Assembly (NCBI GenBank): GCA_024743175.1
Contig: JANSXA010000007.1
Span: forward strand, 1 to 64,000
Origin: Pseudomonadaceae bacterium
GTDB lineage: Bacteria; Pseudomonadota; Gammaproteobacteria; Pseudomonadales; Azotimanducaceae
Reading direction: 5' to 3'
Length of the DNA stretch: 64,000 nt
In this document: piece by piece, positions 1-64,000 of the stretch
How positions within the stretch are numbered: the first letter of the stretch is position 1
How the letters are laid out: each line of letters begins with the position of its first letter
Program-made: the position numbers and the translations under genes
The notes under the pieces: generated by a model
The model's database searches: none
Told to the model about the DNA's origin: nothing
Seen by the model: only the letters and a program-made list of their open reading frames with translations

Positions 1-1027
1 CAACGATACGTTGCACCAATGGATGTCGCACCACGTCTTTGGAGCCAAAATGAGTAAAGCTGATACCGTCGATGTTACGTAGAACATTGCGGACATTGAC
101 CAACCCGGAGCGTTCACCTCGAGGCAAGTCTATCTGGGTAATATCGCCGGTGATCACCGCCGTGGATCCAAAACCGATACGTGTCAGAAACATTTTCATC
201 TGCGCAACCGTTGTGTTCTGACTTTCATCAAGAATAATAAAGGCGTTGTTCAGTGTCCGGCCACGCATATAAGCAAGCGGAGCAACCTCAATGATGTTCC
301 GCTCAATAAACTTGGTTACCCGCTCAATACCCATCATTTCGTACAGCGCATCGTACAAAGGTCGCAGGTAAGGGTCGATCTTCTGCGCCAGATCTCCCGG
401 CAGAAATCCCAGCTTCTCACCGGCTTCCACCGCAGGTCGGACCAGCAATATCCGCGACACACGCTGTGCCTCGAGGGCTTCTACCGCACACGCCACCGCC
501 AAAAAAGTTTTACCGGTGCCCGCTGGACCGATACCAAAATTGATGTCGTGTTCGCGTATCAGTCGAGTATAAGACTGCTGGTTGCCACCGCGCGGCTTAA
601 TGGGTTTCTTGTACGTGCGTATAATCAACTCCGCAGTATCGCCATCTCCGACAGACTTTTCGCCCTGCACAACTTCCGTGCTGTGTACCAGGGCTTCGAC
701 CCCGGCTTCCTGCAGGTAAAGGTGCACAAAATCAGGGTCGATGGTGTCGCGCTCGTGCGTTTCACGGTAGAGCTGGTGTAACAACGCTGCCGCCGCTTCT
801 ACCCGGGGCTCAGGACCACTGACCTGAAACTCGTTGCCACGATTGCGTATGTTGACTGCCAGACGTCGTTCAAGGTGTTTAAGATTCTGGTCGACGGGTC
901 CGCACAGCGCGCTGAGGCGGTGGGGGTCGTTAGGCTCTAAAATTACCCTGCGAGTGAGGGCAACCACTTGTGCATGGTCTTCGTTAAGTTTTTTTGACGA
1001 AGATTCCGCAGAACTATTTTCTTCCAA
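1..1027 (-). CDS. PhoH-family ATPase (YbeZ-like), C-terminus cut by window edge
   Basis: Cytoplasmic P-loop ATPase of the PhoH/YbeZ family, linked in other bacteria to RNA metabolism and to the neighbouring endoribonuclease YbeY. The minus-strand translation carries a Walker A motif GPAGTGKT (around 500-540), a Walker B-like motif ILDESQNTT and, near the edge, the conserved GISFTHFGSKDVVRHPLVQRIV region (written here only for its key residues SKDVVRHP). About 342 codons are present and probably only 10-20 residues are missing. There is no in-frame ATG near the expected start: TTG at 1027 or GTG at 967 are the candidates, and I chose the longer. It lies 85 bases downstream of miaB, the order seen in many gammaproteobacteria (miaB-ybeZ-ybeY). 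Confidence 0.9.
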   Translation of the reverse strand, partial: MEENSSAESSSKKLNEDHAQVVALTRRVILEPNDPHRLSALCGPVDQNLKHLERRLAVNIRNRGNEFQVSGPEPRVEAAAALLHQLYRETHERDTIDPDFVHLYLQEAGVEALVHSTEVVQGEKSVGDGDTAELIIRTYKKPIKPRGGNQQSYTRLIREHDINFGIGPAGTGKTFLAVACAVEALEAQRVSRILLVRPAVEAGEKLGFLPGDLAQKIDPYLRPLYDALYEMMGIERVTKFIERNIIEVAPLAYMRGRTLNNAFIILDESQNTTVAQMKMFLTRIGFGSTAVITGDITQIDLPRGERSGLVNVRNVLRNIDGISFTHFGSKDVVRHPLVQRIV

Positions 1028-1112
1028 ATTTCACCATATTATTGCGACAGAGCGTTTTCAGGCCCAAGCATAGACCGACAAGCGTCTCTGTCAATTGAAG
1101 TTTTGTGACTGT

Positions 1113-2435
1113 TCAGTGTACCTGATCGCCACGAAGAGAATTTGGCAGGGCTTCGGTCACCACAACCTCCACGAACTCACCGACTAAAGCCGCATCGCCC
1201 GTGAAATTCACAACCCTGTTGTTTTCGGTTCGACCCGCCAGCTGGCCTGCATCTTTTTTCGATACCCCGGTGACCAGGAGCTTCTGTCGTGTTCCAACCA
1301 TGTGCTGTGAGATTTCCTCAGCCTGTTCACGTATACGGCTTTGCAGCTGTTGTAACCAGAGTTTTTTCGTCGCCTCAGGCGTTTCGTCAGCGAGCGCCGC
1401 TGCTGGTGTTCCCGGCCTAGCGCTGTAAATAAAGCTGAAAGAAACATCGAAGCCAATCTCATCGATTAATGCCATGGTGTCATCAAAATCGGCCTGGGTT
1501 TCACCTGGAAAACCAATGATAAAGTCTGAAGACAAGCTGATGTCAGGCCGCACTTCACGGAGCCTGGCAATCTTATTTATATAGTCCGCGCGGGTATGGC
1601 CACGCTTCATCATCTGCAGTATCCGATCTGACCCGGACTGCACGGGCAGATGAAGATGGTTTACCAGTTCCGGCACTTCTGCATAAGCCTGAATCAGCGT
1701 TTCAGAAAAATCCAGCGGATGAGAGGTGGTGTAGCGTATACGATCAATGCCTTCTACCGCCGCGACATAGTGGATCAACTCCGCCAGATCGGCAAAGTCA
1801 TCATCAATTTCACCCCGGTAAGAGTTCACGTTCTGGCCTAACAGGTGTATTTCGCGCACCCCCTGCCTGGACAGCGCAACAACTTCCTGCATCACTGAAT
1901 CAACCGAACGACTGACTTCTTCACCGCGGGTATAAGGGACAACACAGAATGAACAGTACTTACTGCAGCCTTCCATGATGGATAAAAAGGCGGCAGGGCC
2001 ATCCACCTTGGGTTCCGGCAGGAGGTCAAACTTTTCCACCTCAGGGAAAGTAACGTCTACCACTGGCAGTTTCTGCACTTTTGCTGCATTCACCATCTGC
2101 GGCAGGCGGTGGATCGTCTGAGGTCCAAACACCATGTCCACATAGGGCGCCCGGGCGCGTATCGCCTCCCCTTCCTGGCTCGCCACACAGCCGCCAACCC
2201 CAATCACCAGGTCGGGATTAGCCTTTTTAAGCGATTGCCATCTACCCAGCTGATGGAAGACCTTTTCCTGAGCTTTCTCACGAATTGAACAGGTATTCAG
2301 CAGAATCACGTCCGCTTCAGTCTCATCTTCAACCAGCTCGTATTCACCCTGTTCGCGTAACACGTCGTGCATGCGCGCAGAGTCATACTCGTTCATCTGA
2401 CAGCCGTGGGTTTTCACAAACAATTTTTTAGTCAT
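1113..2435 (-). CDS. miaB: tRNA-2-methylthio-N6-dimethylallyladenosine synthase MiaB
   Basis: Radical-SAM methylthiotransferase that converts i6A37 to ms2i6A37 in tRNAs reading UNN codons. The 440-residue product has the three N-terminal UPF0004 cysteines (KTHGCQMN at C12, NTCSIRE at C49, GGCVASQEG near 83) for one 4Fe-4S cluster and the radical-SAM CxxxCxxC triad in [15 protein letters not shown] near 157-164 for the second. The C-terminal region fits a TRAM tRNA-binding domain. Length matches the family. Start is ATG at 2435. It is divergent from the DUF1820 gene across 177 bases and precedes the PhoH gene on the same strand, probably co-transcribed. Confidence 0.97.
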
Positions 2436-2612
2436 TACTGATCATGAACGAGTTTTTGAAAGGGCGCGCATTATAGAGTAAACCCAGGTGACACTTAAAA
2501 CTTTTCGTCGGTTTCCCTGGCTCCGGGGCCTTGAAACCTGGCAAACTGCCACCATATCCGACCAGGCGTTAACGCCAGCAGCACCAGAAGTATCTTTTAT
2601 AAGCGAAAGAGT

Positions 2613-2948
2613 ATGAGCGAAAGAGACCAGCCAAAACACATCTACCGTGTGATTTTTCACAATCAGGGGCAGATTTATGAACTCTACGCGCACAGCATCT
2701 ACCAGAGCGAGCTGTACGGTTTTGTGGAAATCGAAGACTATACCTTTGGCACACGCTCACAGATGCTGATTGATCCCAGCGAAGAGCGTCTGCGCACTGA
2801 GTTCGACGGCGTACAGCGCTCCTTCATCCCCATGCATGCCATCGTTCGCATCGACGAGGTTGAAAAAGAAGGTGTGGCAAAAGTTGTCGACAGCAAAGGT
2901 GACAAGGTCACGCCTTTTCCGATGCCGGTGCCTCGCGACTCAAAGTAG
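2613..2948 (+). CDS. DUF1820 family protein
   Basis: Small cytoplasmic protein of 111 residues with no signal peptide or membrane segment. The pattern IYRVIFHNQGQIYELYA, then LYGFVEIEDYTFG, then HAIVRIDEVEKEG is the layout of the DUF1820 family found in gammaproteobacteria; its biochemical role is not known. The start is ATG after a weak purine stretch (gcgaaagag). It is divergent from miaB and its stop lies only 20 bases from the stop of the convergent FMN oxidase gene, leaving no room for a long terminator. Family assignment is firm; function cannot be stated. Confidence 0.85.
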   Translation: MSERDQPKHIYRVIFHNQGQIYELYAHSIYQSELYGFVEIEDYTFGTRSQMLIDPSEERLRTEFDGVQRSFIPMHAIVRIDEVEKEGVAKVVDSKGDKVTPFPMPVPRDSK

Positions 2949-2968
2949 AAAGCCCTGATCCTGACGTT

Positions 2969-4042
2969 CTAATAACCCTCAACCAGAAAGGGGAAGGCTG
3001 ACAGGACGTGGGCAGGCGCCAGCGGCGCATCCCGGCAGAGCAGGTCTGGGCTTAACTGTGCAAGGCAATTTGCCCCCGCCAACGCCATTGTTGTTTTAAT
3101 TTCATGCTCCAGTATCTGTAACGCCGCTAACAGAGCTGGCGCGCCTCCAGCCGCCAATGCAAGGCCTTCAAAGCGTCCCATACCCACCGCAGTTGCACCA
3201 AGACACAGGGCCTTGACCACATCTGCCCCGCGCATGAAGCCGCCATCAACCACTACCGGTGCTTTTCCCGCCACAGCCTCTACAACCTCCGGCAGCACAT
3301 CTATACAGGCACGCGTGTGATCCAGCTGACGCCCCCCATGGTTGCTCACCCAGACAACGTCGACACCCATCTCCACGCAGCGCCGGGCATCTTCCGCTGC
3401 TCCGACACCTTTGATGAGCAGGGGTAGAGCAAACTTTTCCTTGATATGCGCCACCGTATCCCAGGTCATCTTCGCCTGGGCTTTAAAGTCTCCACCTCCG
3501 GCGATACGGCCGGACAGGGGCACATAACGTTTCAGAATGTCGCGTTCCCGGCGGGAATACGTCTGTGTATCTGCGGTTAAACAGAATCCGGTGTAGCCGG
3601 CTTCAATGGCGCGGCTGATAATGTCATCCATCCAGGCTTCATCACCGGTCAGATACAGTTGATATACCCTGGGGCCAGGATGCTGCGCGGCCAGCGTTTC
3701 AAAATCCGGCGTGCATACAGAACTGAGCACCTGCAGGATGCCAAATTCATCGGTTGCTTCGGCGACACTGGCGGCACCGCCGGCTTCAAACGCCTGGACA
3801 GACCCTATGGGCGGCATCACGACCGGGATGCGCATGGGCTGACCGAGCAGCTCCGTATCACAGTCGACCTGGCTTACGTCATTGAGAATCCGCGGTTTGA
3901 ACAGCCACGATTCAACCCCTGCACGATTACGCCGCAGCGCGCTTTCGGTGTCGGCGCCACCTATCAGATAGTCCCATGCGCCCTGATCAAGGTTTTCACG
4001 GGCCTTTTTGACAATCTCATGCAGCGTTAAAAAATCAGCCAC
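2969..4042 (-). CDS. FMN-dependent alpha-hydroxy-acid oxidizing protein
   Basis: TIM-barrel flavoenzyme of the lactate/glycolate/mandelate oxidase-dehydrogenase family, oxidising an L-2-hydroxy acid to the 2-keto acid using FMN. Visible landmarks are the N-terminal DYLIGGADTE segment, the catalytic SNHGGRQLD (His base and Arg), VVDGGFMRGADVVKAL and GMGRFEGLAL for FMN phosphate binding. About 357 residues, normal for the soluble members, with no membrane anchor. I place the start at the GTG at 4042, because GGGAG sits five bases upstream; GTG at 4048 would overlap that site. It is divergent from the flavoprotein reductase at 4166. The substrate cannot be read from sequence; lactate is only one possibility. 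Confidence 0.88.
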   Translation of the reverse strand: MADFLTLHEIVKKARENLDQGAWDYLIGGADTESALRRNRAGVESWLFKPRILNDVSQVDCDTELLGQPMRIPVVMPPIGSVQAFEAGGAASVAEATDEFGILQVLSSVCTPDFETLAAQHPGPRVYQLYLTGDEAWMDDIISRAIEAGYTGFCLTADTQTYSRRERDILKRYVPLSGRIAGGGDFKAQAKMTWDTVAHIKEKFALPLLIKGVGAAEDARRCVEMGVDVVWVSNHGGRQLDHTRACIDVLPEVVEAVAGKAPVVVDGGFMRGADVVKALCLGATAVGMGRFEGLALAAGGAPALLAALQILEHEIKTTMALAGANCLAQLSPDLLCRDAPLAPAHVLSAFPFLVEGY

Positions 4043-4100
4043 AACCACTCCCGCAAAGCCAATTGAATATGCGAAAAGCTTATCACGACAGGGTAAACTA

Positions 4101-4138
4101 GCCTGGGCTATTGAAGAATAGTCCAGGCTTGGTTTTTT
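4101..4138 (+). terminator. Terminator-like hairpin in the leader of the flavoprotein gene
   Basis: Twelve-base arms at 4101-4112 and 4117-4128 pair with one G-T mismatch around the loop gaag, followed by ttggtttttt. This is the form of an intrinsic terminator reading rightward. No plus-strand gene ends upstream, so it sits in the 5' leader of the gene starting at 4166, about 28 bases before its ATG. It could be an attenuator, a barrier to spurious transcription, or a palindromic operator. Confidence 0.6.
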
Positions 4139-4165
4139 GATTGAATGCGTTTAAGGAGACAAAAT

Positions 4166-5380
4166 ATGTCGGGGATGGTGATTATTGGTGCAGGTCACGC
4201 TGCAGGGCAGGCAGCTGCCAGTCTGCGACAGGCTAAATACGAAGGGCCCATCACGATTATTGGAGATGAACTCCACGTACCTTACCAGCGCCCTCCACTA
4301 TCGAAGCAGTATCTGTCAGGTGAACAACATATCGATCGCGTTTATTTAAGGCCTGCGTCTTTTTATACGGATAAAGATGTGACCCTGAAGTTAGGCACCA
4401 CCGCCACTGCAATCGATAGAGACAGCAAATCAGTCACCCTCGATACCGGTGAAACCCTGGCATACGACAAACTGCTCATCAGCACCGGCAGCCGCGCGCG
4501 CAAACTGAACATTGACGGCTCTGATCTGCCTGGCATTCACTATTTACGGACCATTGCGGATGTCGACGCAATTCGCGCAGAGATGGCATCCGACAGAAAC
4601 CTGGTCATTGTCGGCGGCGGCTACATCGGTCTTGAGGTTGCCTCGGTTGGCGTCGAAAAAGGCTTGAACGTACATGTCCTGGAAATGGAATCGCGCATTC
4701 TGCAACGCGTCACCACACCTGAAATGTCCGCCTACTATCACCAGTTACACACGTCCCGCGGCGTCAATATCCACACTGATACCACTGTCTCGGGCTTCTC
4801 AGGAGATGGACAGGTGAGCAAGGTATTGTGCGGTGACACCGAGTTCGATGCAGACCTGGTCATTGTTGGCATCGGTATCATTCCCAATGTGGAACTCGCT
4901 CAGGATGCTGGTCTGGAAGTAGACAACGGTATTGTCGTTGACGACCATTGCCGCACGTCTGACCCGGATATTTATGCAGCAGGCGATTGCAGCAACCATC
5001 CCAATCCTCTGCTGAATCGGAGGTTGAGGCTTGAATCAGTGCCTAACGCCATGGAGCAGGCTCGGGTATCTGTCGAAAACATGTTAGGCGGCGACAAAAT
5101 CTACGCGGCTATCCCCTGGTTCTGGTCAGATCAATATGAACTTAAATTACAGATGGTTGGCTTTTCTGCTGACGGCAGCAGTCAGGTGGTGCGAGGTGAA
5201 ATGGCAGAAAACCACTTTGCAGTATTTTACCTGCACGATGGCAAAGTTGTGGCCGCTGATGCGGTGAACAGTCCTAAAGAGTTCATGGTGTGTAAACAGC
5301 TGATTGGCAAAACAGTTGACCAGGCTTTACTGGCAGACTCTGCAAGTGACTTAAAAGATCTGTTGGCTTCAGCCAAATAG
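4166..5380 (+). CDS. NAD(P)/FAD-dependent oxidoreductase, ferredoxin reductase (rhodocoxin/putidaredoxin reductase) type
   Basis: Flavoprotein that passes electrons from NAD(P)H to a small ferredoxin, typically feeding a P450 or dioxygenase. Domains in order: FAD fold with IIGAGHAAGQAA at the N-terminus, NAD fold with VIVGGGYIGLEVAS around residue 155, the second FAD motif DIYAAGDC, and a C-terminal reductase domain starting near WFWSDQY. 404 residues, normal length. The start is the ATG at 4166, seven bases after AAGGAG, not the ATG at 4145. No ferredoxin gene is next to it; a P450 lies 41 kb away, and a link is only a guess. First gene of a tight plus-strand run to 7519. Confidence 0.9.
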   Translation: MSGMVIIGAGHAAGQAAASLRQAKYEGPITIIGDELHVPYQRPPLSKQYLSGEQHIDRVYLRPASFYTDKDVTLKLGTTATAIDRDSKSVTLDTGETLAYDKLLISTGSRARKLNIDGSDLPGIHYLRTIADVDAIRAEMASDRNLVIVGGGYIGLEVASVGVEKGLNVHVLEMESRILQRVTTPEMSAYYHQLHTSRGVNIHTDTTVSGFSGDGQVSKVLCGDTEFDADLVIVGIGIIPNVELAQDAGLEVDNGIVVDDHCRTSDPDIYAAGDCSNHPNPLLNRRLRLESVPNAMEQARVSVENMLGGDKIYAAIPWFWSDQYELKLQMVGFSADGSSQVVRGEMAENHFAVFYLHDGKVVAADAVNSPKEFMVCKQLIGKTVDQALLADSASDLKDLLASAK

Positions 5381-5412
5381 CAGCTGGCGGAACCACGAGC
5401 CACACTTTTATT

Positions 5413-5874
5413 ATGAGCAGAAACAAACTGACGACTCTGGCTGTTGCCATTGTCCTTGCGCTGTTCGGTTATAATCAACTCGATACAGCGGCTCCCGATA
5501 CCGCAGGGGGCCTGGCTGGGTCGCCCACTGTTTCGTCTGGCACCGCCCATGATCTTCTTGAGGCTTTTCAGAATCAGATCAGCGACCTGCAGATCAGTGG
5601 CGAAGGCAGGGTTGTCCGCGTGTTATCCGATGACAACAAGGGCAGCAGGCATCAACGATTCCTGCTGGAAACAGATCTCAACCAGACCATTCTCGTCGCG
5701 CACAATATCGATCTGGCGCCGCGAATCGAAAACCTGCGCGACGGCGATACCGTTGCCTTTTACGGCGAATATGAATACAACAATAAAGGCGGTGTGATTC
5801 ACTGGACTCATCATGATCCGGCGAACAGGCACCCGCACGGCTGGCTGAAACATAAAGGACGAACTTACCAGTAG
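5413..5874 (+). CDS. DUF3465 family exported protein
   Basis: 153-residue protein with an N-terminal hydrophobic segment (about residues 6-21), either a signal peptide or a single anchor, then a soluble domain. The C-terminal signature VIHWTHHDP followed by GWLKHKGRTYQ is typical of DUF3465, which resembles small OB-fold-like periplasmic proteins; no enzymatic activity is established. The several histidines in that signature could bind metal, which is my inference. It follows the flavoprotein by 32 bases and precedes the ParB-like gene by 14, so co-transcription is likely. Confidence 0.8.
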   Translation: MSRNKLTTLAVAIVLALFGYNQLDTAAPDTAGGLAGSPTVSSGTAHDLLEAFQNQISDLQISGEGRVVRVLSDDNKGSRHQRFLLETDLNQTILVAHNIDLAPRIENLRDGDTVAFYGEYEYNNKGGVIHWTHHDPANRHPHGWLKHKGRTYQ

Positions 5875-5888
5875 AGGGCTGCAAGCAG

Positions 5889-6275
5889 ATGAGCGACATA
5901 CGCCCGCAGTATCATTTCCGCAAAACCCCTCACGGGTTGGACGCATTTGACGTTAAGAAGCTGATTAAGCTCAGCACCTCACTTCCGATAAAGACAATCG
6001 ATCCGCGCGAGGTTGAAGAACTGGAGGAAAATCACTGGTACTCCGCAGGCGGCGAACCCACTCCGCGCAGTATTATGGAACACCTGCAACTGATCCAAGC
6101 ATGTGATCTCGCCTACCCGATTATTCTCGATGCCCAGGGGCGCTTAATGGATGGTATGCATCGAGTCTGCAAGGCCGTGATGAGCGGCGAGACGCAAATT
6201 CTGGCAGTGAAGTTTACAACTGACCCGGAACCGGATTTTGTCAATTGCCATCCGCAAGATTTACCTTATGAATAA
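5889..6275 (+). CDS. ParB-like N-terminal-domain protein
   Basis: 128-residue soluble protein. The segment YPIILDAQGRLMDGMHRVCKA resembles the GxxDGxHR-type core of ParB/Srx-like nucleotide-binding folds, in which the histidine and arginine contact phosphate. There is no helix-turn-helix or dimerisation domain, so it is not a chromosome-partitioning ParB. Some ParB-like domains of this kind act as nucleotide-dependent enzymes, but nothing more specific can be said here. Its last codons overlap the ATG of the next gene by eight bases (ATGAATAA), indicating translational coupling. Confidence 0.6.
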   Translation: MSDIRPQYHFRKTPHGLDAFDVKKLIKLSTSLPIKTIDPREVEELEENHWYSAGGEPTPRSIMEHLQLIQACDLAYPIILDAQGRLMDGMHRVCKAVMSGETQILAVKFTTDPEPDFVNCHPQDLPYE

Positions 6276-6687
6276 CGATGTTGGTCACATCTGGCTGAAC
6301 GGTCCAACCATTGTATTCAACCTCGGGCTTGCACTACTGTTCACTCACGAACTGGACGCTGCACTGCATGCCGAGTGGCGGCTGCTCTGGGTACTGCAAG
6401 ACATAAGCGATGGCGCGGCATCCAAATGGTTTATCTGGCTGCTTCTACCCGTTTTTCTTGCTGCCCTGTATCTGAGACAGAACCACAACCTCACGATACG
6501 TCTGACGTTTCGTCGCATGGTCTGCGTATTTCTGCCTATTCATACCGCGCTGCACTTTTCTTTAAGCAATTACCCCGACTATCAGTTTCGCCACCTGTCT
6601 TCGGAGCTGATGATTTACGGCGCCGGCCTGTGCGGCATCGTCTACTGCCTGCTGTGGTGGGTAGACCTGAGTGAACATCCAGCATGA
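6268..6687 (+). CDS. Small multi-pass membrane protein (possibly DUF6713)
   Basis: 139-residue inner-membrane protein with about four hydrophobic helices: VFNLGLALLFTH, KWFIWLLLPVFLAALYL, RMVCVFLPIHTALHF and LMIYGAGLCGIVYCLLWW. The first helix runs into THELDAALHAEWR, a polar His/Glu/Asp cluster recalling the DUF6713 family; I am not certain of that name. The start is the ATG at 6268, inside the preceding stop region. It overlaps the isochorismatase-like gene by four bases. Function unknown. Confidence 0.6.
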   Translation: MNNDVGHIWLNGPTIVFNLGLALLFTHELDAALHAEWRLLWVLQDISDGAASKWFIWLLLPVFLAALYLRQNHNLTIRLTFRRMVCVFLPIHTALHFSLSNYPDYQFRHLSSELMIYGAGLCGIVYCLLWWVDLSEHPA

Positions 6688-7229
6688 CAAAAGCAGCAAC
6701 ACTTAAACACTGCGCCCTGCTTGTTATCGACATGCAGGCTGGCCTAACGCCTGGTGCTTATCGGATAGACGAGGTAATTGAAAACACCAATGCCGTCAGC
6801 GCGCATCTGCATCAACAGGGTGGCCATGTTTTCTACATTCAGCATTGTCACAAGAGTTTTTCCGCTCTGCAGAAAGGTAACCCGGGTTGGGAGATCGACC
6901 CAAGACTGACACGCCGGGACGACGACCAGCTTATTGAGAAAGAAGCATCTGACGCGTTCTACAATACGCAGCTTGCATCATTGCTAACCGCGGCAAAAGT
7001 GAGCCACGTATACATTACGGGTATGCAAACTGAATTTTGTGTCGACACTACGTGTCGAGCGGCTTTGAATTACGTCGAGCAGGTCACTCTGGTCAGCGAT
7101 GCACACACCACCGGAGACGGCACTCTGTCAGCGGCTGACACTATCCATTACCACAACACCGTATTGGCTAACGTTGCACACCCCCGCGGCAACATCAATG
7201 TGATTCTCGCCCGGAACCTCATCGGCTAA
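6684..7229 (+). CDS. Isochorismatase-family cysteine hydrolase
   Basis: Cytoplasmic hydrolase of the isochorismatase/nicotinamidase fold, 181 residues. The nucleophile cysteine is in TGMQTEFCVDTTCRAA, preceded by the family's cis-peptide region; the catalytic Asp is in ALLVIDMQ (D16), and the lysine is probably that in LIEKEASDAF. Substrates in this family range from isochorismate to nicotinamide and N-carbamoyl compounds and cannot be told from sequence alone. It starts within the stop of the membrane protein and its own stop overlaps the next start by one base (TAATG), placing it inside the 4.1-7.5 kb operon. Confidence 0.85.
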   Translation: MTKAATLKHCALLVIDMQAGLTPGAYRIDEVIENTNAVSAHLHQQGGHVFYIQHCHKSFSALQKGNPGWEIDPRLTRRDDDQLIEKEASDAFYNTQLASLLTAAKVSHVYITGMQTEFCVDTTCRAALNYVEQVTLVSDAHTTGDGTLSAADTIHYHNTVLANVAHPRGNINVILARNLIG

Positions 7230-7519
7230 TGCTACATATTGCACTTCACCTTCTCGTGCCGGGACTTGTCAGCGCAGCTTTTTACCGACAACAATGGCTC
7301 AAGACTTATCTGCTGATGATGTCAGGCATGTTGATCGACATAGACCATCTGTTAGCTGACCCTGTCTATGATCCGATGCGTTGCAGTATCGGCTTCCACC
7401 CACTGCACACCTGGCTGCCAATTGGCTTGTACGTGCTGCTGCTGGCACACTCGAAAACCAGGCTGGTGGGCATTGGTTTGTGTATTCATATCGCGCTGGA
7501 TGCCGCAGACTGTTTATAA
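7229..7519 (+). CDS. DUF6122 family small membrane protein
   Basis: 96-residue integral membrane protein with three hydrophobic segments. The conserved stretch GMLIDIDHLLADPVYDP followed by RCSIGFHPLHTW, with clustered Asp and His residues, is characteristic of DUF6122 and resembles metal-dependent membrane hydrolases of the YdjM/PgpB-like kind; that similarity is inferred. The TAATG overlap with the isochorismatase-like gene shows coupling. Its TAA stop abuts the stop of the convergent acyl-CoA dehydrogenase gene (TTATAA), so the two genes have no intervening terminator. Confidence 0.7.
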   Translation: MLHIALHLLVPGLVSAAFYRQQWLKTYLLMMSGMLIDIDHLLADPVYDPMRCSIGFHPLHTWLPIGLYVLLLAHSKTRLVGIGLCIHIALDAADCL

Positions 7520-8692
7520 ACCCAAAACCTGTTTGGCGATAATATTGTGTTGCACTTCCGAGGAACCACCGGCAATTGTGTAGCCGCGATGGTGGTAACG
7601 ACCTGAGGCAACATATTCGGAAAGGTCTGGGCCAATAGCTTCCCGAGGTGCGTTTTTGCGATCACTGGGTAATGCCAGATAGTCGATCAGACGGAATAAC
7701 AACTCATCCTGATCCTGCACCAGCTGGCTGCCTTTGAGCTTCAACATAGAAGGCTCTGCGCCAATCTGCCCACCGGCATCTGCCTGAGTGAGAATCCTCA
7801 GGCTGGTCATCTCCAAAGCATGCAAACGTATCTCAAGTGCGCTGATTTCACCCGCAAGCGATTCAGGCAGGGTTTGGCCCATGGCCACCTGTTGCTCCAG
7901 AGTGTCTTTGACCACGCTCAAGACCCTTTTGTTCTCAGCCACCCTCGATACCAGCAGCCGCTCATCGCCGAGCAGACTTTTGGCCACAGTCCAACCATGG
8001 TTCTCTTCTCCCAGGCGCTGACTGACAGGTACACGCACGTTATCAAAGAAAACCTGATTCCATAATCGTTTACCGTTAAATGCATACAGTGGTTTGACCG
8101 TAACGCCAGGATCATCCATATCCATCAACAGGAAGCTGATGCCTTTCTGTTGCTGCACATCAAAATTGGTACGAACCAGAGCAAAAATCCAGCCTGCATC
8201 TTCCGCTGCCGAGGTCCAGATTTTCTGGCCGTTAACAATGTAGTCATCACCGTCTCGATCGGCACGGGTATTCAGGCTGGCGAGATCTGAACCCGCCTGC
8301 GGTTCAGAGTAACCCTGACAGAACCACAAATCTGCATTGAGAATTTTAGGCAGAAAGAATTGTCGCTGGGCTTGGGACCCATATCTGGCAATGGCCGGTC
8401 CAACCATGTTGAATCCAAAGCCTGACAACTGCGGCGCATGCGCACGTCGGCAGGCAACGTCAAAGATATGCCGCTGGATCAGATTCCAACCCGTACCGCC
8501 ATCCTCCACGGGCCAGTTTGGAGCCGCCCAGCCTCTGGCATTCAGGGTTCGAGTCCAGCCCGCCAGTTCAGCCTTGGATACACCCGCACCGCAGCGCACT
8601 TTTTGCGCCAGATCCTGCGGCAGCTCTGCTGCAAGAAAGTCTTCTATTTCACTCTGGAATCGCTGCAGATCTTCGGTTAATTCAAATCGCAT
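7514..8692 (-). CDS. Acyl-CoA dehydrogenase family protein
   Basis: FAD flavoenzyme catalysing alpha-beta dehydrogenation of an acyl-CoA thioester, 392 residues. Landmarks: N-terminal helical domain, the beta-domain signature CQGYSEPQAGSDLASLNTRA, then KIWTSAAEDAGW and the C-terminal GGSSEVQHNIIAKQVLGL. The substrate class (straight-chain, branched, steroid side chain) is not evident. Start ATG at 8692. It follows the methionine aminopeptidase gene by 50 bases on the same strand, and its 3' end is convergent with the DUF6122 gene with abutting stop codons. Confidence 0.92.
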   Translation of the reverse strand: MRFELTEDLQRFQSEIEDFLAAELPQDLAQKVRCGAGVSKAELAGWTRTLNARGWAAPNWPVEDGGTGWNLIQRHIFDVACRRAHAPQLSGFGFNMVGPAIARYGSQAQRQFFLPKILNADLWFCQGYSEPQAGSDLASLNTRADRDGDDYIVNGQKIWTSAAEDAGWIFALVRTNFDVQQQKGISFLLMDMDDPGVTVKPLYAFNGKRLWNQVFFDNVRVPVSQRLGEENHGWTVAKSLLGDERLLVSRVAENKRVLSVVKDTLEQQVAMGQTLPESLAGEISALEIRLHALEMTSLRILTQADAGGQIGAEPSMLKLKGSQLVQDQDELLFRLIDYLALPSDRKNAPREAIGPDLSEYVASGRYHHRGYTIAGGSSEVQHNIIAKQVLGL

Positions 8693-8742
8693 CAGCTTCC
8701 CCCACGCTGCCCATAATGTGTTCGTTCAACTGTCCTGAAAGA

Positions 8743-9483
8743 CTAAGCGGTCACCACCAGTGCTTCGCGATCCGTCACAACAATTGTGTGCTCAAACTGA
8801 GCTACCAGTTCTCCAGGGGGTACAGATAGCGTCCACCCATCGTCTTCTTCATGCACCCAGGAAACCCCGGTACTGAAAAACGGTTCGATAGTCAGTACCA
8901 TGCCTCGGGTCAGTTTTCTGGTTTCTTTAGGATTATCAAACGGAATATACGATGGCTCTTCGTGAATTGATGCGCCGACGCCATGACTGCCGAGATTCTG
9001 TACGATGGTGTAACCCTCGCGGTCAGCAACAGCCTGCACTGCGCGGCCAATGACATTCAGCGAGCGACCGGAACGCACCTTTGTTATTGCACTGTCTACC
9101 GCTTCCCTGACGGCCTGACATATCCGCGCCTGCTCCGGATGCGCGTCACCGACCACAAACGACTGCCCCATGTCCGCTACAAACCCGTTGCGATTCGCCG
9201 ACACGTCAATATTGATCATATCGCCATTCGCAATGCACGCATCGCCAGGAATACCATGCGCGGCCTGCTCATTTATTGAAATACAGGTTGCACCTGGAAA
9301 GTCGTAGTACAGCTGCGGCGCAGACTTAGCGCCGTATTGCTTAAGCACTTTCGCCCCGACGTCGTCTAATTCACGCGTTGTCATACCCGCTTGACAGGCC
9401 TCCACCATGGCATCAAAAGCGGCACGCACTGCGATACCAGCGTGTTTCAAACCATCTATCTGGGATTGTGTTCTAGCGTTCAT
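8743..9483 (-). CDS. map: Type I methionine aminopeptidase
   Basis: Removes the N-terminal methionine from nascent proteins in the cytosol. The 246-residue product shows the five metal ligands of the pita-bread fold in order: Asp in IDVSANRNGFVADMG (two aspartates), His in LGSHGVG, Glu in TIEPFFS and Glu in AQFEHTI, with the substrate histidine in AAHGIPG. Length is standard for MetAP-Ia. It sits between a Tag glycosylase gene and an acyl-CoA dehydrogenase gene rather than near rpsB, so it may be a secondary copy; that is inference. Confidence 0.93.
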   Translation of the reverse strand: MNARTQSQIDGLKHAGIAVRAAFDAMVEACQAGMTTRELDDVGAKVLKQYGAKSAPQLYYDFPGATCISINEQAAHGIPGDACIANGDMINIDVSANRNGFVADMGQSFVVGDAHPEQARICQAVREAVDSAITKVRSGRSLNVIGRAVQAVADREGYTIVQNLGSHGVGASIHEEPSYIPFDNPKETRKLTRGMVLTIEPFFSTGVSWVHEEDDGWTLSVPPGELVAQFEHTIVVTDREALVVTA

Positions 9484-9493
9484 GATGCCCCCT

Positions 9494-10192
9494 CTACGGC
9501 ACCGAACAGGCTAACACGCGAGAAACACGGTTGTAACTCCAGCCACTTTCTTCGCGCCACCGGGTAAACGCAGCCTGGGTCTGCTGCAGTGCCCGCTTGC
9601 CCGTTGGCGCTTTATCCACCACGCCTGCGGCAACCAGTGCCCGCACGACGTCGGCAGACAGCATCGGCGTGTCGTAGCCGATAAAGCGCAAAAAATAGCG
9701 GCCAGTCTGCCCGCCAAGTCTGCTGCCTCGAACTTTCAATTCATGCCACAGACCTACCAAGTCATCCTGCGGCCATGCAGCGAGAAACTGCGCAAAGCTG
9801 CCATGCTCTGCCCGCACATCCAGGACAAACTGCGCATTTGCGGGAACGCTGCGGATTTTCTGTCCATGGCGCACGATCGCCGTGTTTGTCTGCAGCTTTT
9901 CCAGTTCCTCATCGGACAACATCGCGCAGCGCGTCACATCAAACTGGTGAAAGGCCTGCTCAAACCCCGGCCATTTAGCTTCTATAATTTTCCACACGAA
10001 ACCCGACCGAAACACACATTTAGTCATCTCACTGAGAATTTGCGCGTCCGAGACCTTCAGCAGTTCTTTTCCGGCCAGGGGCTCGGACACTGTCTCGTCG
10101 AGCAGCGTTGCAAACGCCGCAGTGCCACCCTTGCGCGAAGCCGCTCGGTCGAAGATGCTTGTAAATGAATCCAACGGTGTAAGTACCTGCAA
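9494..10192 (-). CDS. Divergent DNA-3-methyladenine glycosylase I (Tag family)
   Basis: Base-excision repair glycosylase of the Tag type, HhH fold, 232 residues. Recognisable parts are LSEMTKCVFRSGFVWKIIEAKWPGF, the NTAIVRHGQKIRSV helix pair and the GGQTGRYFLRFIGYD region. The canonical Tag zinc 'snap' (an early Cys-Trp motif plus a C-terminal His/Cys pair) is not visible, so this is a zinc-less relative. The only plausible start is TTG at 10192 with no clear ribosome site, just 14 bases from the divergent CULT gene start. It runs into map with a 10-base gap. Confidence 0.75.
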   Translation of the reverse strand: MQVLTPLDSFTSIFDRAASRKGGTAAFATLLDETVSEPLAGKELLKVSDAQILSEMTKCVFRSGFVWKIIEAKWPGFEQAFHQFDVTRCAMLSDEELEKLQTNTAIVRHGQKIRSVPANAQFVLDVRAEHGSFAQFLAAWPQDDLVGLWHELKVRGSRLGGQTGRYFLRFIGYDTPMLSADVVRALVAAGVVDKAPTGKRALQQTQAAFTRWREESGWSYNRVSRVLACSVP

Positions 10193-10206
10193 GTGGAATC
10201 TAAAAA

Positions 10207-10602
10207 ATGAGCGAAGTAGACGAACCCAGCCAATCTGTCCTCGATCCGGATCTGAAATCGATCTTAGAGACTGACAGCACAGATGACAAAAATTACATTT
10301 ATTGCGGCACCTGTTCTCACGTCATCACCACCGTTGCGACGAAAATTGAAGTTAACGGCAAGCACAGCCACTATTTCATCAATCCACACGGATTTGAATA
10401 CCAGGTGGGATGTTTTGCCAATGCATTAGGCTGCGCGCTATCCGGCTCGCCGGAAGCTGCAGACAGCTGGTTCATGGGCTATTTCTGGCGCCTTGCAGCC
10501 TGCGAGCAATGTCATACTCATCTGGGATGGTATTTTGCCCGCGCAAACGGGGAAGATTTCTTCTACGGACTTATTCTCGACCACATTCAGGAGGATGTTT
10601 AG
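10207..10602 (+). CDS. Cereblon-like CULT domain protein
   Basis: 131-residue soluble protein consisting almost only of a CULT domain, the fold that binds thalidomide-type imides in human cereblon. Seen in sequence: CGTC (C33, C36) and CEQC (C99, C102) for one zinc; NPHG at 59-62; and three tryptophans W88, W94 and W108 placed to form the aromatic cage. The spacing of W88/W94/C99/C102/W108 equals that of human W380/W386/C391/C394/W400. There is no Lon-like domain, as in known bacterial single-domain homologues, whose role is unknown. It is divergent from the Tag gene by 14 bases and lies 84 bases before the PTPS-like gene. Confidence 0.88.
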   Translation: MSEVDEPSQSVLDPDLKSILETDSTDDKNYIYCGTCSHVITTVATKIEVNGKHSHYFINPHGFEYQVGCFANALGCALSGSPEAADSWFMGYFWRLAACEQCHTHLGWYFARANGEDFFYGLILDHIQEDV

Positions 10603-10614
10603 CCTCAGATTGTC

Positions 10615-10660
10615 TTTAACCCTGGAACTTTCACGACACCTTGCCAGAGCCTGGGTTAAA
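10615..10660. promoter_or_regulatory. Inverted repeat between the CULT and PTPS-like genes
   Basis: The eight-base arms tttaaccc (10615-10622) and gggttaaa (10653-10660) are perfectly complementary, and an inner ctgg/ccag pair extends the potential stem. The outer loop is about 30 bases, long for a terminator, and there is no T-run after it. It may be a palindromic operator or an RNA structure in the intercistronic spacer. I see no match to a preQ1 riboswitch. Confidence 0.35.
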
Positions 10661-10686
10661 GTTTGCGAACAACTGGATAAACCGCT

Positions 10687-11205
10687 ATGCCTCAAGATAC
10701 AACCACTATTGAAATCAGCAAAGAGTACCTGCACTTTGCCGCTGCGCACTTCACTCTGTTCTCAGCCACAGACCGTGAAAACCTGCATGGTCACAACTTC
10801 CAGGTGACTCTGGATGCAACCGCCAGAATTGCTGAAGATGGGCTGACTTTTGACTACAACATTCTGAAGAAAGCGCTCAAAGCCCTGTGTGACGAACTGG
10901 ATGAGCAGGTGTTGATGCCGACTCAATCTCCTTATCTCGAGATCGAAAAAGACAATCAATACACGTTCATCATATTCAATGGTGAGCGCATTCCTTTTCT
11001 GGATCGCGACCTTACGCTGTTACCTGTCAGAAACATTACCGTAGAAGAAATGGCGCAGTATTTTCTCGACAGACTACGTCATCGACCGGACATCGCTGAA
11101 CTCGATGTCAATCATCTGGTGTTGCGTTGTTCATCCGGTGAAGGCCAATGGGCAACCGCGTCATGGCAGCATCAATCCACCGAGCAAGCGGAGCAGACAA
11201 TTTGA
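10687..11205 (+). CDS. 6-pyruvoyl-tetrahydropterin synthase family protein, PTPS-III-like
   Basis: T-fold pterin enzyme of 172 residues acting on dihydroneopterin triphosphate. Zinc ligands are H21 (FAAAHF), H34 and H36 (LHGHNF). The catalytic cysteine that QueD and PTPS carry just before HGH is absent; the sequence there is DRENLHGHN, with Arg at the QueD cysteine position and Glu at -3. The R-E-x-L-H-G-H-N pattern recalls PTPS-III, which releases 6-hydroxymethyldihydropterin and can replace FolB in folate synthesis. It follows the CULT gene and its TGA stop overlaps a TTG start of the SDR gene. QueD function is possible but less likely. Confidence 0.78.
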   Translation: MPQDTTTIEISKEYLHFAAAHFTLFSATDRENLHGHNFQVTLDATARIAEDGLTFDYNILKKALKALCDELDEQVLMPTQSPYLEIEKDNQYTFIIFNGERIPFLDRDLTLLPVRNITVEEMAQYFLDRLRHRPDIAELDVNHLVLRCSSGEGQWATASWQHQSTEQAEQTI

Positions 11206-11897
11206 ATTACCTAGTCATCACCGGCGCCAGCGCAGGCATTGGCCTGAAAACCGCTGAGGCATTTGTGTCCGCGGGCTATGGGGTTATCAACCTTTCGCGC
11301 CGTCCCTGCCCGCTTGAATCTGCTCACCATATCGAATGTGACCTGGCAGACCCGGATTTTCTTACCGCCCTCGCACCGGAACTGAACAAACTGCTGGTCG
11401 ATGTTGATGCACTGGTGCTGATTCACAATGCGGCTCGGCTGGTCAGCGACAGCACAACAGAAACTGATAGTCAGGACTTCCGCGACATCATCGAAATCAA
11501 TATGGTTGCGCCAAATACACTCAATCAATTTCTGATACCACACATGGGCCCGGGGTCGAGCATTTTATACGTTGGCTCAACGCTGTCTGAAAAGGCGGTG
11601 CCAGGCTCGTTCAGCTACGTCACAACCAAACACGCGATGGTCGGCATGATGCGCGCCACCTGCCAGGACCTGGCCGGACGTGAAATTCATACGGCTTGTA
11701 TCTGTCCCGGTTTTACCGACACTGAGATGTTGCGGGCTCATGTGCCAGCGGATGCGATGGCGATGATCAGCGGCATGAGTGCTTATGAACGCCTGGTGCG
11801 GCCGGAAGAAATTGCCGACTCACTGCTGTGGGCTGCCAACAGTCCGGTCATCAACGGCGCGGTGATCCACGCCAACCTCGGCCAGGTAGAGCGCTAG
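11202..11897 (+). CDS. SDR family oxidoreductase (pterin or carbonyl reductase candidate)
   Basis: Short-chain dehydrogenase/reductase with the cofactor motif TGASAGIG at the very N-terminus, HNAA in place of NNAG, and catalytic Ser and YVTTK. About 231 residues. I place the start at TTG 11202: it overlaps the preceding TGA stop (TTGA), has gcggag eight bases upstream, and gives the usual 5-6 residues before the glycine motif. ATG starts at 11148 or 11163 would give a long overlap with the PTPS-like gene. The arginine pair in LSRRP suggests NADPH preference. Coupling to a PTPS-type enzyme suggests a reduced-pterin substrate, as for sepiapterin reductase; this is inference. Confidence 0.82.
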   Translation: MNYLVITGASAGIGLKTAEAFVSAGYGVINLSRRPCPLESAHHIECDLADPDFLTALAPELNKLLVDVDALVLIHNAARLVSDSTTETDSQDFRDIIEINMVAPNTLNQFLIPHMGPGSSILYVGSTLSEKAVPGSFSYVTTKHAMVGMMRATCQDLAGREIHTACICPGFTDTEMLRAHVPADAMAMISGMSAYERLVRPEEIADSLLWAANSPVINGAVIHANLGQVER

Positions 11898-11904
11898 TCA
11901 CGCG

Positions 11905-12663
11905 TCAGACGTCAGATGCTTCTTCAGTGCCTTTAAGGCCGAGATAAGGACGCAGATACTTCACCGCGAGATAGATCGGTCCGGTATCCGCCGCAGCAAC
12001 AACCAGCTTGAACACATAACCGGACGCAATGAACACAAACAACTGCGGCCAGATCGGCTCGCCATCGTTTATTGGCAAAGCTTGCGCATAAAAGTGCGTG
12101 ATCAGAATCACCGCCGTCGTGTCCACTATCTGGCTGACCATTGTTGATGCGTTGTTACGCAACCACAGGTGTTTGCCGGCGGTGAGCTTCTTCCAGAAGT
12201 GGAACAGGCGAACGTCAACAAACTGCGCAATAAGGTAGGCCAGCATTGAGGCCGCCACAGCACCAAACGCCAGTTCGCGTATCTCATAAAACACCGGGAG
12301 TCGCCCGGCTTCATCAAGCATCGGCCCACCCGTGGCAGGATCAATAATTTCAAATCCCGGTAAAGCCCCACCCAACCACAACAGAAAAATCACCCAGAGG
12401 TTCAGCAACAGACCTACCCAGACCATGTCGCGTGCTTTTTTCTCACCAAAAAGTTCGGAGATGAGATCGGTGCACATAAAAGTAACCGGATACGGTAGCA
12501 CCCCTACCGCTACAACCATGGGTATCTGCAGACCAAATACGTTGAATGACAAGTCGACAAACCGGCTGATACCCAACACATTCAGCAGCGCCAGGGTGCC
12601 CAGGAAGATGCCCGAGAGAATCAGGAATACGCGCTGCCGACGCTTGTGATAGTCCGGTGTCAT
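11905..12663 (-). CDS. yhhQ: Queuosine precursor transporter, YhhQ/DUF165 family
   Basis: Inner-membrane importer of the vitamin uptake (VUT) superfamily, known in E. coli to take up the queuosine precursors preQ0 and preQ1. 252 residues with about six helices; the family signatures LPYPVTFMCTDLISELFGEKKAR and WLRNNASTMVSQIVDTTAVILITHF (key residues D, E, N, S, Q, D) are present. It is convergent with the SDR gene, seven bases between stops, and downstream of a D-2-hydroxyacid dehydrogenase on its own strand. Its presence suggests that this strain can salvage queuosine precursors. Confidence 0.9.
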   Translation of the reverse strand: MTPDYHKRRQRVFLILSGIFLGTLALLNVLGISRFVDLSFNVFGLQIPMVVAVGVLPYPVTFMCTDLISELFGEKKARDMVWVGLLLNLWVIFLLWLGGALPGFEIIDPATGGPMLDEAGRLPVFYEIRELAFGAVAASMLAYLIAQFVDVRLFHFWKKLTAGKHLWLRNNASTMVSQIVDTTAVILITHFYAQALPINDGEPIWPQLFVFIASGYVFKLVVAAADTGPIYLAVKYLRPYLGLKGTEEASDV

Positions 12664-12672
12664 AGGCTCAAC

Positions 12673-13680
12673 TTAGCGAGGCTGCTTAAGCCATTGAGCG
12701 TTTACACAGTTGTTCAGCCGATTCTGTTCAAGATAGGTCAGCGCCACTTCGCCACCCTTAAAGCGCATGTCATAAACAGACTCTGGCGTAAAAAATGCAG
12801 AGTGTGGCGTAATCAGCAGGCGATGGTTTATCCATTCTTCGTCAGCAGCCCAGGCTTTGATCAGAGGATGATCCGGATTAGCGGGCTCCTCGGGCAGTAC
12901 ATCCAGGCCCGCCGCCTGAACATGATTGGCCTGCATTGCCTGATACAAACCGTCGAGGTCAATAATGGGCCCGCGTGCGGTGTTGATCAGCACCAGACCC
13001 GGCTTACTGTGAGAAAGAACCTCAGCGTTGATGAGTTTTTCGGTGTCTGCAGACAGCGGCAGGTGCAGGCTCACCACATCACAGCTGCTGAACAGTTCCT
13101 CCAGCGACTGCACCCGACGAATGCCAACACTCAGCTCTGCGCCATTTTCACGGAAGGGATCATACATCACCACATCCATGCCAAAAGCTTTTGCGCGCAG
13201 TGCCGCCGCCGTGCCGATTCGCCCAAGTCCAACCACACCAAATGTGCAGACCGACAGACGCTTACCATAGGGATTCAGCGCTGGCCGCCATAAACCTTTC
13301 GGATCCTGTTTGAGCTCGCGGGTATGAAAAGTAATACCTTTCATCAACGACAACATCAACGCCATCGCGTGATCTGCAACTTCCTGTGTACCGTAATCGG
13401 GCACGTTACAGACAGGAATGCCGAGTTCAGCCCAGGCTTTTAAGTCCAGATTATCGAAGCCGACTTTCGGCGTGACAAAAATCCGACAGCGGGTCAACTT
13501 AGCCCGATATTCAGCTGGAATGTCGTTGACGCTAACAAGCGCATCACAGCTGGCCCACTGCTCATCCGTCACCTCGTTGTAACGCTCGCAGAAATGCGCC
13601 GTGTGTTCGCCAACGCTGGCAACCTCAATTTCTCGATTATCCGGCCATCGCATTGCTGGCCACAGAATATTAAAAGTCAT
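12673..13680 (-). CDS. D-isomer-specific 2-hydroxyacid dehydrogenase (NAD-dependent)
   Basis: Reversible NAD(P)H reduction of a 2-keto acid to a D-2-hydroxy acid, 335 residues. The Rossmann motif GVVGLGRIGTAAA is mid-protein; the catalytic Arg is in INTARGP, Glu in LDVLPEEP and His in LLITPHSAF, the standard R-E-H set. The phosphoglycerate dehydrogenase regulatory domain is absent. Start ATG at 13680 after GGGGAGA. It lies between the LLM oxidoreductase (51 bases upstream) and the yhhQ-like gene (10 bases downstream) on the same strand, possibly one transcript. The exact substrate is not evident. Confidence 0.9.
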   Translation of the reverse strand: MTFNILWPAMRWPDNREIEVASVGEHTAHFCERYNEVTDEQWASCDALVSVNDIPAEYRAKLTRCRIFVTPKVGFDNLDLKAWAELGIPVCNVPDYGTQEVADHAMALMLSLMKGITFHTRELKQDPKGLWRPALNPYGKRLSVCTFGVVGLGRIGTAAALRAKAFGMDVVMYDPFRENGAELSVGIRRVQSLEELFSSCDVVSLHLPLSADTEKLINAEVLSHSKPGLVLINTARGPIIDLDGLYQAMQANHVQAAGLDVLPEEPANPDHPLIKAWAADEEWINHRLLITPHSAFFTPESVYDMRFKGGEVALTYLEQNRLNNCVNAQWLKQPR

Positions 13681-13731
13681 GTTATCTCCCCGGAAAAAAT
13701 TTGAACAAACCGCAAGTGTCCTCTAAGGACG

Positions 13732-14673
13732 CTAGGTTACCTTACCTGCAACTATGTCGGCCAGAAGGGTCACACTTCGGCGTAAAGCAGCCTCATCTAT
13801 ACCACCGATACGCAGACGGGTGGCGACCAGGTGCGTCATCCCCAATCTCTCCTGATAGTTCTGCAGCTTTGCCCGAACCTGCTCAGGTGTGCCTATCAGT
13901 GTCCAGTCATCCACGCCTTCCCCGTCAAGCAGACGCACGTTTTCGCTTTTCTCTGCCAGCAAGGTTTTCACTTCTTTCAGCAGCGCTGCATCTTCGCTGA
14001 CAAAAACTGTACGCATTAACGGGATAACATCTGGCGCTGCAATACCCGCTGCCTCGGCAGCTTGTACATGTTGCTCATAATTGTTCTCAAGTGTCGCCAT
14101 ACTTTCCATTGGTGAGCACAGGTACGGCAGTCCTAAAGTGCCCGCCTGGGCAAGCGCTTTAGGACCGAAAGCTGCCACCCACAAGGGCGGATGGGGTTGT
14201 TGCAGAGGCCGCGGATGCACTTCTACAGCATGTTCCCTATTGCCATCTAACGATATTGGTTTGCCGCTCCAGGCGTCTTTCATCAGACCCAGCGTCCAGG
14301 CAAAAATACGGCGCTTCTCTTTTGCGGGCACATGGAAAGCGCGCAGCATCTCCGGTGCATAGCCGCGCCCGACACCCAGTATCAATCGGCCTCCACTGAG
14401 CTGATCCAACACCGCCACCTGTTCAGCGGCCTGCAGAGGATTGCGCAGGGTAAGCAAATACGACGTTGTACCTAAACAAATGGATTGTGTTGCACCCGCC
14501 ATACTGGCCAGCAAGGTTAAAGGATCAGGCAAGGCATTTGCGCCAAAATGATTTTCCGGTAACCAGATGGACTCATAGCCACAGCGCTCAGCAAACTGTG
14601 CCTGTTCACAAAGGCTCACAGCACTCAGGTCGGAGAAATTCCAGGGCGTCAGGCCAAGGTGCAGTTTATTCAA
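13732..14673 (-). CDS. LLM-class flavin-dependent oxidoreductase
   Basis: Bacterial-luciferase-like TIM-barrel flavoenzyme of 313 residues using FMN or F420. Signals are TPWNFSDL at the start, AERCGYESIWLPENHFG, LGVGRGYAPEML and PLWVAAFGPKAL. Such enzymes are monooxygenases or reductases acting on small organic molecules; a substrate cannot be assigned. The only in-frame start with suitable length is TTG at 14673, with actgga just upstream. It is divergent from the unknown membrane-anchored protein at 14753. Confidence 0.88.
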   Translation of the reverse strand: MNKLHLGLTPWNFSDLSAVSLCEQAQFAERCGYESIWLPENHFGANALPDPLTLLASMAGATQSICLGTTSYLLTLRNPLQAAEQVAVLDQLSGGRLILGVGRGYAPEMLRAFHVPAKEKRRIFAWTLGLMKDAWSGKPISLDGNREHAVEVHPRPLQQPHPPLWVAAFGPKALAQAGTLGLPYLCSPMESMATLENNYEQHVQAAEAAGIAAPDVIPLMRTVFVSEDAALLKEVKTLLAEKSENVRLLDGEGVDDWTLIGTPEQVRAKLQNYQERLGMTHLVATRLRIGGIDEAALRRSVTLLADIVAGKVT

Positions 14674-14752
14674 TCCAGTTACTCTTTCATGTCTGATGCG
14701 CGATTAAACACCAGCCACAGGCAGATAGAAAATGCGTTGCTAAACTTATGTC

Positions 14753-15532
14753 ATGATAAATGTAGATGTGGTGTGTGAGGCTGAACACCTGCCACGGATC
14801 AAGTTACTGCAAACCCACATGCGCAGTCTGAACGTTGAGTTGCAGATCCTCGAATCTGTGCCCGAAACCTGCAGCGACCGGCTGCTGATTGTGCCGCGAA
14901 AGCGCAACTCTGAACTCGCTGCACTGGATGTTCCCGAAGACTGTGAACGCATTGCGCTTTTACTTGATGAACAGACCGAGCCCATCGAAGCGGACATGCA
15001 GGTCACTCTGCACAGCTGGCCAGCCCGCTCATCAGACCGACATGTAGAAACCCTGGCCCGACATTTGCACACCAGCAGACGAAAGCTGTCCGACGAAGAT
15101 ATCAGGAGCAACAGTGCTGCCGATCAACAGGTCAACAACCTGCTTTTAAACGCAACACCGAGCGCTGTCTTAGCAGGGAAGCGTGCAGAGCGAAGGAAAA
15201 ACGTTCTGACCCTCATTCTGCTGGGCATAGGCGTTGTGGCGTTGGTCAGCCTGCTTGAAAGTGAGCCACAGCAGGTTGATAAACAAGCTGAGACAGACAT
15301 CGAACAGCCCCAGCTGGTTGAGCAGGCTGATACCGCTGAACCGATCCCAGTTCCGGCACCTGAAAAGAGCTCTGCCCCAATACCTGTGCCTGCCCAACAA
15401 CACCGTCCCGAGATAGTGGTCATTGATGAAACGGGCGCACAGGTCAGTCAGGCGAATGTGCCACGGATGTGTTCACAACAGGATCTGCAGGACGGCTTGC
15501 GATCAGAACCGTGCCGACTGGTCCTGTTTTAA
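14753..15532 (+). CDS. Uncharacterised membrane-anchored protein, possible degenerate TIR-like N-domain
   Basis: 259-residue protein I do not recognise. Residues 1-120 alternate strands and helices: LPRIKLLQTHMRSLNVELQ, then SDRLLIVPRKRNS, then RIALLLDEQTEP, then VTLHSWPARSSDRHVETLARHL. This order recalls TIR/SEFIR-type domains, but without the usual start motif or catalytic Glu that I could identify. Residues 121-150 are polar, a single transmembrane helix (VLTLILLGIGVVALVSLL) follows, then a Pro/Glu-rich linker and a C-terminal domain with two cysteines. The topology suggests a cytosolic sensor and a periplasmic tail. It is convergent with the beta-lactamase-like gene, one base between stops. 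Confidence 0.6.
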   Translation: MINVDVVCEAEHLPRIKLLQTHMRSLNVELQILESVPETCSDRLLIVPRKRNSELAALDVPEDCERIALLLDEQTEPIEADMQVTLHSWPARSSDRHVETLARHLHTSRRKLSDEDIRSNSAADQQVNNLLLNATPSAVLAGKRAERRKNVLTLILLGIGVVALVSLLESEPQQVDKQAETDIEQPQLVEQADTAEPIPVPAPEKSSAPIPVPAQQHRPEIVVIDETGAQVSQANVPRMCSQQDLQDGLRSEPCRLVLF

Positions 15533-15533
15533 C

Positions 15534-17414
15534 TCAACCCAGCAGATCCAGCAGATCCAGCAGGGCTGGTGGAAACAGGTTCCAGAACCAGAACCAGTAG
15601 ACCAGCGTCAACTGCAACGCCAACACGATGACAAAATGCATACGCCTGGACAGCCACCAGAAACCGCGTACGAGTACCCGATAAATCTGAAGAAACTGAA
15701 TCAGGCTTAGCGCGGCTACGATTACAGGCAGCCATAACAAAGGCGTCAGCCTGGACTCGAGTTCTAACACTACTTCCAACGGCGTAGTCACCAGGGCAGC
15801 AACCTGGACAAAAAACAGAGCAGCAACCGCGACACCGGCGTAGGCGACAACTGTTGCAAATCGTTGACCCTGCACAACACCCTGTCCTCTGTGGGTGAAA
15901 GCCGATACAGGCCAGACAATCAGCACACCCAATGCCACAAGCAGCCACAACAGCAGGAACAAACCGTTGTAGAACGGCATTTCCATGGGCTCTGCCCGAA
16001 TGTAAGCAACCGGCGGTACTACAGAAAAATAGAGTTCCTGAGCTTCTCCATTTGTTTTTTTGAAGACTACCCGTGCGGATCCAGAAAGCTGTTGAAATAC
16101 GTTTCCGGACAACAACTGGTAGCGCTGCTGGCCTTGCGGGCGTGTAATCAGCAGCGCCTTTTCAGCGGGATCATGGCTCACGGTTACGGTATCCAGAAGA
16201 CCCATCAGCTTGCTCATACTGCTGTAGTTGCGCCGCGAACCAATGTACGTGCCCGTCAAACCGGCAGCTGATTCTACCGGTGACAGCGCTTTGGAGCGTT
16301 CATCAAATCCCAGGTGGTTTGATACCGTTGCAACAAGACCACGACCTACGTTTTCTGACCCTACCGTATTGGTCGCGACAAACAATCCCATATCTGCGTC
16401 AGGCCAGAGCACCATGTGCGCGCTGAAAATAATTGTGCTGCCATCGTGACCCACCGCAGCTGCATCTCCTCTCGAAGCCTGAAACATGCCCAGAGTCAAA
16501 CCATTCACCAGCGGGTCATGCAGGTACGCCCCGTTGATGAGCTGAGCCTTCGAGACGCTGCTGAGCACCCGCGTGTCTCGAGGGTTGAGCAATTCGACCA
16601 TGAATTTGGCCATGTCCAGACCAGTAGCCCAGCCTGCGCCTGCCGGGCCCAACGGTATGTACAGAGCGCCCCGCTCCTGCGGCTCACCAGCATTTAAAAC
16701 GTATCCCTTCGAATGAGTTTGCTTCAGTTCATCGGCTGCGGGTTGAGCGATACTGGCGGTAGACATATCCAGCGGCGTCATAATGTTCTGCCGGACGTAG
16801 TCAGAAAAAGTCATGCCCGAGGCCTGTTCAACAATATGTGCCGCCAGCGCAGCACCGTAGTTTGAGTAAGCAACTCGGCTACCAGGCAATGCAACACGCT
16901 CAGGCATCATGGAAGCCAGGTTATCCACCAGTTCGCCAACCTGGCGGGGCCCGGAAACAAACAGACCCAGCAACTGATCTTCAAAACCTGCTGAATGCGT
17001 CATCAGATGACGCAGGGTTATGGGGTCACCCATCGTGTCCGGGATCTCGAAGGCGTCAAGGTAACTGTTAATGTCGCGATCAAGATCAAGGTTACCTGCC
17101 TCTACCTGTTGCAGCACTGCCATCCAGACCCAGACCTTGCTGATGCTGCCAATCTGAAACTGGGTGACCCTGCTCTGCACAGGTTCGCCGCGGGTGTAGT
17201 CCGCATAACCATAGCCACGCGATACCAGCAGACGGCCATCCTGGACCACGCTGACTGTGGCGCCAACCGTCTCACCCTGCACAATGGCTTGCGCCATGAT
17301 GCCATCAATAAACTGTTCAAGGTTGCTGACCCGTAGCTCGCTGGCGGTCACGGTTTGACACAGCAACGTCAGCAAGCCTGCACAGCAGACTCTGCAGAAG
17401 AATTTAAGACCCAT
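15534..17414 (-). CDS. Serine hydrolase of the beta-lactamase/class C PBP fold with C-terminal membrane domain
   Basis: Exported hydrolase of 626 residues. The start is ATG at 17414: it gives a clean signal peptide (MGLKFF, then a hydrophobic run to about residue 24), while the frame continues upstream antisense-like without signal. The active-site S-x-x-K is SISK near residue 90 and Y-x-N is YSNYG further on. The C-terminal third has about four membrane helices, a layout seen in peptidase/esterase-like members of this family. The last codons come from a 9-base triplet repeat giving LLDLLDLLG. It overlaps the end of the upstream phospholipase-like gene by 11 bases. Substrate unknown (peptide, ester or peptidoglycan). 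Confidence 0.85.
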   Translation of the reverse strand: MGLKFFCRVCCAGLLTLLCQTVTASELRVSNLEQFIDGIMAQAIVQGETVGATVSVVQDGRLLVSRGYGYADYTRGEPVQSRVTQFQIGSISKVWVWMAVLQQVEAGNLDLDRDINSYLDAFEIPDTMGDPITLRHLMTHSAGFEDQLLGLFVSGPRQVGELVDNLASMMPERVALPGSRVAYSNYGAALAAHIVEQASGMTFSDYVRQNIMTPLDMSTASIAQPAADELKQTHSKGYVLNAGEPQERGALYIPLGPAGAGWATGLDMAKFMVELLNPRDTRVLSSVSKAQLINGAYLHDPLVNGLTLGMFQASRGDAAAVGHDGSTIIFSAHMVLWPDADMGLFVATNTVGSENVGRGLVATVSNHLGFDERSKALSPVESAAGLTGTYIGSRRNYSSMSKLMGLLDTVTVSHDPAEKALLITRPQGQQRYQLLSGNVFQQLSGSARVVFKKTNGEAQELYFSVVPPVAYIRAEPMEMPFYNGLFLLLWLLVALGVLIVWPVSAFTHRGQGVVQGQRFATVVAYAGVAVAALFFVQVAALVTTPLEVVLELESRLTPLLWLPVIVAALSLIQFLQIYRVLVRGFWWLSRRMHFVIVLALQLTLVYWFWFWNLFPPALLDLLDLLG

Positions 17415-18267
17415 CGCTGTTGTGCTCCATCTGCAGTCGCAACATAGCCCGCATGGTGGCCAGCACTGCCGCTCGATGGCGCTGCAGGGCAAAGTCGCGA
17501 TACAGCGGGTCATCCTGCAGTAAAAGACAGCGCTGATCATCGCCACAGCGGAATGCAGTGCGCTCACCAAAGTTATTGCCAGCCGGGCCGTAGTCACCAA
17601 AATCATCTGGATCTTCCGCAAGGGTCCAGAAGGCCTGCCAGGTTGCCGGCAAACCGCTGATCTCAGCCGTTACAGCGGTCAGGGTGCTGTTAGCCGTGTC
17701 GACCAGAATCTGTTGAAAGGTATCACTGTCCGTATCCAGCAGTGCACAGTCTGCATCGATCGCTTTCTCAAGGGCTTCAACATCGACCGGAAAACGATTG
17801 AATTTATCGCTGAACGAAAACCGCCACCAGCGACCCGAGTAAACCGGCACCGCATGAGCAGGCGCACTGACGTTCTGAATGTGCGTCAACAGGCGTCCTA
17901 GATTGCGCAGTTTCAACTGCCGTTCTTCAGGGCGCTCGACACTGATCATCAGCTCATCAAAGCGTTTGTGAAAACGGGTATCTACCAGCCACAACGCGGA
18001 TTTTGGTTGTTGCTGATCCCGGTTGTAGTAGTCCCAGCGAAACATCCGCACAAAAAAATTCCCGTCCGCCTGGGCAACATTCGCTTTAACGATGTAACGC
18101 GTATCCAGTGCAGAAAGACGGGGAATCGTTTCACTATCCTGCACGCAGTTGTTAAACGCCCGCGCGGCAACAAAGGTGAGCTGTTGATGCACCTGAGGTT
18201 CATAACCCCAGGAAGGCTGTGCGGCCAGCACACTAAGCGTTGCGAGCAGTATCAGTCCAAAGCGCAA
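17404..18267 (-). CDS. Exported phospholipase C / S1-P1 nuclease-like protein
   Basis: Secreted protein of about 287 residues. The motifs VHQQLTFVAARAF near the mature N-terminus and LGRLLTHIQNVSAPAHAVPV mid-protein place His and Asp residues as in the zinc-dependent phospholipase C/P1 nuclease fold; the assignment is moderate. I choose the TTG at 18267: GGAGG lies six bases before it and it yields a compact signal peptide (RFGLILLATLSVLAAQPSWG). ATG at 18306 is the alternative. Either way the start lies inside the end of folK, and the stop overlaps the beta-lactamase-fold gene by 11 bases, so the three are coupled. Confidence 0.65.
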   Translation of the reverse strand: MRFGLILLATLSVLAAQPSWGYEPQVHQQLTFVAARAFNNCVQDSETIPRLSALDTRYIVKANVAQADGNFFVRMFRWDYYNRDQQQPKSALWLVDTRFHKRFDELMISVERPEERQLKLRNLGRLLTHIQNVSAPAHAVPVYSGRWWRFSFSDKFNRFPVDVEALEKAIDADCALLDTDSDTFQQILVDTANSTLTAVTAEISGLPATWQAFWTLAEDPDDFGDYGPAGNNFGERTAFRCGDDQRCLLLQDDPLYRDFALQRHRAAVLATMRAMLRLQMEHNSDGS

Positions 18268-18742
18268 CTTCTTCCTCCGTATCCAGCGAGCCCAGGAGCT
18301 CAGCAATACTACGCTGCATTCCGGGCCAGATCAGCGCGGGAGCAATTTCTGCTGCAGGTGCCAGCACAAACAGCCGATCAACAGCTCGCGGGTGAGGCAG
18401 CACAAAATTTTCTGTCTGCCTGCGCTCATCATTAAAAACCAGCAGATCGAGATCTAACTCCCGCGGCGCATTGCGCACAATCTTCTGACCTCTGCCAAAG
18501 GCCTTTTCCAGCGCTTTCAGCTCATTGAGCAACGATTCAGGGGTCAGCTCAGGGCGCGCATCAAAACAGACAGCCGCGTTCAGAAACGGTGCTGACCCTG
18601 GCGGACAGTCGACAGGTGAGGTCTGCCACAAATTTGACGCGACAAAGCTACCCGCTGCAGCATACTGCTCAAGCGCTTCGATAGCCGCCAGCATAATGGC
18701 CTCAGACTGGCCTTGATTGCTGCCCAGACCGATGAGCACCAC
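18233..18742 (-). CDS. folK: 2-amino-4-hydroxy-6-hydroxymethyldihydropteridine diphosphokinase
   Basis: Transfers pyrophosphate from ATP to 6-hydroxymethyl-7,8-dihydropterin in folate synthesis. 169 residues with the family hallmarks IGLGSNQG at the N-terminus, FLNAAVCFD, and the signature RNAPRELDLDLLVF followed by LPHPRAVDRLFVLAPAAEI. GTG start at 18742 after AGGGG. Its 3' end overlaps the phospholipase-like gene by 35-74 bases depending on that gene's start. It would consume the product of a PTPS-III enzyme such as the one at 10687. Confidence 0.93.
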   Translation of the reverse strand: MVLIGLGSNQGQSEAIMLAAIEALEQYAAAGSFVASNLWQTSPVDCPPGSAPFLNAAVCFDARPELTPESLLNELKALEKAFGRGQKIVRNAPRELDLDLLVFNDERRQTENFVLPHPRAVDRLFVLAPAAEIAPALIWPGMQRSIAELLGSLDTEEEVALWTDTARNA

Positions 18743-18915
18743 GGTATTTTCCCCTCGTTTACGCGCCTCAAAGGAGGCGCCTGAAAATCTGCTGATATGT
18801 TCTGCAAAGATCCAGGGTGTGATGCGTTTTGCTGGTGGTATTCCCGCAGTCGCTTTGGCACCATGGACTGAAATTTAGTTTACATTAATCCTTAGTTAGA
18901 AGGGGAGGATCGCCG

Positions 18916-19998
18916 ATGAAGGCTGCAGTACTTCGAGAAATCAACAAGCCACTGGAAATTGAAGATATTCAATATGGCAACCCGGCACCACGTGAGGTAC
19001 TGATCCGCACGGTTGCCGCAGGCGTCTGTCATTCAGACCTGCATTTCCAGAACGGATCTTATCCTTACCCCCTTCCTGCTGTGCTTGGCCATGAGTCCGC
19101 CGGCGTGGTTGAGGCTGTGGGATCGGATGTTACCTACGTCAAAAAAGGCGATCATGTCATCACCTGTTTGTCTGCTTTCTGTGGACATTGCGAGCCGTGT
19201 TTAACCGGCCATATGTCATTGTGTCAGGAGCCGGAGTTACAGCGCGACGAAACACAACCTTCTCGCCTCGCCTCGGGTGATGAGAACATCGCTCAGTTTC
19301 TGAACCTGTCCTCTTTTGCGGAATACATGCTGGTACACGAGCACACCATCGTGAAAGTACGCGACGATATGCCTCTCGACCGTGCCGCCCTGATTGGCTG
19401 TGGTGTGACCACAGGTGTTGGCGCTGTTATCCATACCGCCGCCGTTGAACCGGGATCAACGGTTGCTGTGATCGGTTGTGGTGGCGTAGGTTTATCTGCT
19501 ATCAACGGCGCGGCTCTGGCTGGCGCAGCTCGAATCATTGCGATCGACATGCTCGACAGCAAACTGGATCTGGCGCGCAAATTTGGCGCGACAGATGTGG
19601 TGAATGCTAAAAACGTCGATGCAGTTGGCGAAGTACGGGAAATGACTGGCGGCGGTGTGCATTACTCTTTTGAGGCCATCGGTTTGAAACAGACCGCGGA
19701 ACAGGCTTTCAAGATGCTGGGCTTCGGTGGAACAGCGACAATCATTGGCATGATTCCACCCGGTGTGCATATCGAACTGCACGGCCCGGAATTCCTCATG
19801 GAGCGGAAAATGCAGGGGTCTAACATGGGTTCAAACCGTTTCCGTGTTGACATGCCTCGTTTTGTAGACCTTTACCTGCAGGGCAGACTGCACCTTGACG
19901 ACCTGATTTCGCGGCGCATCAAACTGGAAGACGTCAACGACGGCCTGGCAGCACTTGAGACCGGCGAAGTGGCACGAAGCGTAATCATGTTCGACTAG
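18916..19998 (+). CDS. Zinc-dependent alcohol dehydrogenase (class III-like)
   Basis: NAD(P)-dependent medium-chain alcohol dehydrogenase, 360 residues. Catalytic zinc ligands are C37 (GVCHSD) and the GHE motif near 59; the structural zinc cysteines are in FCGHCEPCLTGHMSLC; the Rossmann motif is VIGCGGVGLSA. The loop and length resemble the class III or mycothiol/NDMA-type subfamily, which often acts on alcohols or glutathione adducts. Start ATG after the strong site aggggaggat. It is followed by a GC-rich hairpin separating it from the convergent degQ. Confidence 0.9.
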   Translation: MKAAVLREINKPLEIEDIQYGNPAPREVLIRTVAAGVCHSDLHFQNGSYPYPLPAVLGHESAGVVEAVGSDVTYVKKGDHVITCLSAFCGHCEPCLTGHMSLCQEPELQRDETQPSRLASGDENIAQFLNLSSFAEYMLVHEHTIVKVRDDMPLDRAALIGCGVTTGVGAVIHTAAVEPGSTVAVIGCGGVGLSAINGAALAGAARIIAIDMLDSKLDLARKFGATDVVNAKNVDAVGEVREMTGGGVHYSFEAIGLKQTAEQAFKMLGFGGTATIIGMIPPGVHIELHGPEFLMERKMQGSNMGSNRFRVDMPRFVDLYLQGRLHLDDLISRRIKLEDVNDGLAALETGEVARSVIMFD

Positions 19999-20007
19999 TA
20001 CAGCGCT

Positions 20008-20059
20008 GGGCGCGCTTCGCGCGCCCGCAAACCTGACAAACGCGTGAACGCGCTTGTCA
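20008..20059. terminator. Tandem hairpins between convergent adh and degQ
   Basis: First hairpin: perfect eight-base arms gggcgcgc (20008-20015) and gcgcgccc (20019-20026) around ttc. Second: tgacaa/ttgtca arms (20034-20039, 20054-20059) with an inner cgcg/cgcg pair, ending on the degQ stop codon. No T-run follows either, so they may block or terminate transcription from both sides weakly or protect 3' ends of mRNA. Confidence 0.5.
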
Positions 20060-21418
20060 GCGAATTACAACGTTACCAAACCTGCCATTTCGATAAACAC
20101 GCATTACAATCTGCCGCGGATTCAGCAGAACCGCATCCCGAAACTCAGCCAGATCCCGCACTGTTCGCCGGTTAACGCCGACAATGACATCTCCGGCGCG
20201 CAAACCATAGGCGTGCGCCTTGCTGCGCGGTTCGACACTTGTTGTAAGCACCCCCGAACTCATGCCCGGTTCATCAGGATTCATGAAGTTCTCCAGTTCA
20301 ATACCCGTGAGACGGGGGTCTATTCGCCGACCTAATGCATTTTGTTGGGTATTTTCCTTGATCTCCAGCTCAACGATACGGGCCCGGCCATTTCTGATCA
20401 GTTCAATATCGACATCATCACCGATGAACATCACCGCCGCCTGACTGTGAAAGTCAGTAATTTTTTCGATCACCCGCTCACCAACACGGGTAATGATATC
20501 GCCAGCCTGCAGGCCTGCTTCGTCCGCAGGGCTGTCCGGCTCGACTTCGACAACCACCACACCGGAACGACGTTCAACACCAAACGCTTCAGCCAGATCA
20601 GCGTTCAAACGCTGCACGATGACGCCGATGAGACCTCTCTTGACCTCGCCGTTTTCGATGATCTGCTCCATCACCGCGCGCACCATATTGGACGGAATGG
20701 CAAAACCGATACCTATGTTGCTGCCGGTTGGCGCCAGAATAGCCGTATTGATGCCAATCAGCTGGCCGTTCAGATCAACCAGCGCGCCTCCTGAATTTCC
20801 CGGATTGATAGGCGCATCGGTTTGAATGAAATCTTCATAACCTTCGATGCCCAGGCCGCTTCGACCCAGAGCGCTGACAATGCCACTGGTCACCGTCTGG
20901 GTGAGGCCAAATGGGTTGCCAATGGCAACAACAAAATCTCCTACACGCAATTCGGCGCTGTTTGCGATACCGATTTCCGCAAGACCGTCAGGGTCAACTT
21001 TCAGCACCGCCAGATCCACCTGGCTGTCTCGACCTACCAGCTCAGCCTGCATCACACGACCATCAGCCAGGCCGATGGATATTTCGTCCGCTCTGCCGAC
21101 CACGTGATCATTGGTCACAATGTAGCCCCGCTGAGCATCAACTATGACGCCTGAACCTGCACTCTGGGTGCGGCGCCCACGCGGCACATTAAAAAAGCGT
21201 CGGAAGAAGGGATCTTCCAGGAGCGGGTTGGTCGAAGACACGGTTGTGTAGGTGGCAATGTTAACAACCGCAGGATTAACGTTTTCAAGCATGTCGGCGA
21301 GGCTGGGAAGTTTCCCCTCACCAGGCACAAACAGGGGTAGTGACGCCTGAGTAGCCAGCGCACAGAAGCTGGCAAAAAATATAAGTACAAATTTACGCAT
21401 AAAATGTTTAACGGACAT
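20057..21418 (-). CDS. degQ: Periplasmic serine endoprotease DegQ/HtrA family
   Basis: Envelope quality-control protease-chaperone, 453 residues. Signal peptide MSVKHFMRKFVLIFFASFCALATQA; catalytic triad His in TNDHVV, Asp in SQVDLAVLK, Ser in PGNSGGALV; two PDZ domains follow, the first starting near RGLIGVIVQ and the second near LTTSVEPRSKA. Start ATG at 21418, six bases after AAGGA. The length fits DegQ/MucD-type enzymes. It follows an MFS transporter gene by 26 bases and a response-regulator gene before that, a less usual context than rseA-mucB. Confidence 0.93.
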   Translation of the reverse strand: MSVKHFMRKFVLIFFASFCALATQASLPLFVPGEGKLPSLADMLENVNPAVVNIATYTTVSSTNPLLEDPFFRRFFNVPRGRRTQSAGSGVIVDAQRGYIVTNDHVVGRADEISIGLADGRVMQAELVGRDSQVDLAVLKVDPDGLAEIGIANSAELRVGDFVVAIGNPFGLTQTVTSGIVSALGRSGLGIEGYEDFIQTDAPINPGNSGGALVDLNGQLIGINTAILAPTGSNIGIGFAIPSNMVRAVMEQIIENGEVKRGLIGVIVQRLNADLAEAFGVERRSGVVVVEVEPDSPADEAGLQAGDIITRVGERVIEKITDFHSQAAVMFIGDDVDIELIRNGRARIVELEIKENTQQNALGRRIDPRLTGIELENFMNPDEPGMSSGVLTTSVEPRSKAHAYGLRAGDVIVGVNRRTVRDLAEFRDAVLLNPRQIVMRVYRNGRFGNVVIR

Positions 21419-21444
21419 TGAAAATCCTTTTGACCATGCTGAAT

Positions 21445-22653
21445 TTAACCAAGTTCCCTCACCGGATGCGGCTGTTTGCCTGCCAGCAGAATAAAGACAA
21501 GTGCCAGCATGGAGACAGCCATGGCGACGCCGTAGGCCATGCTGTAGTTAGCATTATCATAAGCCAGCCCCAGCACAAATGGGCCCATTGATACGCCGAG
21601 AACAGCACACGCATTGGCCAGCGCAAAAACCCGTGGATACACCGCACCGGGAAAAGCCTCCGCCAGCCAGAGCGGTTGAATCATCAGCAGGTTACCCACA
21701 CTGAATCCGAAGACGCCTGCGCCCAGCAGTGCCACTTCCGCGCTGCTGGCCAGACCCACTGTCAGCAGACCGGTCATCTGCACAAACAGGTTCACTATGG
21801 CAAAAATCCGTATCGGCAATCGCATCACCAGCCAGCCTCCGACAAATCGACCCATAATGCTGCACAATGTCAGAGCCTGAACCGCACCGGCAGCAGACTG
21901 GAAGCCGGCTATTTCATCTACTCGATTATATAAATGTGCAATGCCCCCGACCTGGGCACCGAGACAGAACACATAACCTATTGCCAGCATAATGAAAAAG
22001 CGCGTCCGGATAGCGGCCCGATAAGTCCACTCACCCTCCGGCAGACCAGCACCGCCAGCCGCAGGGGTGTCCGGCATCCGAACCACCCACAGCGCAACCG
22101 GAATAATTAATCCCGCAAACGCAAGGCCCAGCCAGGGCATGGTTTGCGGCACGCCCCAGGTGTTAAACAGATAGGCGGTTGCCGGTGTCACCAACACGCC
22201 GCCCAGGGACAAGCCGGTGGACGCAATAGACAAAGCCACTGAACGATTTGGCCCGGGAAACCAGCGGGTGACCAGGGTGGTTGCCACCACCAGAGAAACC
22301 CCGGTGGACCCGAGGCCAAAAACAGAGAAAAGTACGTAGATCTGCCACAGTGATTGAGCCTGACCAACCGCTGCCAGAGCTACGGCTGAAATCAACGCCC
22401 CGCCGATCATGATCCAACGCACCTCGAAGCGGTCTAACAGCGAGGCAACGAACATGCCTGCTGCACCACCGAAAATAAAGAACAGACTGACGGCAAATGA
22501 CAAGCTCGATAATGGCAATGCGAGCAGTTCAGCAAACTCGGCCATGTACACAGACATGTTGTAAAAGCCCAGGCCTGAACTGACCGTTTGCACAAACAGC
22601 ATTGCGGCAACTATCGCCCATCCATAGGAGGCTGGTTTCAAAATGGCGTTCAT
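21445..22653 (-). CDS. MFS transporter
   Basis: Inner-membrane secondary transporter of 402 residues with about twelve helices in two halves. Features include LFFIFGGAAGMFVASLLDRFEVRW between helices 2 and 3, a degenerate form of the MFS loop motif, and a matching loop in the second half. It resembles the monocarboxylate/oxalate-formate antiporter branch, and the MFS gene at 47056 is of similar type. Substrate unknown. It lies between a response-regulator gene (27 bases upstream) and degQ (26 bases downstream), all on minus. Confidence 0.88.
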   Translation of the reverse strand: MNAILKPASYGWAIVAAMLFVQTVSSGLGFYNMSVYMAEFAELLALPLSSLSFAVSLFFIFGGAAGMFVASLLDRFEVRWIMIGGALISAVALAAVGQAQSLWQIYVLFSVFGLGSTGVSLVVATTLVTRWFPGPNRSVALSIASTGLSLGGVLVTPATAYLFNTWGVPQTMPWLGLAFAGLIIPVALWVVRMPDTPAAGGAGLPEGEWTYRAAIRTRFFIMLAIGYVFCLGAQVGGIAHLYNRVDEIAGFQSAAGAVQALTLCSIMGRFVGGWLVMRLPIRIFAIVNLFVQMTGLLTVGLASSAEVALLGAGVFGFSVGNLLMIQPLWLAEAFPGAVYPRVFALANACAVLGVSMGPFVLGLAYDNANYSMAYGVAMAVSMLALVFILLAGKQPHPVRELG

Positions 22654-22680
22654 GAAAACGCGGCGCGCGACTGTAGCGCC

Positions 22681-23034
22681 TCAGATAATTGCGGAAATAG
22701 TATCGTTGAAGAGTTTAAGCGAGAAAGGTTTGGGCAGAATATATGTATTCGGGTTGGCCAGGTCTGTGATGTCATCTTCTGCATAACCGGTCATGAACAG
22801 GATTTTCTGCTGCGGAAGCTTCAACCTTATCTGCTGGTAAGTTTCCACACCAGACATACCAGGCATGCCGACATCCAGCAGAATGAGATCAAAATACTCA
22901 GCCTGCAGAATGTCCAGGGCCACCTGGCCGCTGTCAGCGCTTGCGACCTGGTAATTACTACGCTTGAGCATTTCGCCCGCGACAGCACGTACCGCACTAT
23001 CGTCATCAACTACCAAAACCTTAGGTCCTGTCAT
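22681..23034 (-). CDS. Single-domain response regulator (receiver only)
   Basis: CheY-like receiver domain without output domain, about 117 residues. The acidic pocket is VVDDDSA, the phosphoacceptor Asp is in LILLDVGMPGMSG, the Thr/Ser switch in FMTGYAEDD and the Lys in LPKPF. Such proteins relay phosphate or bind partners directly. Start: ATG at 23034; a TTG at 23043 is an alternative. No kinase gene is adjacent. It is the first gene of a possible operon with an MFS transporter and degQ, and is divergent from an SDR gene. Confidence 0.85.
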   Translation of the reverse strand: MTGPKVLVVDDDSAVRAVAGEMLKRSNYQVASADSGQVALDILQAEYFDLILLDVGMPGMSGVETYQQIRLKLPQQKILFMTGYAEDDITDLANPNTYILPKPFSLKLFNDTISAII

Positions 23035-23127
23035 TGCTCCCAACGTCCCTTCGGTACCCAGACGACTATAGATTCAATACCCGAAAACGTCTATGTTTTC
23101 CGATTGATTAACCTCGGGAGAGTAGCT

Positions 23128-23910
23128 ATGGAACTGGCGGACAAAATTATTGTGGTCACAGGAGGCGCCAGTGGAATTGGACGCGAGATGTGTGAGCGGT
23201 TTGCACGCGAAGGCGCTAAACACGTTGTTGTTGCTGACCGCAATGGAGAAGGTGCAGCTCAGGTTGCGCAGGGTATCAACGGCACGGCAATGACCATCGA
23301 TGTACGCAGCGAGCAGGCCATCATTGACATGATCGACCAGGTGGAAAGCTCGATTGGTCCTATTGATCTGTTCTGTTCCAACGCTGGTATCGGCATTGGT
23401 CAGGGCATCGACGAACCTACGGAAGTCTGGCAGACAATCTGGGAGGTCAATACAATGGCTCACGTCTGGGCCGCCAAACACCTGATTCCAAAAATGATCG
23501 CGCGCGGTGGTGGCTACCTGCTGAATACCGCATCCGCAGCAGGACTGCTGAGCCAGATAGGTTCAGTGACCTACGCCGTGACTAAACATGCCGCAGTAGC
23601 GCTAGCGGAGTGGCTGTCGATTACCCACGGTGACCAGGGCATTAAAGTTTCCGTATTGTGCCCACAAGCAGTGCGCACAGCCATGACAGCAAACGGGCCG
23701 GGGGTTGCCGGCGTAGACGGTATGATAGAACCGGATGCAGCAGTGGACGCAGTAGTTGAAACCCTGCGTGAAGAGCGATTCCTCGTGTTACCGCACCCTG
23801 AAGTTGCCCAATACATGCAGCGCAAGACCACCGACTATGACCGCTGGCTGTCAGGCATGCGCAGACTCCAGGCTCAATACGGTGAGAACAGCATGCCTGA
23901 ACAAGACTGA
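23128..23910 (+). CDS. SDR family oxidoreductase
   Basis: Classical short-chain dehydrogenase, 260 residues. Cofactor motif TGGASGIG, NAG in SNAGIG, catalytic Ser in TASAAGL and YAVTK. Start: the ATG at 23128, preceded by gggagag; the frame stays open for 180 codons further upstream, but that part lies antisense to the response regulator and has no SDR similarity. The C-terminal part resembles SDRs of fatty-acid or steroid metabolism. Substrate unknown. Convergent with coaX, 16 bases apart. Confidence 0.9.
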   Translation: MELADKIIVVTGGASGIGREMCERFAREGAKHVVVADRNGEGAAQVAQGINGTAMTIDVRSEQAIIDMIDQVESSIGPIDLFCSNAGIGIGQGIDEPTEVWQTIWEVNTMAHVWAAKHLIPKMIARGGGYLLNTASAAGLLSQIGSVTYAVTKHAAVALAEWLSITHGDQGIKVSVLCPQAVRTAMTANGPGVAGVDGMIEPDAAVDAVVETLREERFLVLPHPEVAQYMQRKTTDYDRWLSGMRRLQAQYGENSMPEQD

Positions 23911-23926
23911 ATGAGTCCTGCACGGC

Positions 23927-24709
23927 TCAACGGGGCATATAACCGTTGAGTCGAAGCGCTTCGAGTAACCCTTCCAGAATCAGGTCGGGTACAACGTGGT
24001 CAAATAATTTTTCCCGATCAAACAGATGAGCAAATCCGCCAGTAGCAACCACCAGCGGTGCCTCATCCGCAAACGCTTCCGCTGTAATGCGACTGACAAG
24101 TTCTCGCACCATACCAACGTTGCTCCAGTACAACCCACTTTGAATACTGTCGACGGTCGTTTTTCCAATGGCAGATTTAGCGGGTTTGATTTCGACCGAA
24201 GGTAACTTTGCAGTTTTGCTTTCCAGCGCTTCCATAGCGAGGCGTACGCCGGGCATGATGTTGCCACCTAAAAAAGTTCGGTCTGCAGATACCGCACACA
24301 CTGTTGTAGCGGTGCCGAAATCGACAACAATCAGATTGTGACCGGGAAACAACTTGACAGCACCCATCGCGTCCGCGATTCGATCACTACCGACTTCTTT
24401 GGGATCTTTGTAGCCAATCTTCAACCCGGTTTTGATCCCCGGGCGCATAATCATGGGTTCTATTTTGAAATACTTCTGCGCGCAAGCGCGAAGCGAATAA
24501 TTCAATTCAGGTACCACAGAGGAAATCGCAATAATCTCTATCAACTCCGGTGAGACATTGTTTTCGCGCAGCGCTCCGCGAAGGAATACGCCGATTTCAT
24601 CAGACGAACTTCTACCAGTGGATGCATGGCGGAACTGTGTAATCAGTTTTTCCTGATCAAACACTCCACAGTAAATCTGGCTGTTGCCAACATCCAATGC
24701 CAATATCAC
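23927..24709 (-). CDS. coaX: Type III pantothenate kinase
   Basis: Phosphorylates pantothenate in the first step of coenzyme A synthesis; the type III enzyme is feedback-insensitive and needs a monovalent cation. 260 residues with the ASKHA-fold motifs LALDVGNSQIYCGVF, DFGTATTVCAVS and GGNIMPGV, and PGIKTGLKIGYKDPKEVGSDRIA. GTG start at 24709 after gggagc. It directly follows panC, grouping three CoA-pathway genes (panB-panC-coaX). Confidence 0.94.
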   Translation of the reverse strand: MILALDVGNSQIYCGVFDQEKLITQFRHASTGRSSSDEIGVFLRGALRENNVSPELIEIIAISSVVPELNYSLRACAQKYFKIEPMIMRPGIKTGLKIGYKDPKEVGSDRIADAMGAVKLFPGHNLIVVDFGTATTVCAVSADRTFLGGNIMPGVRLAMEALESKTAKLPSVEIKPAKSAIGKTTVDSIQSGLYWSNVGMVRELVSRITAEAFADEAPLVVATGGFAHLFDREKLFDHVVPDLILEGLLEALRLNGYMPR

Positions 24710-24726
24710 GTCCCGCTCCCCTGCTT

Positions 24727-25497
24727 CTAAATCGCAACATTATCAATCAACCGCACTGTTTGTCCGCTATTTTTACCCCGGGTAACAATTGCGGCAAATC
24801 GACGGCCGTGACAACTCTCAACATAATCTACCTGAAATCCCGCGTCATTCAGCTGACACCGTATTTCAGCATCGGACAATGGCGCCCTGATGATTTCATA
24901 AAATCGCGCGGCTTGTTTGCGTGCGCTTGTTTCCAGGTTCAGATTGCGGGAACTCATGGCGAGCCCATCAACTTCACGCACCGTATCGCAGCCAACAATG
25001 TCCACAGGCATGAAAAACGCATCAACCATATCGCGCACCAGCAGATACTGCTGATAATCTTTTTTACCAAAGTAAGCACGCTGGGGCCTGACAATGTTCA
25101 ACAGCTTCATCACAACAGTTAAAACACCGGTAAAGTGACCCGGCCGATTTCTACCGCATAATTTTTCACTGAACTGGGTTTCCGTAACCTGGTACCTGAA
25201 ACCGTCTGCGTACAGCTGCTCATATTTCGGCATCAGCACAAAATCCACGCCGGCCTGTTCCGCAGCTGCAAGATCCTGTTGGAGCGTATCCGGATAATTC
25301 TGCAGATCTTTGGGGTCATTAAACTGAGTTGGGTTGACATAAATACTCAGCACAGAAATTTTATTCTCCGTCGCGCTGCGTCGTAACAAAGAAAGGTGCC
25401 CCTCATGCAGGGCCCCCATAGTAGGCACAAAACCCAGCTCAGAAGGCAGACCTCTGCGTAAGTCCTGCCATTGAGACAGATCACTCAACACCTTCAT
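24727..25497 (-). CDS. panC: Pantothenate synthetase
   Basis: Condenses pantoate with beta-alanine using ATP. About 256 residues; the HIGH-type motif is in MGALHEGHLSLL, with VNPTQFNDPKDL, and the KMSKS-like region in AMSSRNLNL. The start is ATG at 25497, overlapping the panB stop (ATGA), rather than the longer upstream frame starting at 25536. Somewhat short at the C-terminus compared with typical 280-residue enzymes but with all active-site regions. Part of the panB-panC-coaX set. Confidence 0.94.
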   Translation of the reverse strand: MKVLSDLSQWQDLRRGLPSELGFVPTMGALHEGHLSLLRRSATENKISVLSIYVNPTQFNDPKDLQNYPDTLQQDLAAAEQAGVDFVLMPKYEQLYADGFRYQVTETQFSEKLCGRNRPGHFTGVLTVVMKLLNIVRPQRAYFGKKDYQQYLLVRDMVDAFFMPVDIVGCDTVREVDGLAMSSRNLNLETSARKQAARFYEIIRAPLSDAEIRCQLNDAGFQVDYVESCHGRRFAAIVTRGKNSGQTVRLIDNVAI

Positions 25498-26282
25498 GTG
25501 TAACTCTCCTGCGCACAGGGGAAACGCTGCGCGCACACATCTTCGTGAAAAGTATTCACCGCCTCGTGCACAACGCTGTAACCCTGCGCATAGTGACGCA
25601 GAAATCTGGGTTTAAATTCAGGGTCCATGCCTAACAGATCCTGCAACACAAGCACCTGCCCATCGGTGCCGGCACCGGCGCCTATACCGATTGTCGGAAT
25701 ACTCAACTCCTGGGACAAGACTGTTGCCAGTTCAGCAGGCACACACTCCAGCACAAGTGCAAACACTCCAGCCTGCTGCAGACTTCTGGCTGCATCAGTC
25801 AGTTCCGCAGCTGCCTGCGAACCGCGACCCTGGACCTTGTGTCCACCAAAAGCTTCAACAGATTGGGGGGTAAGTCCCAGATGCCCCATAACGGGTACAC
25901 CTGATTCAACCATATGAGCCACAATATCAAGATGCCCGGCAGCGCCTTCAATTTTCAGACAGTTTGCACCGGCCTGCATCAGGTTGGAAGCGGCTTCCAT
26001 GGCCGGTAACAGGCCTTTACGCATCGACAGAAATGGCATGTCAGCAACGATGAATTTGTCCTCCGCGCCACGCCGCACTGCTGCGGTGTGTGTTGCCATC
26101 ATGGCAACTGTTGCGTGAACAGTGCTTGTATAACCGTGCACCACCATGGCAAGGCTGTCGCCTACCAACAGAGTGTCTACGTCGCTTTGATTGAGGATAC
26201 GTGCTGACCAGTAGTCGTAACAGGTAACCATCGAGATTTTCTCGGCCGATTTCTTTCGCTCGGCAAAATCGAGAACATTCAT
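25494..26282 (-). CDS. panB: 3-methyl-2-oxobutanoate hydroxymethyltransferase
   Basis: First committed enzyme of pantothenate synthesis, adding a hydroxymethyl group from 5,10-methylene-THF to 2-ketoisovalerate. 262 residues. Motifs: MVTCYDYWSA, LLVGDSLAMVVHGY (metal-binding Asp), VMGHLGLTPQS, and GIGAGAGTDGQVLVLQDLLG. Start ATG at 26282 followed by panC in a four-base overlap. The 263 bases upstream, to the CoxM stop at 26546, contain no gene I can support and must hold its promoter. Confidence 0.95.
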   Translation of the reverse strand: MNVLDFAERKKSAEKISMVTCYDYWSARILNQSDVDTLLVGDSLAMVVHGYTSTVHATVAMMATHTAAVRRGAEDKFIVADMPFLSMRKGLLPAMEAASNLMQAGANCLKIEGAAGHLDIVAHMVESGVPVMGHLGLTPQSVEAFGGHKVQGRGSQAAAELTDAARSLQQAGVFALVLECVPAELATVLSQELSIPTIGIGAGAGTDGQVLVLQDLLGMDPEFKPRFLRHYAQGYSVVHEAVNTFHEDVCAQRFPCAQESYT

Positions 26283-26545
26283 GCAGTGCCTCCCTTAGCG
26301 GGAGGGATAGGACCAATTCTAGTAACAATGTTGTTTATCACAATTTCGGTACCTGTCCCTCTGGATCAAGTCCTTGCGTGATGTTACGCAATATCAATAA
26401 AAATGAAGTCTGCTGTCGCAGCAGTTCCCTTCAAACCCTGGTGATTCAGTCTCTGGAAGCGCAAAGCCTCTCAAAGCTGTTTTGCAAGCCTACTATTGTC
26501 TTATATGGATGTCGAACCAGAGGATTTCAAGCGCCGGGCTGATAA

Positions 26546-27346
26546 CTATTGTCCCAACAGATCTGCCAGCGCCCTGCGAGCCATCACTTTGACCAGATGA
26601 GCTCGATATTCGGCTGATGCGTGCAGGTCGCTGTTGAAACCCGCGTCAGGTACTTCAACCGCATCCAGCGCCGCTACGGTCAGATTCTGATTCAAAACTT
26701 CTTCCATGCCACTGGCGCGACAGGCGCACGGACCTGCGCCGGTGACCCCAACCCGGATAGTGCCTGCAAATTCGGCAATCAGGACACCTACCACCGCATA
26801 ACGCGACGCGGGGTTCGGAAACTTCTGATAAGCCGCTCTTGTGGGTACGGGAAAATCAATGTGGGTAATGATTTCACCCGGATGCAGGGCCGTTTCAAAA
26901 AGATTGAGAAAAAACTCGTCGCCAGAAATAGAACGATCCTGGGTGTACACAGTGGCTCCGAGGCCTACCACAGCGGCAGGATAGTCTGCAGAAGGGTCGC
27001 TGTTCGCTACCGAGCCACCGATTGTACCTCGGTTACGCACCTGATTATCTCCGATAAGGCCCGCCAGATGAGACAGTACAGGTAGCGTTTTGTTGATCTC
27101 AGGAGATCTGACAACATCGTTATGTCGTGTAAATGCACCAACTCTCACCCTGTCGGCTGAAACCTCGATGCCTGATACTTCCGGAATCCCCGAGAGATCA
27201 ATCAGGTCGGTGGGTGCTGCAAGACGCTGCTTCATTGTCGGAATCAATGTCATGCCACCACTGAGATACATGGGGTCATCCGCATTTCTAAACAGACTGA
27301 CAGCCTCACTGACGCTGGCAGGTTTGTGATAATTAAACGGATACAT
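26546..27346 (-). CDS. CoxM-like FAD-binding medium subunit of a molybdenum hydroxylase
   Basis: FAD subunit of a xanthine-oxidase-family enzyme, carrying electrons from the 2Fe-2S subunit to the acceptor. 266 residues: FAD contacts in YLSGGMTLIPTMKQR, IGDNQVRNRGTIGGSVANSDPSADYP, and a CO dehydrogenase flavoprotein C-terminal domain. It starts three bases after the end of the large subunit gene. Last gene of the 33.2-26.5 kb cluster. Acceptor and substrate unknown. Confidence 0.92.
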   Translation of the reverse strand: MYPFNYHKPASVSEAVSLFRNADDPMYLSGGMTLIPTMKQRLAAPTDLIDLSGIPEVSGIEVSADRVRVGAFTRHNDVVRSPEINKTLPVLSHLAGLIGDNQVRNRGTIGGSVANSDPSADYPAAVVGLGATVYTQDRSISGDEFFLNLFETALHPGEIITHIDFPVPTRAAYQKFPNPASRYAVVGVLIAEFAGTIRVGVTGAGPCACRASGMEEVLNQNLTVAALDAVEVPDAGFNSDLHASAEYRAHLVKVMARRALADLLGQ

Positions 27347-27349
27347 GGC

Positions 27350-29719
27350 TTACTCTCCCCGGATTGCTCGCCACACCTTTTCCGGTGTCGCTGGCATGGA
27401 TATGTCTTTATTGCCCAATGCATGGGTGACCGCATTCATGATCGCCGCTGGCGAGCCGATGGCACCAGCCTCACCACAGCCTTTCACCCCTAAAGGATTA
27501 TGGGTGCAGGGCGTCACGGTTGTATCGACGCGAAAATCTGGTAGATCATCTGCCCGCGGCATGGTGTAGTCCATGAAAGAACCCGTTTGCAGCTGACCGT
27601 ATTCATCATAAATACCGTGCTCCATCAGGGCCTGCCCGGCACCTTGAGCAACGCCACCGTGTACCTGCCCGTCAACAATCAGCGGATTGATGATGTGGCC
27701 AAAATCGTCTACAGCAACAAAATCGACCAATTGAACAACACCGGTCTCCAGATCGACCTCAACCTCGGCGACGTGGGTGCCCGCGGGATAAGTAAAGTTG
27801 TTCGGGTCATAAAACGCTTTTTCGGTTAAACCAGGTTCAAGGTCTTCCGGGTAATCCGCAGGCACGTACGCGGCAAACGCAACTTCCTGTATCGACACAG
27901 ACTGGTTACTGTCCTGCAGCGTGAACTGACCATTTTCGAAATCGACCTGATCTACCTGGGCCTGCATCATGTGGGCAGCAATCTTGCGACCTTTCTCGAT
28001 GACTTTTTCCGCAGCAACCATCAATGCAGAGCCACCTACGGCCAGAGAACGCGAACCATAAGTGCCCAGACCGAACTCCATACGTCCTGTGTCACCATGA
28101 ATCACTTCAACATCGTCATAGCTGACACCCAGCTTGTCCGAGACAACCTGTGCAAAGGTGGTTTCATGACCCTGACCATGACTGTGAGAACCCGTGAAAA
28201 CACTCACCGAACCCGTTGGGTTCATGCGTATTTCACCGCTTTCATAAAGCCCCACGCCAGCTCCGAGCTGGATCGCCAGCTTCGATGGCGCAAGACCGCA
28301 GGCTTCGATGTAACACGCCAGCCCTATACCGCGCCGTTTACCCCGTTCCGCAGCTTCTGCCTGGCGCGCTTCAAAACCCGCATAGTCGATCATCTCCAAC
28401 GCTTTATCGAGACTCGCCTCATAGTTACCGGTGTCATAGGTCAGAGCAACCGGCGTTTCATAAGGAAAGTCTTCCGGCTGGATCATGTTCATTCTGCGCA
28501 GATCCGCCGGATCTTTGCCCAGCTCACGTGCCGCCTGGTCAACAATCCGCTCCACCACATAGGTGGCTTCAGGTCGCCCCGCACCACGATAAGCATCTAC
28601 TGGTGCGGTATTAGTATAAGTACCTTGCACCTCAACATATATGTTAGGTGTCTTGTACTGACCGGCGAGCAGCGTGCCATATAAATAAGTGGGCACAGAA
28701 GAGCCAAAGGTAGACAGATAGGCGCCCAGGTTTGCAGTTGTTTTCACCCGCAAGCCTGTGAAACGGCCCATCTCATCCATGGCCAGTTCCGCACGGGTGA
28801 TGTGATCACGACCGTGAGCATCTGCAAGAAAACTCTCACTTCGATCAGCCACCCATTTTATCGGTCGCTTGATTTTGCCCGCCGCCCAGATAACTGAGGT
28901 TTCTTCCGAGTAAATAAAAATCTTGGAACCAAATCCGCCGCCGACATCGGGCGCAATAATGCGCAGCTTATGTTCAGGTGCAATCTGCACAAATGCTGAC
29001 AACACCAGACGTTCCAGATGTGGGTTCTGACTGGTGGTGTAAAGCGTATAGTCGCCGGTTCCACGTTCATACATACCGAGACAGGCGCGAGGTTCAAGCG
29101 CGTTGGGTATGAGGCGATTATTCGTTAAATCAAGCGTTGTAACGTGAGCCGCCCGGGCAAACGCCATTTTGGTGGCATCTTCATCCCCAAGCGCCCATTC
29201 GTACGCCAGGTTATTCTCTATACCTTCATAAATATTTTCTGAACCTGAGGCGTGGGCCAGATCAACCACCGCATTCAGCTCGGTAAAATCTGTATCAACC
29301 AGCTCCGCCGCCTGCTTGGCTATCTGCAGAGTTTCAGCCAGGACCAGTGCATAGGGTTCACCCACATAGTTGGCTACCGTGGCCGCCATCGGCGGGTGCG
29401 GTGCAGAAATCATCTCCGTGCCGTCTTTGCTCTTTACCATCCATCCGCAAGGCAGGTCACCAAGACCATCATCGACCAGCTGCTGCCCGGTATAAACCGC
29501 AACCACACCAGGCAATGCCAACGCTTCACTGGCGTCTATGTTGTCAATGCGGACACGCGGGTAAGGGCTACGGCAAAACGCGGCGTACAACTGGCCCGGT
29601 TGATTGATATCGTCAGTGTAGCGCCCATCACCGGTGATAAAACGCAAGTCTTCACGCCGCCTAACCGGTGCGCCTATGCCCTGATTTTCAGACTCTGCCT
29701 GGGAAACCACTTCACTCAT
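27350..29719 (-). CDS. Form II CoxL-like molybdopterin-binding large subunit (xanthine dehydrogenase family)
   Basis: Catalytic subunit carrying the Mo-molybdopterin cytosine dinucleotide centre, 789 residues. Start ATG at 29719 after ggggata; upstream frame to 29803 has no support. Seen: PVRRREDLRFITGDGRYTDD, GGGFGSKIFIYSEE, the active-site loop VDAYRGAGRPEATY, and GCGEAGAIGSPAAIMNAV with the catalytic Glu. True CO dehydrogenases (form I) have AYxCSFR; AYRGAGR marks form II, whose members mostly hydroxylate other substrates. So the CO-dehydrogenase name should not be taken as function. Confidence 0.94.
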   Translation of the reverse strand: MSEVVSQAESENQGIGAPVRRREDLRFITGDGRYTDDINQPGQLYAAFCRSPYPRVRIDNIDASEALALPGVVAVYTGQQLVDDGLGDLPCGWMVKSKDGTEMISAPHPPMAATVANYVGEPYALVLAETLQIAKQAAELVDTDFTELNAVVDLAHASGSENIYEGIENNLAYEWALGDEDATKMAFARAAHVTTLDLTNNRLIPNALEPRACLGMYERGTGDYTLYTTSQNPHLERLVLSAFVQIAPEHKLRIIAPDVGGGFGSKIFIYSEETSVIWAAGKIKRPIKWVADRSESFLADAHGRDHITRAELAMDEMGRFTGLRVKTTANLGAYLSTFGSSVPTYLYGTLLAGQYKTPNIYVEVQGTYTNTAPVDAYRGAGRPEATYVVERIVDQAARELGKDPADLRRMNMIQPEDFPYETPVALTYDTGNYEASLDKALEMIDYAGFEARQAEAAERGKRRGIGLACYIEACGLAPSKLAIQLGAGVGLYESGEIRMNPTGSVSVFTGSHSHGQGHETTFAQVVSDKLGVSYDDVEVIHGDTGRMEFGLGTYGSRSLAVGGSALMVAAEKVIEKGRKIAAHMMQAQVDQVDFENGQFTLQDSNQSVSIQEVAFAAYVPADYPEDLEPGLTEKAFYDPNNFTYPAGTHVAEVEVDLETGVVQLVDFVAVDDFGHIINPLIVDGQVHGGVAQGAGQALMEHGIYDEYGQLQTGSFMDYTMPRADDLPDFRVDTTVTPCTHNPLGVKGCGEAGAIGSPAAIMNAVTHALGNKDISMPATPEKVWRAIRGE

Positions 29720-29730
29720 ATCTATATCCC

Positions 29731-30204
29731 CTATTTCACTGAGGCGGGTTTGGCATCGGCAACCGAAGCAATTGCACGGACAATATTGTGATAACCCGTG
29801 CACCTGCAGATGTTGCCTTCCAGGCCTTCACGGATGGCCTGGCTATCCAGACCCGGATTCTTTTCAACCAGATCAATGGCCTGCATGATCATGCCGGGTG
29901 TACAGAAGCCACACTGCAGAGCGTGACATTCACGAAAAGCCGCCTGCATGGGATGCAGATTCTCACTATCGCCGATACCTTCGATAGTAGTCACCTCAAC
30001 ACCGTCCAGCTGCGGCGCCAGCACTGTGCAGGATTTCACCGCGCGACCATCCAGGTGCACTGTGCAAGCACCACATTGAGAAGTGTCGCAACCGACATGT
30101 GTACCAGTGAGCTCGAGCGTCTCCCGCAGCACTTCTACCAGCAATGTGTTTGGCGGCACATCTATCTCATGTGCCTGACCATTGACCTTAAAAGAAACCT
30201 TCAT
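29731..30204 (-). CDS. CoxS-like 2Fe-2S small subunit
   Basis: Iron-sulfur subunit of the molybdenum hydroxylase, 157 residues. The first cluster is bound by [15 protein letters not shown] with a following C (VKSC), plant-ferredoxin type; the second by CGFCTPGM and CRCTGY in the C-terminal helical domain. All eight cysteines are present. Lies 11 bases before the large subunit gene and 78 after the CoxG-like gene. Confidence 0.95.
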
Positions 30205-30282
30205 CTATTCGTAAACCTCTCTTTTGCTGGCCTGCAGCAGCATTTATCACTGCAAACACTGGTTTAAATGGCAAGTACTTAT

Positions 30283-30849
30283 TTAGATCGCAAGCACTGC
30301 AGCAAGAATCAGCACACCAAAGGCAATTGCCCAGATTTTCCATTGCCCGCTGTTTTCATACTGATCCGCGCCGGCGCGTGCATCTTCAACAGATGGTGTC
30401 GCTACTGCGTCAGGATCCAGCCGCTTGGAGAATGCGGTAAAAAAGTCATCTGCCATTTTCCGCGTGGCACCTTCCACCAGGCGATTACCTACCTGAGCTA
30501 ACTTGCCGCCTACGTTTGCGTCTACATCATAGGTGAGCACAGTGACACCCTGATCTTCAGCCAACCGCACGGCGGCGTGACCTTTGGCAAAGCCCGCTGC
30601 ACCGCCTTTGGCGTTACCCCTGATCACATAACTTTCTGGTGGCTTGAGATCAGCAAGCTCAAGCTCCGCCTGGAAAGTTGCGCTGACCGGGCCAATCTTG
30701 GCTTTCACAGCAACATCAAAATGTTCGTCGTCGATTTTTTTTACGTGCTGGCATCCCGTGATACATTCACCCAGAAGATCGGGATCATTCAACGCCTGCC
30801 AGACTGAATCCCGGCTTGCCGAAATTCGATATTCACCCGATTGCTGCAC
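30283..30849 (-). CDS. CoxG-like SRPBCC protein with C-terminal membrane anchor
   Basis: 188-residue protein of the CO dehydrogenase subunit G family. Residues 1-145 form an SRPBCC (Bet v1-like) fold, with the usual pattern GEYRISASRDSVWQALNDPDLL, then GNAKGGAAGFAKGHAAV. A single C-terminal helix (WAIAFGVLILAAVLAI) would anchor it. In Afipia/Oligotropha CoxG is needed to attach the enzyme to the membrane. Here it heads the structural cox-like genes. Confidence 0.9.
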   Translation of the reverse strand: MQQSGEYRISASRDSVWQALNDPDLLGECITGCQHVKKIDDEHFDVAVKAKIGPVSATFQAELELADLKPPESYVIRGNAKGGAAGFAKGHAAVRLAEDQGVTVLTYDVDANVGGKLAQVGNRLVEGATRKMADDFFTAFSKRLDPDAVATPSVEDARAGADQYENSGQWKIWAIAFGVLILAAVLAI

Positions 30850-30930
30850 CAGAACTCACCCAGAAAAATGATTTATCAGGTTGCATGAAAGCCTGCACAA
30901 GGGCAACGTTTTGCAACAATTTTGTCATCT

Positions 30931-32571
30931 TCAAACGTCTGGCTCGCCCAGCGCACGAGCTCGCGACAGTCGCGTTTCTTCATCGCTACGCAAGTAGCGT
31001 AACGCCAGCAGAAGAAACATCATGCTGACCAGAAAAACAGCCAGACCCATGGTAACCGCGCTGCGTAATGCTTCATCCGACGCCTGGCCGGCAGCGGCAT
31101 TAAGATCGCTGATCTGTCCAATCAGATAGGGACCCAGAGCCAGGCCAAGGAAAGTATTCATGAGAACGTAGTAGGCAGACGCTGTTGCGCGCATGCGTGG
31201 CATCACCAGGTCGTTGATGGTACTCGCACCGGAGCCTATCCATGCTGGTGACAAGATGCTGAACACAAAACTGCAGAGGTAGGCTACCAGCACGCTGTCG
31301 GTATACAGAAAGCCCAGCGCAAAAGGTGTTGCGAGAATCGGGATGGCAAGGCCGATATACAATCGTGCATTGACGTTTCTTGCCTTCCACATGTCTGCCA
31401 GAAAGCCGCCCAGGACGATACCGATAAAGCCGCCGATGGCTGAACCGAGCCCCAGGTAAAGACCCGCATCAGCAATCGATTCGCCATGTATGCGCTGCAT
31501 AAAGGGTGCAGACCAGAAGCCCAGACCATAAGTAACAAACGATATGCTCGGGAAACCAATCGAAGCCAGTACAAACGCTTTGGATTTAAACATCATGGCA
31601 AAACAGGCCGGATCATTGAGCCGCAGGTACTGCACCCAGCTCACTGTGATATAGACACCAGCGCCAAGCGCAATCCACTGCAAGGCTGTAGGCATCAGCG
31701 CATAAAACGTCAGGAACAGCGCAGAGATGATTGCCAGCGCGATAAGATTTTCCACAACCGCTCTGATACCACCGGCCTGATAGAGGGTTACCAGGGATAA
31801 ACCGGGTAAGACACTGAAAAGGGTACTTTGCGTTGCTTTAAAAGGTGTTGGATGCGGGCTGGTCAGCAATCCCTCACTGGCACCACGGATCGGCTCTTTG
31901 ATCGTCCACACCCAGACCGCGACAAACAGCCCGGGCAGGCCAACGGTTAGAAATGCGGCCTGCCAGGGTTTAATACCCAGCGGCGCAAGGCCTGGGTCCG
32001 GATACCAGGCGTACCAGGCTTCCACCACAGCGCCACCAAGGAACAGCCCGATACCGGCGCCGATATAAATGCCGCTTGAATAGATCGCCAGCACCGTCGC
32101 CCGTACTCTGGGCGAAAAATAGTCCGACAACATGGAGAAGGCCGCTGGGGTTGCGCTGGCTTCGCCGACACCCACACCAAAACGACAGATCGCAAGGCCG
32201 GTATAACTTTTGGCAAAACCGGACAGCGCCGTCATGAGGCTCCAGAACGACAGGCCAATGGCTATCAGGCTCTTGCGATTCCAGACATCTGCAAGCTTTC
32301 CCAGCGGAATACCAAAGACCGCGTAAAAGATGGCAAACGCAGTGCCATAAAGAAACCCGATTTCAGCATCGCCGATGCCCAGATCGGCTTTAATTTCTTC
32401 CGCCAGAATCGAAATGATCTGTCGATCAATGAAATTAAAGATGTAAACCACAATAAGCACAAACAACACGTATCTGGCATAAGCAGAGTTGACGTCCTTT
32501 TTTCCCTGAGCCAGCTGCGCATCCAGATCTGCAGTGGATGACTGTTCGGCCTGTTCATTTAAATCACTCAT
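30931..32571 (-). CDS. MFS transporter, spinster-like
   Basis: Secondary transporter of 546 residues with about twelve helices and an extended middle region. The first half has FNFIDRQIISILAEEIKADLGIGDAEIGFLYGTAFAIFYAVFGIPLGKLAD and GVGEASATPAAFSMLSDYF, typical of the spinster branch that in proteobacterial catabolic clusters imports organic acids. Its start overlaps the nitroreductase stop (ATGA) and it precedes the CoxG gene by 81 bases. It is likely the importer for the cluster's substrate; inference from position. Confidence 0.88.
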   Translation of the reverse strand: MSDLNEQAEQSSTADLDAQLAQGKKDVNSAYARYVLFVLIVVYIFNFIDRQIISILAEEIKADLGIGDAEIGFLYGTAFAIFYAVFGIPLGKLADVWNRKSLIAIGLSFWSLMTALSGFAKSYTGLAICRFGVGVGEASATPAAFSMLSDYFSPRVRATVLAIYSSGIYIGAGIGLFLGGAVVEAWYAWYPDPGLAPLGIKPWQAAFLTVGLPGLFVAVWVWTIKEPIRGASEGLLTSPHPTPFKATQSTLFSVLPGLSLVTLYQAGGIRAVVENLIALAIISALFLTFYALMPTALQWIALGAGVYITVSWVQYLRLNDPACFAMMFKSKAFVLASIGFPSISFVTYGLGFWSAPFMQRIHGESIADAGLYLGLGSAIGGFIGIVLGGFLADMWKARNVNARLYIGLAIPILATPFALGFLYTDSVLVAYLCSFVFSILSPAWIGSGASTINDLVMPRMRATASAYYVLMNTFLGLALGPYLIGQISDLNAAAGQASDEALRSAVTMGLAVFLVSMMFLLLALRYLRSDEETRLSRARALGEPDV

Positions 32572-33230
32572 TTCAGAGGTGCTCCATCAAAACGTTCAAA
32601 AGTGGTGAATGCCTCAACGGGATGGCGCTTCAATTTCGTCAACTGCTTCACCGGTTTGCCCAGCGGGATCATTGCGGCAAAGGCATATTGATCGGGTATG
32701 TTAAGGAGTGATTTCAGCTGGTCTTCCTGACCACCGATAAAGGTTGTCAACGTTCCACCCAGGCCTTCATTTCGGGCTGCCAGCAGAATATTCCACACAA
32801 ACGGATAGACCGAACCCCCGGAGATCACACCAATTCGGGGTAGCTCACTGTCGAATGAAGCAACCACGGCAAGATCTACCAGCACCATCAATACCACCGG
32901 CGCCTGACTGATTGCAGCGATGAGTTTCTGCGGCACTGGCGTGGCGTCTATCTCTGCCTGAGTCAACGTGGTTGGCAAAATGGTATTCCAGGGCGCTTCA
33001 CCGCGCCCCACCTGGGCAACATATCGCCGCAGCGCAGGTTCTATCAGGGGACCCAGGGCATCCTTCGTCGCCTGTTCCCGCACAATAACCACACGCCAGC
33101 CCTGGCGGTTACCGCCACTGGGGGCAAACCTGGCGTTATCGAGAATCTTAAAAATCTGTTCATCTGACACTGGATCGTCAGTGAATTCGCGCGCGGCAAA
33201 CGTGGTCCGCATGACCTCAAACAGGTCCAT
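32568..33230 (-). CDS. Nitroreductase family protein
   Basis: FMN-dependent oxidoreductase of the nitroreductase fold, about 220 residues: RTTFAAREFTDDPVSDEQIFKILDNARFAPSGGNRQGW carries the FMN-binding Arg, Ser and Asn, and GLGGTLTTFIG is near the C-terminal dimer region. Start: ATG at 33230, five bases after GGGGGAAG; the earlier ATG would place that site inside the gene. First gene of the cox-like cluster and divergent from a MarR regulator, so its promoter region (33231-33406) is the likely control point. Substrate unknown. Confidence 0.88.
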   Translation of the reverse strand: MDLFEVMRTTFAAREFTDDPVSDEQIFKILDNARFAPSGGNRQGWRVVIVREQATKDALGPLIEPALRRYVAQVGRGEAPWNTILPTTLTQAEIDATPVPQKLIAAISQAPVVLMVLVDLAVVASFDSELPRIGVISGGSVYPFVWNILLAARNEGLGGTLTTFIGGQEDQLKSLLNIPDQYAFAAMIPLGKPVKQLTKLKRHPVEAFTTFERFDGAPLK

Positions 33231-33406
33231 GAATCTTCCCCCCATTTCTGTACCATCGTCTCCAAACCGGTTGCGCTCCCCAGCGCAGCACGGACAAGCA
33301 CCTTGCCTGCACGATAGCTTTTAAGGAACAATAGCGTATTGACGGCATGGGGGGATACCCCAAAGGAATTGCCGCATCTCCCACAAGGACTAAAGGGTAC
33401 CGACCG

Positions 33407-33898
33407 ATGAGTGAATATCAGGATACAACCGAAGACCTACCGCCCGAAGTGTTGATGCGCGGACTGTTACGCGCTTACTACTGGATGGACGAAAGTCTGC
33501 AGAACGGCCTGCAGCAGGCGGGTTATCGACCTCGAACCCGAACTCAGACCATGATTTTGATTCACATCTCAAATGGCGTTACCCGCGCCGCTGAACTTGC
33601 GCGCGCGCTCGGGGTAAGCCGTCAGGCTATACAGCAACAGATTAACGATCTGGAAGCGGATGATCTGGTCACCCAGATTCCTGATCCGGAAGATAAGCGA
33701 GCGAATCGTATTGTTTTCAGCGAGCGTGGTTCTGCCCTCATCAATCAGGCGATGCAAACCCTGAGAAATTCGGAGCAGACCTTATCCATGCGCCTCGGAT
33801 ACGAAACTGTGGGACAGTTACGACGGGCCCTGATGGCTGACTGGGGCCCTGTGGTTGGCGAACAGCGAGCCCCGGGAAGGAAACGAACTGTCAGCTGA
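33407..33898 (+). CDS. MarR family transcriptional regulator
   Basis: Winged-helix dimeric regulator of about 163 residues. The wHTH is visible in TRAAELARALGVSRQAIQQQINDLEADDLVTQIPDPEDKRANRIVFSERG, ending with the usual wing Arg. Start ATG at 33407; the ATG at 33347 would add 20 residues of poor quality. Divergent from the nitroreductase/cox-like cluster, which is the classical arrangement for a MarR repressor released by a small aromatic ligand. No perfect palindrome was found between them. Confidence 0.87.
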   Translation: MSEYQDTTEDLPPEVLMRGLLRAYYWMDESLQNGLQQAGYRPRTRTQTMILIHISNGVTRAAELARALGVSRQAIQQQINDLEADDLVTQIPDPEDKRANRIVFSERGSALINQAMQTLRNSEQTLSMRLGYETVGQLRRALMADWGPVVGEQRAPGRKRTVS

Positions 33899-33916
33899 TC
33901 GTTTAATTCCGCAATT

Positions 33917-35380
33917 TCAGACTGCCGGCGCTAACAGATGCAATGCATTCCTTATCATGCGCTGGCGCCAGCCCACACTCTCCTGCTTTTCTAATTGAGC
34001 AGCCCCGGCAAAATCTTCTTCCAACATCGTCTCAAACTTGTCCATTGATTCCTCGCCAGAGGCGACTGCAACAAGTTCAAAATTAAGTCGCAGCGATCGG
34101 TTGTCGAAATTCGCTGAGCCCAGAGCAGCCAGCTTTCTGTCAACGATCATCACTTTCTGGTGCAGAAAGCCCTGGTCATAAACGAATATCTTGACGTTGT
34201 AATCCCGCAATTCATTGGCGAACATCTGGTGCAGAAGCACAAAAATTCTGTGGTCCGATTCTTCTGGCACCAGAATTTTCACGTCAACGCCGCGCAGCGC
34301 GGCAATTTTCAAAGCAGAAATAACCCGGTCGTCAGGAACAAAATAAGGGGTAGCTATCCACAATCGTTCTACCGCCGCTTCAATAAGCGCAGTAAAAAGC
34401 TCGTCACCGGAAAACATTCTCAGATGCGGACCCAGCCCTGCAACAGTGACTGCCTGATTGTATTGCCCGTCGTCAGGCGGAGTAATATTCCAATCAATAA
34501 CCCGCGCGACGTCCATACCCTTGCCTTTGCTGGCAAACTGCCAGTCTTCGACAAAACATAACTGCAGCGCAGGCAGGCAGTCTCCCGCAAAACGTGCATG
34601 GGTATCGCGCCAGTCAGTGAACTCCTCCCCACCGTCGACGTATTCATCACCTATGTTGAATCCACCCAGGTATGCCTCACAACCATCTACCACCACAAGC
34701 TTTCTGTGGTTACGAAAATTCATCCGCAGTTTTGGCAGAAAACGGCGTCTTTTGGAGAACGTTAAAACCTCTGCGCCCGCGTCTTGCAGATCTGCAAAAA
34801 AGTCTTCGGAGAGCTCTGCACTACCAAGCTCATCATATAAAACGAAGACGCGGACATTACGTTTACACGCGTTTAAAAGGGCGGTAACGATGCGCTGCCC
34901 GGTACGATCGTCACGCACCAGGTAGGACAGCAGGAGAACGTATTTGTCAGCTGCGTCGATCGCTTGCTCAATCTGTTTGAAGGCATCCTGTCCTGTGGTG
35001 AACAGTGCGACACTGTTTTCATGTGTGGTCGGTAAGATACCCAGACGGGACAGAGCGCGCTGCTCTCCCTGCGTCCGTACTAAGCCTTTGTCCTCAGAGT
35101 CCTGTGCGTCGGTTTTTTTTGCCGAAGCCCAGTCAGAGCCTGGTTCTGCAAGAAACCCTTCTGCCTGCAGCTGATCCCGGATCTGGCGTTGCGATTGAGC
35201 GTAATCACCAAATCGAACCCGCCCTGAGGTCCAGTAGAGCGGCAGCGCGAGCCAGGGAAGGCCGACCAGAGCAATAACCCAGGCGAGCGCACCCCTTGAG
35301 CGATGGTGACCATCTATCAGTAACAGAAATGCCGTAGCCAGACCTGCGATATGCAGCAGAACAAAAATGGTGGTAATCAT
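33917..35380 (-). CDS. Cardiolipin synthase
   Basis: Phospholipase D-superfamily enzyme making cardiolipin from two phosphatidylglycerols, inner membrane. 487 residues: two N-terminal helices (MITTIFVLLHIAGLATAFLL and ALAWVIALVGLPWLALPLYW), then two HKD motifs, HRKLVVVD and LHQKVMIVD, each with the downstream GGxN / GSAN segment. Domain order and length fit ClsA-type enzymes. Convergent with the MarR gene and 19 bases downstream of the MgtC-like gene. Confidence 0.93.
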   Translation of the reverse strand: MITTIFVLLHIAGLATAFLLLIDGHHRSRGALAWVIALVGLPWLALPLYWTSGRVRFGDYAQSQRQIRDQLQAEGFLAEPGSDWASAKKTDAQDSEDKGLVRTQGEQRALSRLGILPTTHENSVALFTTGQDAFKQIEQAIDAADKYVLLLSYLVRDDRTGQRIVTALLNACKRNVRVFVLYDELGSAELSEDFFADLQDAGAEVLTFSKRRRFLPKLRMNFRNHRKLVVVDGCEAYLGGFNIGDEYVDGGEEFTDWRDTHARFAGDCLPALQLCFVEDWQFASKGKGMDVARVIDWNITPPDDGQYNQAVTVAGLGPHLRMFSGDELFTALIEAAVERLWIATPYFVPDDRVISALKIAALRGVDVKILVPEESDHRIFVLLHQMFANELRDYNVKIFVYDQGFLHQKVMIVDRKLAALGSANFDNRSLRLNFELVAVASGEESMDKFETMLEEDFAGAAQLEKQESVGWRQRMIRNALHLLAPAV

Positions 35381-35399
35381 AATTGAGCTGATCAGCTGA

Positions 35400-35849
35400 T
35401 CAATCCATATCCTCTTCAGCGTCAGTTGGCACTTCGTGTTTCAAACCGCTCATCGTCCATACAACAATAAAATTGAACACGCTTAACAGCACCGCAAGCG
35501 ACCACATCTGCAGGCCAACCGCAGCCCCCAGGGCACCGGTAATCCAGATCGAAGCTGCAGAGGCCGTACCGTTCACATGATCACCATTTTTCAGAATCGC
35601 GCCACCGCCGACAAAACCAATTCCGGCTAACAACCCCTGCATGATACGCGCCAGCGCGTCCGGCTGATCCTGAGGAATGAAAGACAGCCCGATAAGCACG
35701 TAAGCGCATGCACCCACGGACACGAGCGGAAAAGTGCGCAGACCCATTATGCGGCTGTTCATTTCTCTGTTGGCTGCCGTGGGCAAGGACAACACAGCCG
35801 CTGCGAGAAGTTGTAGCGCCATTACCCAGAAATTTTCTAAACCGTCCAC
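35400..35849 (-). CDS. MgtC/SapB family membrane protein (divergent)
   Basis: 149-residue protein with about four to five helices. The conserved part is GLLAGIGFVGGGAILKNGDHVNGTASAASIWITGALGAAVGL, the MgtC core. The N-terminal GLERE-type motif that usually precedes it is replaced by LPTAANREM, so the ion-binding or regulatory region is altered. GTG start at 35849 without clear ribosome site; ATG at 35822 is the alternative. MgtC proteins modulate the F1Fo ATPase or act as virulence factors in some pathogens; no such role can be inferred here. Confidence 0.8.
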   Translation of the reverse strand: MDGLENFWVMALQLLAAAVLSLPTAANREMNSRIMGLRTFPLVSVGACAYVLIGLSFIPQDQPDALARIMQGLLAGIGFVGGGAILKNGDHVNGTASAASIWITGALGAAVGLQMWSLAVLLSVFNFIVVWTMSGLKHEVPTDAEEDMD

Positions 35850-35970
35850 CGAATTAAATACTCCAATGTCTACTCAAAAGTTTTAAGCACGCCAGGACAA
35901 CACCACAACAGCCAGGCGCATTCCCACCTTTTTCAGGCTGTCACGAATTGCCAGCCTGCTGATCGGCTTT

Positions 35971-37779
35971 TTAATCTTGATCAACCTGCTCTTTTGATGC
36001 GGGGATCAAGCTCAACACGGTCTCACCGGCTGCAGGCAAAAACTCCCTGTCCACAATATGAACACGCAAATTCTTATCTTCGTTCCAGGACACCAGAGGA
36101 ATCAGCGAAGAATGTTCTTCTATCAGATCGGCGTAACTGAAGTCTTCGCTGATCTTTGTTGTGGCTAATTTGGCACCCTGACTCAGCAAACTCGATAACT
36201 TCGCGTGGCTGACTTTTTTTCCAAACAGATGCTGGCCAAGACGATCAGAAATAAAGCGGTGTTTTGCATGTTCTTTGAAGTCCACTGTGGGTGCCAGAGC
36301 AAACACGTTGGCGCGGCCGAATTCTCCTGCAAAATGCAAACAGGGAACGGCATTCATTGCCTCTCGTCGCTCCATGGCAAAAAGATGTCCGATGCCATTC
36401 AGGTCAAGATAACGATCCGCATGAGCGGAAACTGGGTTTCCATAGTACGTTGGCAACCCCGACATCCGCGCCTGTTTAATGTCGTCCCATGCACTGCTGG
36501 CCACCATCACCGGGAACCCTGCTTTTTCCAGTTTTTGCGCCATTTCAACAACAATCTGACTGGCGCCGACAAACAGAACCCCCGTGGGCTCAGGTTGAGC
36601 AACTTTTAACCACCGGGCGATCAACGGCGCTGTAAGGCTCTGCCAGAAAACTGTGCCGATAATGACGGAGAACGACAAGGGTACAAGCAGATCTGCACCC
36701 GGGTATCCAGACGCCTCCAGGCGCAGGGCGAACAGTGCTGAAATAGCAGCTGCCACAATGCCCCTGGGAGCGATCCAACCCAGAAGCCCACGCTCACGCC
36801 AGTTGAGGTTCCCAGGCCAGGTCGCCAGCACAATGGATAACGGCCGTGCAACAAACTGAACCACAGCCACAAGAGCCAGTGCAGGCAATCCGATCGCGAT
36901 CAGCGCACCAATATCGAGTCTTGCGGCTAACAGAATGAACAAGCCGGATACCAACAGGAGGCTCAACGACTCTTTGAACTCAAGAATATCGTCGGTCCAG
37001 GCACCTGTGTTGGCCAACCAGACACCCATCACAGTGACCGCAACCAACCCGGATTCATGGCTGATCGCATTCGAAATGGCAAACACGATAAGCACTGACA
37101 GCAGCGTCATCACTTTCTGCAGGTAGTCTGGGACCCAATGGCGCTTCAATACCAGTGCAACCAGAAACCCGGCGCCTGCACCAATGACACTCCCAACAAG
37201 AAGCATTTCAGCAAGGAGCAAGAGCGAACTCGAATCCGCATCTCCCTGACCCAGGGTTAGAATGACATCTGCGACCACTACCGCAAGCAATGCGCCTATC
37301 GGATCAATTGCAATGCCTTCCCAACTTAACAACTTGGCTATCTTCTTATTGGGTCGCACTGCCCTCAACATGGGCGCAATGACAGTTGGTCCGGTGACAA
37401 CCATAATGGCACCAAAAAGAATGGCCAGCGGCCAGTCCACGCCGACGAGGAAGTGAGCAGCGCTGGCGACAACAGCCCAGGTCACAAGGACACCAATACT
37501 TAACATTCGCCAGAGCACGTTGCCGGTATTGTGCAGGTCCTGAAATCTGAGGGTCAGGCTGCCTTCGAACAGAATGACGGCAACCGCAAGATTAACCACT
37601 GGGAACAACAGATCGCCCATCAGCACATCTGGATCCAATATATTAAGAATTGGTCCGACCAAGATTCCGCTGAGCAACAGCAGCAGTATCGACGGCAGAT
37701 TAAGCTTGTATGCCAGCCACTGGGACACCAGCGTGAGTGCACCAATCAGTGCAATGAGAGAAACTGAATCGAAATGCAT
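35971..37779 (-). CDS. Cation/proton antiporter with C-terminal cytosolic domain
   Basis: CPA1-like Na+/H+ antiporter, 602 residues. About twelve helices, with the substrate-binding sequence GPTVIAPMLRAVRP and WEGIAIDPIGALLAVV (the functional Asp). Residues 400-600 form a soluble domain starting GVLFVGASQIVVEMAQKLEKAG, a Rossmann-like TrkA-N fold, suggesting nucleotide control. Start ATG at 37779, sharing one base with the upstream esterase stop (TGATG). Likely pH or sodium homeostasis, as expected for a marine organism. Confidence 0.9.
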   Translation of the reverse strand: MHFDSVSLIALIGALTLVSQWLAYKLNLPSILLLLLSGILVGPILNILDPDVLMGDLLFPVVNLAVAVILFEGSLTLRFQDLHNTGNVLWRMLSIGVLVTWAVVASAAHFLVGVDWPLAILFGAIMVVTGPTVIAPMLRAVRPNKKIAKLLSWEGIAIDPIGALLAVVVADVILTLGQGDADSSSLLLLAEMLLVGSVIGAGAGFLVALVLKRHWVPDYLQKVMTLLSVLIVFAISNAISHESGLVAVTVMGVWLANTGAWTDDILEFKESLSLLLVSGLFILLAARLDIGALIAIGLPALALVAVVQFVARPLSIVLATWPGNLNWRERGLLGWIAPRGIVAAAISALFALRLEASGYPGADLLVPLSFSVIIGTVFWQSLTAPLIARWLKVAQPEPTGVLFVGASQIVVEMAQKLEKAGFPVMVASSAWDDIKQARMSGLPTYYGNPVSAHADRYLDLNGIGHLFAMERREAMNAVPCLHFAGEFGRANVFALAPTVDFKEHAKHRFISDRLGQHLFGKKVSHAKLSSLLSQGAKLATTKISEDFSYADLIEEHSSLIPLVSWNEDKNLRVHIVDREFLPAAGETVLSLIPASKEQVDQD

Positions 37780-38705
37780 CAATCTGCGGCTCGCTGGATA
37801 TCCTGCACGGGCACGTTAAATGTGTCTTGAAGAAAGCTGCGCGTGTCAGTAAATACTGGCGCTATCCAGCGAAGTGGGGTTGCAAACGCCAGCAGGACAT
37901 CTATGTGTTCCTGTTTATCGTAGATTTTCAGATCTACCGCGCCGCCAGCTTGTCTTATCTGCTCTGCCAGCGCCGCAGAATTTCTCGGCTTTGCACGCAC
38001 GTCGAGCATGCCATGCATCAACAAAGCGGGGCCTTCGTTACCATCAACGAAGTTAACCGGTTGGCTATCGTTACGTGTTTTTTCGGGGAAAATGGCCTGC
38101 ATGGTGGGCGATACCAGAGGCAAAAAATCATACGGACCAGCCAGGCCAATGAAAGCAGCAGATTGTCCTGTCCCAGGGCAATGGCGCGCGAGATGACTTT
38201 CGTCGTAGTGAATGAGCGACGCGATATGCGCACCCGCGGAATGACCCATCACAGCAACGTGATCAGTACGCCCACCGTATTGATCAATGTTCTTCAGCAC
38301 CCAGCAGACAGCTGCCGCGGCGTCGTCAACAAAGCCAGGAAAAACCACTTCCGGATGTAATCGATAATCTGGAATAACCGCTATAAAGCCCGCTTCAGTC
38401 AACGCCGACGCAATAAATTCATAATCCAGGCGGTCACCGGATGTCCATGCTCCACCGTAAAAGAAGACAACCGTAGTCAGTTTGTGCGACGCGGTCTTTG
38501 ACGATTCAACTGCATCGGGCAGGTATACATCCAATTTTTGCCGTGTCGCCGTGCCGTAAGGTAGTGCCAGATGTTTTGCTGCGTATCTGTCCGGCAGGAC
38601 TGCGTTCAGGGCAGTCAGCGAACTGCATGCAGCACTCACCAGCAAGAGTAGAAGCAGTCCCGCACCTGCCAACAGGTATCGGGCTGCCGATTTCTGATGT
38701 CTCAA
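37779..38705 (-). CDS. Lipoprotein alpha/beta hydrolase (carboxylesterase-like)
   Basis: Serine hydrolase of the BD-FAE/carboxylesterase type. The oxyanion-hole motif is VFFYGGAWTSGD, the nucleophile VMGHSAGAHIAS, the acid and His near LDVRAKPRN and DKQEHIDVL. I start at TTG 38705 because this gives a typical lipoprotein signal with lipobox LVSAAC; ATG at 38810 would put 35 unsupported residues before it. The mature protein would be lipid-anchored in the envelope. Stop overlaps the antiporter start by one base, suggesting co-expression. Confidence 0.78.
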   Translation of the reverse strand: MRHQKSAARYLLAGAGLLLLLLVSAACSSLTALNAVLPDRYAAKHLALPYGTATRQKLDVYLPDAVESSKTASHKLTTVVFFYGGAWTSGDRLDYEFIASALTEAGFIAVIPDYRLHPEVVFPGFVDDAAAAVCWVLKNIDQYGGRTDHVAVMGHSAGAHIASLIHYDESHLARHCPGTGQSAAFIGLAGPYDFLPLVSPTMQAIFPEKTRNDSQPVNFVDGNEGPALLMHGMLDVRAKPRNSAALAEQIRQAGGAVDLKIYDKQEHIDVLLAFATPLRWIAPVFTDTRSFLQDTFNVPVQDIQRAAD

Positions 38706-38921
38706 AGTAATCCCAAGTCCTGCGACTCTGAAAACCCCACATACTAACCCAGCAGCCCTCTCATTATCTGTACTGGCCTGTCGACGTCTGGCTGCCTGTG
38801 TTGCCGCCAAACTATCGGCCGGGAGACGGACTCAGATCGCCGATTGCCATTTCATCGCACCCCGCACCCGAACAGGTCCAGAACGGTAGTCTGCAAACAT
38901 TGCAAATTCTGGACACAAACC

Positions 38922-39350
38922 ATGTACTTGAAATCGATTCTAATCAGCGCCGCAACCCTCTACAGCGTAGCCGTCACACAGATAATTGATGCGGAAACGT
39001 TGACCATCAACGTGACTAACCTGACCACTACCGAAGGCACCGTAATGGTTCAGATCATGCAGGGTGAGGCACAATTCAGCGGCGCGGAGCCTTCTATCAC
39101 TTCAATCATGTCCCGCGCGACGGACGCGGAAATGACATTCTCTACGCGGCTCCCCGCAGGCGAATATGCTGTTCGAGTCATGCATGATGTTAACAACAAC
39201 GGCGAAATGGACAGTAATTTTGTGGGTATGCCAACCGAGCCCTGGGCAATGTCAAACAACGCCAAAGGCAACTTCGGCCCACCAAAATGGGAAGAGGCGA
39301 TGTTCGAACTGACCGGTTCAGTTGAGCAGACACTGACGCTGAGTAAGTGA
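38922..39350 (+). CDS. DUF2141 domain exported protein
   Basis: 142-residue secreted protein. Signal peptide MYLKSILISAATLYSVAVTQ; the domain has the DUF2141 layout: LTINVTNLTTTEGTVMVQIM, then LPAGEYAVRVMHDVNNNGEMDSNFVGMPTEPWAMSNNAKG, where D-N-N-G-x-M-D-x-N is the family hallmark. Function unknown; the Asp/Asn loop may bind calcium. Start ATG at 38922; an upstream ATG at 38844 gives no signal peptide. It ends seven bases before the carotenoid oxygenase start, suggesting one operon. Confidence 0.85.
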   Translation: MYLKSILISAATLYSVAVTQIIDAETLTINVTNLTTTEGTVMVQIMQGEAQFSGAEPSITSIMSRATDAEMTFSTRLPAGEYAVRVMHDVNNNGEMDSNFVGMPTEPWAMSNNAKGNFGPPKWEEAMFELTGSVEQTLTLSK

Positions 39351-39357
39351 GGTCATC

Positions 39358-40872
39358 ATGCAACGCAGAAACTTTCTGAAATCTATCGCCGCAGGCACCG
39401 CTCTGGCTGGCCTGCCACCTGGTGTTCGGGCAACAAATGCCTCCTGGGGTGATCAATTTGCTTCGGGCTTGGCGCGACACCCCTGGATGCTGGGCTACCA
39501 GAGCGCAACCGACCAGGACTATGGAGCAACCGCAGAAATCAGGGGCAAGTGGCCAAACGAGCTGGTTGGCACACTCTATCGAAACGGCCCGGCTCAACAT
39601 GACGTTTACGGCTATCGCTATCGCCACTGGTTCGATGGTGACGGCATGCTGCAGGCTTTCAATATGGATGGTACTGGTGTATCCCACCACGCAAAACTGA
39701 TCGAAACTCACAAGGTGGTTGCTGAACGACAGGCCCAGCGCGCACTCTATCCAGGTTTCGCTTCCGTACCCCCCAACCCCGCACCAGTGACCGGACCGGA
39801 TATCGTTAACGTTGCCAACATCAGCGTCCTGCACCATCACGATAAGCTGCTGGCTCTATGGGAGGCGGGTTCACCCTGGGAGATGGACCCAGACAGTCTT
39901 GAAACCGAGGGTACATACGCTTTCTCAGAAAACACCCAGGGTGTGCCTTTTTCTGCGCACCCTCGTGTAGAGGCTGATGGCACACTATGGAACTTTGGCT
40001 ATCTGTCGGGCGCTCACCTGCTGGTTTTATGGCATATCGATGCCAAAGGTAAGGTGGTCAAAATGGGCAAGATAACCGCAGACCCAATCACCATGGTGCA
40101 TGATTTTGTGGTGACCGAACGACACCTTGTCCTGATGCTGCCGCCGCTGAACTATGAAGCAACGGGCCCGTCTTCGTTCCTCGACGCACATAAGTGGCAT
40201 GCGGACGAACCCACACGGGTTCTGGTCATCGACAAAAGTGATTTTGATAATCACTTCTGGCTGGAACTGCCTTCCCAATGGGTGTTCCACTATGGCAATG
40301 GCTGGGAGGACGAACAGGGTGTTATCCGCTTTGATGCTGCCCGAGCGCCGGATCCGCTGGTAATGATGGACAGCTTCCGGGAAATCATGCGCGGCAATGT
40401 TGTGCCGGGTAGCATCAGCCATCATCACGAATATCAGATCGACACCAAAAATCGTCGCATCACTGAAGCGCCTATGTTTGGCATGAATGTAGAGTCCGAA
40501 TTTCCGTGTGTGGATCCGCGCATCAGCTGCAGACGTAACTCACGCCTCACCATGCTTTCGCGCAATAGCCTCAAACCCGCGCCCGCTCACACGAGTCTTA
40601 ACGAAGTCAGTACATTTGACTTTGATTCCGGTGAACGGGCGTTCTATCGATATCCGGACAGCCAGATTCCAGAGGAGCACCTGTTTGTGCCTAGGCCTGG
40701 CAGCAAACCAGAGACTGAGGGGTGGGTGATCGGCTCTGCACTGGACTGGCAGCAGCAAAAAACGTTATTGAACGTCTTCAATGCTGAGGCGGTGCAAGAC
40801 GGACCTGTTGCAACCGCCACACTGCCGTATCATCTGCCTTTAGGTTTACACGGAAAATTTGTGCATGGCTGA
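39358..40872 (+). CDS. Exported carotenoid oxygenase (RPE65/CCO family)
   Basis: Non-haem iron dioxygenase or isomerase of the carotenoid-cleavage family, 504 residues, full length. The four iron histidines are recognisable in AHPRVE, VHDFV, HHHEYQ and the C-terminal LGLHGKF. The N-terminus MQRRNFLKSIAAGTALAGLPP has the twin-arginine and hydrophobic layout of a Tat signal, so it is probably a folded periplasmic enzyme; that is unusual. Stilbene cleavage is another possible role for the family. It overlaps the LytS-like kinase start by eight bases. Confidence 0.9.
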   Translation: MQRRNFLKSIAAGTALAGLPPGVRATNASWGDQFASGLARHPWMLGYQSATDQDYGATAEIRGKWPNELVGTLYRNGPAQHDVYGYRYRHWFDGDGMLQAFNMDGTGVSHHAKLIETHKVVAERQAQRALYPGFASVPPNPAPVTGPDIVNVANISVLHHHDKLLALWEAGSPWEMDPDSLETEGTYAFSENTQGVPFSAHPRVEADGTLWNFGYLSGAHLLVLWHIDAKGKVVKMGKITADPITMVHDFVVTERHLVLMLPPLNYEATGPSSFLDAHKWHADEPTRVLVIDKSDFDNHFWLELPSQWVFHYGNGWEDEQGVIRFDAARAPDPLVMMDSFREIMRGNVVPGSISHHHEYQIDTKNRRITEAPMFGMNVESEFPCVDPRISCRRNSRLTMLSRNSLKPAPAHTSLNEVSTFDFDSGERAFYRYPDSQIPEEHLFVPRPGSKPETEGWVIGSALDWQQQKTLLNVFNAEAVQDGPVATATLPYHLPLGLHGKFVHG

Positions 40873-41941
40873 GTCTACCAGCAAAGTTGAGCCGCGTAGT
40901 ATAGAACACCCCTGGCGCCTGTTTACCTACACCACAGTTTTCTGCATTGGAATTGGTGTGTTGATTACGTTGCTTGCCGGCGGCAGCTTTATCGCCAATC
41001 TGGCGGTTTCGTTTGCCATAGGATGGTCTATAAGCGGCTGCTTTCACTTATTAGGGCCGCTATTCGACAAATGGCTCGGACCTTACGTGGGTCCAGTGCC
41101 TGTAACAGCCATTGGGTTGACGGTTGGTTTGATCATAGCGGGCTTAATCACTTTTCAGGATCCACTTTACTTTTTCACCTTCAGCAACGCGACTATTTAC
41201 CTGGGTGTTTTTTTTGGCATCCTGGGTTTCATATTCTTTGGCACCCGTGCACGCATGGTGCAGGCGGAAGCAGATCTCGCGCAAGCCACCGCAAAACAGG
41301 CCCAGCAGGAAAAGCTGCTGGCTGAAACTGAACTCAAACTGCTGCAGGCTCAGATAGAACCCCATTTCCTGTTTAACACGCTGTCAAACATTGCGGGATT
41401 AATCCACCAGAGTCCGGATACAGCGGAAAAGACGCTTCTCAATCTGACAACGTTATTACGCGGCTCTCTGAACAGAACGCGACAACAGACGACTACCCTT
41501 GCGCAGGAACTGGAAATCGCACAGGCTTATCTGGATATCCAGAGCACACGAATGCAGGGCCGCCTGCATTATTCGTTTAACGCACCCACGGCGCTCAACA
41601 ATATCTCCTTACCTCCTCTGCTGGTACAACCGCTGATTGAAAATGCCATCAAACACGGCATAGAACCCTGCGAGGAAGGCGGCGACATATCTGTATCCGC
41701 CGAACAACAGGACGATAAAGTCATCATATCGATAGCTGATACCGGCCTGGGTATTGAACAGGATCAGTCAAACCGTCGCTCTAGCGCAGGCTCCGGAACA
41801 GGCTTGAAAAACGTGCGGGAGCGCCTGCAGGCGTTGTACGGCAGTGACGCACACCTGGACCTGGTTCCGAATCAGCCACGAGGTGTGATTGCACGTATTA
41901 CTCTGCCCGGCAGCCCTGTCGAGGAGGTGAATGAATTGTGA
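40865..41941 (+). CDS. LytS-family sensor histidine kinase
   Basis: Membrane sensor kinase of about 358 residues. Four N-terminal helices (FTYTTVFCIGIGVLITLL through ATIYLGVFFGILGFIFF), a coiled-coil linker rich in Ala/Gln/Glu, the phosphoacceptor His in AQIEPHFLFNTLSNIAGLI, and the ATPase N-box PPLLVQPLIENAIKHGI with DTGLGI and GSGTGLKNVRERL. Start ATG at 40865, overlapping the carotenoid oxygenase stop; ATG 40859 is an alternative. Its TGA overlaps the GTG start of its response regulator. Signal unknown; the membrane domain has no periplasmic loop of size. Confidence 0.92.
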   Translation: MAESTSKVEPRSIEHPWRLFTYTTVFCIGIGVLITLLAGGSFIANLAVSFAIGWSISGCFHLLGPLFDKWLGPYVGPVPVTAIGLTVGLIIAGLITFQDPLYFFTFSNATIYLGVFFGILGFIFFGTRARMVQAEADLAQATAKQAQQEKLLAETELKLLQAQIEPHFLFNTLSNIAGLIHQSPDTAEKTLLNLTTLLRGSLNRTRQQTTTLAQELEIAQAYLDIQSTRMQGRLHYSFNAPTALNNISLPPLLVQPLIENAIKHGIEPCEEGGDISVSAEQQDDKVIISIADTGLGIEQDQSNRRSSAGSGTGLKNVRERLQALYGSDAHLDLVPNQPRGVIARITLPGSPVEEVNEL

Positions 41942-42678
41942 GTCCCACCGCCATCATTGTTGACGATGAATCAACACTGATCACCTACCTGTCCAACAAG
42001 CTGAATAAGCTGTGGCCTGAACTTGAGATTCTGGGCAGTGCCGTTAACGGGCGCCAGGGCATTGCACTGGCAGCGGAAGCACAACCGGACATTGTCTTTC
42101 TGGACATCCAGATGCCCGGACTTTCCGGCCTGCAGGTGGCACAAGCACTTTCTGCAGAAATTAAAATCGTTTTTGTTACCGCATTTGACGAATTTGCAGT
42201 GGATGCTTTTGAACGCGCGGCGGTGGATTATCTGCTTAAACCCGTATCTGAGGAACGTCTGCAGCAGTGCATAGACCGATTGAAACAGTCTCAAAGTCAG
42301 GATCATCAGCAGTTGTTGAGCCTGCTTCAGGACATCAGCCCCGGGAAGCAGGAGTACCTTTACTGGATCCGAACCGGAATCGACGATACGACCTCTCTGG
42401 TGTCTGTAGATGATGTTGTGTATTTCCAGGCGGATCAGAAATATACCTCGGTGATCACTGTTGACCGGGAGTATGTGGTCAGACGTTCTATCAAAGAACT
42501 GGAACAGCAGCTGGATCCTGCGCAGTTCTGGCGTATCCATCGCGGCACCATTGTGCGTGTTGATCAGATTGTTAAAGCTAAACGCGACCTGCGTGGTCGC
42601 TACAGTATTACCCTTCGCAGCCGGCCGGAAACCCTGCGCTCCAGTGCAAGCTACGGACAGGTCTTTAAACAAATGTAG
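41938..42678 (+). CDS. LytTR-family response regulator
   Basis: Partner of the kinase upstream, 246 residues. Receiver domain with IIVDDE, phosphoacceptor in IVFLDIQMPGLSGLQ and LLKPVSEE; LytTR DNA-binding domain from residue about 145 (VDDVVYFQADQKYTSVIT, then FWRIHRGTIVRVDQI). GTG start at 41938 preceded by gaggaggtga and overlapping the kinase stop (GTGA). It probably regulates nearby genes, including this operon, by binding pairs of direct repeats; none was identified here. Confidence 0.93.
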   Translation: MSPTAIIVDDESTLITYLSNKLNKLWPELEILGSAVNGRQGIALAAEAQPDIVFLDIQMPGLSGLQVAQALSAEIKIVFVTAFDEFAVDAFERAAVDYLLKPVSEERLQQCIDRLKQSQSQDHQQLLSLLQDISPGKQEYLYWIRTGIDDTTSLVSVDDVVYFQADQKYTSVITVDREYVVRRSIKELEQQLDPAQFWRIHRGTIVRVDQIVKAKRDLRGRYSITLRSRPETLRSSASYGQVFKQM

Positions 42679-42730
42679 TTGTTGCGATTAAAGACTACAC
42701 TCTTTGCTTCAGTTGCAGTTGAGTTACAAA

Positions 42731-43273
42731 ATGCAGCGCATAGTGCTGTTCAACAAGCCGTTCGATGTTCTGTCACAATTCAGTGATCAGGAAGGTCGGA
42801 CAACTCTATCCGACTACATAAATATACCCGAAGTTTATCCGGCTGGCAGGCTCGATCGCGATAGTGAAGGCTTGTTGGTGCTGACGAACGATAACGCACT
42901 GAAACACAAGCTCACAGATCCACAACACAAAGTCAGCAAAACCTACTGGGTACAGGTCGAAGGTGACCCGGACGAACAGGATCTACAACCGTTGCGTGAA
43001 GGTCTTGAGCTTAAAGACGGCCTGACGCGACCGGCTAAGGCAAAGCTCATAGATCCGCCATCCTCACTATGGCCACGAACACCACCCATTCGCCAGCGTC
43101 AGCACATCAAAGACAGCTGGGTGTCATTGAGCATCAGCGAGGGCAGGAATCGTCAGGTCAGACGGATGTGTGCAGCTATTGGTTACCCGGTACTGCGACT
43201 GATCCGCTATCGTGTTGGCTCCTGGACAATAGATGGCATTGCAAACGGCCACTACACTGAAGTTTCAAAGTGA
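42731..43273 (+). CDS. rluE: 23S rRNA pseudouridine synthase RluE
   Basis: RsuA-family pseudouridine synthase, about 180 residues, modifying U2457 in E. coli 23S rRNA. The catalytic Asp is in PAGRLDRDSEGLLVLT; the N-terminal FNKPFDVLSQF and C-terminal SISEGRNRQVRRMCAAIGYPVLRLIR are typical of RluE. The S4 domain is missing, as usual for RluE. Start ATG at 42731, not the upstream frame start at 42704. It is 52 bases after the response regulator and convergent with the lipoprotein gene, six bases apart. Confidence 0.92.
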   Translation: MQRIVLFNKPFDVLSQFSDQEGRTTLSDYINIPEVYPAGRLDRDSEGLLVLTNDNALKHKLTDPQHKVSKTYWVQVEGDPDEQDLQPLREGLELKDGLTRPAKAKLIDPPSSLWPRTPPIRQRQHIKDSWVSLSISEGRNRQVRRMCAAIGYPVLRLIRYRVGSWTIDGIANGHYTEVSK

Positions 43274-43279
43274 TTAATC

Positions 43280-43681
43280 TCAACGCGGCTCAATGCGCAG
43301 CACAATTCGATCAGGTTCAAACTGCGCCAGCACCTGCGGGTCCTCTACAACCAGTGCCTTAGCCGGATACACTGGTTCTTCGCCTTCTAATTGAATTCTT
43401 ACGTTGGAGTTCATCTTGATGTGTTGGTACCAGCGGCGTTCCTCCGCAGGATCAATGTGAATGTAACCATCAATGACTGTATAACCAATATTCACCGAAT
43501 AAGGATCTGCTGGCCGTGTTTCCATAATTAGAACGCCGCCTTCCGCCGGTAGCACGGCGGCCGATAATTGCGCTTCCGGACCTGACAAGGCGCTGCCGGG
43601 GAGCCACAACAACGGTTTTGAACAAGCGCCGAGACTTAGCAGAATAACCAGTCCCAGGCCGCGATAAATTGAAGTTTCCAC
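43280..43681 (-). CDS. Small lipoprotein, possible pyridoxamine-oxidase-like fold
   Basis: 133-residue lipoprotein. GTG start at 43681: AGGAG lies six bases upstream, while the ATG at 43717 falls on the far side of the operator. Signal peptide ends in LSLGAC, then the mature region contains AVLPAEGGVLIMETRPADPYSV and YQHIKMNSNVRIQLEGEEPVYPAKALVV, which recalls the nitroreductase/PNPOx-like split-barrel with a pattern close to DUF385; uncertain. Divergent from a MarR gene around a 13-base palindrome. Function unknown. Confidence 0.7.
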   Translation of the reverse strand: METSIYRGLGLVILLSLGACSKPLLWLPGSALSGPEAQLSAAVLPAEGGVLIMETRPADPYSVNIGYTVIDGYIHIDPAEERRWYQHIKMNSNVRIQLEGEEPVYPAKALVVEDPQVLAQFEPDRIVLRIEPR

Positions 43682-43701
43682 TATGCGCTCCTGCCAGCTG
43701 T

Positions 43702-43729
43702 TAATATAGTTTAACATTAAACTATATTA
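43702..43729. promoter_or_regulatory. Perfect inverted repeat, probable MarR operator
   Basis: The arms taatatagtttaa (43702-43714) and ttaaactatatta (43717-43729) are exact reverse complements, thirteen bases each with a two-base spacer (ca). It lies in the 81-base gap between the lipoprotein gene (start 43681, minus) and the MarR gene (start 43763, plus), where a MarR dimer operator is expected. Its AT-rich sequence would also overlap promoter elements for both genes. Confidence 0.8.
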
Positions 43730-43762
43730 CTTTAACTTTAAACCATTAGTTACAATGCTGTC

Positions 43763-44224
43763 ATGACAAAGAAGCCAGCAGCCTCAGAGCAACCCCCCAA
43801 CCTGTTCACCCTGTTCAATGAAATAGGCATCATCAATCAGCTGGCCAGCACGCGTTTTGAGCGCGTTCTACCCGATAACCTGACCCTTTCGCAGTTCAGC
43901 GTGTTGAACAATTTTGTGCGTCTTGGCGGATCACGCACACCTGCACAGCTGGCAGAAGCTTTTCAGGTCACAAAAGGTGCAATGACAAACACGCTGCAGA
44001 AACTGTCAGCTCGAGGCTGCATAACCATTGACGTAGACAGCAGCGATCGGCGCAGTAAACAGATCAACATCACTGAACAGGGTCGCCAACTCCGCAACGA
44101 AGCCATCGCCAGAGCTAACGAGTCGCTGGGCAACCTGGTTGAACTGATAGATCAAAGTAAAGTGGAAGAAACACTTTCCCATCTCCAGCACATCAGAAAA
44201 GCACTGGACACCGATCGAACCTGA
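43763..44224 (+). CDS. MarR family transcriptional regulator
   Basis: Winged-helix regulator of 153 residues: recognition part in TPAQLAEAFQVTKGAMTNTLQKLSARGCITIDVDSSDRRSKQINITEQG. Start ATG at 43763. It is divergent from the small lipoprotein gene and very likely binds the 28-base palindrome between them, repressing both. Its ligand is unknown. Downstream, 44225-44372 holds no gene, only a purine-rich G stretch near 44264-44283 and a weak hairpin. Confidence 0.9.
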   Translation: MTKKPAASEQPPNLFTLFNEIGIINQLASTRFERVLPDNLTLSQFSVLNNFVRLGGSRTPAQLAEAFQVTKGAMTNTLQKLSARGCITIDVDSSDRRSKQINITEQGRQLRNEAIARANESLGNLVELIDQSKVEETLSHLQHIRKALDTDRT

Positions 44225-44372
44225 AACGAGTAGAGAAGTGAGTCCGGCGGCCGGGAAGCCAATGGGGAGGGGGGAGGGAGAGAATCTTGTCTCCCCGGCG
44301 CCTGACTATGAGGCTAGTAAAACAGGCGGGTCGTCAATGGTTTGTGAAACGTAAGTGAACATCCCGTCAAAA

Positions 44373-44642
44373 CTACAAAGAATCGATCTGTTTATCCCAG
44401 ATGGTTGGATCCGCACGCCGCGTTTCGTCGACTTTGTACTTTTCCGACTGTTTCAGTTTGAATTCGTGCATTGCACGAATCGCTTCTACATAGCGGGCCA
44501 TGCCTGCCTCGGCCTGCTCACGGGAGCGAAACGGTCCCTCTTCACCTTCCCGCGTTGAGAACCACCAGGCACCGTTTTGATTAAAAAAGCGGTTCCCCGT
44601 GCGGAAATGGCGGATTTTTTCATTTTCATCTGAATCACGCAT
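44373..44642 (-). CDS. DUF6316-like small protein
   Basis: 89-residue soluble, charged protein. Core: RTGNRFFNQNGAWWFSTREGEEGPFRSREQAEAGMARYV, where W-x-F-x-TRE-x-GPF is a motif also found in the protein at 51856, so the two are likely paralogues of the DUF6316 type. No signal peptide, no known activity; start ATG at 44642. It is separate from neighbours by over 90 bases on both sides, probably monocistronic. The protein is mostly a small helix-strand unit that could bind nucleic acid or partner proteins, a speculation. Confidence 0.6.
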   Translation of the reverse strand: MRDSDENEKIRHFRTGNRFFNQNGAWWFSTREGEEGPFRSREQAEAGMARYVEAIRAMHEFKLKQSEKYKVDETRRADPTIWDKQIDSL

Positions 44643-44741
44643 CTGGACACTTTAGGCGCGCACCGGCGCAAATGGTGTGATGCAATTCACTGTGCCTGCG
44701 TTTTACTGGCCTGATGGTTCGATTAAGGCTGCCTGAAGCCG

Positions 44742-45602
44742 CTAAATGGTGATCACACCGTCCAACACAGGCTGCACCTTGCCGCCGACCTGCAATGGCT
44801 CAGAAAGGTTCAGATACAGCCGCGACGGGCGCAATATCTCAACACCCTGATCCACGACAACCGAGGCACCGCTGACGGTTTTTGCACCGCCCCCGGCGGC
44901 TTTCAGATAGGCTGCAAAACACGCGTTAGCGCTGCCCGTGGCGGGATCTTCACGCGCATCGCCGGCTTCAAAAAACATCCGCGAAGCGAAGTCCGCGGTA
45001 GCATCATAAGGCTCGCTGCTGAACGCGAAAACACCATCAACAGATTTATCCAATACGCCGCTGGCGGTCATTTCGTGCAGCAGATCGAGATTAAATCTCG
45101 CACCCTTCAGAGTAGACAGGTCTTTCAATGGCACCAATAGGAAGCCAGGACCCACCACTGCTACCGCAACGGAAAAATCTGAATTGAGATCACTCTCCGA
45201 CAAACCCAGTAAAGCAGCAGCATCGCCGGTCGCAATGGGTTCCTTGAACTCAACCGGCGGTGGCGTCATCCAGGCAACGCCATCCACAAAATCAACAGGC
45301 ACTCTGCCTCCGGCCAGATTCAGAGTAATTGATCTAGCACCCGCGGTGAGCACCCAGGCAGTGCCGAGGGTCGGGTGGCCGGCAAAAGGCAGTTCTGAAG
45401 CCGGCGTGAATATGCGCACGTCAGCTTCATCTGCTGCCTCGCGCAGCACAAACGTAGTCTCGGAAAAGTTCATCTCCCGCGCTATCAGCTGCATTTGTTC
45501 TTCGGTCAGATCAGCGGCACCCAGGACCACCGCAAGCTGATTGCCCGCCAGGGGCTTCTCCGCAAATACGTCAACAACAACTATACGCAGTCGCTGAGTC
45601 AC
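44742..45602 (-). CDS. PhzF family isomerase-like protein
   Basis: Diaminopimelate-epimerase-fold protein of 286 residues. The family features VVDVFAEKPLAGNQLAVVLGAADLTEEQMQLIAREMNFSETTFVL and ELPFAGHPTLGTAWVL plus GDAREDPATGSANACFAAYL are present; the acid-base Glu is in NFSETTF. PhzF proper isomerises an intermediate in phenazine synthesis, but no other phenazine genes are here, so the role is unknown. GTG start at 45602, 18 bases downstream of the P450. Confidence 0.9.
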   Translation of the reverse strand: MTQRLRIVVVDVFAEKPLAGNQLAVVLGAADLTEEQMQLIAREMNFSETTFVLREAADEADVRIFTPASELPFAGHPTLGTAWVLTAGARSITLNLAGGRVPVDFVDGVAWMTPPPVEFKEPIATGDAAALLGLSESDLNSDFSVAVAVVGPGFLLVPLKDLSTLKGARFNLDLLHEMTASGVLDKSVDGVFAFSSEPYDATADFASRMFFEAGDAREDPATGSANACFAAYLKAAGGGAKTVSGASVVVDQGVEILRPSRLYLNLSEPLQVGGKVQPVLDGVITI

Positions 45603-45620
45603 AGGATGGTCAGCTGATGT

Positions 45621-46946
45621 CTAATGCTCATGCACACGCACTGGCAGATCGGTTATGCCGCGAATAAAGCTGGAGTTCAGATACCTGGCGTCTCCAACCA
45701 CTTCTACAGACGAAAACCGTTTCATGATTTCTTCCCATAGAATCATCAACTGCATTTCCGCAAGTCGGTTCCCTAAACAACGGTGAATCCCATAACCAAA
45801 AGATAAGTGCTGACGAGCCTGAGGGCGGTCAATCATCAATCTGTTCGGGTCGGTGATGCGCTCTTCATCACGATTGCCGGAGGCATACCAGATCGCCACT
45901 TTGTCCCATTTCTTTATCTGCCTGCCACGGATCTCGATATCTTCCATCGCGGTTCTACACATATGTGCAACAGGAGACTGCCAACGAATTATTTCCGGCA
46001 CCATATTGGGTATCAGACCAGGGTTGTCGCGCAACTTGTCATACTCCTGCGGGAACAGGTTGAGAGCCTGAACACCACCGGTTATTGAGTTACGTGTTGT
46101 GTCATTACCCCCAACAATCAACAGCAGGACGTTGCCAAGGAATTCGTTTGGCGACATGTTTTTTGTCGATTCGCCGTGTGCCAGAAATGAAATAAGATCT
46201 TCACCGGGTTCAGACGCCTGCTTACGCGTTTGCCACACCTCGTTGAAATATTCAAAGCACTTCCAGATTTCGTTAAACCCTTCTGCAGGGGTTTCAAAAT
46301 AATCCGGGTCGCCAATGCGCTCTACCGTATCGGACCAATGGATCAACAGGTGACGATCTTCCTGGGGCACGTCAAACAGCGTGGCCAACATACGTCCGGT
46401 CAGCTCCACAGACACCTCACGAACCCAGTTGAAGCTTTCACCTCTGGGTACTTCGTCGAGTATCTGCCCCGCTCGCTGACGGATCAGTTCACCCAGTGCA
46501 GCCAGGCGCGTCGGGGTAAACATGGGTGCAACCACTTTACGCTGCTCATCGTGAACTGGCTGGTCCGCCATAATGAACATGGGCAGGTGAAACATCGCAT
46601 CCGGTGGCTCGGCCATCGGTCGTCCACCCAGGCGGATCCCACCGTTCATGATGTCGGAGGAAAACTGGTTGTGATGCGTATCAACATACTTCACGTCATC
46701 AAATTTTGTAATCGACCAGTACGGTCCAAACTGGCTGTCTTGCGTGAGGTGCACCGGATCTTCGACGCGCAGGCGATCAAACACACCCAGTGCTTTATTC
46801 CTCTCAAACCAGTCGCCATTGCCGGGATTCAGTTTTTCAAGCGGCATGGTGGCTGCGTCTGCATCTGCGGGCAGCTTCCAGCGTTCGCGAATTTCGCGAT
46901 TCGATGTCACCGTTTCAAAATTGGGTTGTTCGGGTTGATCAGACAT
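45621..46946 (-). CDS. Cytochrome P450
   Basis: Soluble bacterial haem monooxygenase, 441 residues. I-helix oxygen-activating motif GGNDTTRNS; ExxR in PEIIRWQSP; haem ligand Cys in FGYGIHRCLGNRLAEM. N-terminal region is long and hydrophilic. Needs a ferredoxin and reductase; a candidate reductase is at 4166, with no ferredoxin in this window. Similar P450s oxidise terpenes, alkanes or steroids, not decided here. Co-directional with PhzF (18 bases) and an MFS transporter 109 bases upstream. Confidence 0.95.
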   Translation of the reverse strand: MSDQPEQPNFETVTSNREIRERWKLPADADAATMPLEKLNPGNGDWFERNKALGVFDRLRVEDPVHLTQDSQFGPYWSITKFDDVKYVDTHHNQFSSDIMNGGIRLGGRPMAEPPDAMFHLPMFIMADQPVHDEQRKVVAPMFTPTRLAALGELIRQRAGQILDEVPRGESFNWVREVSVELTGRMLATLFDVPQEDRHLLIHWSDTVERIGDPDYFETPAEGFNEIWKCFEYFNEVWQTRKQASEPGEDLISFLAHGESTKNMSPNEFLGNVLLLIVGGNDTTRNSITGGVQALNLFPQEYDKLRDNPGLIPNMVPEIIRWQSPVAHMCRTAMEDIEIRGRQIKKWDKVAIWYASGNRDEERITDPNRLMIDRPQARQHLSFGYGIHRCLGNRLAEMQLMILWEEIMKRFSSVEVVGDARYLNSSFIRGITDLPVRVHEH

Positions 46947-47055
46947 TCATGCCTCGACAGTAATTTACAACGGGGCAGAACATACTAAACCCTGCCAGAA
47001 TTGCCTACTAATGTTGAAAAACTCAGCGCTGTTTCGTGCCAGGGGAACTTCCGGA

Positions 47056-48303
47056 TCAGGCGACGGCATCGTGGCGGTCAGGAAGTTTCACCAGCAGGCT
47101 GACCAATCCCGCCAGCAGGAATGATACAAACCAGACTTTGAATGCTGTGCCATAGGTACCCGTCGCATCGACAATGGCACCCGTGATCAGCACCCAGAAA
47201 GTTGCGGGAGCGATGAAAAACGACAGCAGGCCGTTGACCCGGGAAAATTTGGCAACGCCAAACAGGCGCGATATCAGAACCGAACGCACGGGTATCATGC
47301 CGCCAAAGCCCAGGCCAAACATTGCCGCCGCACAGAGCAGACCAAAATAAGCCTCAACAGAAATGAGCAGTAAAGTCGAAATCAGATAGGCGGTCACACC
47401 ACACATCACGGTAATTTTTGCCGCCAGCTGATCCATCATCCAGCCGAAAACAATCTTGCCACCAATGGCAAAACCCCCTGCAACGGTGAGCAACAGCGCG
47501 CCGTCATACAACTCGAGATTGAGTTCAGTAGTCACATAGGTTGGCAGATGCGTCGCCATCGCTGAATAAACGCCGTTCATCAAGCCAAACGTCAGCACCA
47601 CCGACCAGAAAGCCTTGGAGGAAAGAAATTCTTTGTAAGTGGCTATGACACCCTGTTCCAGCACTGGTGCAACAGTTGCCACTTTACCCACAGGTTGGTC
47701 ATCACCATCAGGCCGTTGTCCAATATCCGATGGCTTCTGCCGCACCACCCATAAAGTGACCGGCACTACCAGAAACACAAGCAGCGCAGCATAAATCTGG
47801 TAACTGCTGCGCCAGCCAATAGTCTGGGCCAGGTAAGCATTGCCCAGTGGTGTGATCACCCCCGCAACACTGATGCCCATAATCGCAATGCCCAGAGCCA
47901 TCCCGCGATTACGAGTAAACCAGTTGACCATTAACTTGGTATGTACCAACGGGCCTACACCCAGCCAGGCCAGACCCTGAAACGGAATCAGCACCGCCAT
48001 AAAGATCCAGTACGACTGCACCTGGCCAAGCATCAGATAACCAGCTGCCATCCACAGTGATGCCAGACAGATTATATTACGTACAGGATACTTATCGATC
48101 AGGAAACCCATCAGCGGTGCAAAACAGCTGCCGGCAAACAGCGTAAGGCTGACAGCTAACGACAGTTCTGTGCGGCTGACATCGAAGTCAGCCATCCACG
48201 CTGGGAAAAATACGCCTCGCGCGTGCAGGAAAAAGGACGAAACTAAAAAGCAGATGAGAAATGAGAAAACGACCAGGCGATAGCCGTAAAAAGAGTATTT
48301 CAC
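47056..48303 (-). CDS. MFS transporter
   Basis: Integral membrane transporter of 415 residues, about twelve helices; the MFS loop motif is in LMGFLIDKYPVRNIICLASLWMAAGYLM. The second half includes GGKIVFGWMMDQLAAKIT. Similar in type to the transporter at 21445 (monocarboxylate/oxalate-formate branch), suggesting uptake of an organic acid. GTG start at 48303. Upstream of the P450, on the same strand, it may supply or export that enzyme's substrate; inferred only from order. Confidence 0.87.
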   Translation of the reverse strand: MKYSFYGYRLVVFSFLICFLVSSFFLHARGVFFPAWMADFDVSRTELSLAVSLTLFAGSCFAPLMGFLIDKYPVRNIICLASLWMAAGYLMLGQVQSYWIFMAVLIPFQGLAWLGVGPLVHTKLMVNWFTRNRGMALGIAIMGISVAGVITPLGNAYLAQTIGWRSSYQIYAALLVFLVVPVTLWVVRQKPSDIGQRPDGDDQPVGKVATVAPVLEQGVIATYKEFLSSKAFWSVVLTFGLMNGVYSAMATHLPTYVTTELNLELYDGALLLTVAGGFAIGGKIVFGWMMDQLAAKITVMCGVTAYLISTLLLISVEAYFGLLCAAAMFGLGFGGMIPVRSVLISRLFGVAKFSRVNGLLSFFIAPATFWVLITGAIVDATGTYGTAFKVWFVSFLLAGLVSLLVKLPDRHDAVA

Positions 48304-48340
48304 TCAGGCTATCGCCGTTGTCATAAACAGACCCGCAGTT

Positions 48341-49699
48341 TTACTTAAGCTCGTTAAGCACCGTGGATAGCGATTCTTTTGCATCACCGAACAACATGCG
48401 TGTGTTTTCACCAAAGAACAGAGGGTTATCAACCCCGGAGAAACCCGACGCCATGGAACGTTTCAGCACAAACACGGTACGAGCCTGGTTCACGTTGATG
48501 ATCGGCATCCCATAAATCGGGCTGTTTTCATCGTCGTTTGCAGCCGGGTTAACCACATCGTTGGCACCGATGACAACCGCCACATCGATTTTGTCAATGC
48601 GGGGATTAATATCATCCATTTCGACCAGCTGATCGTACGGTACACTGGCTTCCGCGAGCAGCACATTCATGTGACCAGGCATGCGCCCCGCCACTGGATG
48701 AATGGCGTAAGTCACTTCTGCGCCGTTGTCTTCAAGTAACTCTCCCAACTCGCGTACGACATGCTGCGCCTGGGCTACCGCCATACCATAGCCGGGTACA
48801 AAGGTAACCGATTGCGCCGCTTCCAATATCAGCGCGGCATCTTCAGCATTAATAGGTTTAACTTCACCTTCCACCCTGGTTGCCTGCTTCACAGCGCCAA
48901 AGCCTGAAAACAGCACATTGGACAGCGAACGGTTCATCGCTTTACACATGATATTCGTGAGGATAATACCGGCTGCACCAACCATGGATCCTGCAACAAT
49001 CAATATATTGTTGTGGATCGCAAAACCTGCCGCACAGGCGGCAAGGCCCGAATAGCTGTTCAGCAGCGAAATCACAACGGGCATGTCAGCACCACCAATC
49101 GGCAGCACTGCCATCACGCCGAATACACAGGCCAGGATGATGATCGCGTATAGATAGGGGGAAGTTGCTGATGGATCAAGACAGAACAGAACTGAACAGA
49201 CGATCAATGCCAGCAACAGAGCGCCGTTGAAAATCCGTTGCGCTCCAAAGACGATGGCCCGGGAAGGCATCACTTCCGAAAGCTTGCCCCACGCCAGGAT
49301 ACTGCCTGTGAAGGTCAGTCCACCGATGACGACGGAAATAACAATGGTCACGTAGGTGAACAGCGTATTGTCAAAGTTGTACAAAGCTGCCCAACCAACA
49401 AAAAGACTGGCGATACCACCAGAGCCATTAAACAGCGCAACCATCTCCGGCATGCTGGTCATTTCGATTTTCACCGCAGCCACATAGCCGACAATCGAGC
49501 CGATGATTACTGCACCGATGATCCAGGAGAATGTGAGAATTTCAGCGTTGAAGAGCGTCGCAACAACTGCGATCAGCATGCCTACGCTGGACAACAGATT
49601 TCCTCTAACGGCGGTAGCAGGAGAGCCGAGCTGTTTGAGTCCAAATACGAAAAGTGCAGCGGCTACAATGTAGACGACGTTGATGAGTTCAATGCTCAC
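48341..49699 (-). CDS. pntB: NAD(P) transhydrogenase subunit beta
   Basis: Membrane subunit with NADP-binding domain III, 452 residues. About eight or nine helices followed by a soluble region with GYGMAVAQAQHVVRELGELL, HPVAGRMPGHMNVLLAEA and VVIGANDVVNPAA, the NADP(H)-binding motifs. Couples proton entry to hydride transfer from NADH to NADP. GTG start at 49699 after GGAGG, overlapping the pntAb stop by four bases. Confidence 0.96.
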   Translation of the reverse strand: MSIELINVVYIVAAALFVFGLKQLGSPATAVRGNLLSSVGMLIAVVATLFNAEILTFSWIIGAVIIGSIVGYVAAVKIEMTSMPEMVALFNGSGGIASLFVGWAALYNFDNTLFTYVTIVISVVIGGLTFTGSILAWGKLSEVMPSRAIVFGAQRIFNGALLLALIVCSVLFCLDPSATSPYLYAIIILACVFGVMAVLPIGGADMPVVISLLNSYSGLAACAAGFAIHNNILIVAGSMVGAAGIILTNIMCKAMNRSLSNVLFSGFGAVKQATRVEGEVKPINAEDAALILEAAQSVTFVPGYGMAVAQAQHVVRELGELLEDNGAEVTYAIHPVAGRMPGHMNVLLAEASVPYDQLVEMDDINPRIDKIDVAVVIGANDVVNPAANDDENSPIYGMPIINVNQARTVFVLKRSMASGFSGVDNPLFFGENTRMLFGDAKESLSTVLNELK

Positions 49700-49998
49700 G
49701 CTTTACCTCCACGCTGACCGCTACCTTTCTTCTTGAACATGCTCAACATTCTGTTTGTCACCAGATAGCCACCCACAACGTTGATGGTGGCAAAAGCCAC
49801 AGCCAAAGCCCCGAGGATCGTGGACATCGTGCCTAAATCGTTGCCTGCTGAAATCAACGCGCCAACGATGGTGATGCCCGAGATCGCGTTTGCACCTGAC
49901 ATCAACGGCGTATGCAACGTAGCTGGCACCTTCGAGATCAGCTCAAAGCCCAGGAAAATGGACAGCATCAGAACCATTCCAAGTAAAACTGCTTCCAT
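49696..49998 (-). CDS. pntAb: NAD(P) transhydrogenase subunit alpha, part 2 (membrane)
   Basis: Short membrane subunit carrying the alpha transmembrane helices, 100 residues, of a split alpha subunit. Helices LLGMVLMLSIFLGFELI, ISGITIVGALISAG and ILGALAVAFATINVVGGYLV; the segment PLMSGANAISGITIVGA is characteristic of the family. Start ATG at 49998, next to the pntAa stop, rather than the ATG at 50037 inside pntAa. The three-gene split is seen in alphaproteobacteria and some gammaproteobacteria. Confidence 0.93.
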   Translation of the reverse strand: MEAVLLGMVLMLSIFLGFELISKVPATLHTPLMSGANAISGITIVGALISAGNDLGTMSTILGALAVAFATINVVGGYLVTNRMLSMFKKKGSGQRGGKA

Positions 49999-50002
49999 CT
50001 TT

Positions 50003-51142
50003 CTACGCCCCGCTATAAATATTTTTGATGGTTTCATTCACCACCGCGCCATCGCGGGTGATAACACAAGCCTGCACAATGTCGTCTTCCGGATCGAGGT
50101 TGAGGCTTTTAGCCTCTTCGTCCCAGAAATCACCAATCAGATTGAAGAGATTATTGGAGTACATCTCGCTGGCGTTCCGCGCTACTTCGCTGGGCAGATT
50201 TCCCAGGCCGATCACTTTGACGCCGTTGATATCTACGATTTCGTCCAAAACAGAACCTTCAACATTACCGCCGGTTTCGACCGCCATATCGACAACTACG
50301 CTGCCTGGCTTCATGGCCTCAACCATATCCCGACCCACAATGACAGGCGCCCGTCGCCCGAAAAGCTGTGCTGTGGTGATCACGACATCACTCTGAGCAA
50401 TCACTTTCTTCTGGCCTTCCCGTTGCAACTCGATCTGCTCCGGCGTTAACTCATTGGCATATCCCTGATCAGTTTGCCCTACTTCGCCAAGGTCAATTTC
50501 GACAAATTTTGCCCCCAGCGACTGAACCTGTTCCGCAACCACCGGCCGGGTATCAAACGCTTCAACCCGCGCGCCCAGACGTTTGGCTGTCGCTATGGCC
50601 TGCAGACCTGCAACCCCGGCACCGATAACAAACACACGTGCCGGCGCAATGGTCCCGGCTGGCGTCATCATCATGGGCATAATTTTGGGACATTGCTGAG
50701 CGGCGAGAATCACCGTGACATACCCTGCCAGATTGGCCTGGGACGACAGTGCATCCATCTTCTGCGCTCGGGTGCTGCGCGGAATCATCTCCATCGAGAT
50801 ACTCACCACACCGTGACTGGCCAGTGATTCCACCAGCTCTTTCTCGTTGAAAGGATCCAGGAAGCTGATGCTGATTGCACCCTTCTTGTGGTGTTCTACT
50901 TCAGCCAGCGAAGGCTTGCGAACCCGGAAAACTACATCAGCACCTGCCAGCACCTGGTCGTGGTCTCCAGCTATCTGCACGCCAACTTCTTCATACGCAG
51001 CGTCAAGGAACCCCGCAGCGTCACCTGCACCACTTTCAAGCGTTATGGTGAAACCCAGATTAATGAGTTTCTTCGCGTTCAGCGGCACCAGCGCGACGCG
51101 CCGTTCGCCGGGCCAAGTTTCCTTTGGCACACCTATATGCAT
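50003..51142 (-). CDS. pntAa: NAD(P) transhydrogenase subunit alpha, part 1 (NAD-binding)
   Basis: Soluble NAD-binding domain of the proton-translocating transhydrogenase, 379 residues; also similar to alanine dehydrogenase. Motifs: KETWPGERRVAL, the Rossmann segment VFVIGAGVAGLQAIATAKRLGARVEAFD and the Q-rich VAEQVQSLGA. Start ATG 51142 after ggggga. First gene of pntAa-pntAb-pntB, with a possible promoter at 51186-51213. Confidence 0.96.
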   Translation of the reverse strand: MHIGVPKETWPGERRVALVPLNAKKLINLGFTITLESGAGDAAGFLDAAYEEVGVQIAGDHDQVLAGADVVFRVRKPSLAEVEHHKKGAISISFLDPFNEKELVESLASHGVVSISMEMIPRSTRAQKMDALSSQANLAGYVTVILAAQQCPKIMPMMMTPAGTIAPARVFVIGAGVAGLQAIATAKRLGARVEAFDTRPVVAEQVQSLGAKFVEIDLGEVGQTDQGYANELTPEQIELQREGQKKVIAQSDVVITTAQLFGRRAPVIVGRDMVEAMKPGSVVVDMAVETGGNVEGSVLDEIVDINGVKVIGLGNLPSEVARNASEMYSNNLFNLIGDFWDEEAKSLNLDPEDDIVQACVITRDGAVVNETIKNIYSGA

Positions 51143-51185
51143 GCATTCCCCCTAGAAAAGATTTTTATTCTGGCAAAGCCGCGAG

Positions 51186-51213
51186 ATTTTACCTGTCACG
51201 ATGCTTAAAACAA
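51186..51213 (-). promoter_or_regulatory. Possible sigma70 promoter for pntAa-pntAb-pntB
   Basis: Reading leftward there is TTGTTT, 16 bases, then TAAAAT, about 44 bases before the pntAa ATG. This fits a sigma70 promoter with a good -10 and a moderate -35. It is a pattern match only. Confidence 0.4.
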
Positions 51214-51265
51214 CTTCGATTAGGTAATTGAGTTATAAGTGATTCGAAAAGCCGCCGCGTGTAGG

Positions 51266-51652
51266 TTAATCCCGACGCCGGCGCTCAACCACCATAACTC
51301 GATAACGCCCGTTATCACCAACAAAGGCGGACCCCACCCAGCTGACAAGGCTCACCAGGATAGCGCCGAGTAACGCATCAATCACACCAACCACGTCAAA
51401 ACCAGACACAAACCAGGCTGCCAGATTCAGCATGGCCGCATTTATGAACAGAATAAAGATACCCAGAGTGAGCAAAGTAACCGGCAGCGTCAGAAGGAAA
51501 ACCAATGGCCTGATGAAGGCGTTAACCAGCCCAAGTGAGAACGCAGCCCATACCAGCGCTGCCGTTGTGTCAGCAGTTATCCCGGAAATCAGCACCGTGG
51601 CCAGCCACAGTCCGGCAATATTCATCAGCACCCGTAAGACAAATCCATACAT
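51266..51652 (-). CDS. Phage holin family 4-like membrane protein (YvlD type)
   Basis: 128-residue protein with four hydrophobic helices in the order FVLRVLMNIAGLWLATVLI, ALVWAAFSLGLVNAFIRPLV, LTLPVTLLTLGIFILFINAAMLNLAAWFV and ALLGAILVSLVSWVGSAFV. The loop NAFIRPLVFLLTLPVTLLTLG is the hallmark of the small proteins named phage holin family 4; they are not from prophage here. Start ATG at 51652, as an earlier ATG adds soluble residues only. Function unknown, possibly membrane integrity. Confidence 0.82.
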   Translation of the reverse strand: MYGFVLRVLMNIAGLWLATVLISGITADTTAALVWAAFSLGLVNAFIRPLVFLLTLPVTLLTLGIFILFINAAMLNLAAWFVSGFDVVGVIDALLGAILVSLVSWVGSAFVGDNGRYRVMVVERRRRD

Positions 51653-51855
51653 CGTCTTTTCCGCTTTCCAAGTTGGCCCAAGTATAACCGTCCAGGCTGG
51701 CACCTGCTCGAAGTTGTGAACCAACGCTCATTTCACCACCCAGGGTATGGAAAAATGCGCGCCAGGACCGTTGTGCAAGCCAATGCAAAGTTAAAATTAC
51801 TTTGGCCGGCAGCCGAAATATTTTTAACACAAGTTACAGATGGACTTGAGACAGC

Positions 51856-52242
51856 ATGGATCTGCGTAAAAAGGACAAAGAAAAAAAACAGAGCATTCCC
51901 AGCCTTGTTCGCACGGCGAGATTTGTGGAAACCAAGGAAGGTTGGTATTTCCGTACTCGCGAAGACATGATGCTCGGTCCTTATGCCGACAAGTTTGACG
52001 CCGAACTGTCCGCTTCACTTCTGGTTGCGCGACTGGCCCAACTGGAAGAAGGCAAAGACCCCGCAGCCGTCATTCAGGCCTTTGAACTGGATCCTTCAAA
52101 CTGCACGCTGAGAAACGCTGATCGTCAACAGCCCGTTGACTTGAAAGCTATTCGTCGGCGACACCAGATCGAAACCGCAGTGCCAACGTTCAAAAAAGCC
52201 TGGCAGGCCATCTCGCGTCTGAAAAGTGAGTCAAAACTCTAA
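51856..52242 (+). CDS. DUF6316-like protein
   Basis: 128-residue soluble protein with a basic N-terminus (MDLRKKDKEKK), then RTARFVETKEGWYFRTREDMMLGPYADKFDAELSASLLVARL, sharing the W-x-F-x-TRE-x-GP[FY] core with the protein at 44373. The rest is charged and predicted helical. No known activity. Start ATG at 51856. Followed 47 bases later by a TlpA-like gene. Confidence 0.6.
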   Translation: MDLRKKDKEKKQSIPSLVRTARFVETKEGWYFRTREDMMLGPYADKFDAELSASLLVARLAQLEEGKDPAAVIQAFELDPSNCTLRNADRQQPVDLKAIRRRHQIETAVPTFKKAWQAISRLKSESKL

Positions 52243-52289
52243 ACTCAGCCGAATTCGCATTTCAAGACGGCTGAGATTAAGCTGCGGCA

Positions 52290-52811
52290 ATGAAATATCC
52301 AGCCACATGTCTGCTCTTCCTCGCGCTGATGGGATCAGCCATCACCACCCATGCAGTGGGTCCCGGTGATATTGCGCCCCCATTTACCGGTACAAATCTC
52401 GTTGACGGCAAAACCGTTGAATTTCCGGCACTTTTGCAAGGCAAGCCAGCCGTTGTGGTGTTCTGGGCCACCTGGTGTCCCTACTGCAAGGCGTTTATGC
52501 CTTTTGCAGGCGATATCCAGGCAGACTATGCAGATGCCGGTGTACAGATTGTGACCCTGAACTCAAAAGAACGCGGACGCGGGGATCCCAAGGCTTACGT
52601 GGATTCACTGGATTTCCCCATGTTCGCTATTGCTGACGCTGATGCCATTGGTGAGGCCTACAGCATTAACTTTATCCCGGGATTACTCGTCGTAGATGGC
52701 ACGGGGCAGGTTGTTTACCGACGTCGTTCAACAAACCTGCCTGCCGGTAAAACTGTTTCCGCACAGTGGGCAGACGAAGTAAGACAAGTGCTGGATAAAC
52801 TGGTGCGTTAG
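52290..52811 (+). CDS. TlpA/ResA-like thioredoxin-fold protein
   Basis: Periplasmic disulfide reductase-like protein, 173 residues. Signal peptide MKYPATCLLFLALMGSAITTHA; thioredoxin motif WATWCPYCKAF with active cysteines; cis-Pro region in NFIPGLLVVDG. TlpA/ResA members keep periplasmic cysteines reduced for cytochrome c or copper-site assembly. The CPYC dipeptide is closer to glutaredoxin than to CPPC of TlpA, so the redox potential may differ. Start ATG 52290. Confidence 0.9.
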   Translation: MKYPATCLLFLALMGSAITTHAVGPGDIAPPFTGTNLVDGKTVEFPALLQGKPAVVVFWATWCPYCKAFMPFAGDIQADYADAGVQIVTLNSKERGRGDPKAYVDSLDFPMFAIADADAIGEAYSINFIPGLLVVDGTGQVVYRRRSTNLPAGKTVSAQWADEVRQVLDKLVR

Positions 52812-52913
52812 CGCCCGGCTGCGTCTTTCGCTTTACCTTTCTTTCTACCTTTTCCTTGCAACCCTGGCGCCTGCTTCCCACAATCTAAGACTCAGTTCGA
52901 TTTGGGATAGGGG

Positions 52914-54020
52914 ATGAGTAATCGAGCGGCTGCAATAGCAGTCATGGTCGCCTTTGTGATTGGTATTCTGGGCAGCCTGGCCATTCGGCCAACCGGGAAA
53001 AATCAGTACCAGTCTGTCTCCACTACCGGCACCGACGATCTTGTGCGTATCAACTGGCGGTTGCCGGTGGCCTTTCAAACCACCATGCCGGTGCTTGGCG
53101 ATAATCCCATTTATCTTGCCGACATGCTGCGCCGCGCCTCCAATGGCGCAGTGAATCTGCAGATATTTGAACCTGGCGAGATTGTGCCGGCTTTTTCTAT
53201 CACCGATGCAGTCCGCGACCGCAAAGTTGAGGCCGGCTACACCTGGGTGGGTTACGACCAGGGTAAAATTCCGGCTTCCCCACTGTTTGGCGCGGTCCCT
53301 TTTGGCATGGAACCCTGGGAGTACAGCGCCTGGTGGTTCGAAGCCGGCGGCCGGGAGCTGGCGGAAGCCCTCTACGCCAATCACAACATTCACCCTATCT
53401 ACTGTGGCATGACCGGTCCTGAAACCGCCGGTTGGTTCCGCAAGCAGATCACCAGCTTAAGCGATGTTGAAGGTCTGAAAATCCGCTTCGCCGGACTCGG
53501 TGGCAAAGTGCTGGAGCGCCTCGGTGCCAGCGTCACCATGCTGCCTGGCGGCGAGATTTTCCAGGCGCTGGAAAAAGGCGCCATCGATGCATCCGAGTTT
53601 GCCCTGCCCATTGTCGATCAGAGCCTCGGATTTAATCGTGTGGCAAAGTTCAACTACTACCCCGGCTGGCACCAGCCGTTTACTGCATCCCATCTCATTA
53701 TCAATCTGGAAGCCTGGAGCGAAATATCCGCCCAGGATCAGGCATTGATTGAACTAGGCTGCACAGCTGGCGTGATCCGCAATCTTTCCAATTCCGAAGC
53801 CAAGCAGGGTGCCATCATCGCCGGATTTCCCGACATTGGGGTCAGCGCAGAGGTTCTGCCTGAGGAACTGTTGCGGGAACTGCAGATTGTAGCGGGTGAG
53901 GTGATTGCCGAAGAGGCGGCGGCTGATGCAGACTTTGCCGAGATTCTTGCCAGTCAGATGGCTTTTCGCAAGAACTACAGCCATTGGAAGTCCAGAGCTT
54001 ACCTGCCGCGGGATTTCTGA
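52914..54020 (+). CDS. TRAP transporter substrate-binding protein DctP
   Basis: Periplasmic binding protein of a TRAP system, 368 residues, with an N-terminal signal anchor (AAAIAVMVAFVIGILGSLAI). The conserved Arg for the carboxylate is within DVEGLKIRFAGLGGKVLERLGASVTMLPGGEIFQALEKGAIDASEF. The substrate is an organic acid or a related anion, not identifiable. It ends where DctQ begins (TGA then ATG). Confidence 0.92.
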   Translation: MSNRAAAIAVMVAFVIGILGSLAIRPTGKNQYQSVSTTGTDDLVRINWRLPVAFQTTMPVLGDNPIYLADMLRRASNGAVNLQIFEPGEIVPAFSITDAVRDRKVEAGYTWVGYDQGKIPASPLFGAVPFGMEPWEYSAWWFEAGGRELAEALYANHNIHPIYCGMTGPETAGWFRKQITSLSDVEGLKIRFAGLGGKVLERLGASVTMLPGGEIFQALEKGAIDASEFALPIVDQSLGFNRVAKFNYYPGWHQPFTASHLIINLEAWSEISAQDQALIELGCTAGVIRNLSNSEAKQGAIIAGFPDIGVSAEVLPEELLRELQIVAGEVIAEEAAADADFAEILASQMAFRKNYSHWKSRAYLPRDF

Positions 54021-54572
54021 ATGGCGGCATTTGACTACCTACCGCAGACACGGGTTTCTCGCGCCATTGACCCGCTCATCAAAGGCATGGGCAAATGGAT
54101 CTCGCTGATCTGGATATTGCTGCTCGGCGTTATCGTATTGAACGTGCTGATGCGCTACGCCTTCAGCGAAGGACGCATTGAACTCGAAGAACTGCAATGG
54201 CACCTGTACAGCATAGGGTTTCTGTTAGGTCTCAGCTACGCCTATCAGGCAGACAGCCACATACGCGTGGATGTCATACACGAACGATTTGGCCCACAGA
54301 TTCAGGCCTGGATCGAACTCTACGGCATTATTCTGTTCCTGCTGCCATTGATTGCCATGATTCTGATCTTCAGTGTGCCTTTTGTAATCTCTTCCTATAC
54401 GTTGAACGAAGTATCTCAGTCTCCCGGCGGGTTACCACTACGCTGGGTGATCAAAGCCTGCCTGCCGCTGGGTTTCGGGTTCTTATTGCTGGCAGTAATT
54501 TCTCGTCTTTCCAGGGTGTGGTCTTTTTTGTTTTTCAATAAAGCGGCTGAGGACAATCTCAATGGCCGCTAA
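54021..54572 (+). CDS. TRAP transporter small permease DctQ
   Basis: Four-helix small membrane subunit of the TRAP system, 183 residues. Helices: WISLIWILLLGVIVLNVLM, WHLYSIGFLLGLSYAY, WIELYGIILFLLPLIAMILIF and LPLGFGFLLLAVISRL; family motif YQADSHIRVDVI. Ends inside the DctM start region (11-base overlap), showing coupling. Confidence 0.92.
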   Translation: MAAFDYLPQTRVSRAIDPLIKGMGKWISLIWILLLGVIVLNVLMRYAFSEGRIELEELQWHLYSIGFLLGLSYAYQADSHIRVDVIHERFGPQIQAWIELYGIILFLLPLIAMILIFSVPFVISSYTLNEVSQSPGGLPLRWVIKACLPLGFGFLLLAVISRLSRVWSFLFFNKAAEDNLNGR

Positions 54573-55911
54573 TGAAATCCTGGCGATTACCATGTTTTTC
54601 AGTTTCATCGCGCTGGTGTTCACTGGCTTTCCTGTTGCCTGGATACTGGGTGGGCTGGCGGTTTTATTCAGTGCGCTGGCCGTGGTCCTGCAGGCGGATT
54701 TCAATCTGGCCATCGGCATGGACTGGGCGTACACCTCTCTTACCGTGGAACGCATCTGGGCGGTGATGGAGAACTGGGTGATGGTGGCGTTGCCTATGTT
54801 TATTTTCATGGGCCTGCTGCTGGATCGATCGGGTATTGCCAATCAGCTGATGACCAGTTTTGCTCGACTGTTTGGCAGTATTCGCGGCGGACTTGCCATC
54901 ACGGTAACGCTGATCGGCCTACTGCTCGCTGCAACCACTGGCATAATTGGCGCCTCGGTGGTGTTGCTTGCACTCCTGGGTTTACCCGCCATGTTGAACG
55001 CCGGCTACGATAAATCGCTGGCTTCCGGTACCGTATGCGCCGTGGGTACACTGGGTATTCTGATACCACCCAGCATCATGCTGGTTTTGATGGCGGATCG
55101 CATGTCGATGAGCGTCGGCGACCTTTTCCTTGGCGCAGTTTTCCCAGGCATGCTGCTGGCCGGCTTGTATATTGCCTACCTTCTGCTGATCGGCTGGTTA
55201 AAGCCAGCCCTTGCACCCGCGGCTGAGGTAGAGCCCTTTGACATGCAGGCGGTCTGGGATCTGATCAAAGCCATTATCCCTCCGGCATTTCTTATTCTCG
55301 CAGTGCTCGGCAGTATATTTTTTGGTTTGGCGACACCAACCGAGGCTGCTGGCGTCGGCGCTGCAGGCGCGTTGATGCTGGCGCTGTTGAATCGACAGAT
55401 GAACCGCTCCGTGATGGCAGATGTGCTGCAGGAAACCACTCGAACAACGGCGTTTATTTTTGCGGTTTTGCTCGGTGCTACAGCATTTTCGCTCGTATTG
55501 CGGGGACTTGGCGGCGATGAACTCATAGAGGGTGCACTGCTCTCTCTGCCCTTCGAACCCACCGGTATCATCATCTGCATTTTACTGGCCACATTCATTC
55601 TGGGGTTCTTTCTCGACTGGATCGAGTTAACGTTAATTGTCCTGCCGCTGGTATCACCGGTGGTACTCAGCCTGGGTTTTGATCCGGTCTGGTTCACAAT
55701 CCTGTTTGCCGTCTGTCTGCAAACAAGTTTCCTCACACCCCCGGTTGGGTTTGCCATTTTTTATCTGAAAGGGGTTGCACCCGAGGGCGTAGACGTAGTC
55801 ACGATCTACAAAGGTGTGGTGCCTTTCATCGGCCTGCAGGTACTTGGCATGTTGATCATCTTCAACTGGGACGCTTTGGTTACCTGGCTACCGGCACAAG
55901 CCTACGGGTAG
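54562..55911 (+). CDS. TRAP transporter large permease DctM
   Basis: Large permease subunit of the TRAP transporter, 449 residues with about twelve helices. Signature segments VGTLGILIPPSIMLVLMADRMSMSVGDLFLGAVFPGMLLAG and LDWIELTLIVLPLVSPVV and QTSFLTPPVGFAIFYLKGVAP. Uses the sodium gradient for uptake with the DctP-bound substrate. Followed 27 bases later by the hotdog-fold protein, which may process the imported compound. Confidence 0.94.
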   Translation: MAANEILAITMFFSFIALVFTGFPVAWILGGLAVLFSALAVVLQADFNLAIGMDWAYTSLTVERIWAVMENWVMVALPMFIFMGLLLDRSGIANQLMTSFARLFGSIRGGLAITVTLIGLLLAATTGIIGASVVLLALLGLPAMLNAGYDKSLASGTVCAVGTLGILIPPSIMLVLMADRMSMSVGDLFLGAVFPGMLLAGLYIAYLLLIGWLKPALAPAAEVEPFDMQAVWDLIKAIIPPAFLILAVLGSIFFGLATPTEAAGVGAAGALMLALLNRQMNRSVMADVLQETTRTTAFIFAVLLGATAFSLVLRGLGGDELIEGALLSLPFEPTGIIICILLATFILGFFLDWIELTLIVLPLVSPVVLSLGFDPVWFTILFAVCLQTSFLTPPVGFAIFYLKGVAPEGVDVVTIYKGVVPFIGLQVLGMLIIFNWDALVTWLPAQAYG

Positions 55912-55938
55912 AATAGCCTTTTTATTTGGCGGGTATTG

Positions 55939-56727
55939 ATGAACAACTATCTGGTTACCGCAAAAAACTACAGCGAAGACAGTGAAAATCGCATCCACAG
56001 CGATGAGATTGCACAGAAATTTGGCTTCCGCGGCGCGCTGGTTCCTGGTGTTGCCGTTTACGGCTACATGACTCATCCGTTGGTAGAGGCGCTTGGTGCA
56101 GACTGGCTGGCCCGAGCCAACACTGAAGTAAAGCTGCTTAAACCAACCTATGATGGCGAACAGATGACCATCTCCTGCAGCAGCCAGGAAGGCCAGATCG
56201 AAGTGGTCAGCCATGACCCGGAGGGGCAGCTGACCGCTGTCCTGCTGAGTAGGACTGAAAATATTGCCAGCGATGAGCCGCTCCCGATGCATGATCTGGC
56301 GCTTCTGGATGGGCCAGTTAAACACCCCGAGCGTGTTCTCATAGCTTCGGAGACGGTTAATGAAAGTGAAGTGTTTTCACCCTGGGAATTTCACTTGAGC
56401 ATTGAGGAAAACGCTCGGTACACACGGGAAGTTGCTGACGCCCTGGATATCTACCAACAGGGTTATGTTCACCCACACTTGTTATTGTCTCTGGCTAACA
56501 CAGCACTTGTTAACGAGTACGTTATGCCAACCTGGATACATGCCAGTTCGAACATCATCCACCATCAGGCACTCAAGACTGACGAAACTATTACCATTCG
56601 CAGCGTGACAACGGATAAGTGGCAGAAAAAAGGTCACGAATTCATCAAGCTCTGGGTCACTTTCTGGCGCGGCGGCGAGCTGACTACCGAAATTGACCAC
56701 ACCGCCATTTTCAAGGTTGCCACATGA
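55939..56727 (+). CDS. Hotdog-fold (MaoC-like) double-domain protein
   Basis: 262-residue cytosolic protein resembling MaoC/hydratase hotdog folds, with KFGFRGALVPGVAVYGYMTHPLVEALG as the putative first domain motif and a second half with HHQALKTDETITIRSVTTDKWQKKGHEFIKLWVTF. The typical MaoC D-x6-H motif is altered (HSDEIAQKFGFRGALVPG), so activity is uncertain. Start ATG at 55939. Stop overlaps the next start by four bases (ATGA). Position after a TRAP operon suggests action on the imported acid as CoA ester. Confidence 0.7.
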   Translation: MNNYLVTAKNYSEDSENRIHSDEIAQKFGFRGALVPGVAVYGYMTHPLVEALGADWLARANTEVKLLKPTYDGEQMTISCSSQEGQIEVVSHDPEGQLTAVLLSRTENIASDEPLPMHDLALLDGPVKHPERVLIASETVNESEVFSPWEFHLSIEENARYTREVADALDIYQQGYVHPHLLLSLANTALVNEYVMPTWIHASSNIIHHQALKTDETITIRSVTTDKWQKKGHEFIKLWVTFWRGGELTTEIDHTAIFKVAT

Positions 56728-57332
56728 TACGACTGGCGGTACTTGCCTCACATGAGGGCACTACCCTGCAGGCGGTTATTGACGCCGTTGCAGCTAACGA
56801 GATTGATGCGCAGATTGTTCTGGTCAGCAGCAACAACAGTGGATCTGGCGCCTTAAGGCGCGCTACAGCTGCACAGATACCAACGTGTCATATCAGCGGC
56901 AAAACCCACGGCGGCGAAACCCAGGCAGACAAGGCCCTTCTGGTGGAGTTACAGCATCGCCAGGTTGATTGGCTGCTGCTGCTTGGCTACATGAAAAAAC
57001 TCGGCGACTACACGCTCGCTGCGTACAGTGGCCGCATTATCAATACCCATCCAGCTCTGTTACCCAAATTCGGGGGCCAGGGATTCTATGGCCGCGCTGT
57101 GCATGAAGCTGTGATTGCGGCGCGGGAGAAGCACAGTGGTGCCACTATACATCTGGTAGAAAAAGACTACGACTCCGGGCCTGTTCTGGCCCAGAGTCTA
57201 GTCGCAGTTGAGAAAACAGATACCGCTGAAAGCTTAGAAACTAAGGTCAAGCAGTCTGAGCAGCAGCTGTTGGTGACCACTTTGCACCGACTGGCCGAAG
57301 GCAACCTGCCGGATGATAAGCGGAAAGTCTAA
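56724..57332 (+). CDS. Formyltransferase family protein, PurN-like
   Basis: 202-residue protein of the glycinamide ribonucleotide formyltransferase fold. Motifs: LAVLASHEGTTLQAVIDA, SNNSGSGALRRA, INTHPALLPKFGGQGFYG (catalytic Asn and His) and EKDYDSGPVLAQ (catalytic Asp). The GGQGFYG variant is found in PurN outside the E. coli type. No purM nearby, so it could serve another formyl transfer. Coupled to the hotdog gene by an ATGA overlap. Convergent with fasciclin, ten bases apart. Confidence 0.85.
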   Translation: MIRLAVLASHEGTTLQAVIDAVAANEIDAQIVLVSSNNSGSGALRRATAAQIPTCHISGKTHGGETQADKALLVELQHRQVDWLLLLGYMKKLGDYTLAAYSGRIINTHPALLPKFGGQGFYGRAVHEAVIAAREKHSGATIHLVEKDYDSGPVLAQSLVAVEKTDTAESLETKVKQSEQQLLVTTLHRLAEGNLPDDKRKV

Positions 57333-57342
57333 CCGGCGCGAT

Positions 57343-57831
57343 TCAGGGGAGGATAACCGCGTCGATAACGTGGATGACGCCATTGCTCGCCATTACGTCT
57401 GTCTGAATGACATTCACGCCACCTACAGTCACACCGTCAGTCGTTGAGATTGGTAACACCTTGCCTGCTACGGTGGTGACTTCTGACAGGCCAGCCACAT
57501 CAGCAGCAAGCGCCTTGCCGGACACGACATGCAGGGTCAGAATACCAGCCAGTTGCTCGGGATCTGCAAGCAATGCATCCAGCGTGCCCGCGGGCAGTGC
57601 TGCGAAAGCTTCGTTTGTCGGCGCAAACACCGTAAAAGGACCTTCGCTGGACAGCGTTTCCACCAGCCCCGCAGCTTGCACAGCGGCAACCAGCGTGCTG
57701 AACGAATCAACGCTGGCAGCAACGTCTACAATGGTGCCTGCTTGCGCCTCTTCATGATGAGCAGCCTGAACGGGAACAACGGCCAGGGTTGCCGCCAGAA
57801 CAAGAAAACCTAACACGTATGAAAATTTCAT
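57343..57831 (-). CDS. Fasciclin (FAS1) domain exported protein
   Basis: 162-residue secreted protein: signal peptide with cleavage after VQAA, then a single FAS1 domain with [37 protein letters not shown] (the H1 box), [15 protein letters not shown] and [11 protein letters not shown] (H2 box). FAS1 domains mediate adhesion or sensing in the envelope. Start ATG 57831. Convergent with the formyltransferase gene. Confidence 0.95.
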
Positions 57832-57961
57832 CTAACTAGAACTCCAGAAAATTGAGTGATGCCTGAATGGCGCCCCTACAGTGATTCCTGGCTTGTGAAG
57901 TTCTTGTCGCCGCTTTGTGAAGCGCTCGTCAATTGTCCGACGAACCTACCTTGCGCCTGAT

Positions 57962-58801
57962 CTATGTTGTTTGCAGCAAATCCAGCACCTGACTATGCAG
58001 AGTATGATTAGCTGAGGCCACCACAGCACCACCCATACTTGGATTACCGCCGTCATAAGTGGTAACAACACCTCCGGCGCCGACAATGATGGGTATCAGG
58101 GCTTGAATGTCGTATGCGTTCAAGGAGGCATCCGTCCCGATGTGCACACTCCCCATCGCAACTGCGCCATACAGGTAACAATCACCGCCAAGGCGATACA
58201 TTTGTACAGCTGCTTTAAGGCGTTCGAAGCGTGATAGATCTTCTGTAGAAAACCAGTCATACCCGGTGGTGGCAAGACACGCAGAGGAAACATCTTCGCA
58301 GGTTGAGGTACGCAGCAGACGTTTATTCTGACCACGAAACAGGTGGGTTACCTCTCGATCACCCAGGAAAAGTTCATCCGTGTAAGGCTGGTACATCGCG
58401 CCAACGATTGGCGTTTCGCCATCGAATAAAGCCAGCAGAACCCCCCAGTGCAACATGCCCGACATGAAAGCGCGCGTGCCGTCAATTGGATCAATCACCC
58501 AGGTGAGACCATTACCCGGTTTGTAGCCATATTCCTCACCGTAGATGCCGTGATTCGGAAAAGTACGCCCTATCGCATCACGTATGGTCCGCTCCGCGGT
58601 TCGATCCGCCTCGGTAACAGGATCAAAACGCCCGTCTGTATGCTTGTTTTCGACATCCGTGTTAACACGGAAGAACGGCAAAGTTTGCGCCCCAGCAACG
58701 CGTGCTGTATCGCCTGCAAACTTTAAAAATCGGGCTTTCTGGGCCTGGCTCACGCTGACTTTGGTCGTGTACCCAAACGAATTTTCCGGCTTGTCCAACA
58801 T
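57962..58801 (-). CDS. Inositol monophosphatase / histidinol-phosphatase family enzyme
   Basis: Magnesium-dependent phosphatase of 279 residues. Metal-binding motifs: GEEYG near 90, WVIDPIDGTRAFMSGM (the DPIDGT core) and ALIPIIVGAGGVVTTYDGG with the following Asp. HisN-type histidinol-phosphatases and SuhB-type inositol phosphatases share this pattern; the closest assignment is HisN-like by the RAF following DPIDGT. Start ATG at 58801 after agga. Divergent from the giant repeat protein across 245 bases, which contain no gene I can support. Confidence 0.88.
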   Translation of the reverse strand: MLDKPENSFGYTTKVSVSQAQKARFLKFAGDTARVAGAQTLPFFRVNTDVENKHTDGRFDPVTEADRTAERTIRDAIGRTFPNHGIYGEEYGYKPGNGLTWVIDPIDGTRAFMSGMLHWGVLLALFDGETPIVGAMYQPYTDELFLGDREVTHLFRGQNKRLLRTSTCEDVSSACLATTGYDWFSTEDLSRFERLKAAVQMYRLGGDCYLYGAVAMGSVHIGTDASLNAYDIQALIPIIVGAGGVVTTYDGGNPSMGGAVVASANHTLHSQVLDLLQTT

Positions 58802-59046
58802 AGGTTCCTGCGTCAGGTTGACCCGACAATGTACGCGATGTCTGATCGCTCAACCAGAGGGGCTGCAGCAGATACGCGCCATTTCTTCATCGTTCGACTG
58901 TAACGTTAAAAACCCCCGGCGAATTTGTAAAACGAAGGTAAAAAGGGTCTTACCCGAACGCCTTTCTTACATCCCCTAACTTTTACAGGAAATAAATCCT
59001 ATAAGCTGACGGAATAATAAAAAAAACTACCATTGAGTCCATCCAG

Positions 59047-62000
59047 ATGTCCGGTACTTCTTTCCGCAACATAACTCTTGCACTGCTTATTATTTTCAGC
59101 AGCCTTTCTTCCTGGTCGGTTCTGGCAAATGCACTCACGCCAGGCACCACAAACCTGAACGATAACGGCATCAAAAATGAGGCGCCGAAAAACAATACTC
59201 CGGAAGCCCCCGCCCTGAAGGTCAAAAAAACAATCGCCGCGGGTCCGGTCAACAATGGAGACGGTACCTTCGCGCTGACGTATGTCATCAATCTCAAAAA
59301 CTCAGGGAATGTAAAACTCAAACGCGTCACTCTCACTGATGATCTTGACAGCGTTTTTGGCGAAGGCACGTACACAGTTGATGCCATACGGGTTACTAGC
59401 GACAGTAACAGTTTGACCGCTGATGCCGGTTTCACCGGCGCGCCCCCAGACGTCAACCTGCTTATCCCAGCCTCCAGCACGCTGCCCGTTGGTAAAGAAG
59501 GCAGCATCGAAATAGATCTGACTGTTACACCAGGCGCAAACCTGGGACCGCTTACAAATACAGTTAAAGGCAGTGCCGCTTCAGCAAACAGTGGAAGTAC
59601 CACAACGGATGATGGTTCCGTTGACGTCACCTTCGATGAAGGTGCGGAAATGGGACTGGCTAAAAACGTATCCGTTGGACCCAGCAGCAACGGCGACGGA
59701 TCCCATTCGTTCTCGTACCTGTTTGTGCTGAGCAACTCCGGCGACGTGCCGCTGACTGGCATTCAGGTGACGGACCTACTGGATACAACCTTTGCGGGTG
59801 TGAGTTTTTCTGTGGACAGTATCACCTCCGCTGTTTTCGACGTGGATACCAACTACGATGGATTTGCTGGAGGAACACCGACGCTGTTAACCGGCACAGA
59901 TATTCTCAATCCAGGGGACTCCGGCACGATAACGGTGTCTGTAACAGCTACACCCGGAGCAAACCTTGGCCCCTATTACAACACAGCCACCGCGGCCGGA
60001 GATCCACCCAGCAACAACACCGTAACAGATACGTCGGACAACGGCGTTGCTCCGGATGGCAACGGTAACGGCGACCCCACCGATGATTCCGACCCGACAC
60101 CGATCACCTTCCGTGAGACTCCCCAACTGGGTTTGGCCAAAGCTCTGCTTGGCACACCAACCAGCAACCCGGACGGCTCCTTCACGATTGTTTACCGCTT
60201 TGTAATTGAAAACAGCGGCAATGTGCCCGTGAACAACATTGATATTGAGGAGGACCTCAGCGCAACATTTGCAGCCGCCAGTTCGTTCACAGTTGACGCT
60301 GTGGCCAGCACCGATTTCACCGTGAACTTTCCTGGCTTTAATGGTACCAGCGATACCAGTTTGTTAGGCGGTACAGATGCGCTGGCTGTCGGCCAGAGCG
60401 GCAGCGTTGACCTCACGGTTTCTGTCACTCCCGGCGCAAACCTGGGTCCTTACAACAATAGCGCCAACGTCAACGGCGTGGGAGATGGTGGCAGCCCGGT
60501 AAGCGATACTTCTAACAACGGTGCTGATCCGGACGGCAATGGTAATGGCGAGCCGACAGACGATAGCGACCCCACACCGGTTACCTTCGTTGAGACCCCT
60601 GAAATCGGACTGGCAAAAGACATTATCAACGGACCGATTAACAATCTGGACGGCACCTATACACTGACTTACCGCCTGTTAATCGAAAACTCAGGCGAAG
60701 TACCGGTCAACGCCCTGCAGATCGAAGATGATCTATCCTCAGTGTTTGCAGCTGCTACCAGCTTCACTGTTGATGATCTGACATCAACTGATGTCGCGGT
60801 GAATTTCCCGGGATTCAACGGCAGCTCTGACATCGAACTCCTGGCAGGTACCGACACCCTGGCCACTGGCGCAACCGCCAGTGTTGAGCTGACCATTACA
60901 GTTACACCAGGCGTAAACCTCGGCCCTTATGACAACACAGCCACGCTGAGCGCAGAGTCTGCCAGCGGCACACCCATCAGTGATCTTTCAACCAGCGGCA
61001 CCAACCCGGACGGCAACGGCAACGGTGATCCCGCTGACGATTCGGTACCCACTTCAGTCACGTTCAGCGAAGGACCTGACATTTCCGTGAGCAAGGCTGT
61101 TGCAGCAGGGCCGACCAACAATGCGGACGGCACCTACACACTGACCTATAGACTCACTCTTACGAACAGCGGTGATACGCCGCTATCTGATATCCAGGTT
61201 ACTGACGATCTGGGCTCCCTGTTTGGAACAGGAACGGCAACAGCCCCGACATTCAGCGTCGATGAACTGTCAAGCTCAACCCTGAGTGTGAACTTCCCGG
61301 GATTTGACGGCACCGCCGCAGGTGATCTGAACCTGCTTGACGGAACAGATATTCTGGCAGCAGGTTCTCCAGCTGCGGAGATCGATCTCACGCTGACGGT
61401 CACACCCGGTGCAGACCCTGGTCCTTACCAGAATAACGCAGATGCAGCAGGTACCTCACCTGCGCTTGCGGTGGTCACCGACACCGGCAGCGCACCTGTG
61501 GTTACCTTTGACGAAAGTCCTCAACTGGGTATTGCTAAACGTATTGTCGGCACACCGTCAAACAATGGTGATGGCAGCTACTCGCTGACTTACGAACTCC
61601 TGCTTGAAAACAGCGGTGATGTACCCCTGAGTAACCTGCAGATCACCGAAGATCTCTCAGCAACGTTTGCTTTAGCTGACAGCTTCAGTCTTGCTGGCGC
61701 AGCGGCCAGTGCAGGCCTGAGCCTTAATCCAGGTTTCGACGGCACAACCACCGGCGACATAAACCTACTGGACGGTACAGACACTCTGGCGGTCGGCGCT
61801 GTAGAAACAATTACCCTGAATGTTGTTGCTGTGCCAGGTGCAACGCTCGGGTCCTACAACAACTCTGCCAGCGGCAGTGCCGAGTCTCCTAATGGCAGCC
61901 CAGTCACTGACGTGTCAACAAACGGCGCGGTCCCTGATGCGAATGGCAACGGCGACCCGACCGATGACAACGAACCAACAGCACTGACGTTTGCAGAAGC

Positions 62001-64000
62001 GCCCGCAATCGGCATTACCAAGCAGGTTGCTGCAGGCCCCGTGAACAATGGTGACGGCACGCATACCCTGACCTACGCCATTGGAGTTGAAAATACTGGC
62101 GATGTATCCCTTGCGAATGTGCAGATCGACGAAGCGCTGGCAACAACATTCACAGGCGCAACGGGTTTCACCGTTGATGACCTGGCAAGCGATGACTTCA
62201 CAGTTGTTACACCCTATAACGGAAACACGTTACTTACCGGCGCCGAATCTCTCGCAGCAGGAGCCAGCGGCACGGTCAACCTTACGGTCACAGTCACCAG
62301 CGGCGGTAATCCGGGTCCCTATAATAACAGTGCAACGGCACGCGCCACCTCACCTGCGGGAGCGCCAGTCATAGACCTGTCTGACGACAGCACTGTGGTT
62401 GATGAAAATGGAAATGGTGACCCAACCGATGACAGCGATCCAACACCTGTAACCTTTGAAGAGAATGCGGTAGTTGGAGTATCCAAAGCACTGGTAGATA
62501 CGCCTCTGAACAACGGCGACGGCTCTTACCAGGTAACCTTCCTCTTAAACCTGATTAACTCGGGTGATGTGGACATTGAGAACCTGAATGTCAGTGATGA
62601 TCTGGCAACCGTATTCGCCGGCGCCGACGATTTCAGCGTAGTGTCGGTGAGTAGTCCTACACTCACCATCAACCCGGGATTCACCGGGATCGCGCCTGAT
62701 GATAATCTGCTGACTGGCACAGATATTCTGAATGTCGGCCAGAGTGGAACAATCTCCCTGGACATTTCAGTAACACCTGGTGCCAATCTTGGTCCTTATT
62801 CCAACGTTGTGATTGCAAGCGGCACCACCCCGGCAGGCACACCTGTCTCTGACGAATCCACTGACGGCACTGAACCCGATGCTAACGGCAACGGCAACCC
62901 GACCGACGACAGTAGTACAACGCCAGTCAGTTTCAGCGAAAATGCGCTGCTCGGAATTGCCAAGTCTGCAGAAGACAGCACCGCTAACCCTGATGGCACC
63001 TTCACTACAACCATTACATTGCTCATCGAGAACGTTGGCGATGTCGTCGTCAATAATATTGAAGTCGTTGACGATATCGCCGCGCGCATCAGCCCGGCAA
63101 CCGTTGAGGCTATTGCGAACATTTCGATCAGCGGTAATCTGACCTCTCTGGTTTCGACATTCAACGGCACCAGTGAAACCCGTCTGACAGACGGCTCAGA
63201 ATCTCTGGCGGTGGGTGAAACAGCAACCATCAGTTTTGATCTGACTTTCCGACCCAACGACAACTCAGGGCCGTTCCTGAATATCGCCAGCGTAAGCGGC
63301 GAAAGTCCAGCCAACCCAACGCCTGGAACACCCAACGTCACTGACGATTCTACAAGCGGCAGCGAAACCGACCCGGATGGCAACGGCAACCCCGGTGACA
63401 ACAGCGAAGCAACACCCATAGAGTTTGCAGGCGGAATCACCGGAACAGACGGTGCTGTTGATATCACCGATGAAAGCGTGCCAGGCGAAACCCTCTCTGT
63501 GACAGTGACGGATATTGACGAAAATCTGAACGACACCGTTGCAGAACAGTTTGACGTCGTCGTAGTCAATGACCGAACCGGCGAAACAGAAACCATTACT
63601 GTGCTTGAAACCGGACCTGATACCGGCGTTTTCGCTGCGCAGATTGCAACCGTCTCCGGCAGTACAGCCGGTACTGATGATGACGGTGCTCTTAACACTC
63701 AGCTCGACGACACGGTAACCGCCATCTATACCGACAGTCTGACCGCCTCTGGCAGCCCTCAACAGCGCACCGATACAGGTATTGTCCTGGGCTTCGCAGG
63801 CATTGAAGGTAAAGCCTGGCTGGACGAGAACACCAACGACAGTTTCGATCCGAGCGAGACACCACTGGACGGCTGGATAGTTCAGGTTGTTGAGGACGGT
63901 GTTATCGTTGCAGAAGTTCCAGTTAACCCCGATGGCAGTTACGCAGTAGACGGCCTGTTGCCTGGCGATGACTACGACATCAGCCTGATTCACCCGGAAT
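59047..64000 (+). CDS. Giant exported repeat protein (DUF11-like repeats, SdrD-B-like domain), C-terminus beyond window
   Basis: Open frame of over 1650 codons running off the right edge. Signal peptide with core TLALLIIFSSLSSWSVLANA. Residues 58-1460: nine imperfect repeats of about 159 residues with the pattern GLAK, NNGDGT, LxNSGDVPL, then a VTPGANLGPY strand and, in most, an Asp/Asn linker like DPDGNGNGDPTDDSDPTPVTF, resembling DUF11/conserved repeat domains with calcium-binding loops. From 63430 a different Ig-like unit (DITDESVPGETLSVTVTD) and then a SdrD-B/carboxypeptidase-regulatory-like unit (GKAWLDENTNDSFDP). No clear ribosome site before the ATG. Likely a surface adhesin or secreted structural protein; transport signals lie outside. 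Confidence 0.88.
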   Translation, partial: MSGTSFRNITLALLIIFSSLSSWSVLANALTPGTTNLNDNGIKNEAPKNNTPEAPALKVKKTIAAGPVNNGDGTFALTYVINLKNSGNVKLKRVTLTDDLDSVFGEGTYTVDAIRVTSDSNSLTADAGFTGAPPDVNLLIPASSTLPVGKEGSIEIDLTVTPGANLGPLTNTVKGSAASANSGSTTTDDGSVDVTFDEGAEMGLAKNVSVGPSSNGDGSHSFSYLFVLSNSGDVPLTGIQVTDLLDTTFAGVSFSVDSITSAVFDVDTNYDGFAGGTPTLLTGTDILNPGDSGTITVSVTATPGANLGPYYNTATAAGDPPSNNTVTDTSDNGVAPDGNGNGDPTDDSDPTPITFRETPQLGLAKALLGTPTSNPDGSFTIVYRFVIENSGNVPVNNIDIEEDLSATFAAASSFTVDAVASTDFTVNFPGFNGTSDTSLLGGTDALAVGQSGSVDLTVSVTPGANLGPYNNSANVNGVGDGGSPVSDTSNNGADPDGNGNGEPTDDSDPTPVTFVETPEIGLAKDIINGPINNLDGTYTLTYRLLIENSGEVPVNALQIEDDLSSVFAAATSFTVDDLTSTDVAVNFPGFNGSSDIELLAGTDTLATGATASVELTITVTPGVNLGPYDNTATLSAESASGTPISDLSTSGTNPDGNGNGDPADDSVPTSVTFSEGPDISVSKAVAAGPTNNADGTYTLTYRLTLTNSGDTPLSDIQVTDDLGSLFGTGTATAPTFSVDELSSSTLSVNFPGFDGTAAGDLNLLDGTDILAAGSPAAEIDLTLTVTPGADPGPYQNNADAAGTSPALAVVTDTGSAPVVTFDESPQLGIAKRIVGTPSNNGDGSYSLTYELLLENSGDVPLSNLQITEDLSATFALADSFSLAGAAASAGLSLNPGFDGTTTGDINLLDGTDTLAVGAVETITLNVVAVPGATLGSYNNSASGSAESPNGSPVTDVSTNGAVPDANGNGDPTDDNEPTALTFAEAPAIGITKQVAAGPVNNGDGTHTLTYAIGVENTGDVSLANVQIDEALATTFTGATGFTVDDLASDDFTVVTPYNGNTLLTGAESLAAGASGTVNLTVTVTSGGNPGPYNNSATARATSPAGAPVIDLSDDSTVVDENGNGDPTDDSDPTPVTFEENAVVGVSKALVDTPLNNGDGSYQVTFLLNLINSGDVDIENLNVSDDLATVFAGADDFSVVSVSSPTLTINPGFTGIAPDDNLLTGTDILNVGQSGTISLDISVTPGANLGPYSNVVIASGTTPAGTPVSDESTDGTEPDANGNGNPTDDSSTTPVSFSENALLGIAKSAEDSTANPDGTFTTTITLLIENVGDVVVNNIEVVDDIAARISPATVEAIANISISGNLTSLVSTFNGTSETRLTDGSESLAVGETATISFDLTFRPNDNSGPFLNIASVSGESPANPTPGTPNVTDDSTSGSETDPDGNGNPGDNSEATPIEFAGGITGTDGAVDITDESVPGETLSVTVTDIDENLNDTVAEQFDVVVVNDRTGETETITVLETGPDTGVFAAQIATVSGSTAGTDDDGALNTQLDDTVTAIYTDSLTASGSPQQRTDTGIVLGFAGIEGKAWLDENTNDSFDPSETPLDGWIVQVVEDGVIVAEVPVNPDGSYAVDGLLPGDDYDISLIHPE
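59221..63430 (+). repeat. Nine imperfect tandem coding repeats, period about 477 bp
   Basis: Repeat boundaries set at the GLAK-like motif: 59215, 59650, 60127, 60604, 61081, 61525, 62008, 62470 and 62950. Spacings from the second unit are 477, 477, 477, 444, 483, 462 and 480 bases. The unit starting at 61081 is shorter because it lacks the Asp-rich linker. Units diverge in sequence (roughly half of positions), so recent unequal crossing-over is not obvious; they look like an old, selected array. Confidence 0.85.

Follow-up and report, generated by a model that had tools for sequence, protein, structure and literature searches.

The gene described here encodes a stand-alone protein of the CULT type, the thalidomide-binding domain of cereblon, and its product is a further member of a family already known in bacteria. 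That family was described in 2015 (PMC4287342), and the protein fits every testable feature of bacterial CULT group I as defined there. The window analysed, a stretch of 64,000 nucleotides (64 kb), forms the start of contig C16 in a genome of 4.7 Mb and 18 contigs, which belongs to a gammaproteobacterium that has not been cultured. On balance, we consider it probable that the protein, a predicted zinc beta-tent, binds a cyclic imide or uracil-type ring in a binding or adaptor role, and that its gene neighbours are not its partners.

The CULT gene and its protein

The open reading frame of 131 residues reported by the first-pass annotation is present, from ATG to stop, at the coordinates listed in Table 1, and all of the residues named there (C33, C36, C99, C102, W88, W94, W108 and N59-P60) occupy the positions given. 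The claim that W88, W94, C99, C102, W108 and the NP motif are spaced as in human cereblon also holds, with a constant offset of 292 that places W88, W94, C99, C102, W108, N59 and P60 at 380, 386, 391, 394, 400, 351 and 352, respectively; 391, 394, 351 and 352 are what we take to be the human numbers of the matched cysteines and of the N-P positions. The first CxxC pair is off-register, since at the same offset C33 and C36 fall on 325 and 328, and the human pair is presumably C323/C326. The human numbers of the cage tryptophans (380, 386 and 400) and the roles of the pocket-rim positions 377 and 378 are those of PMC8900816, and the NPxG motif is named in PMC4449219.

The protein consists of the CULT domain only, with a confident model for residues 31-130 preceded by a 30-residue N-terminal tail. 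A LON domain is absent, because 131 amino acids leave no room for one, and the Pfam scan gave Yippee-Mis18 alone. The protein is probably cytoplasmic, no signal sequence being visible by eye, and a secreted form was set aside on the same ground. Within positions 9900-12000, four promoter-like sites (1.5 expected) and three terminator-like sites (2.0 expected) were counted, none of them just upstream of the CULT gene.

Table 1. Features of the CULT gene, its protein and neighbouring genes (window coordinates, or locus coordinates where a locus is named)
Feature	Coordinates	Strand	Remarks
CULT-domain protein gene	10207..10602	+	ATG start, 131 codons, stop ends at 10602
N-terminal motif, residues 12-21, LDPDLKSILE	10240..10269	+	from alignments; short helix predicted with low confidence
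First zinc-knuckle pair C33-x2-C36	10303..10314	+	Cys in 60/61 CULT proteins at each, one gap
NPxG motif N59-P60-H61-G62, hairpin tip (human N351-P352-H353)	10381..10392	+	N 61/61, P 60/61
A85-D86, pocket rim (human Glu377, His378)	10459..10464	+	Ala-Asp in 10/10 congeners
Cage tryptophan W88 (human W380)	10468..10470	+	61/61
Cage tryptophan W94 (human W386)	10486..10488	+	61/61
Second zinc-knuckle pair C99-x2-C102	10501..10512	+	C99 60/61 (one gap), C102 61/61
Cage tryptophan W108 (human W400) and cage base F110	10528..10536	+	W 61/61; position 110: F 48, Y 13
Acyl-CoA dehydrogenase family	7514..8692	-	neighbour of CULT
Type I methionine aminopeptidase	8743..9483	-	TIGR00500, 239.1 bits, cut-off 171.35
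Tag-family (PF03352) protein	9494..10192	-	divergent neighbour; not canonical Tag by curated model
COG0720/PTPS protein, PTPS-III signature ExxHGH (ENLHGH)	10687..11205	+	downstream of CULT
SDR oxidoreductase	11148..11897	+	downstream; likely true start TTG at 11202
Queuosine-precursor-transporter family (Vut_1, TIGR00697)	11905..12663	-	neighbour beyond SDR
TauE/SafE upstream genes	L105 3296-4099, L106 3190-3975, L111 6249-7052, L126 7811-8737, L127 6086-6892	same as CULT
Rhodanese-like genes directly 3' of CULT	L135 3005-3430, L137 3649-4074, L142 7548-8066, L147 7799-8248

Family assignment and predicted fold

A phmmer search of solved structures with the window protein returned 47 distinct sequences at E <= 1. 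The top eight were the Magnetospirillum gryphiswaldense CULT protein ('Cereblon isoform 4'; 1e-22 to 5e-21), and these were followed by 38 chains named 'Protein cereblon' (3e-12 to 8e-11) and, in last place, by a weak, unrelated match (E 0.44). The values for the Magnetospirillum and cereblon chains rule out a chance resemblance to CULT. The Pfam scan matched only Yippee-Mis18 (PF03226), at 19.9 bits and below its cut-off of 26.6, and the NCBIfam scan gave no family at E <= 0.001. Yippee/Mis18 is a related zinc beta-tent, but CULT is by far the nearer relative of the window protein.

An AlphaFold2 model built from 15 aligned relatives had a mean pLDDT of 85; block means lay between 46 and 58 in the 30 N-terminal residues and between 91 and 98 in residues 31-130. 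Compared with known structures by Foldseek, it gave 162 matches at E <= 0.001, and the 50 listed were all MsCI4 or cereblon structures. The best match was MsCI4 6r0q (1.7e-11; rmsd 1.7 Å over 104 columns), and rmsd values of 1.6 over 102 columns were obtained both with the thalidomide-bound 4v2y_B and with the cereblon domain 9dom_A (in Å for the latter, at 28% identity). The comparison with cereblon CULT structures that had been proposed for this protein thus yields a predicted CULT beta-tent fold.

The closest solved relative is MsCI4 (M. gryphiswaldense cereblon isoform 4, MGR_0879; PDB 4v2y and others), which shares with the window protein the stand-alone CULT architecture, the predicted fold, the zinc cysteines, the three-tryptophan cage and the NP motif, at 36% identity over the domain. 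The two differ at the pocket rim and cage base, where the window protein has A85-D86 and F110 and MsCI4 has Glu76-Phe77 and Tyr101 (PMC8900816). In the NPxG loop, H61 of the window protein corresponds to an Ala of the 4v2y chain, and the N-terminal LDPxLxxML segment of the window genus is left uncovered by matches to MsCI4. The thalidomide-binding domain of human cereblon (CRBN) has the cage tryptophans and the NP motif in common with the window CULT, and its residue 353 and cage base are taken to be His and Phe, like H61 and F110 here. Unlike human cereblon, which is a CRL4 substrate receptor, the window protein carries neither a LON domain nor the DDB1-binding part, and it has Ala-Asp in place of Glu377-His378.

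Conservation of the cage and of the pocket rim

Conservation was assessed in 61 CULT proteins, which together represent 33 Pseudomonadota families. The genus contributed 10 of them (the window protein included), its order another five, a draw across the class 26 and a draw across the phylum 20. Four fragment places (two each in genomes G413 and G142), among 31 places of the class draw, were left out of these rows. W88, W94, W108, N59 and C102 were identical in all 61 proteins, and P60, C33, C36 and C99 were each found in 60. The single gaps at the three cysteines all stem from locus L127, whose CULT frame (7072-7318) has no first CxxC pair and an incomplete second one, and is probably truncated or degenerate. 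The description of the protein as a stand-alone CULT domain with a zinc site and a tryptophan cage is thus upheld by its sequence, its predicted structure and conservation across the 61 proteins.

The pocket rim sets the genus apart. At the position of human Glu377 all 10 congeners have Ala, while the 51 other proteins have Glu (35), Ala (7) or another residue (9). At the position of His378 (D86 in the window) the 10 congeners have Asp, compared with Phe in 25, His in 14, Tyr in five, Trp in three, Asn in two, and Ala and Asp in one each of the 51. Ala85-Asp86 in place of Glu377-His378 could alter which ligand binds. In MsCI4, the backbone takes part in binding at two positions, 378 with the imide NH and 380 with a keto group, and the Glu at 377 is in contact with an amine of avadomide (PMC8900816). 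As the contact at 378 is made by the backbone, and the Glu at 377 touches the amine of avadomide, the Ala-Asp rim may tune ligands that reach beyond the ring, with ring binding retained.

The rim is accompanied in the genus by an N-terminal LDPxLxxML motif, which lies outside the domain and mostly reads LDPxLxSML(E/D), with LEPKLKAMLE and LDPELRVMLE in two congeners. A genus CULT that has a retuned pocket and an N-terminal docking segment, and that would read a different ligand and pass it to a partner protein, seems to us distinctly unlikely; were it true, bacterial CULT would have its first lineage that combines a specificity of its own with a defined docking element. We read the Ala-Asp rim and the N-terminal segment as marks of this lineage, insufficient for a new kind of CULT.

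Distribution of CULT

Among relatives, CULT was found in 15 of 58 genomes (its own included), 10 of which belong to the 37 genomes of the genus. The CULT-bearing congener assemblies measure 4.0-6.0 Mb, save one of 2.8 Mb (69% completeness), and the 27 CULT-less ones 1.6-3.4 Mb, some of them incomplete. With the window's own genome counted, the class-wide draw gave CULT in 29 of 369 genomes and the phylum-wide draw in 21 of 398. The other 20 genomes of the phylum draw all fall in the class of G562, where they make up 20 of 48, so that the remaining 350 genomes gave the window's match alone and the phylum-wide sample of CULT is uneven.

A scan of genome contigs with the single CULT protein recovered two relatives, both in congeners (G031 and G009). 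A tblastn search of plasmid and phage records with the same protein gave no match, and of 25 stretches of viral contigs that matched the pattern of a 15-row CULT alignment none encodes a relative. The idea that CULT is phage or plasmid cargo was rejected on these results.

Genes flanking CULT in the window

The gaps of 14 bases to the repair gene and 84 bases to the pterin gene, as first annotated, were confirmed, the former for the earliest TTG of the Tag-like frame. Many homologous matches of the Tag-like protein start at residue 7, where another TTG sits, and with that start the gap becomes 32 bases. Missing from the first-pass annotation was the strand: the Tag-like gene lies on the opposite strand and is divergent, and it is therefore outside any operon with CULT. 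Its label as a DNA repair glycosylase is justified at the level of the Tag family (PF03352, 62.5 bits against a cut-off of 25) and fails for canonical Tag (TIGR00624, 48 bits against 232.5). Only the middle third of the protein, residues 61-141 at most, aligns with solved Tag; residue 59, a Cys two residues outside the alignment, presumably corresponds to the functional Glu38 of E. coli Tag. The divergent branch to which this neighbour (9494-10192) belongs is shared by many of the order's genomes, and several of them carry a second, weaker-matching Tag relative elsewhere.

The PTPS protein carries RENLHGH, i.e., the ExxHGH signature and not the CxxxHGH of QueD; the former marks PTPS-III (folate branch) and the latter QueD (PMC5041015). 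FolB, searched for with a possible substitution by PTPS-III in mind, is present in the window's own genome, so that PTPS-III is not obviously needed for folate. The best solved relatives of the PTPS protein are 1y13 and 2a0s, which we take to be Plasmodium proteins. The likely TTG start of the SDR gene overlaps the TGA stop of PTPS at 11202-11205, which suggests translational coupling of PTPS and SDR.

Gene order within the genus

In all 10 CULT-bearing congeners, the Tag-like and aminopeptidase genes lie on one side of CULT and PTPS-SDR on the other. An extra gene, encoding a HAD-family hydrolase, stands between CULT and PTPS at locus L018 (7572-8261), and a similar gene is placed likewise at L022. 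PTPS is kept in 21 of the 27 CULT-less congeners; one of these matches is a contig-end fragment and five run over a stop codon, which may fall beyond the gene end. An SDR gene of the same kind adjoins PTPS in each of the 15 CULT-less congeners whose region was read. The Tag-like gene is kept in 18 of the 27, at an identity of at least 56% and once as a fragment. Among the 16 CULT-less congeners with both genes, 15 have them on separate contigs or, in G004, 57 kb apart, although contig breaks leave room for adjacency where the PTPS region is unread or ends early. In the sixteenth, G003, the Tag-like and PTPS genes face each other with about 145 bases between their aligned parts, CULT is absent from that place, and the assembly gave no CULT match.

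A tree was built from seven genes of the CULT region for 25 of the 37 genus genomes, the 12 left out being all CULT-less. G003 groups with the ten CULT-bearing genomes (local support 0.97), the window's own branch being placed weakly inside that group (0.38), and the other 14 CULT-less genomes lie outside, their own grouping having a support of 0.89. Since the CULT-bearing genomes form one group, the ten-fold conservation of gene order amounts to about one observation and one clean loss.

Gene neighbourhoods outside the genus

The 51 CULT neighbourhoods outside the genus reached about 7 kb at most to either side, and contig ends shortened some of them. Genes were called as the longest ORFs, backed by homology, a heuristic that may have produced spurious short neighbours or overlooked others, and profile searches covered frames of at least 60 amino acids. 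Profiles of PTPS, the Tag-like protein, the aminopeptidase and the transporter matched in none of the 51 neighbourhoods, and the first three were found with the same profiles in 10/10 genus loci. SDR-family genes occurred in five of the 51 and acyl-CoA dehydrogenase in one, both being very common families. The proposed search for the order CULT-PTPS-SDR in other genomes thus succeeded among the CULT-bearing congeners and found no counterpart with PTPS at the 51 other loci.

Most of the 99 nearest neighbours of the 51 loci adjoin CULT, and some were taken one gene beyond an adjoining frame that seemed spurious. Their commonest Pfam families, 25 of the 117 being listed, were TauE (5), DUF7939 (5), BatD (4) and rhodanese (4). 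In five loci of four families, CULT is preceded at 15-180 bases by a same-strand TauE/SafE gene, and the five TauE members are taken to be this five-member upstream cluster; at L127 the TauE-CULT pair is kept though the outer genes differ. A rhodanese-like gene follows CULT, near-overlapping or overlapping, in four loci of three families, two of the four genes having been scanned singly. In one family, a BatD-like gene precedes CULT on the same strand in five of eight loci (L128, L129, L132, L134 and L144), and the BatD/DUF7939 members are taken to represent this five-member cluster, L128 having been scanned singly. Both genomes of another family have an EF-G-like gene near CULT on the same strand (L116 5856-8066, L118 5334-7385). 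Single same-strand neighbours encode pseudouridine synthase, SpoU methylase, thioredoxin, Sel1 repeats and FIST. Loose clustering gave one group present in eight families within three or six genes of CULT, scattered and on both strands, which is taken to consist of common signalling proteins and was left out of the context count.

The first-pass annotation had staked its proposal on CULT genes occurring with pterin or repair genes at all, and to the letter they do: at one of the 51 loci, L108 (6168-8793), an AAA/FHA-domain gene (56 bases away), CULT and a 5'-3' exonuclease gene (14 bases downstream) lie on one strand. A nucleic-acid gene beside CULT does occur, and no kind recurs widely. Over the 61 loci of 33 families no specific neighbour is fixed beside CULT in more than four families, and none recurs widely enough to name a partner. 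We know of no partner, protease or other, of any bacterial CULT. In the literature covered, outside which most subscription papers fall, the role or gene context of bacterial CULT is unreported beyond PMC4287342.

Native ligand and alternative explanations

Two alternatives take the flanking genes as the guide. That CULT, PTPS-III and SDR act together, with CULT binding a pterin or a pterin-pathway intermediate, is suggested by the short same-strand gap between CULT and PTPS in the window, by the CULT then PTPS-SDR order in 10/10 CULT-bearing congeners (two with a gene between) and by the ExxHGH signature. We regard it as exceedingly unlikely: PTPS (21/27), with SDR beside it (15/15), persists in congeners that have no CULT, the ten cases are about one event, PTPS is near none of the 51 other loci (in G039 the CULT and PTPS genes are on different contigs), and pterin, with its two rings, would be without precedent as a ligand class for a cage that holds one ring in the homologue. 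It is also very improbable that CULT senses nucleobase damage by binding uracil- or deoxyuridine-type lesions and serves repair with the divergent Tag-like gene. The head-to-head arrangement with this gene in 10/10 CULT-bearing congeners, a homologue structure with deoxyuridine (4v31) and the exonuclease gene beside one other CULT speak for such a sensor. Tag, however, acts on alkyladenine and not on uracil, and the window protein is a divergent Tag; the gene is kept without CULT in 18/27 congeners, with PTPS elsewhere in 15 of 16 and beside PTPS in G003, and this Tag family is found in 0/51 other CULT neighbourhoods. The hope that the neighbours would help to guess the ligand is thus not borne out, because they are found beside CULT in one genus only, and the pterin and Tag-like neighbours are probably no functional partners of CULT. 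Their flanking of CULT in 10/10 congeners does count against our preferred explanation, and others may weigh it more.

The remaining alternatives look to other genomes or to the pocket. From the commonest neighbours elsewhere, CULT might serve in cellular redox or sulfur stress; TauE/SafE upstream in 5/51 and rhodanese downstream in 4/51 non-genus loci fit this, as do single genes for thioredoxin (L131) and for a rubrerythrin-like protein (at L142, with two members of this kind among the neighbours). Three of the four TauE families share wider synteny, so inherited gene order may explain the TauE-CULT pair, CULT has none of these genes beside it in the window genus, and the EF-G, BatD, pseudouridine synthase and Sel1 neighbours point elsewhere, which leaves such a role very doubtful. 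The genus CULT may instead have left the cyclic-imide ligand for a different, more basic or amine-bearing ring taken via Asp86, given A85-D86 in 10/10 congeners against Glu377 in 35 and Asp378 in one of the 51 others, and the amine contact of Glu at 377 in the homologue (PMC8900816). We hold this to be unlikely, as the cage tryptophans are kept and, according to the same source, the imide contact at 378 is made by the backbone, so that a side-chain swap need not matter.

Cyclic-imide or uracil-type binding by a zinc beta-tent remains the reading we prefer. The window CULT is predicted to fold into the same zinc-stabilised beta-tent as the thalidomide-binding domain of cereblon. By analogy with its homologues, a five- or six-membered cyclic imide or uracil-type ring would be held between W88, W94 and W108, with backbone hydrogen bonds at D86 and W88, and the site would be closed upon ligand binding by the N59-P60 hairpin. 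MsCI4 binds uracil, uridine and thalidomide (PMC4287342), and a bond between the hairpin and W79, with partial unfolding on ligand release, has been described in a CULT homologue (PMC4449219); from these we infer imide or uracil binding and the closing hairpin. C-terminal aspartimide and glutarimide, which are similar to what protein damage produces, are recognised by human cereblon (PMC12117711), and this recognition may extend to bacterial CULT. The most likely role would then be that of a binding or adaptor protein for cyclic-imide groups, candidates being the aspartimide or glutarimide ends of damaged proteins, or for related free metabolites. We rank this role as the likeliest, yet for the native ligand taken alone its odds are below even, and any statement on the native ligand and output of the window CULT is speculative.

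The natural role of CULT matters because the human version is the receptor for thalidomide-type drugs and degraders, and stand-alone bacterial copies could reveal it. For Pseudomonadota at least, our survey points to gene neighbourhoods being insufficient for this on their own. The window genus, with related species with and without CULT and the Ala-Asp rim in all of its CULT proteins seen, is a natural experiment.
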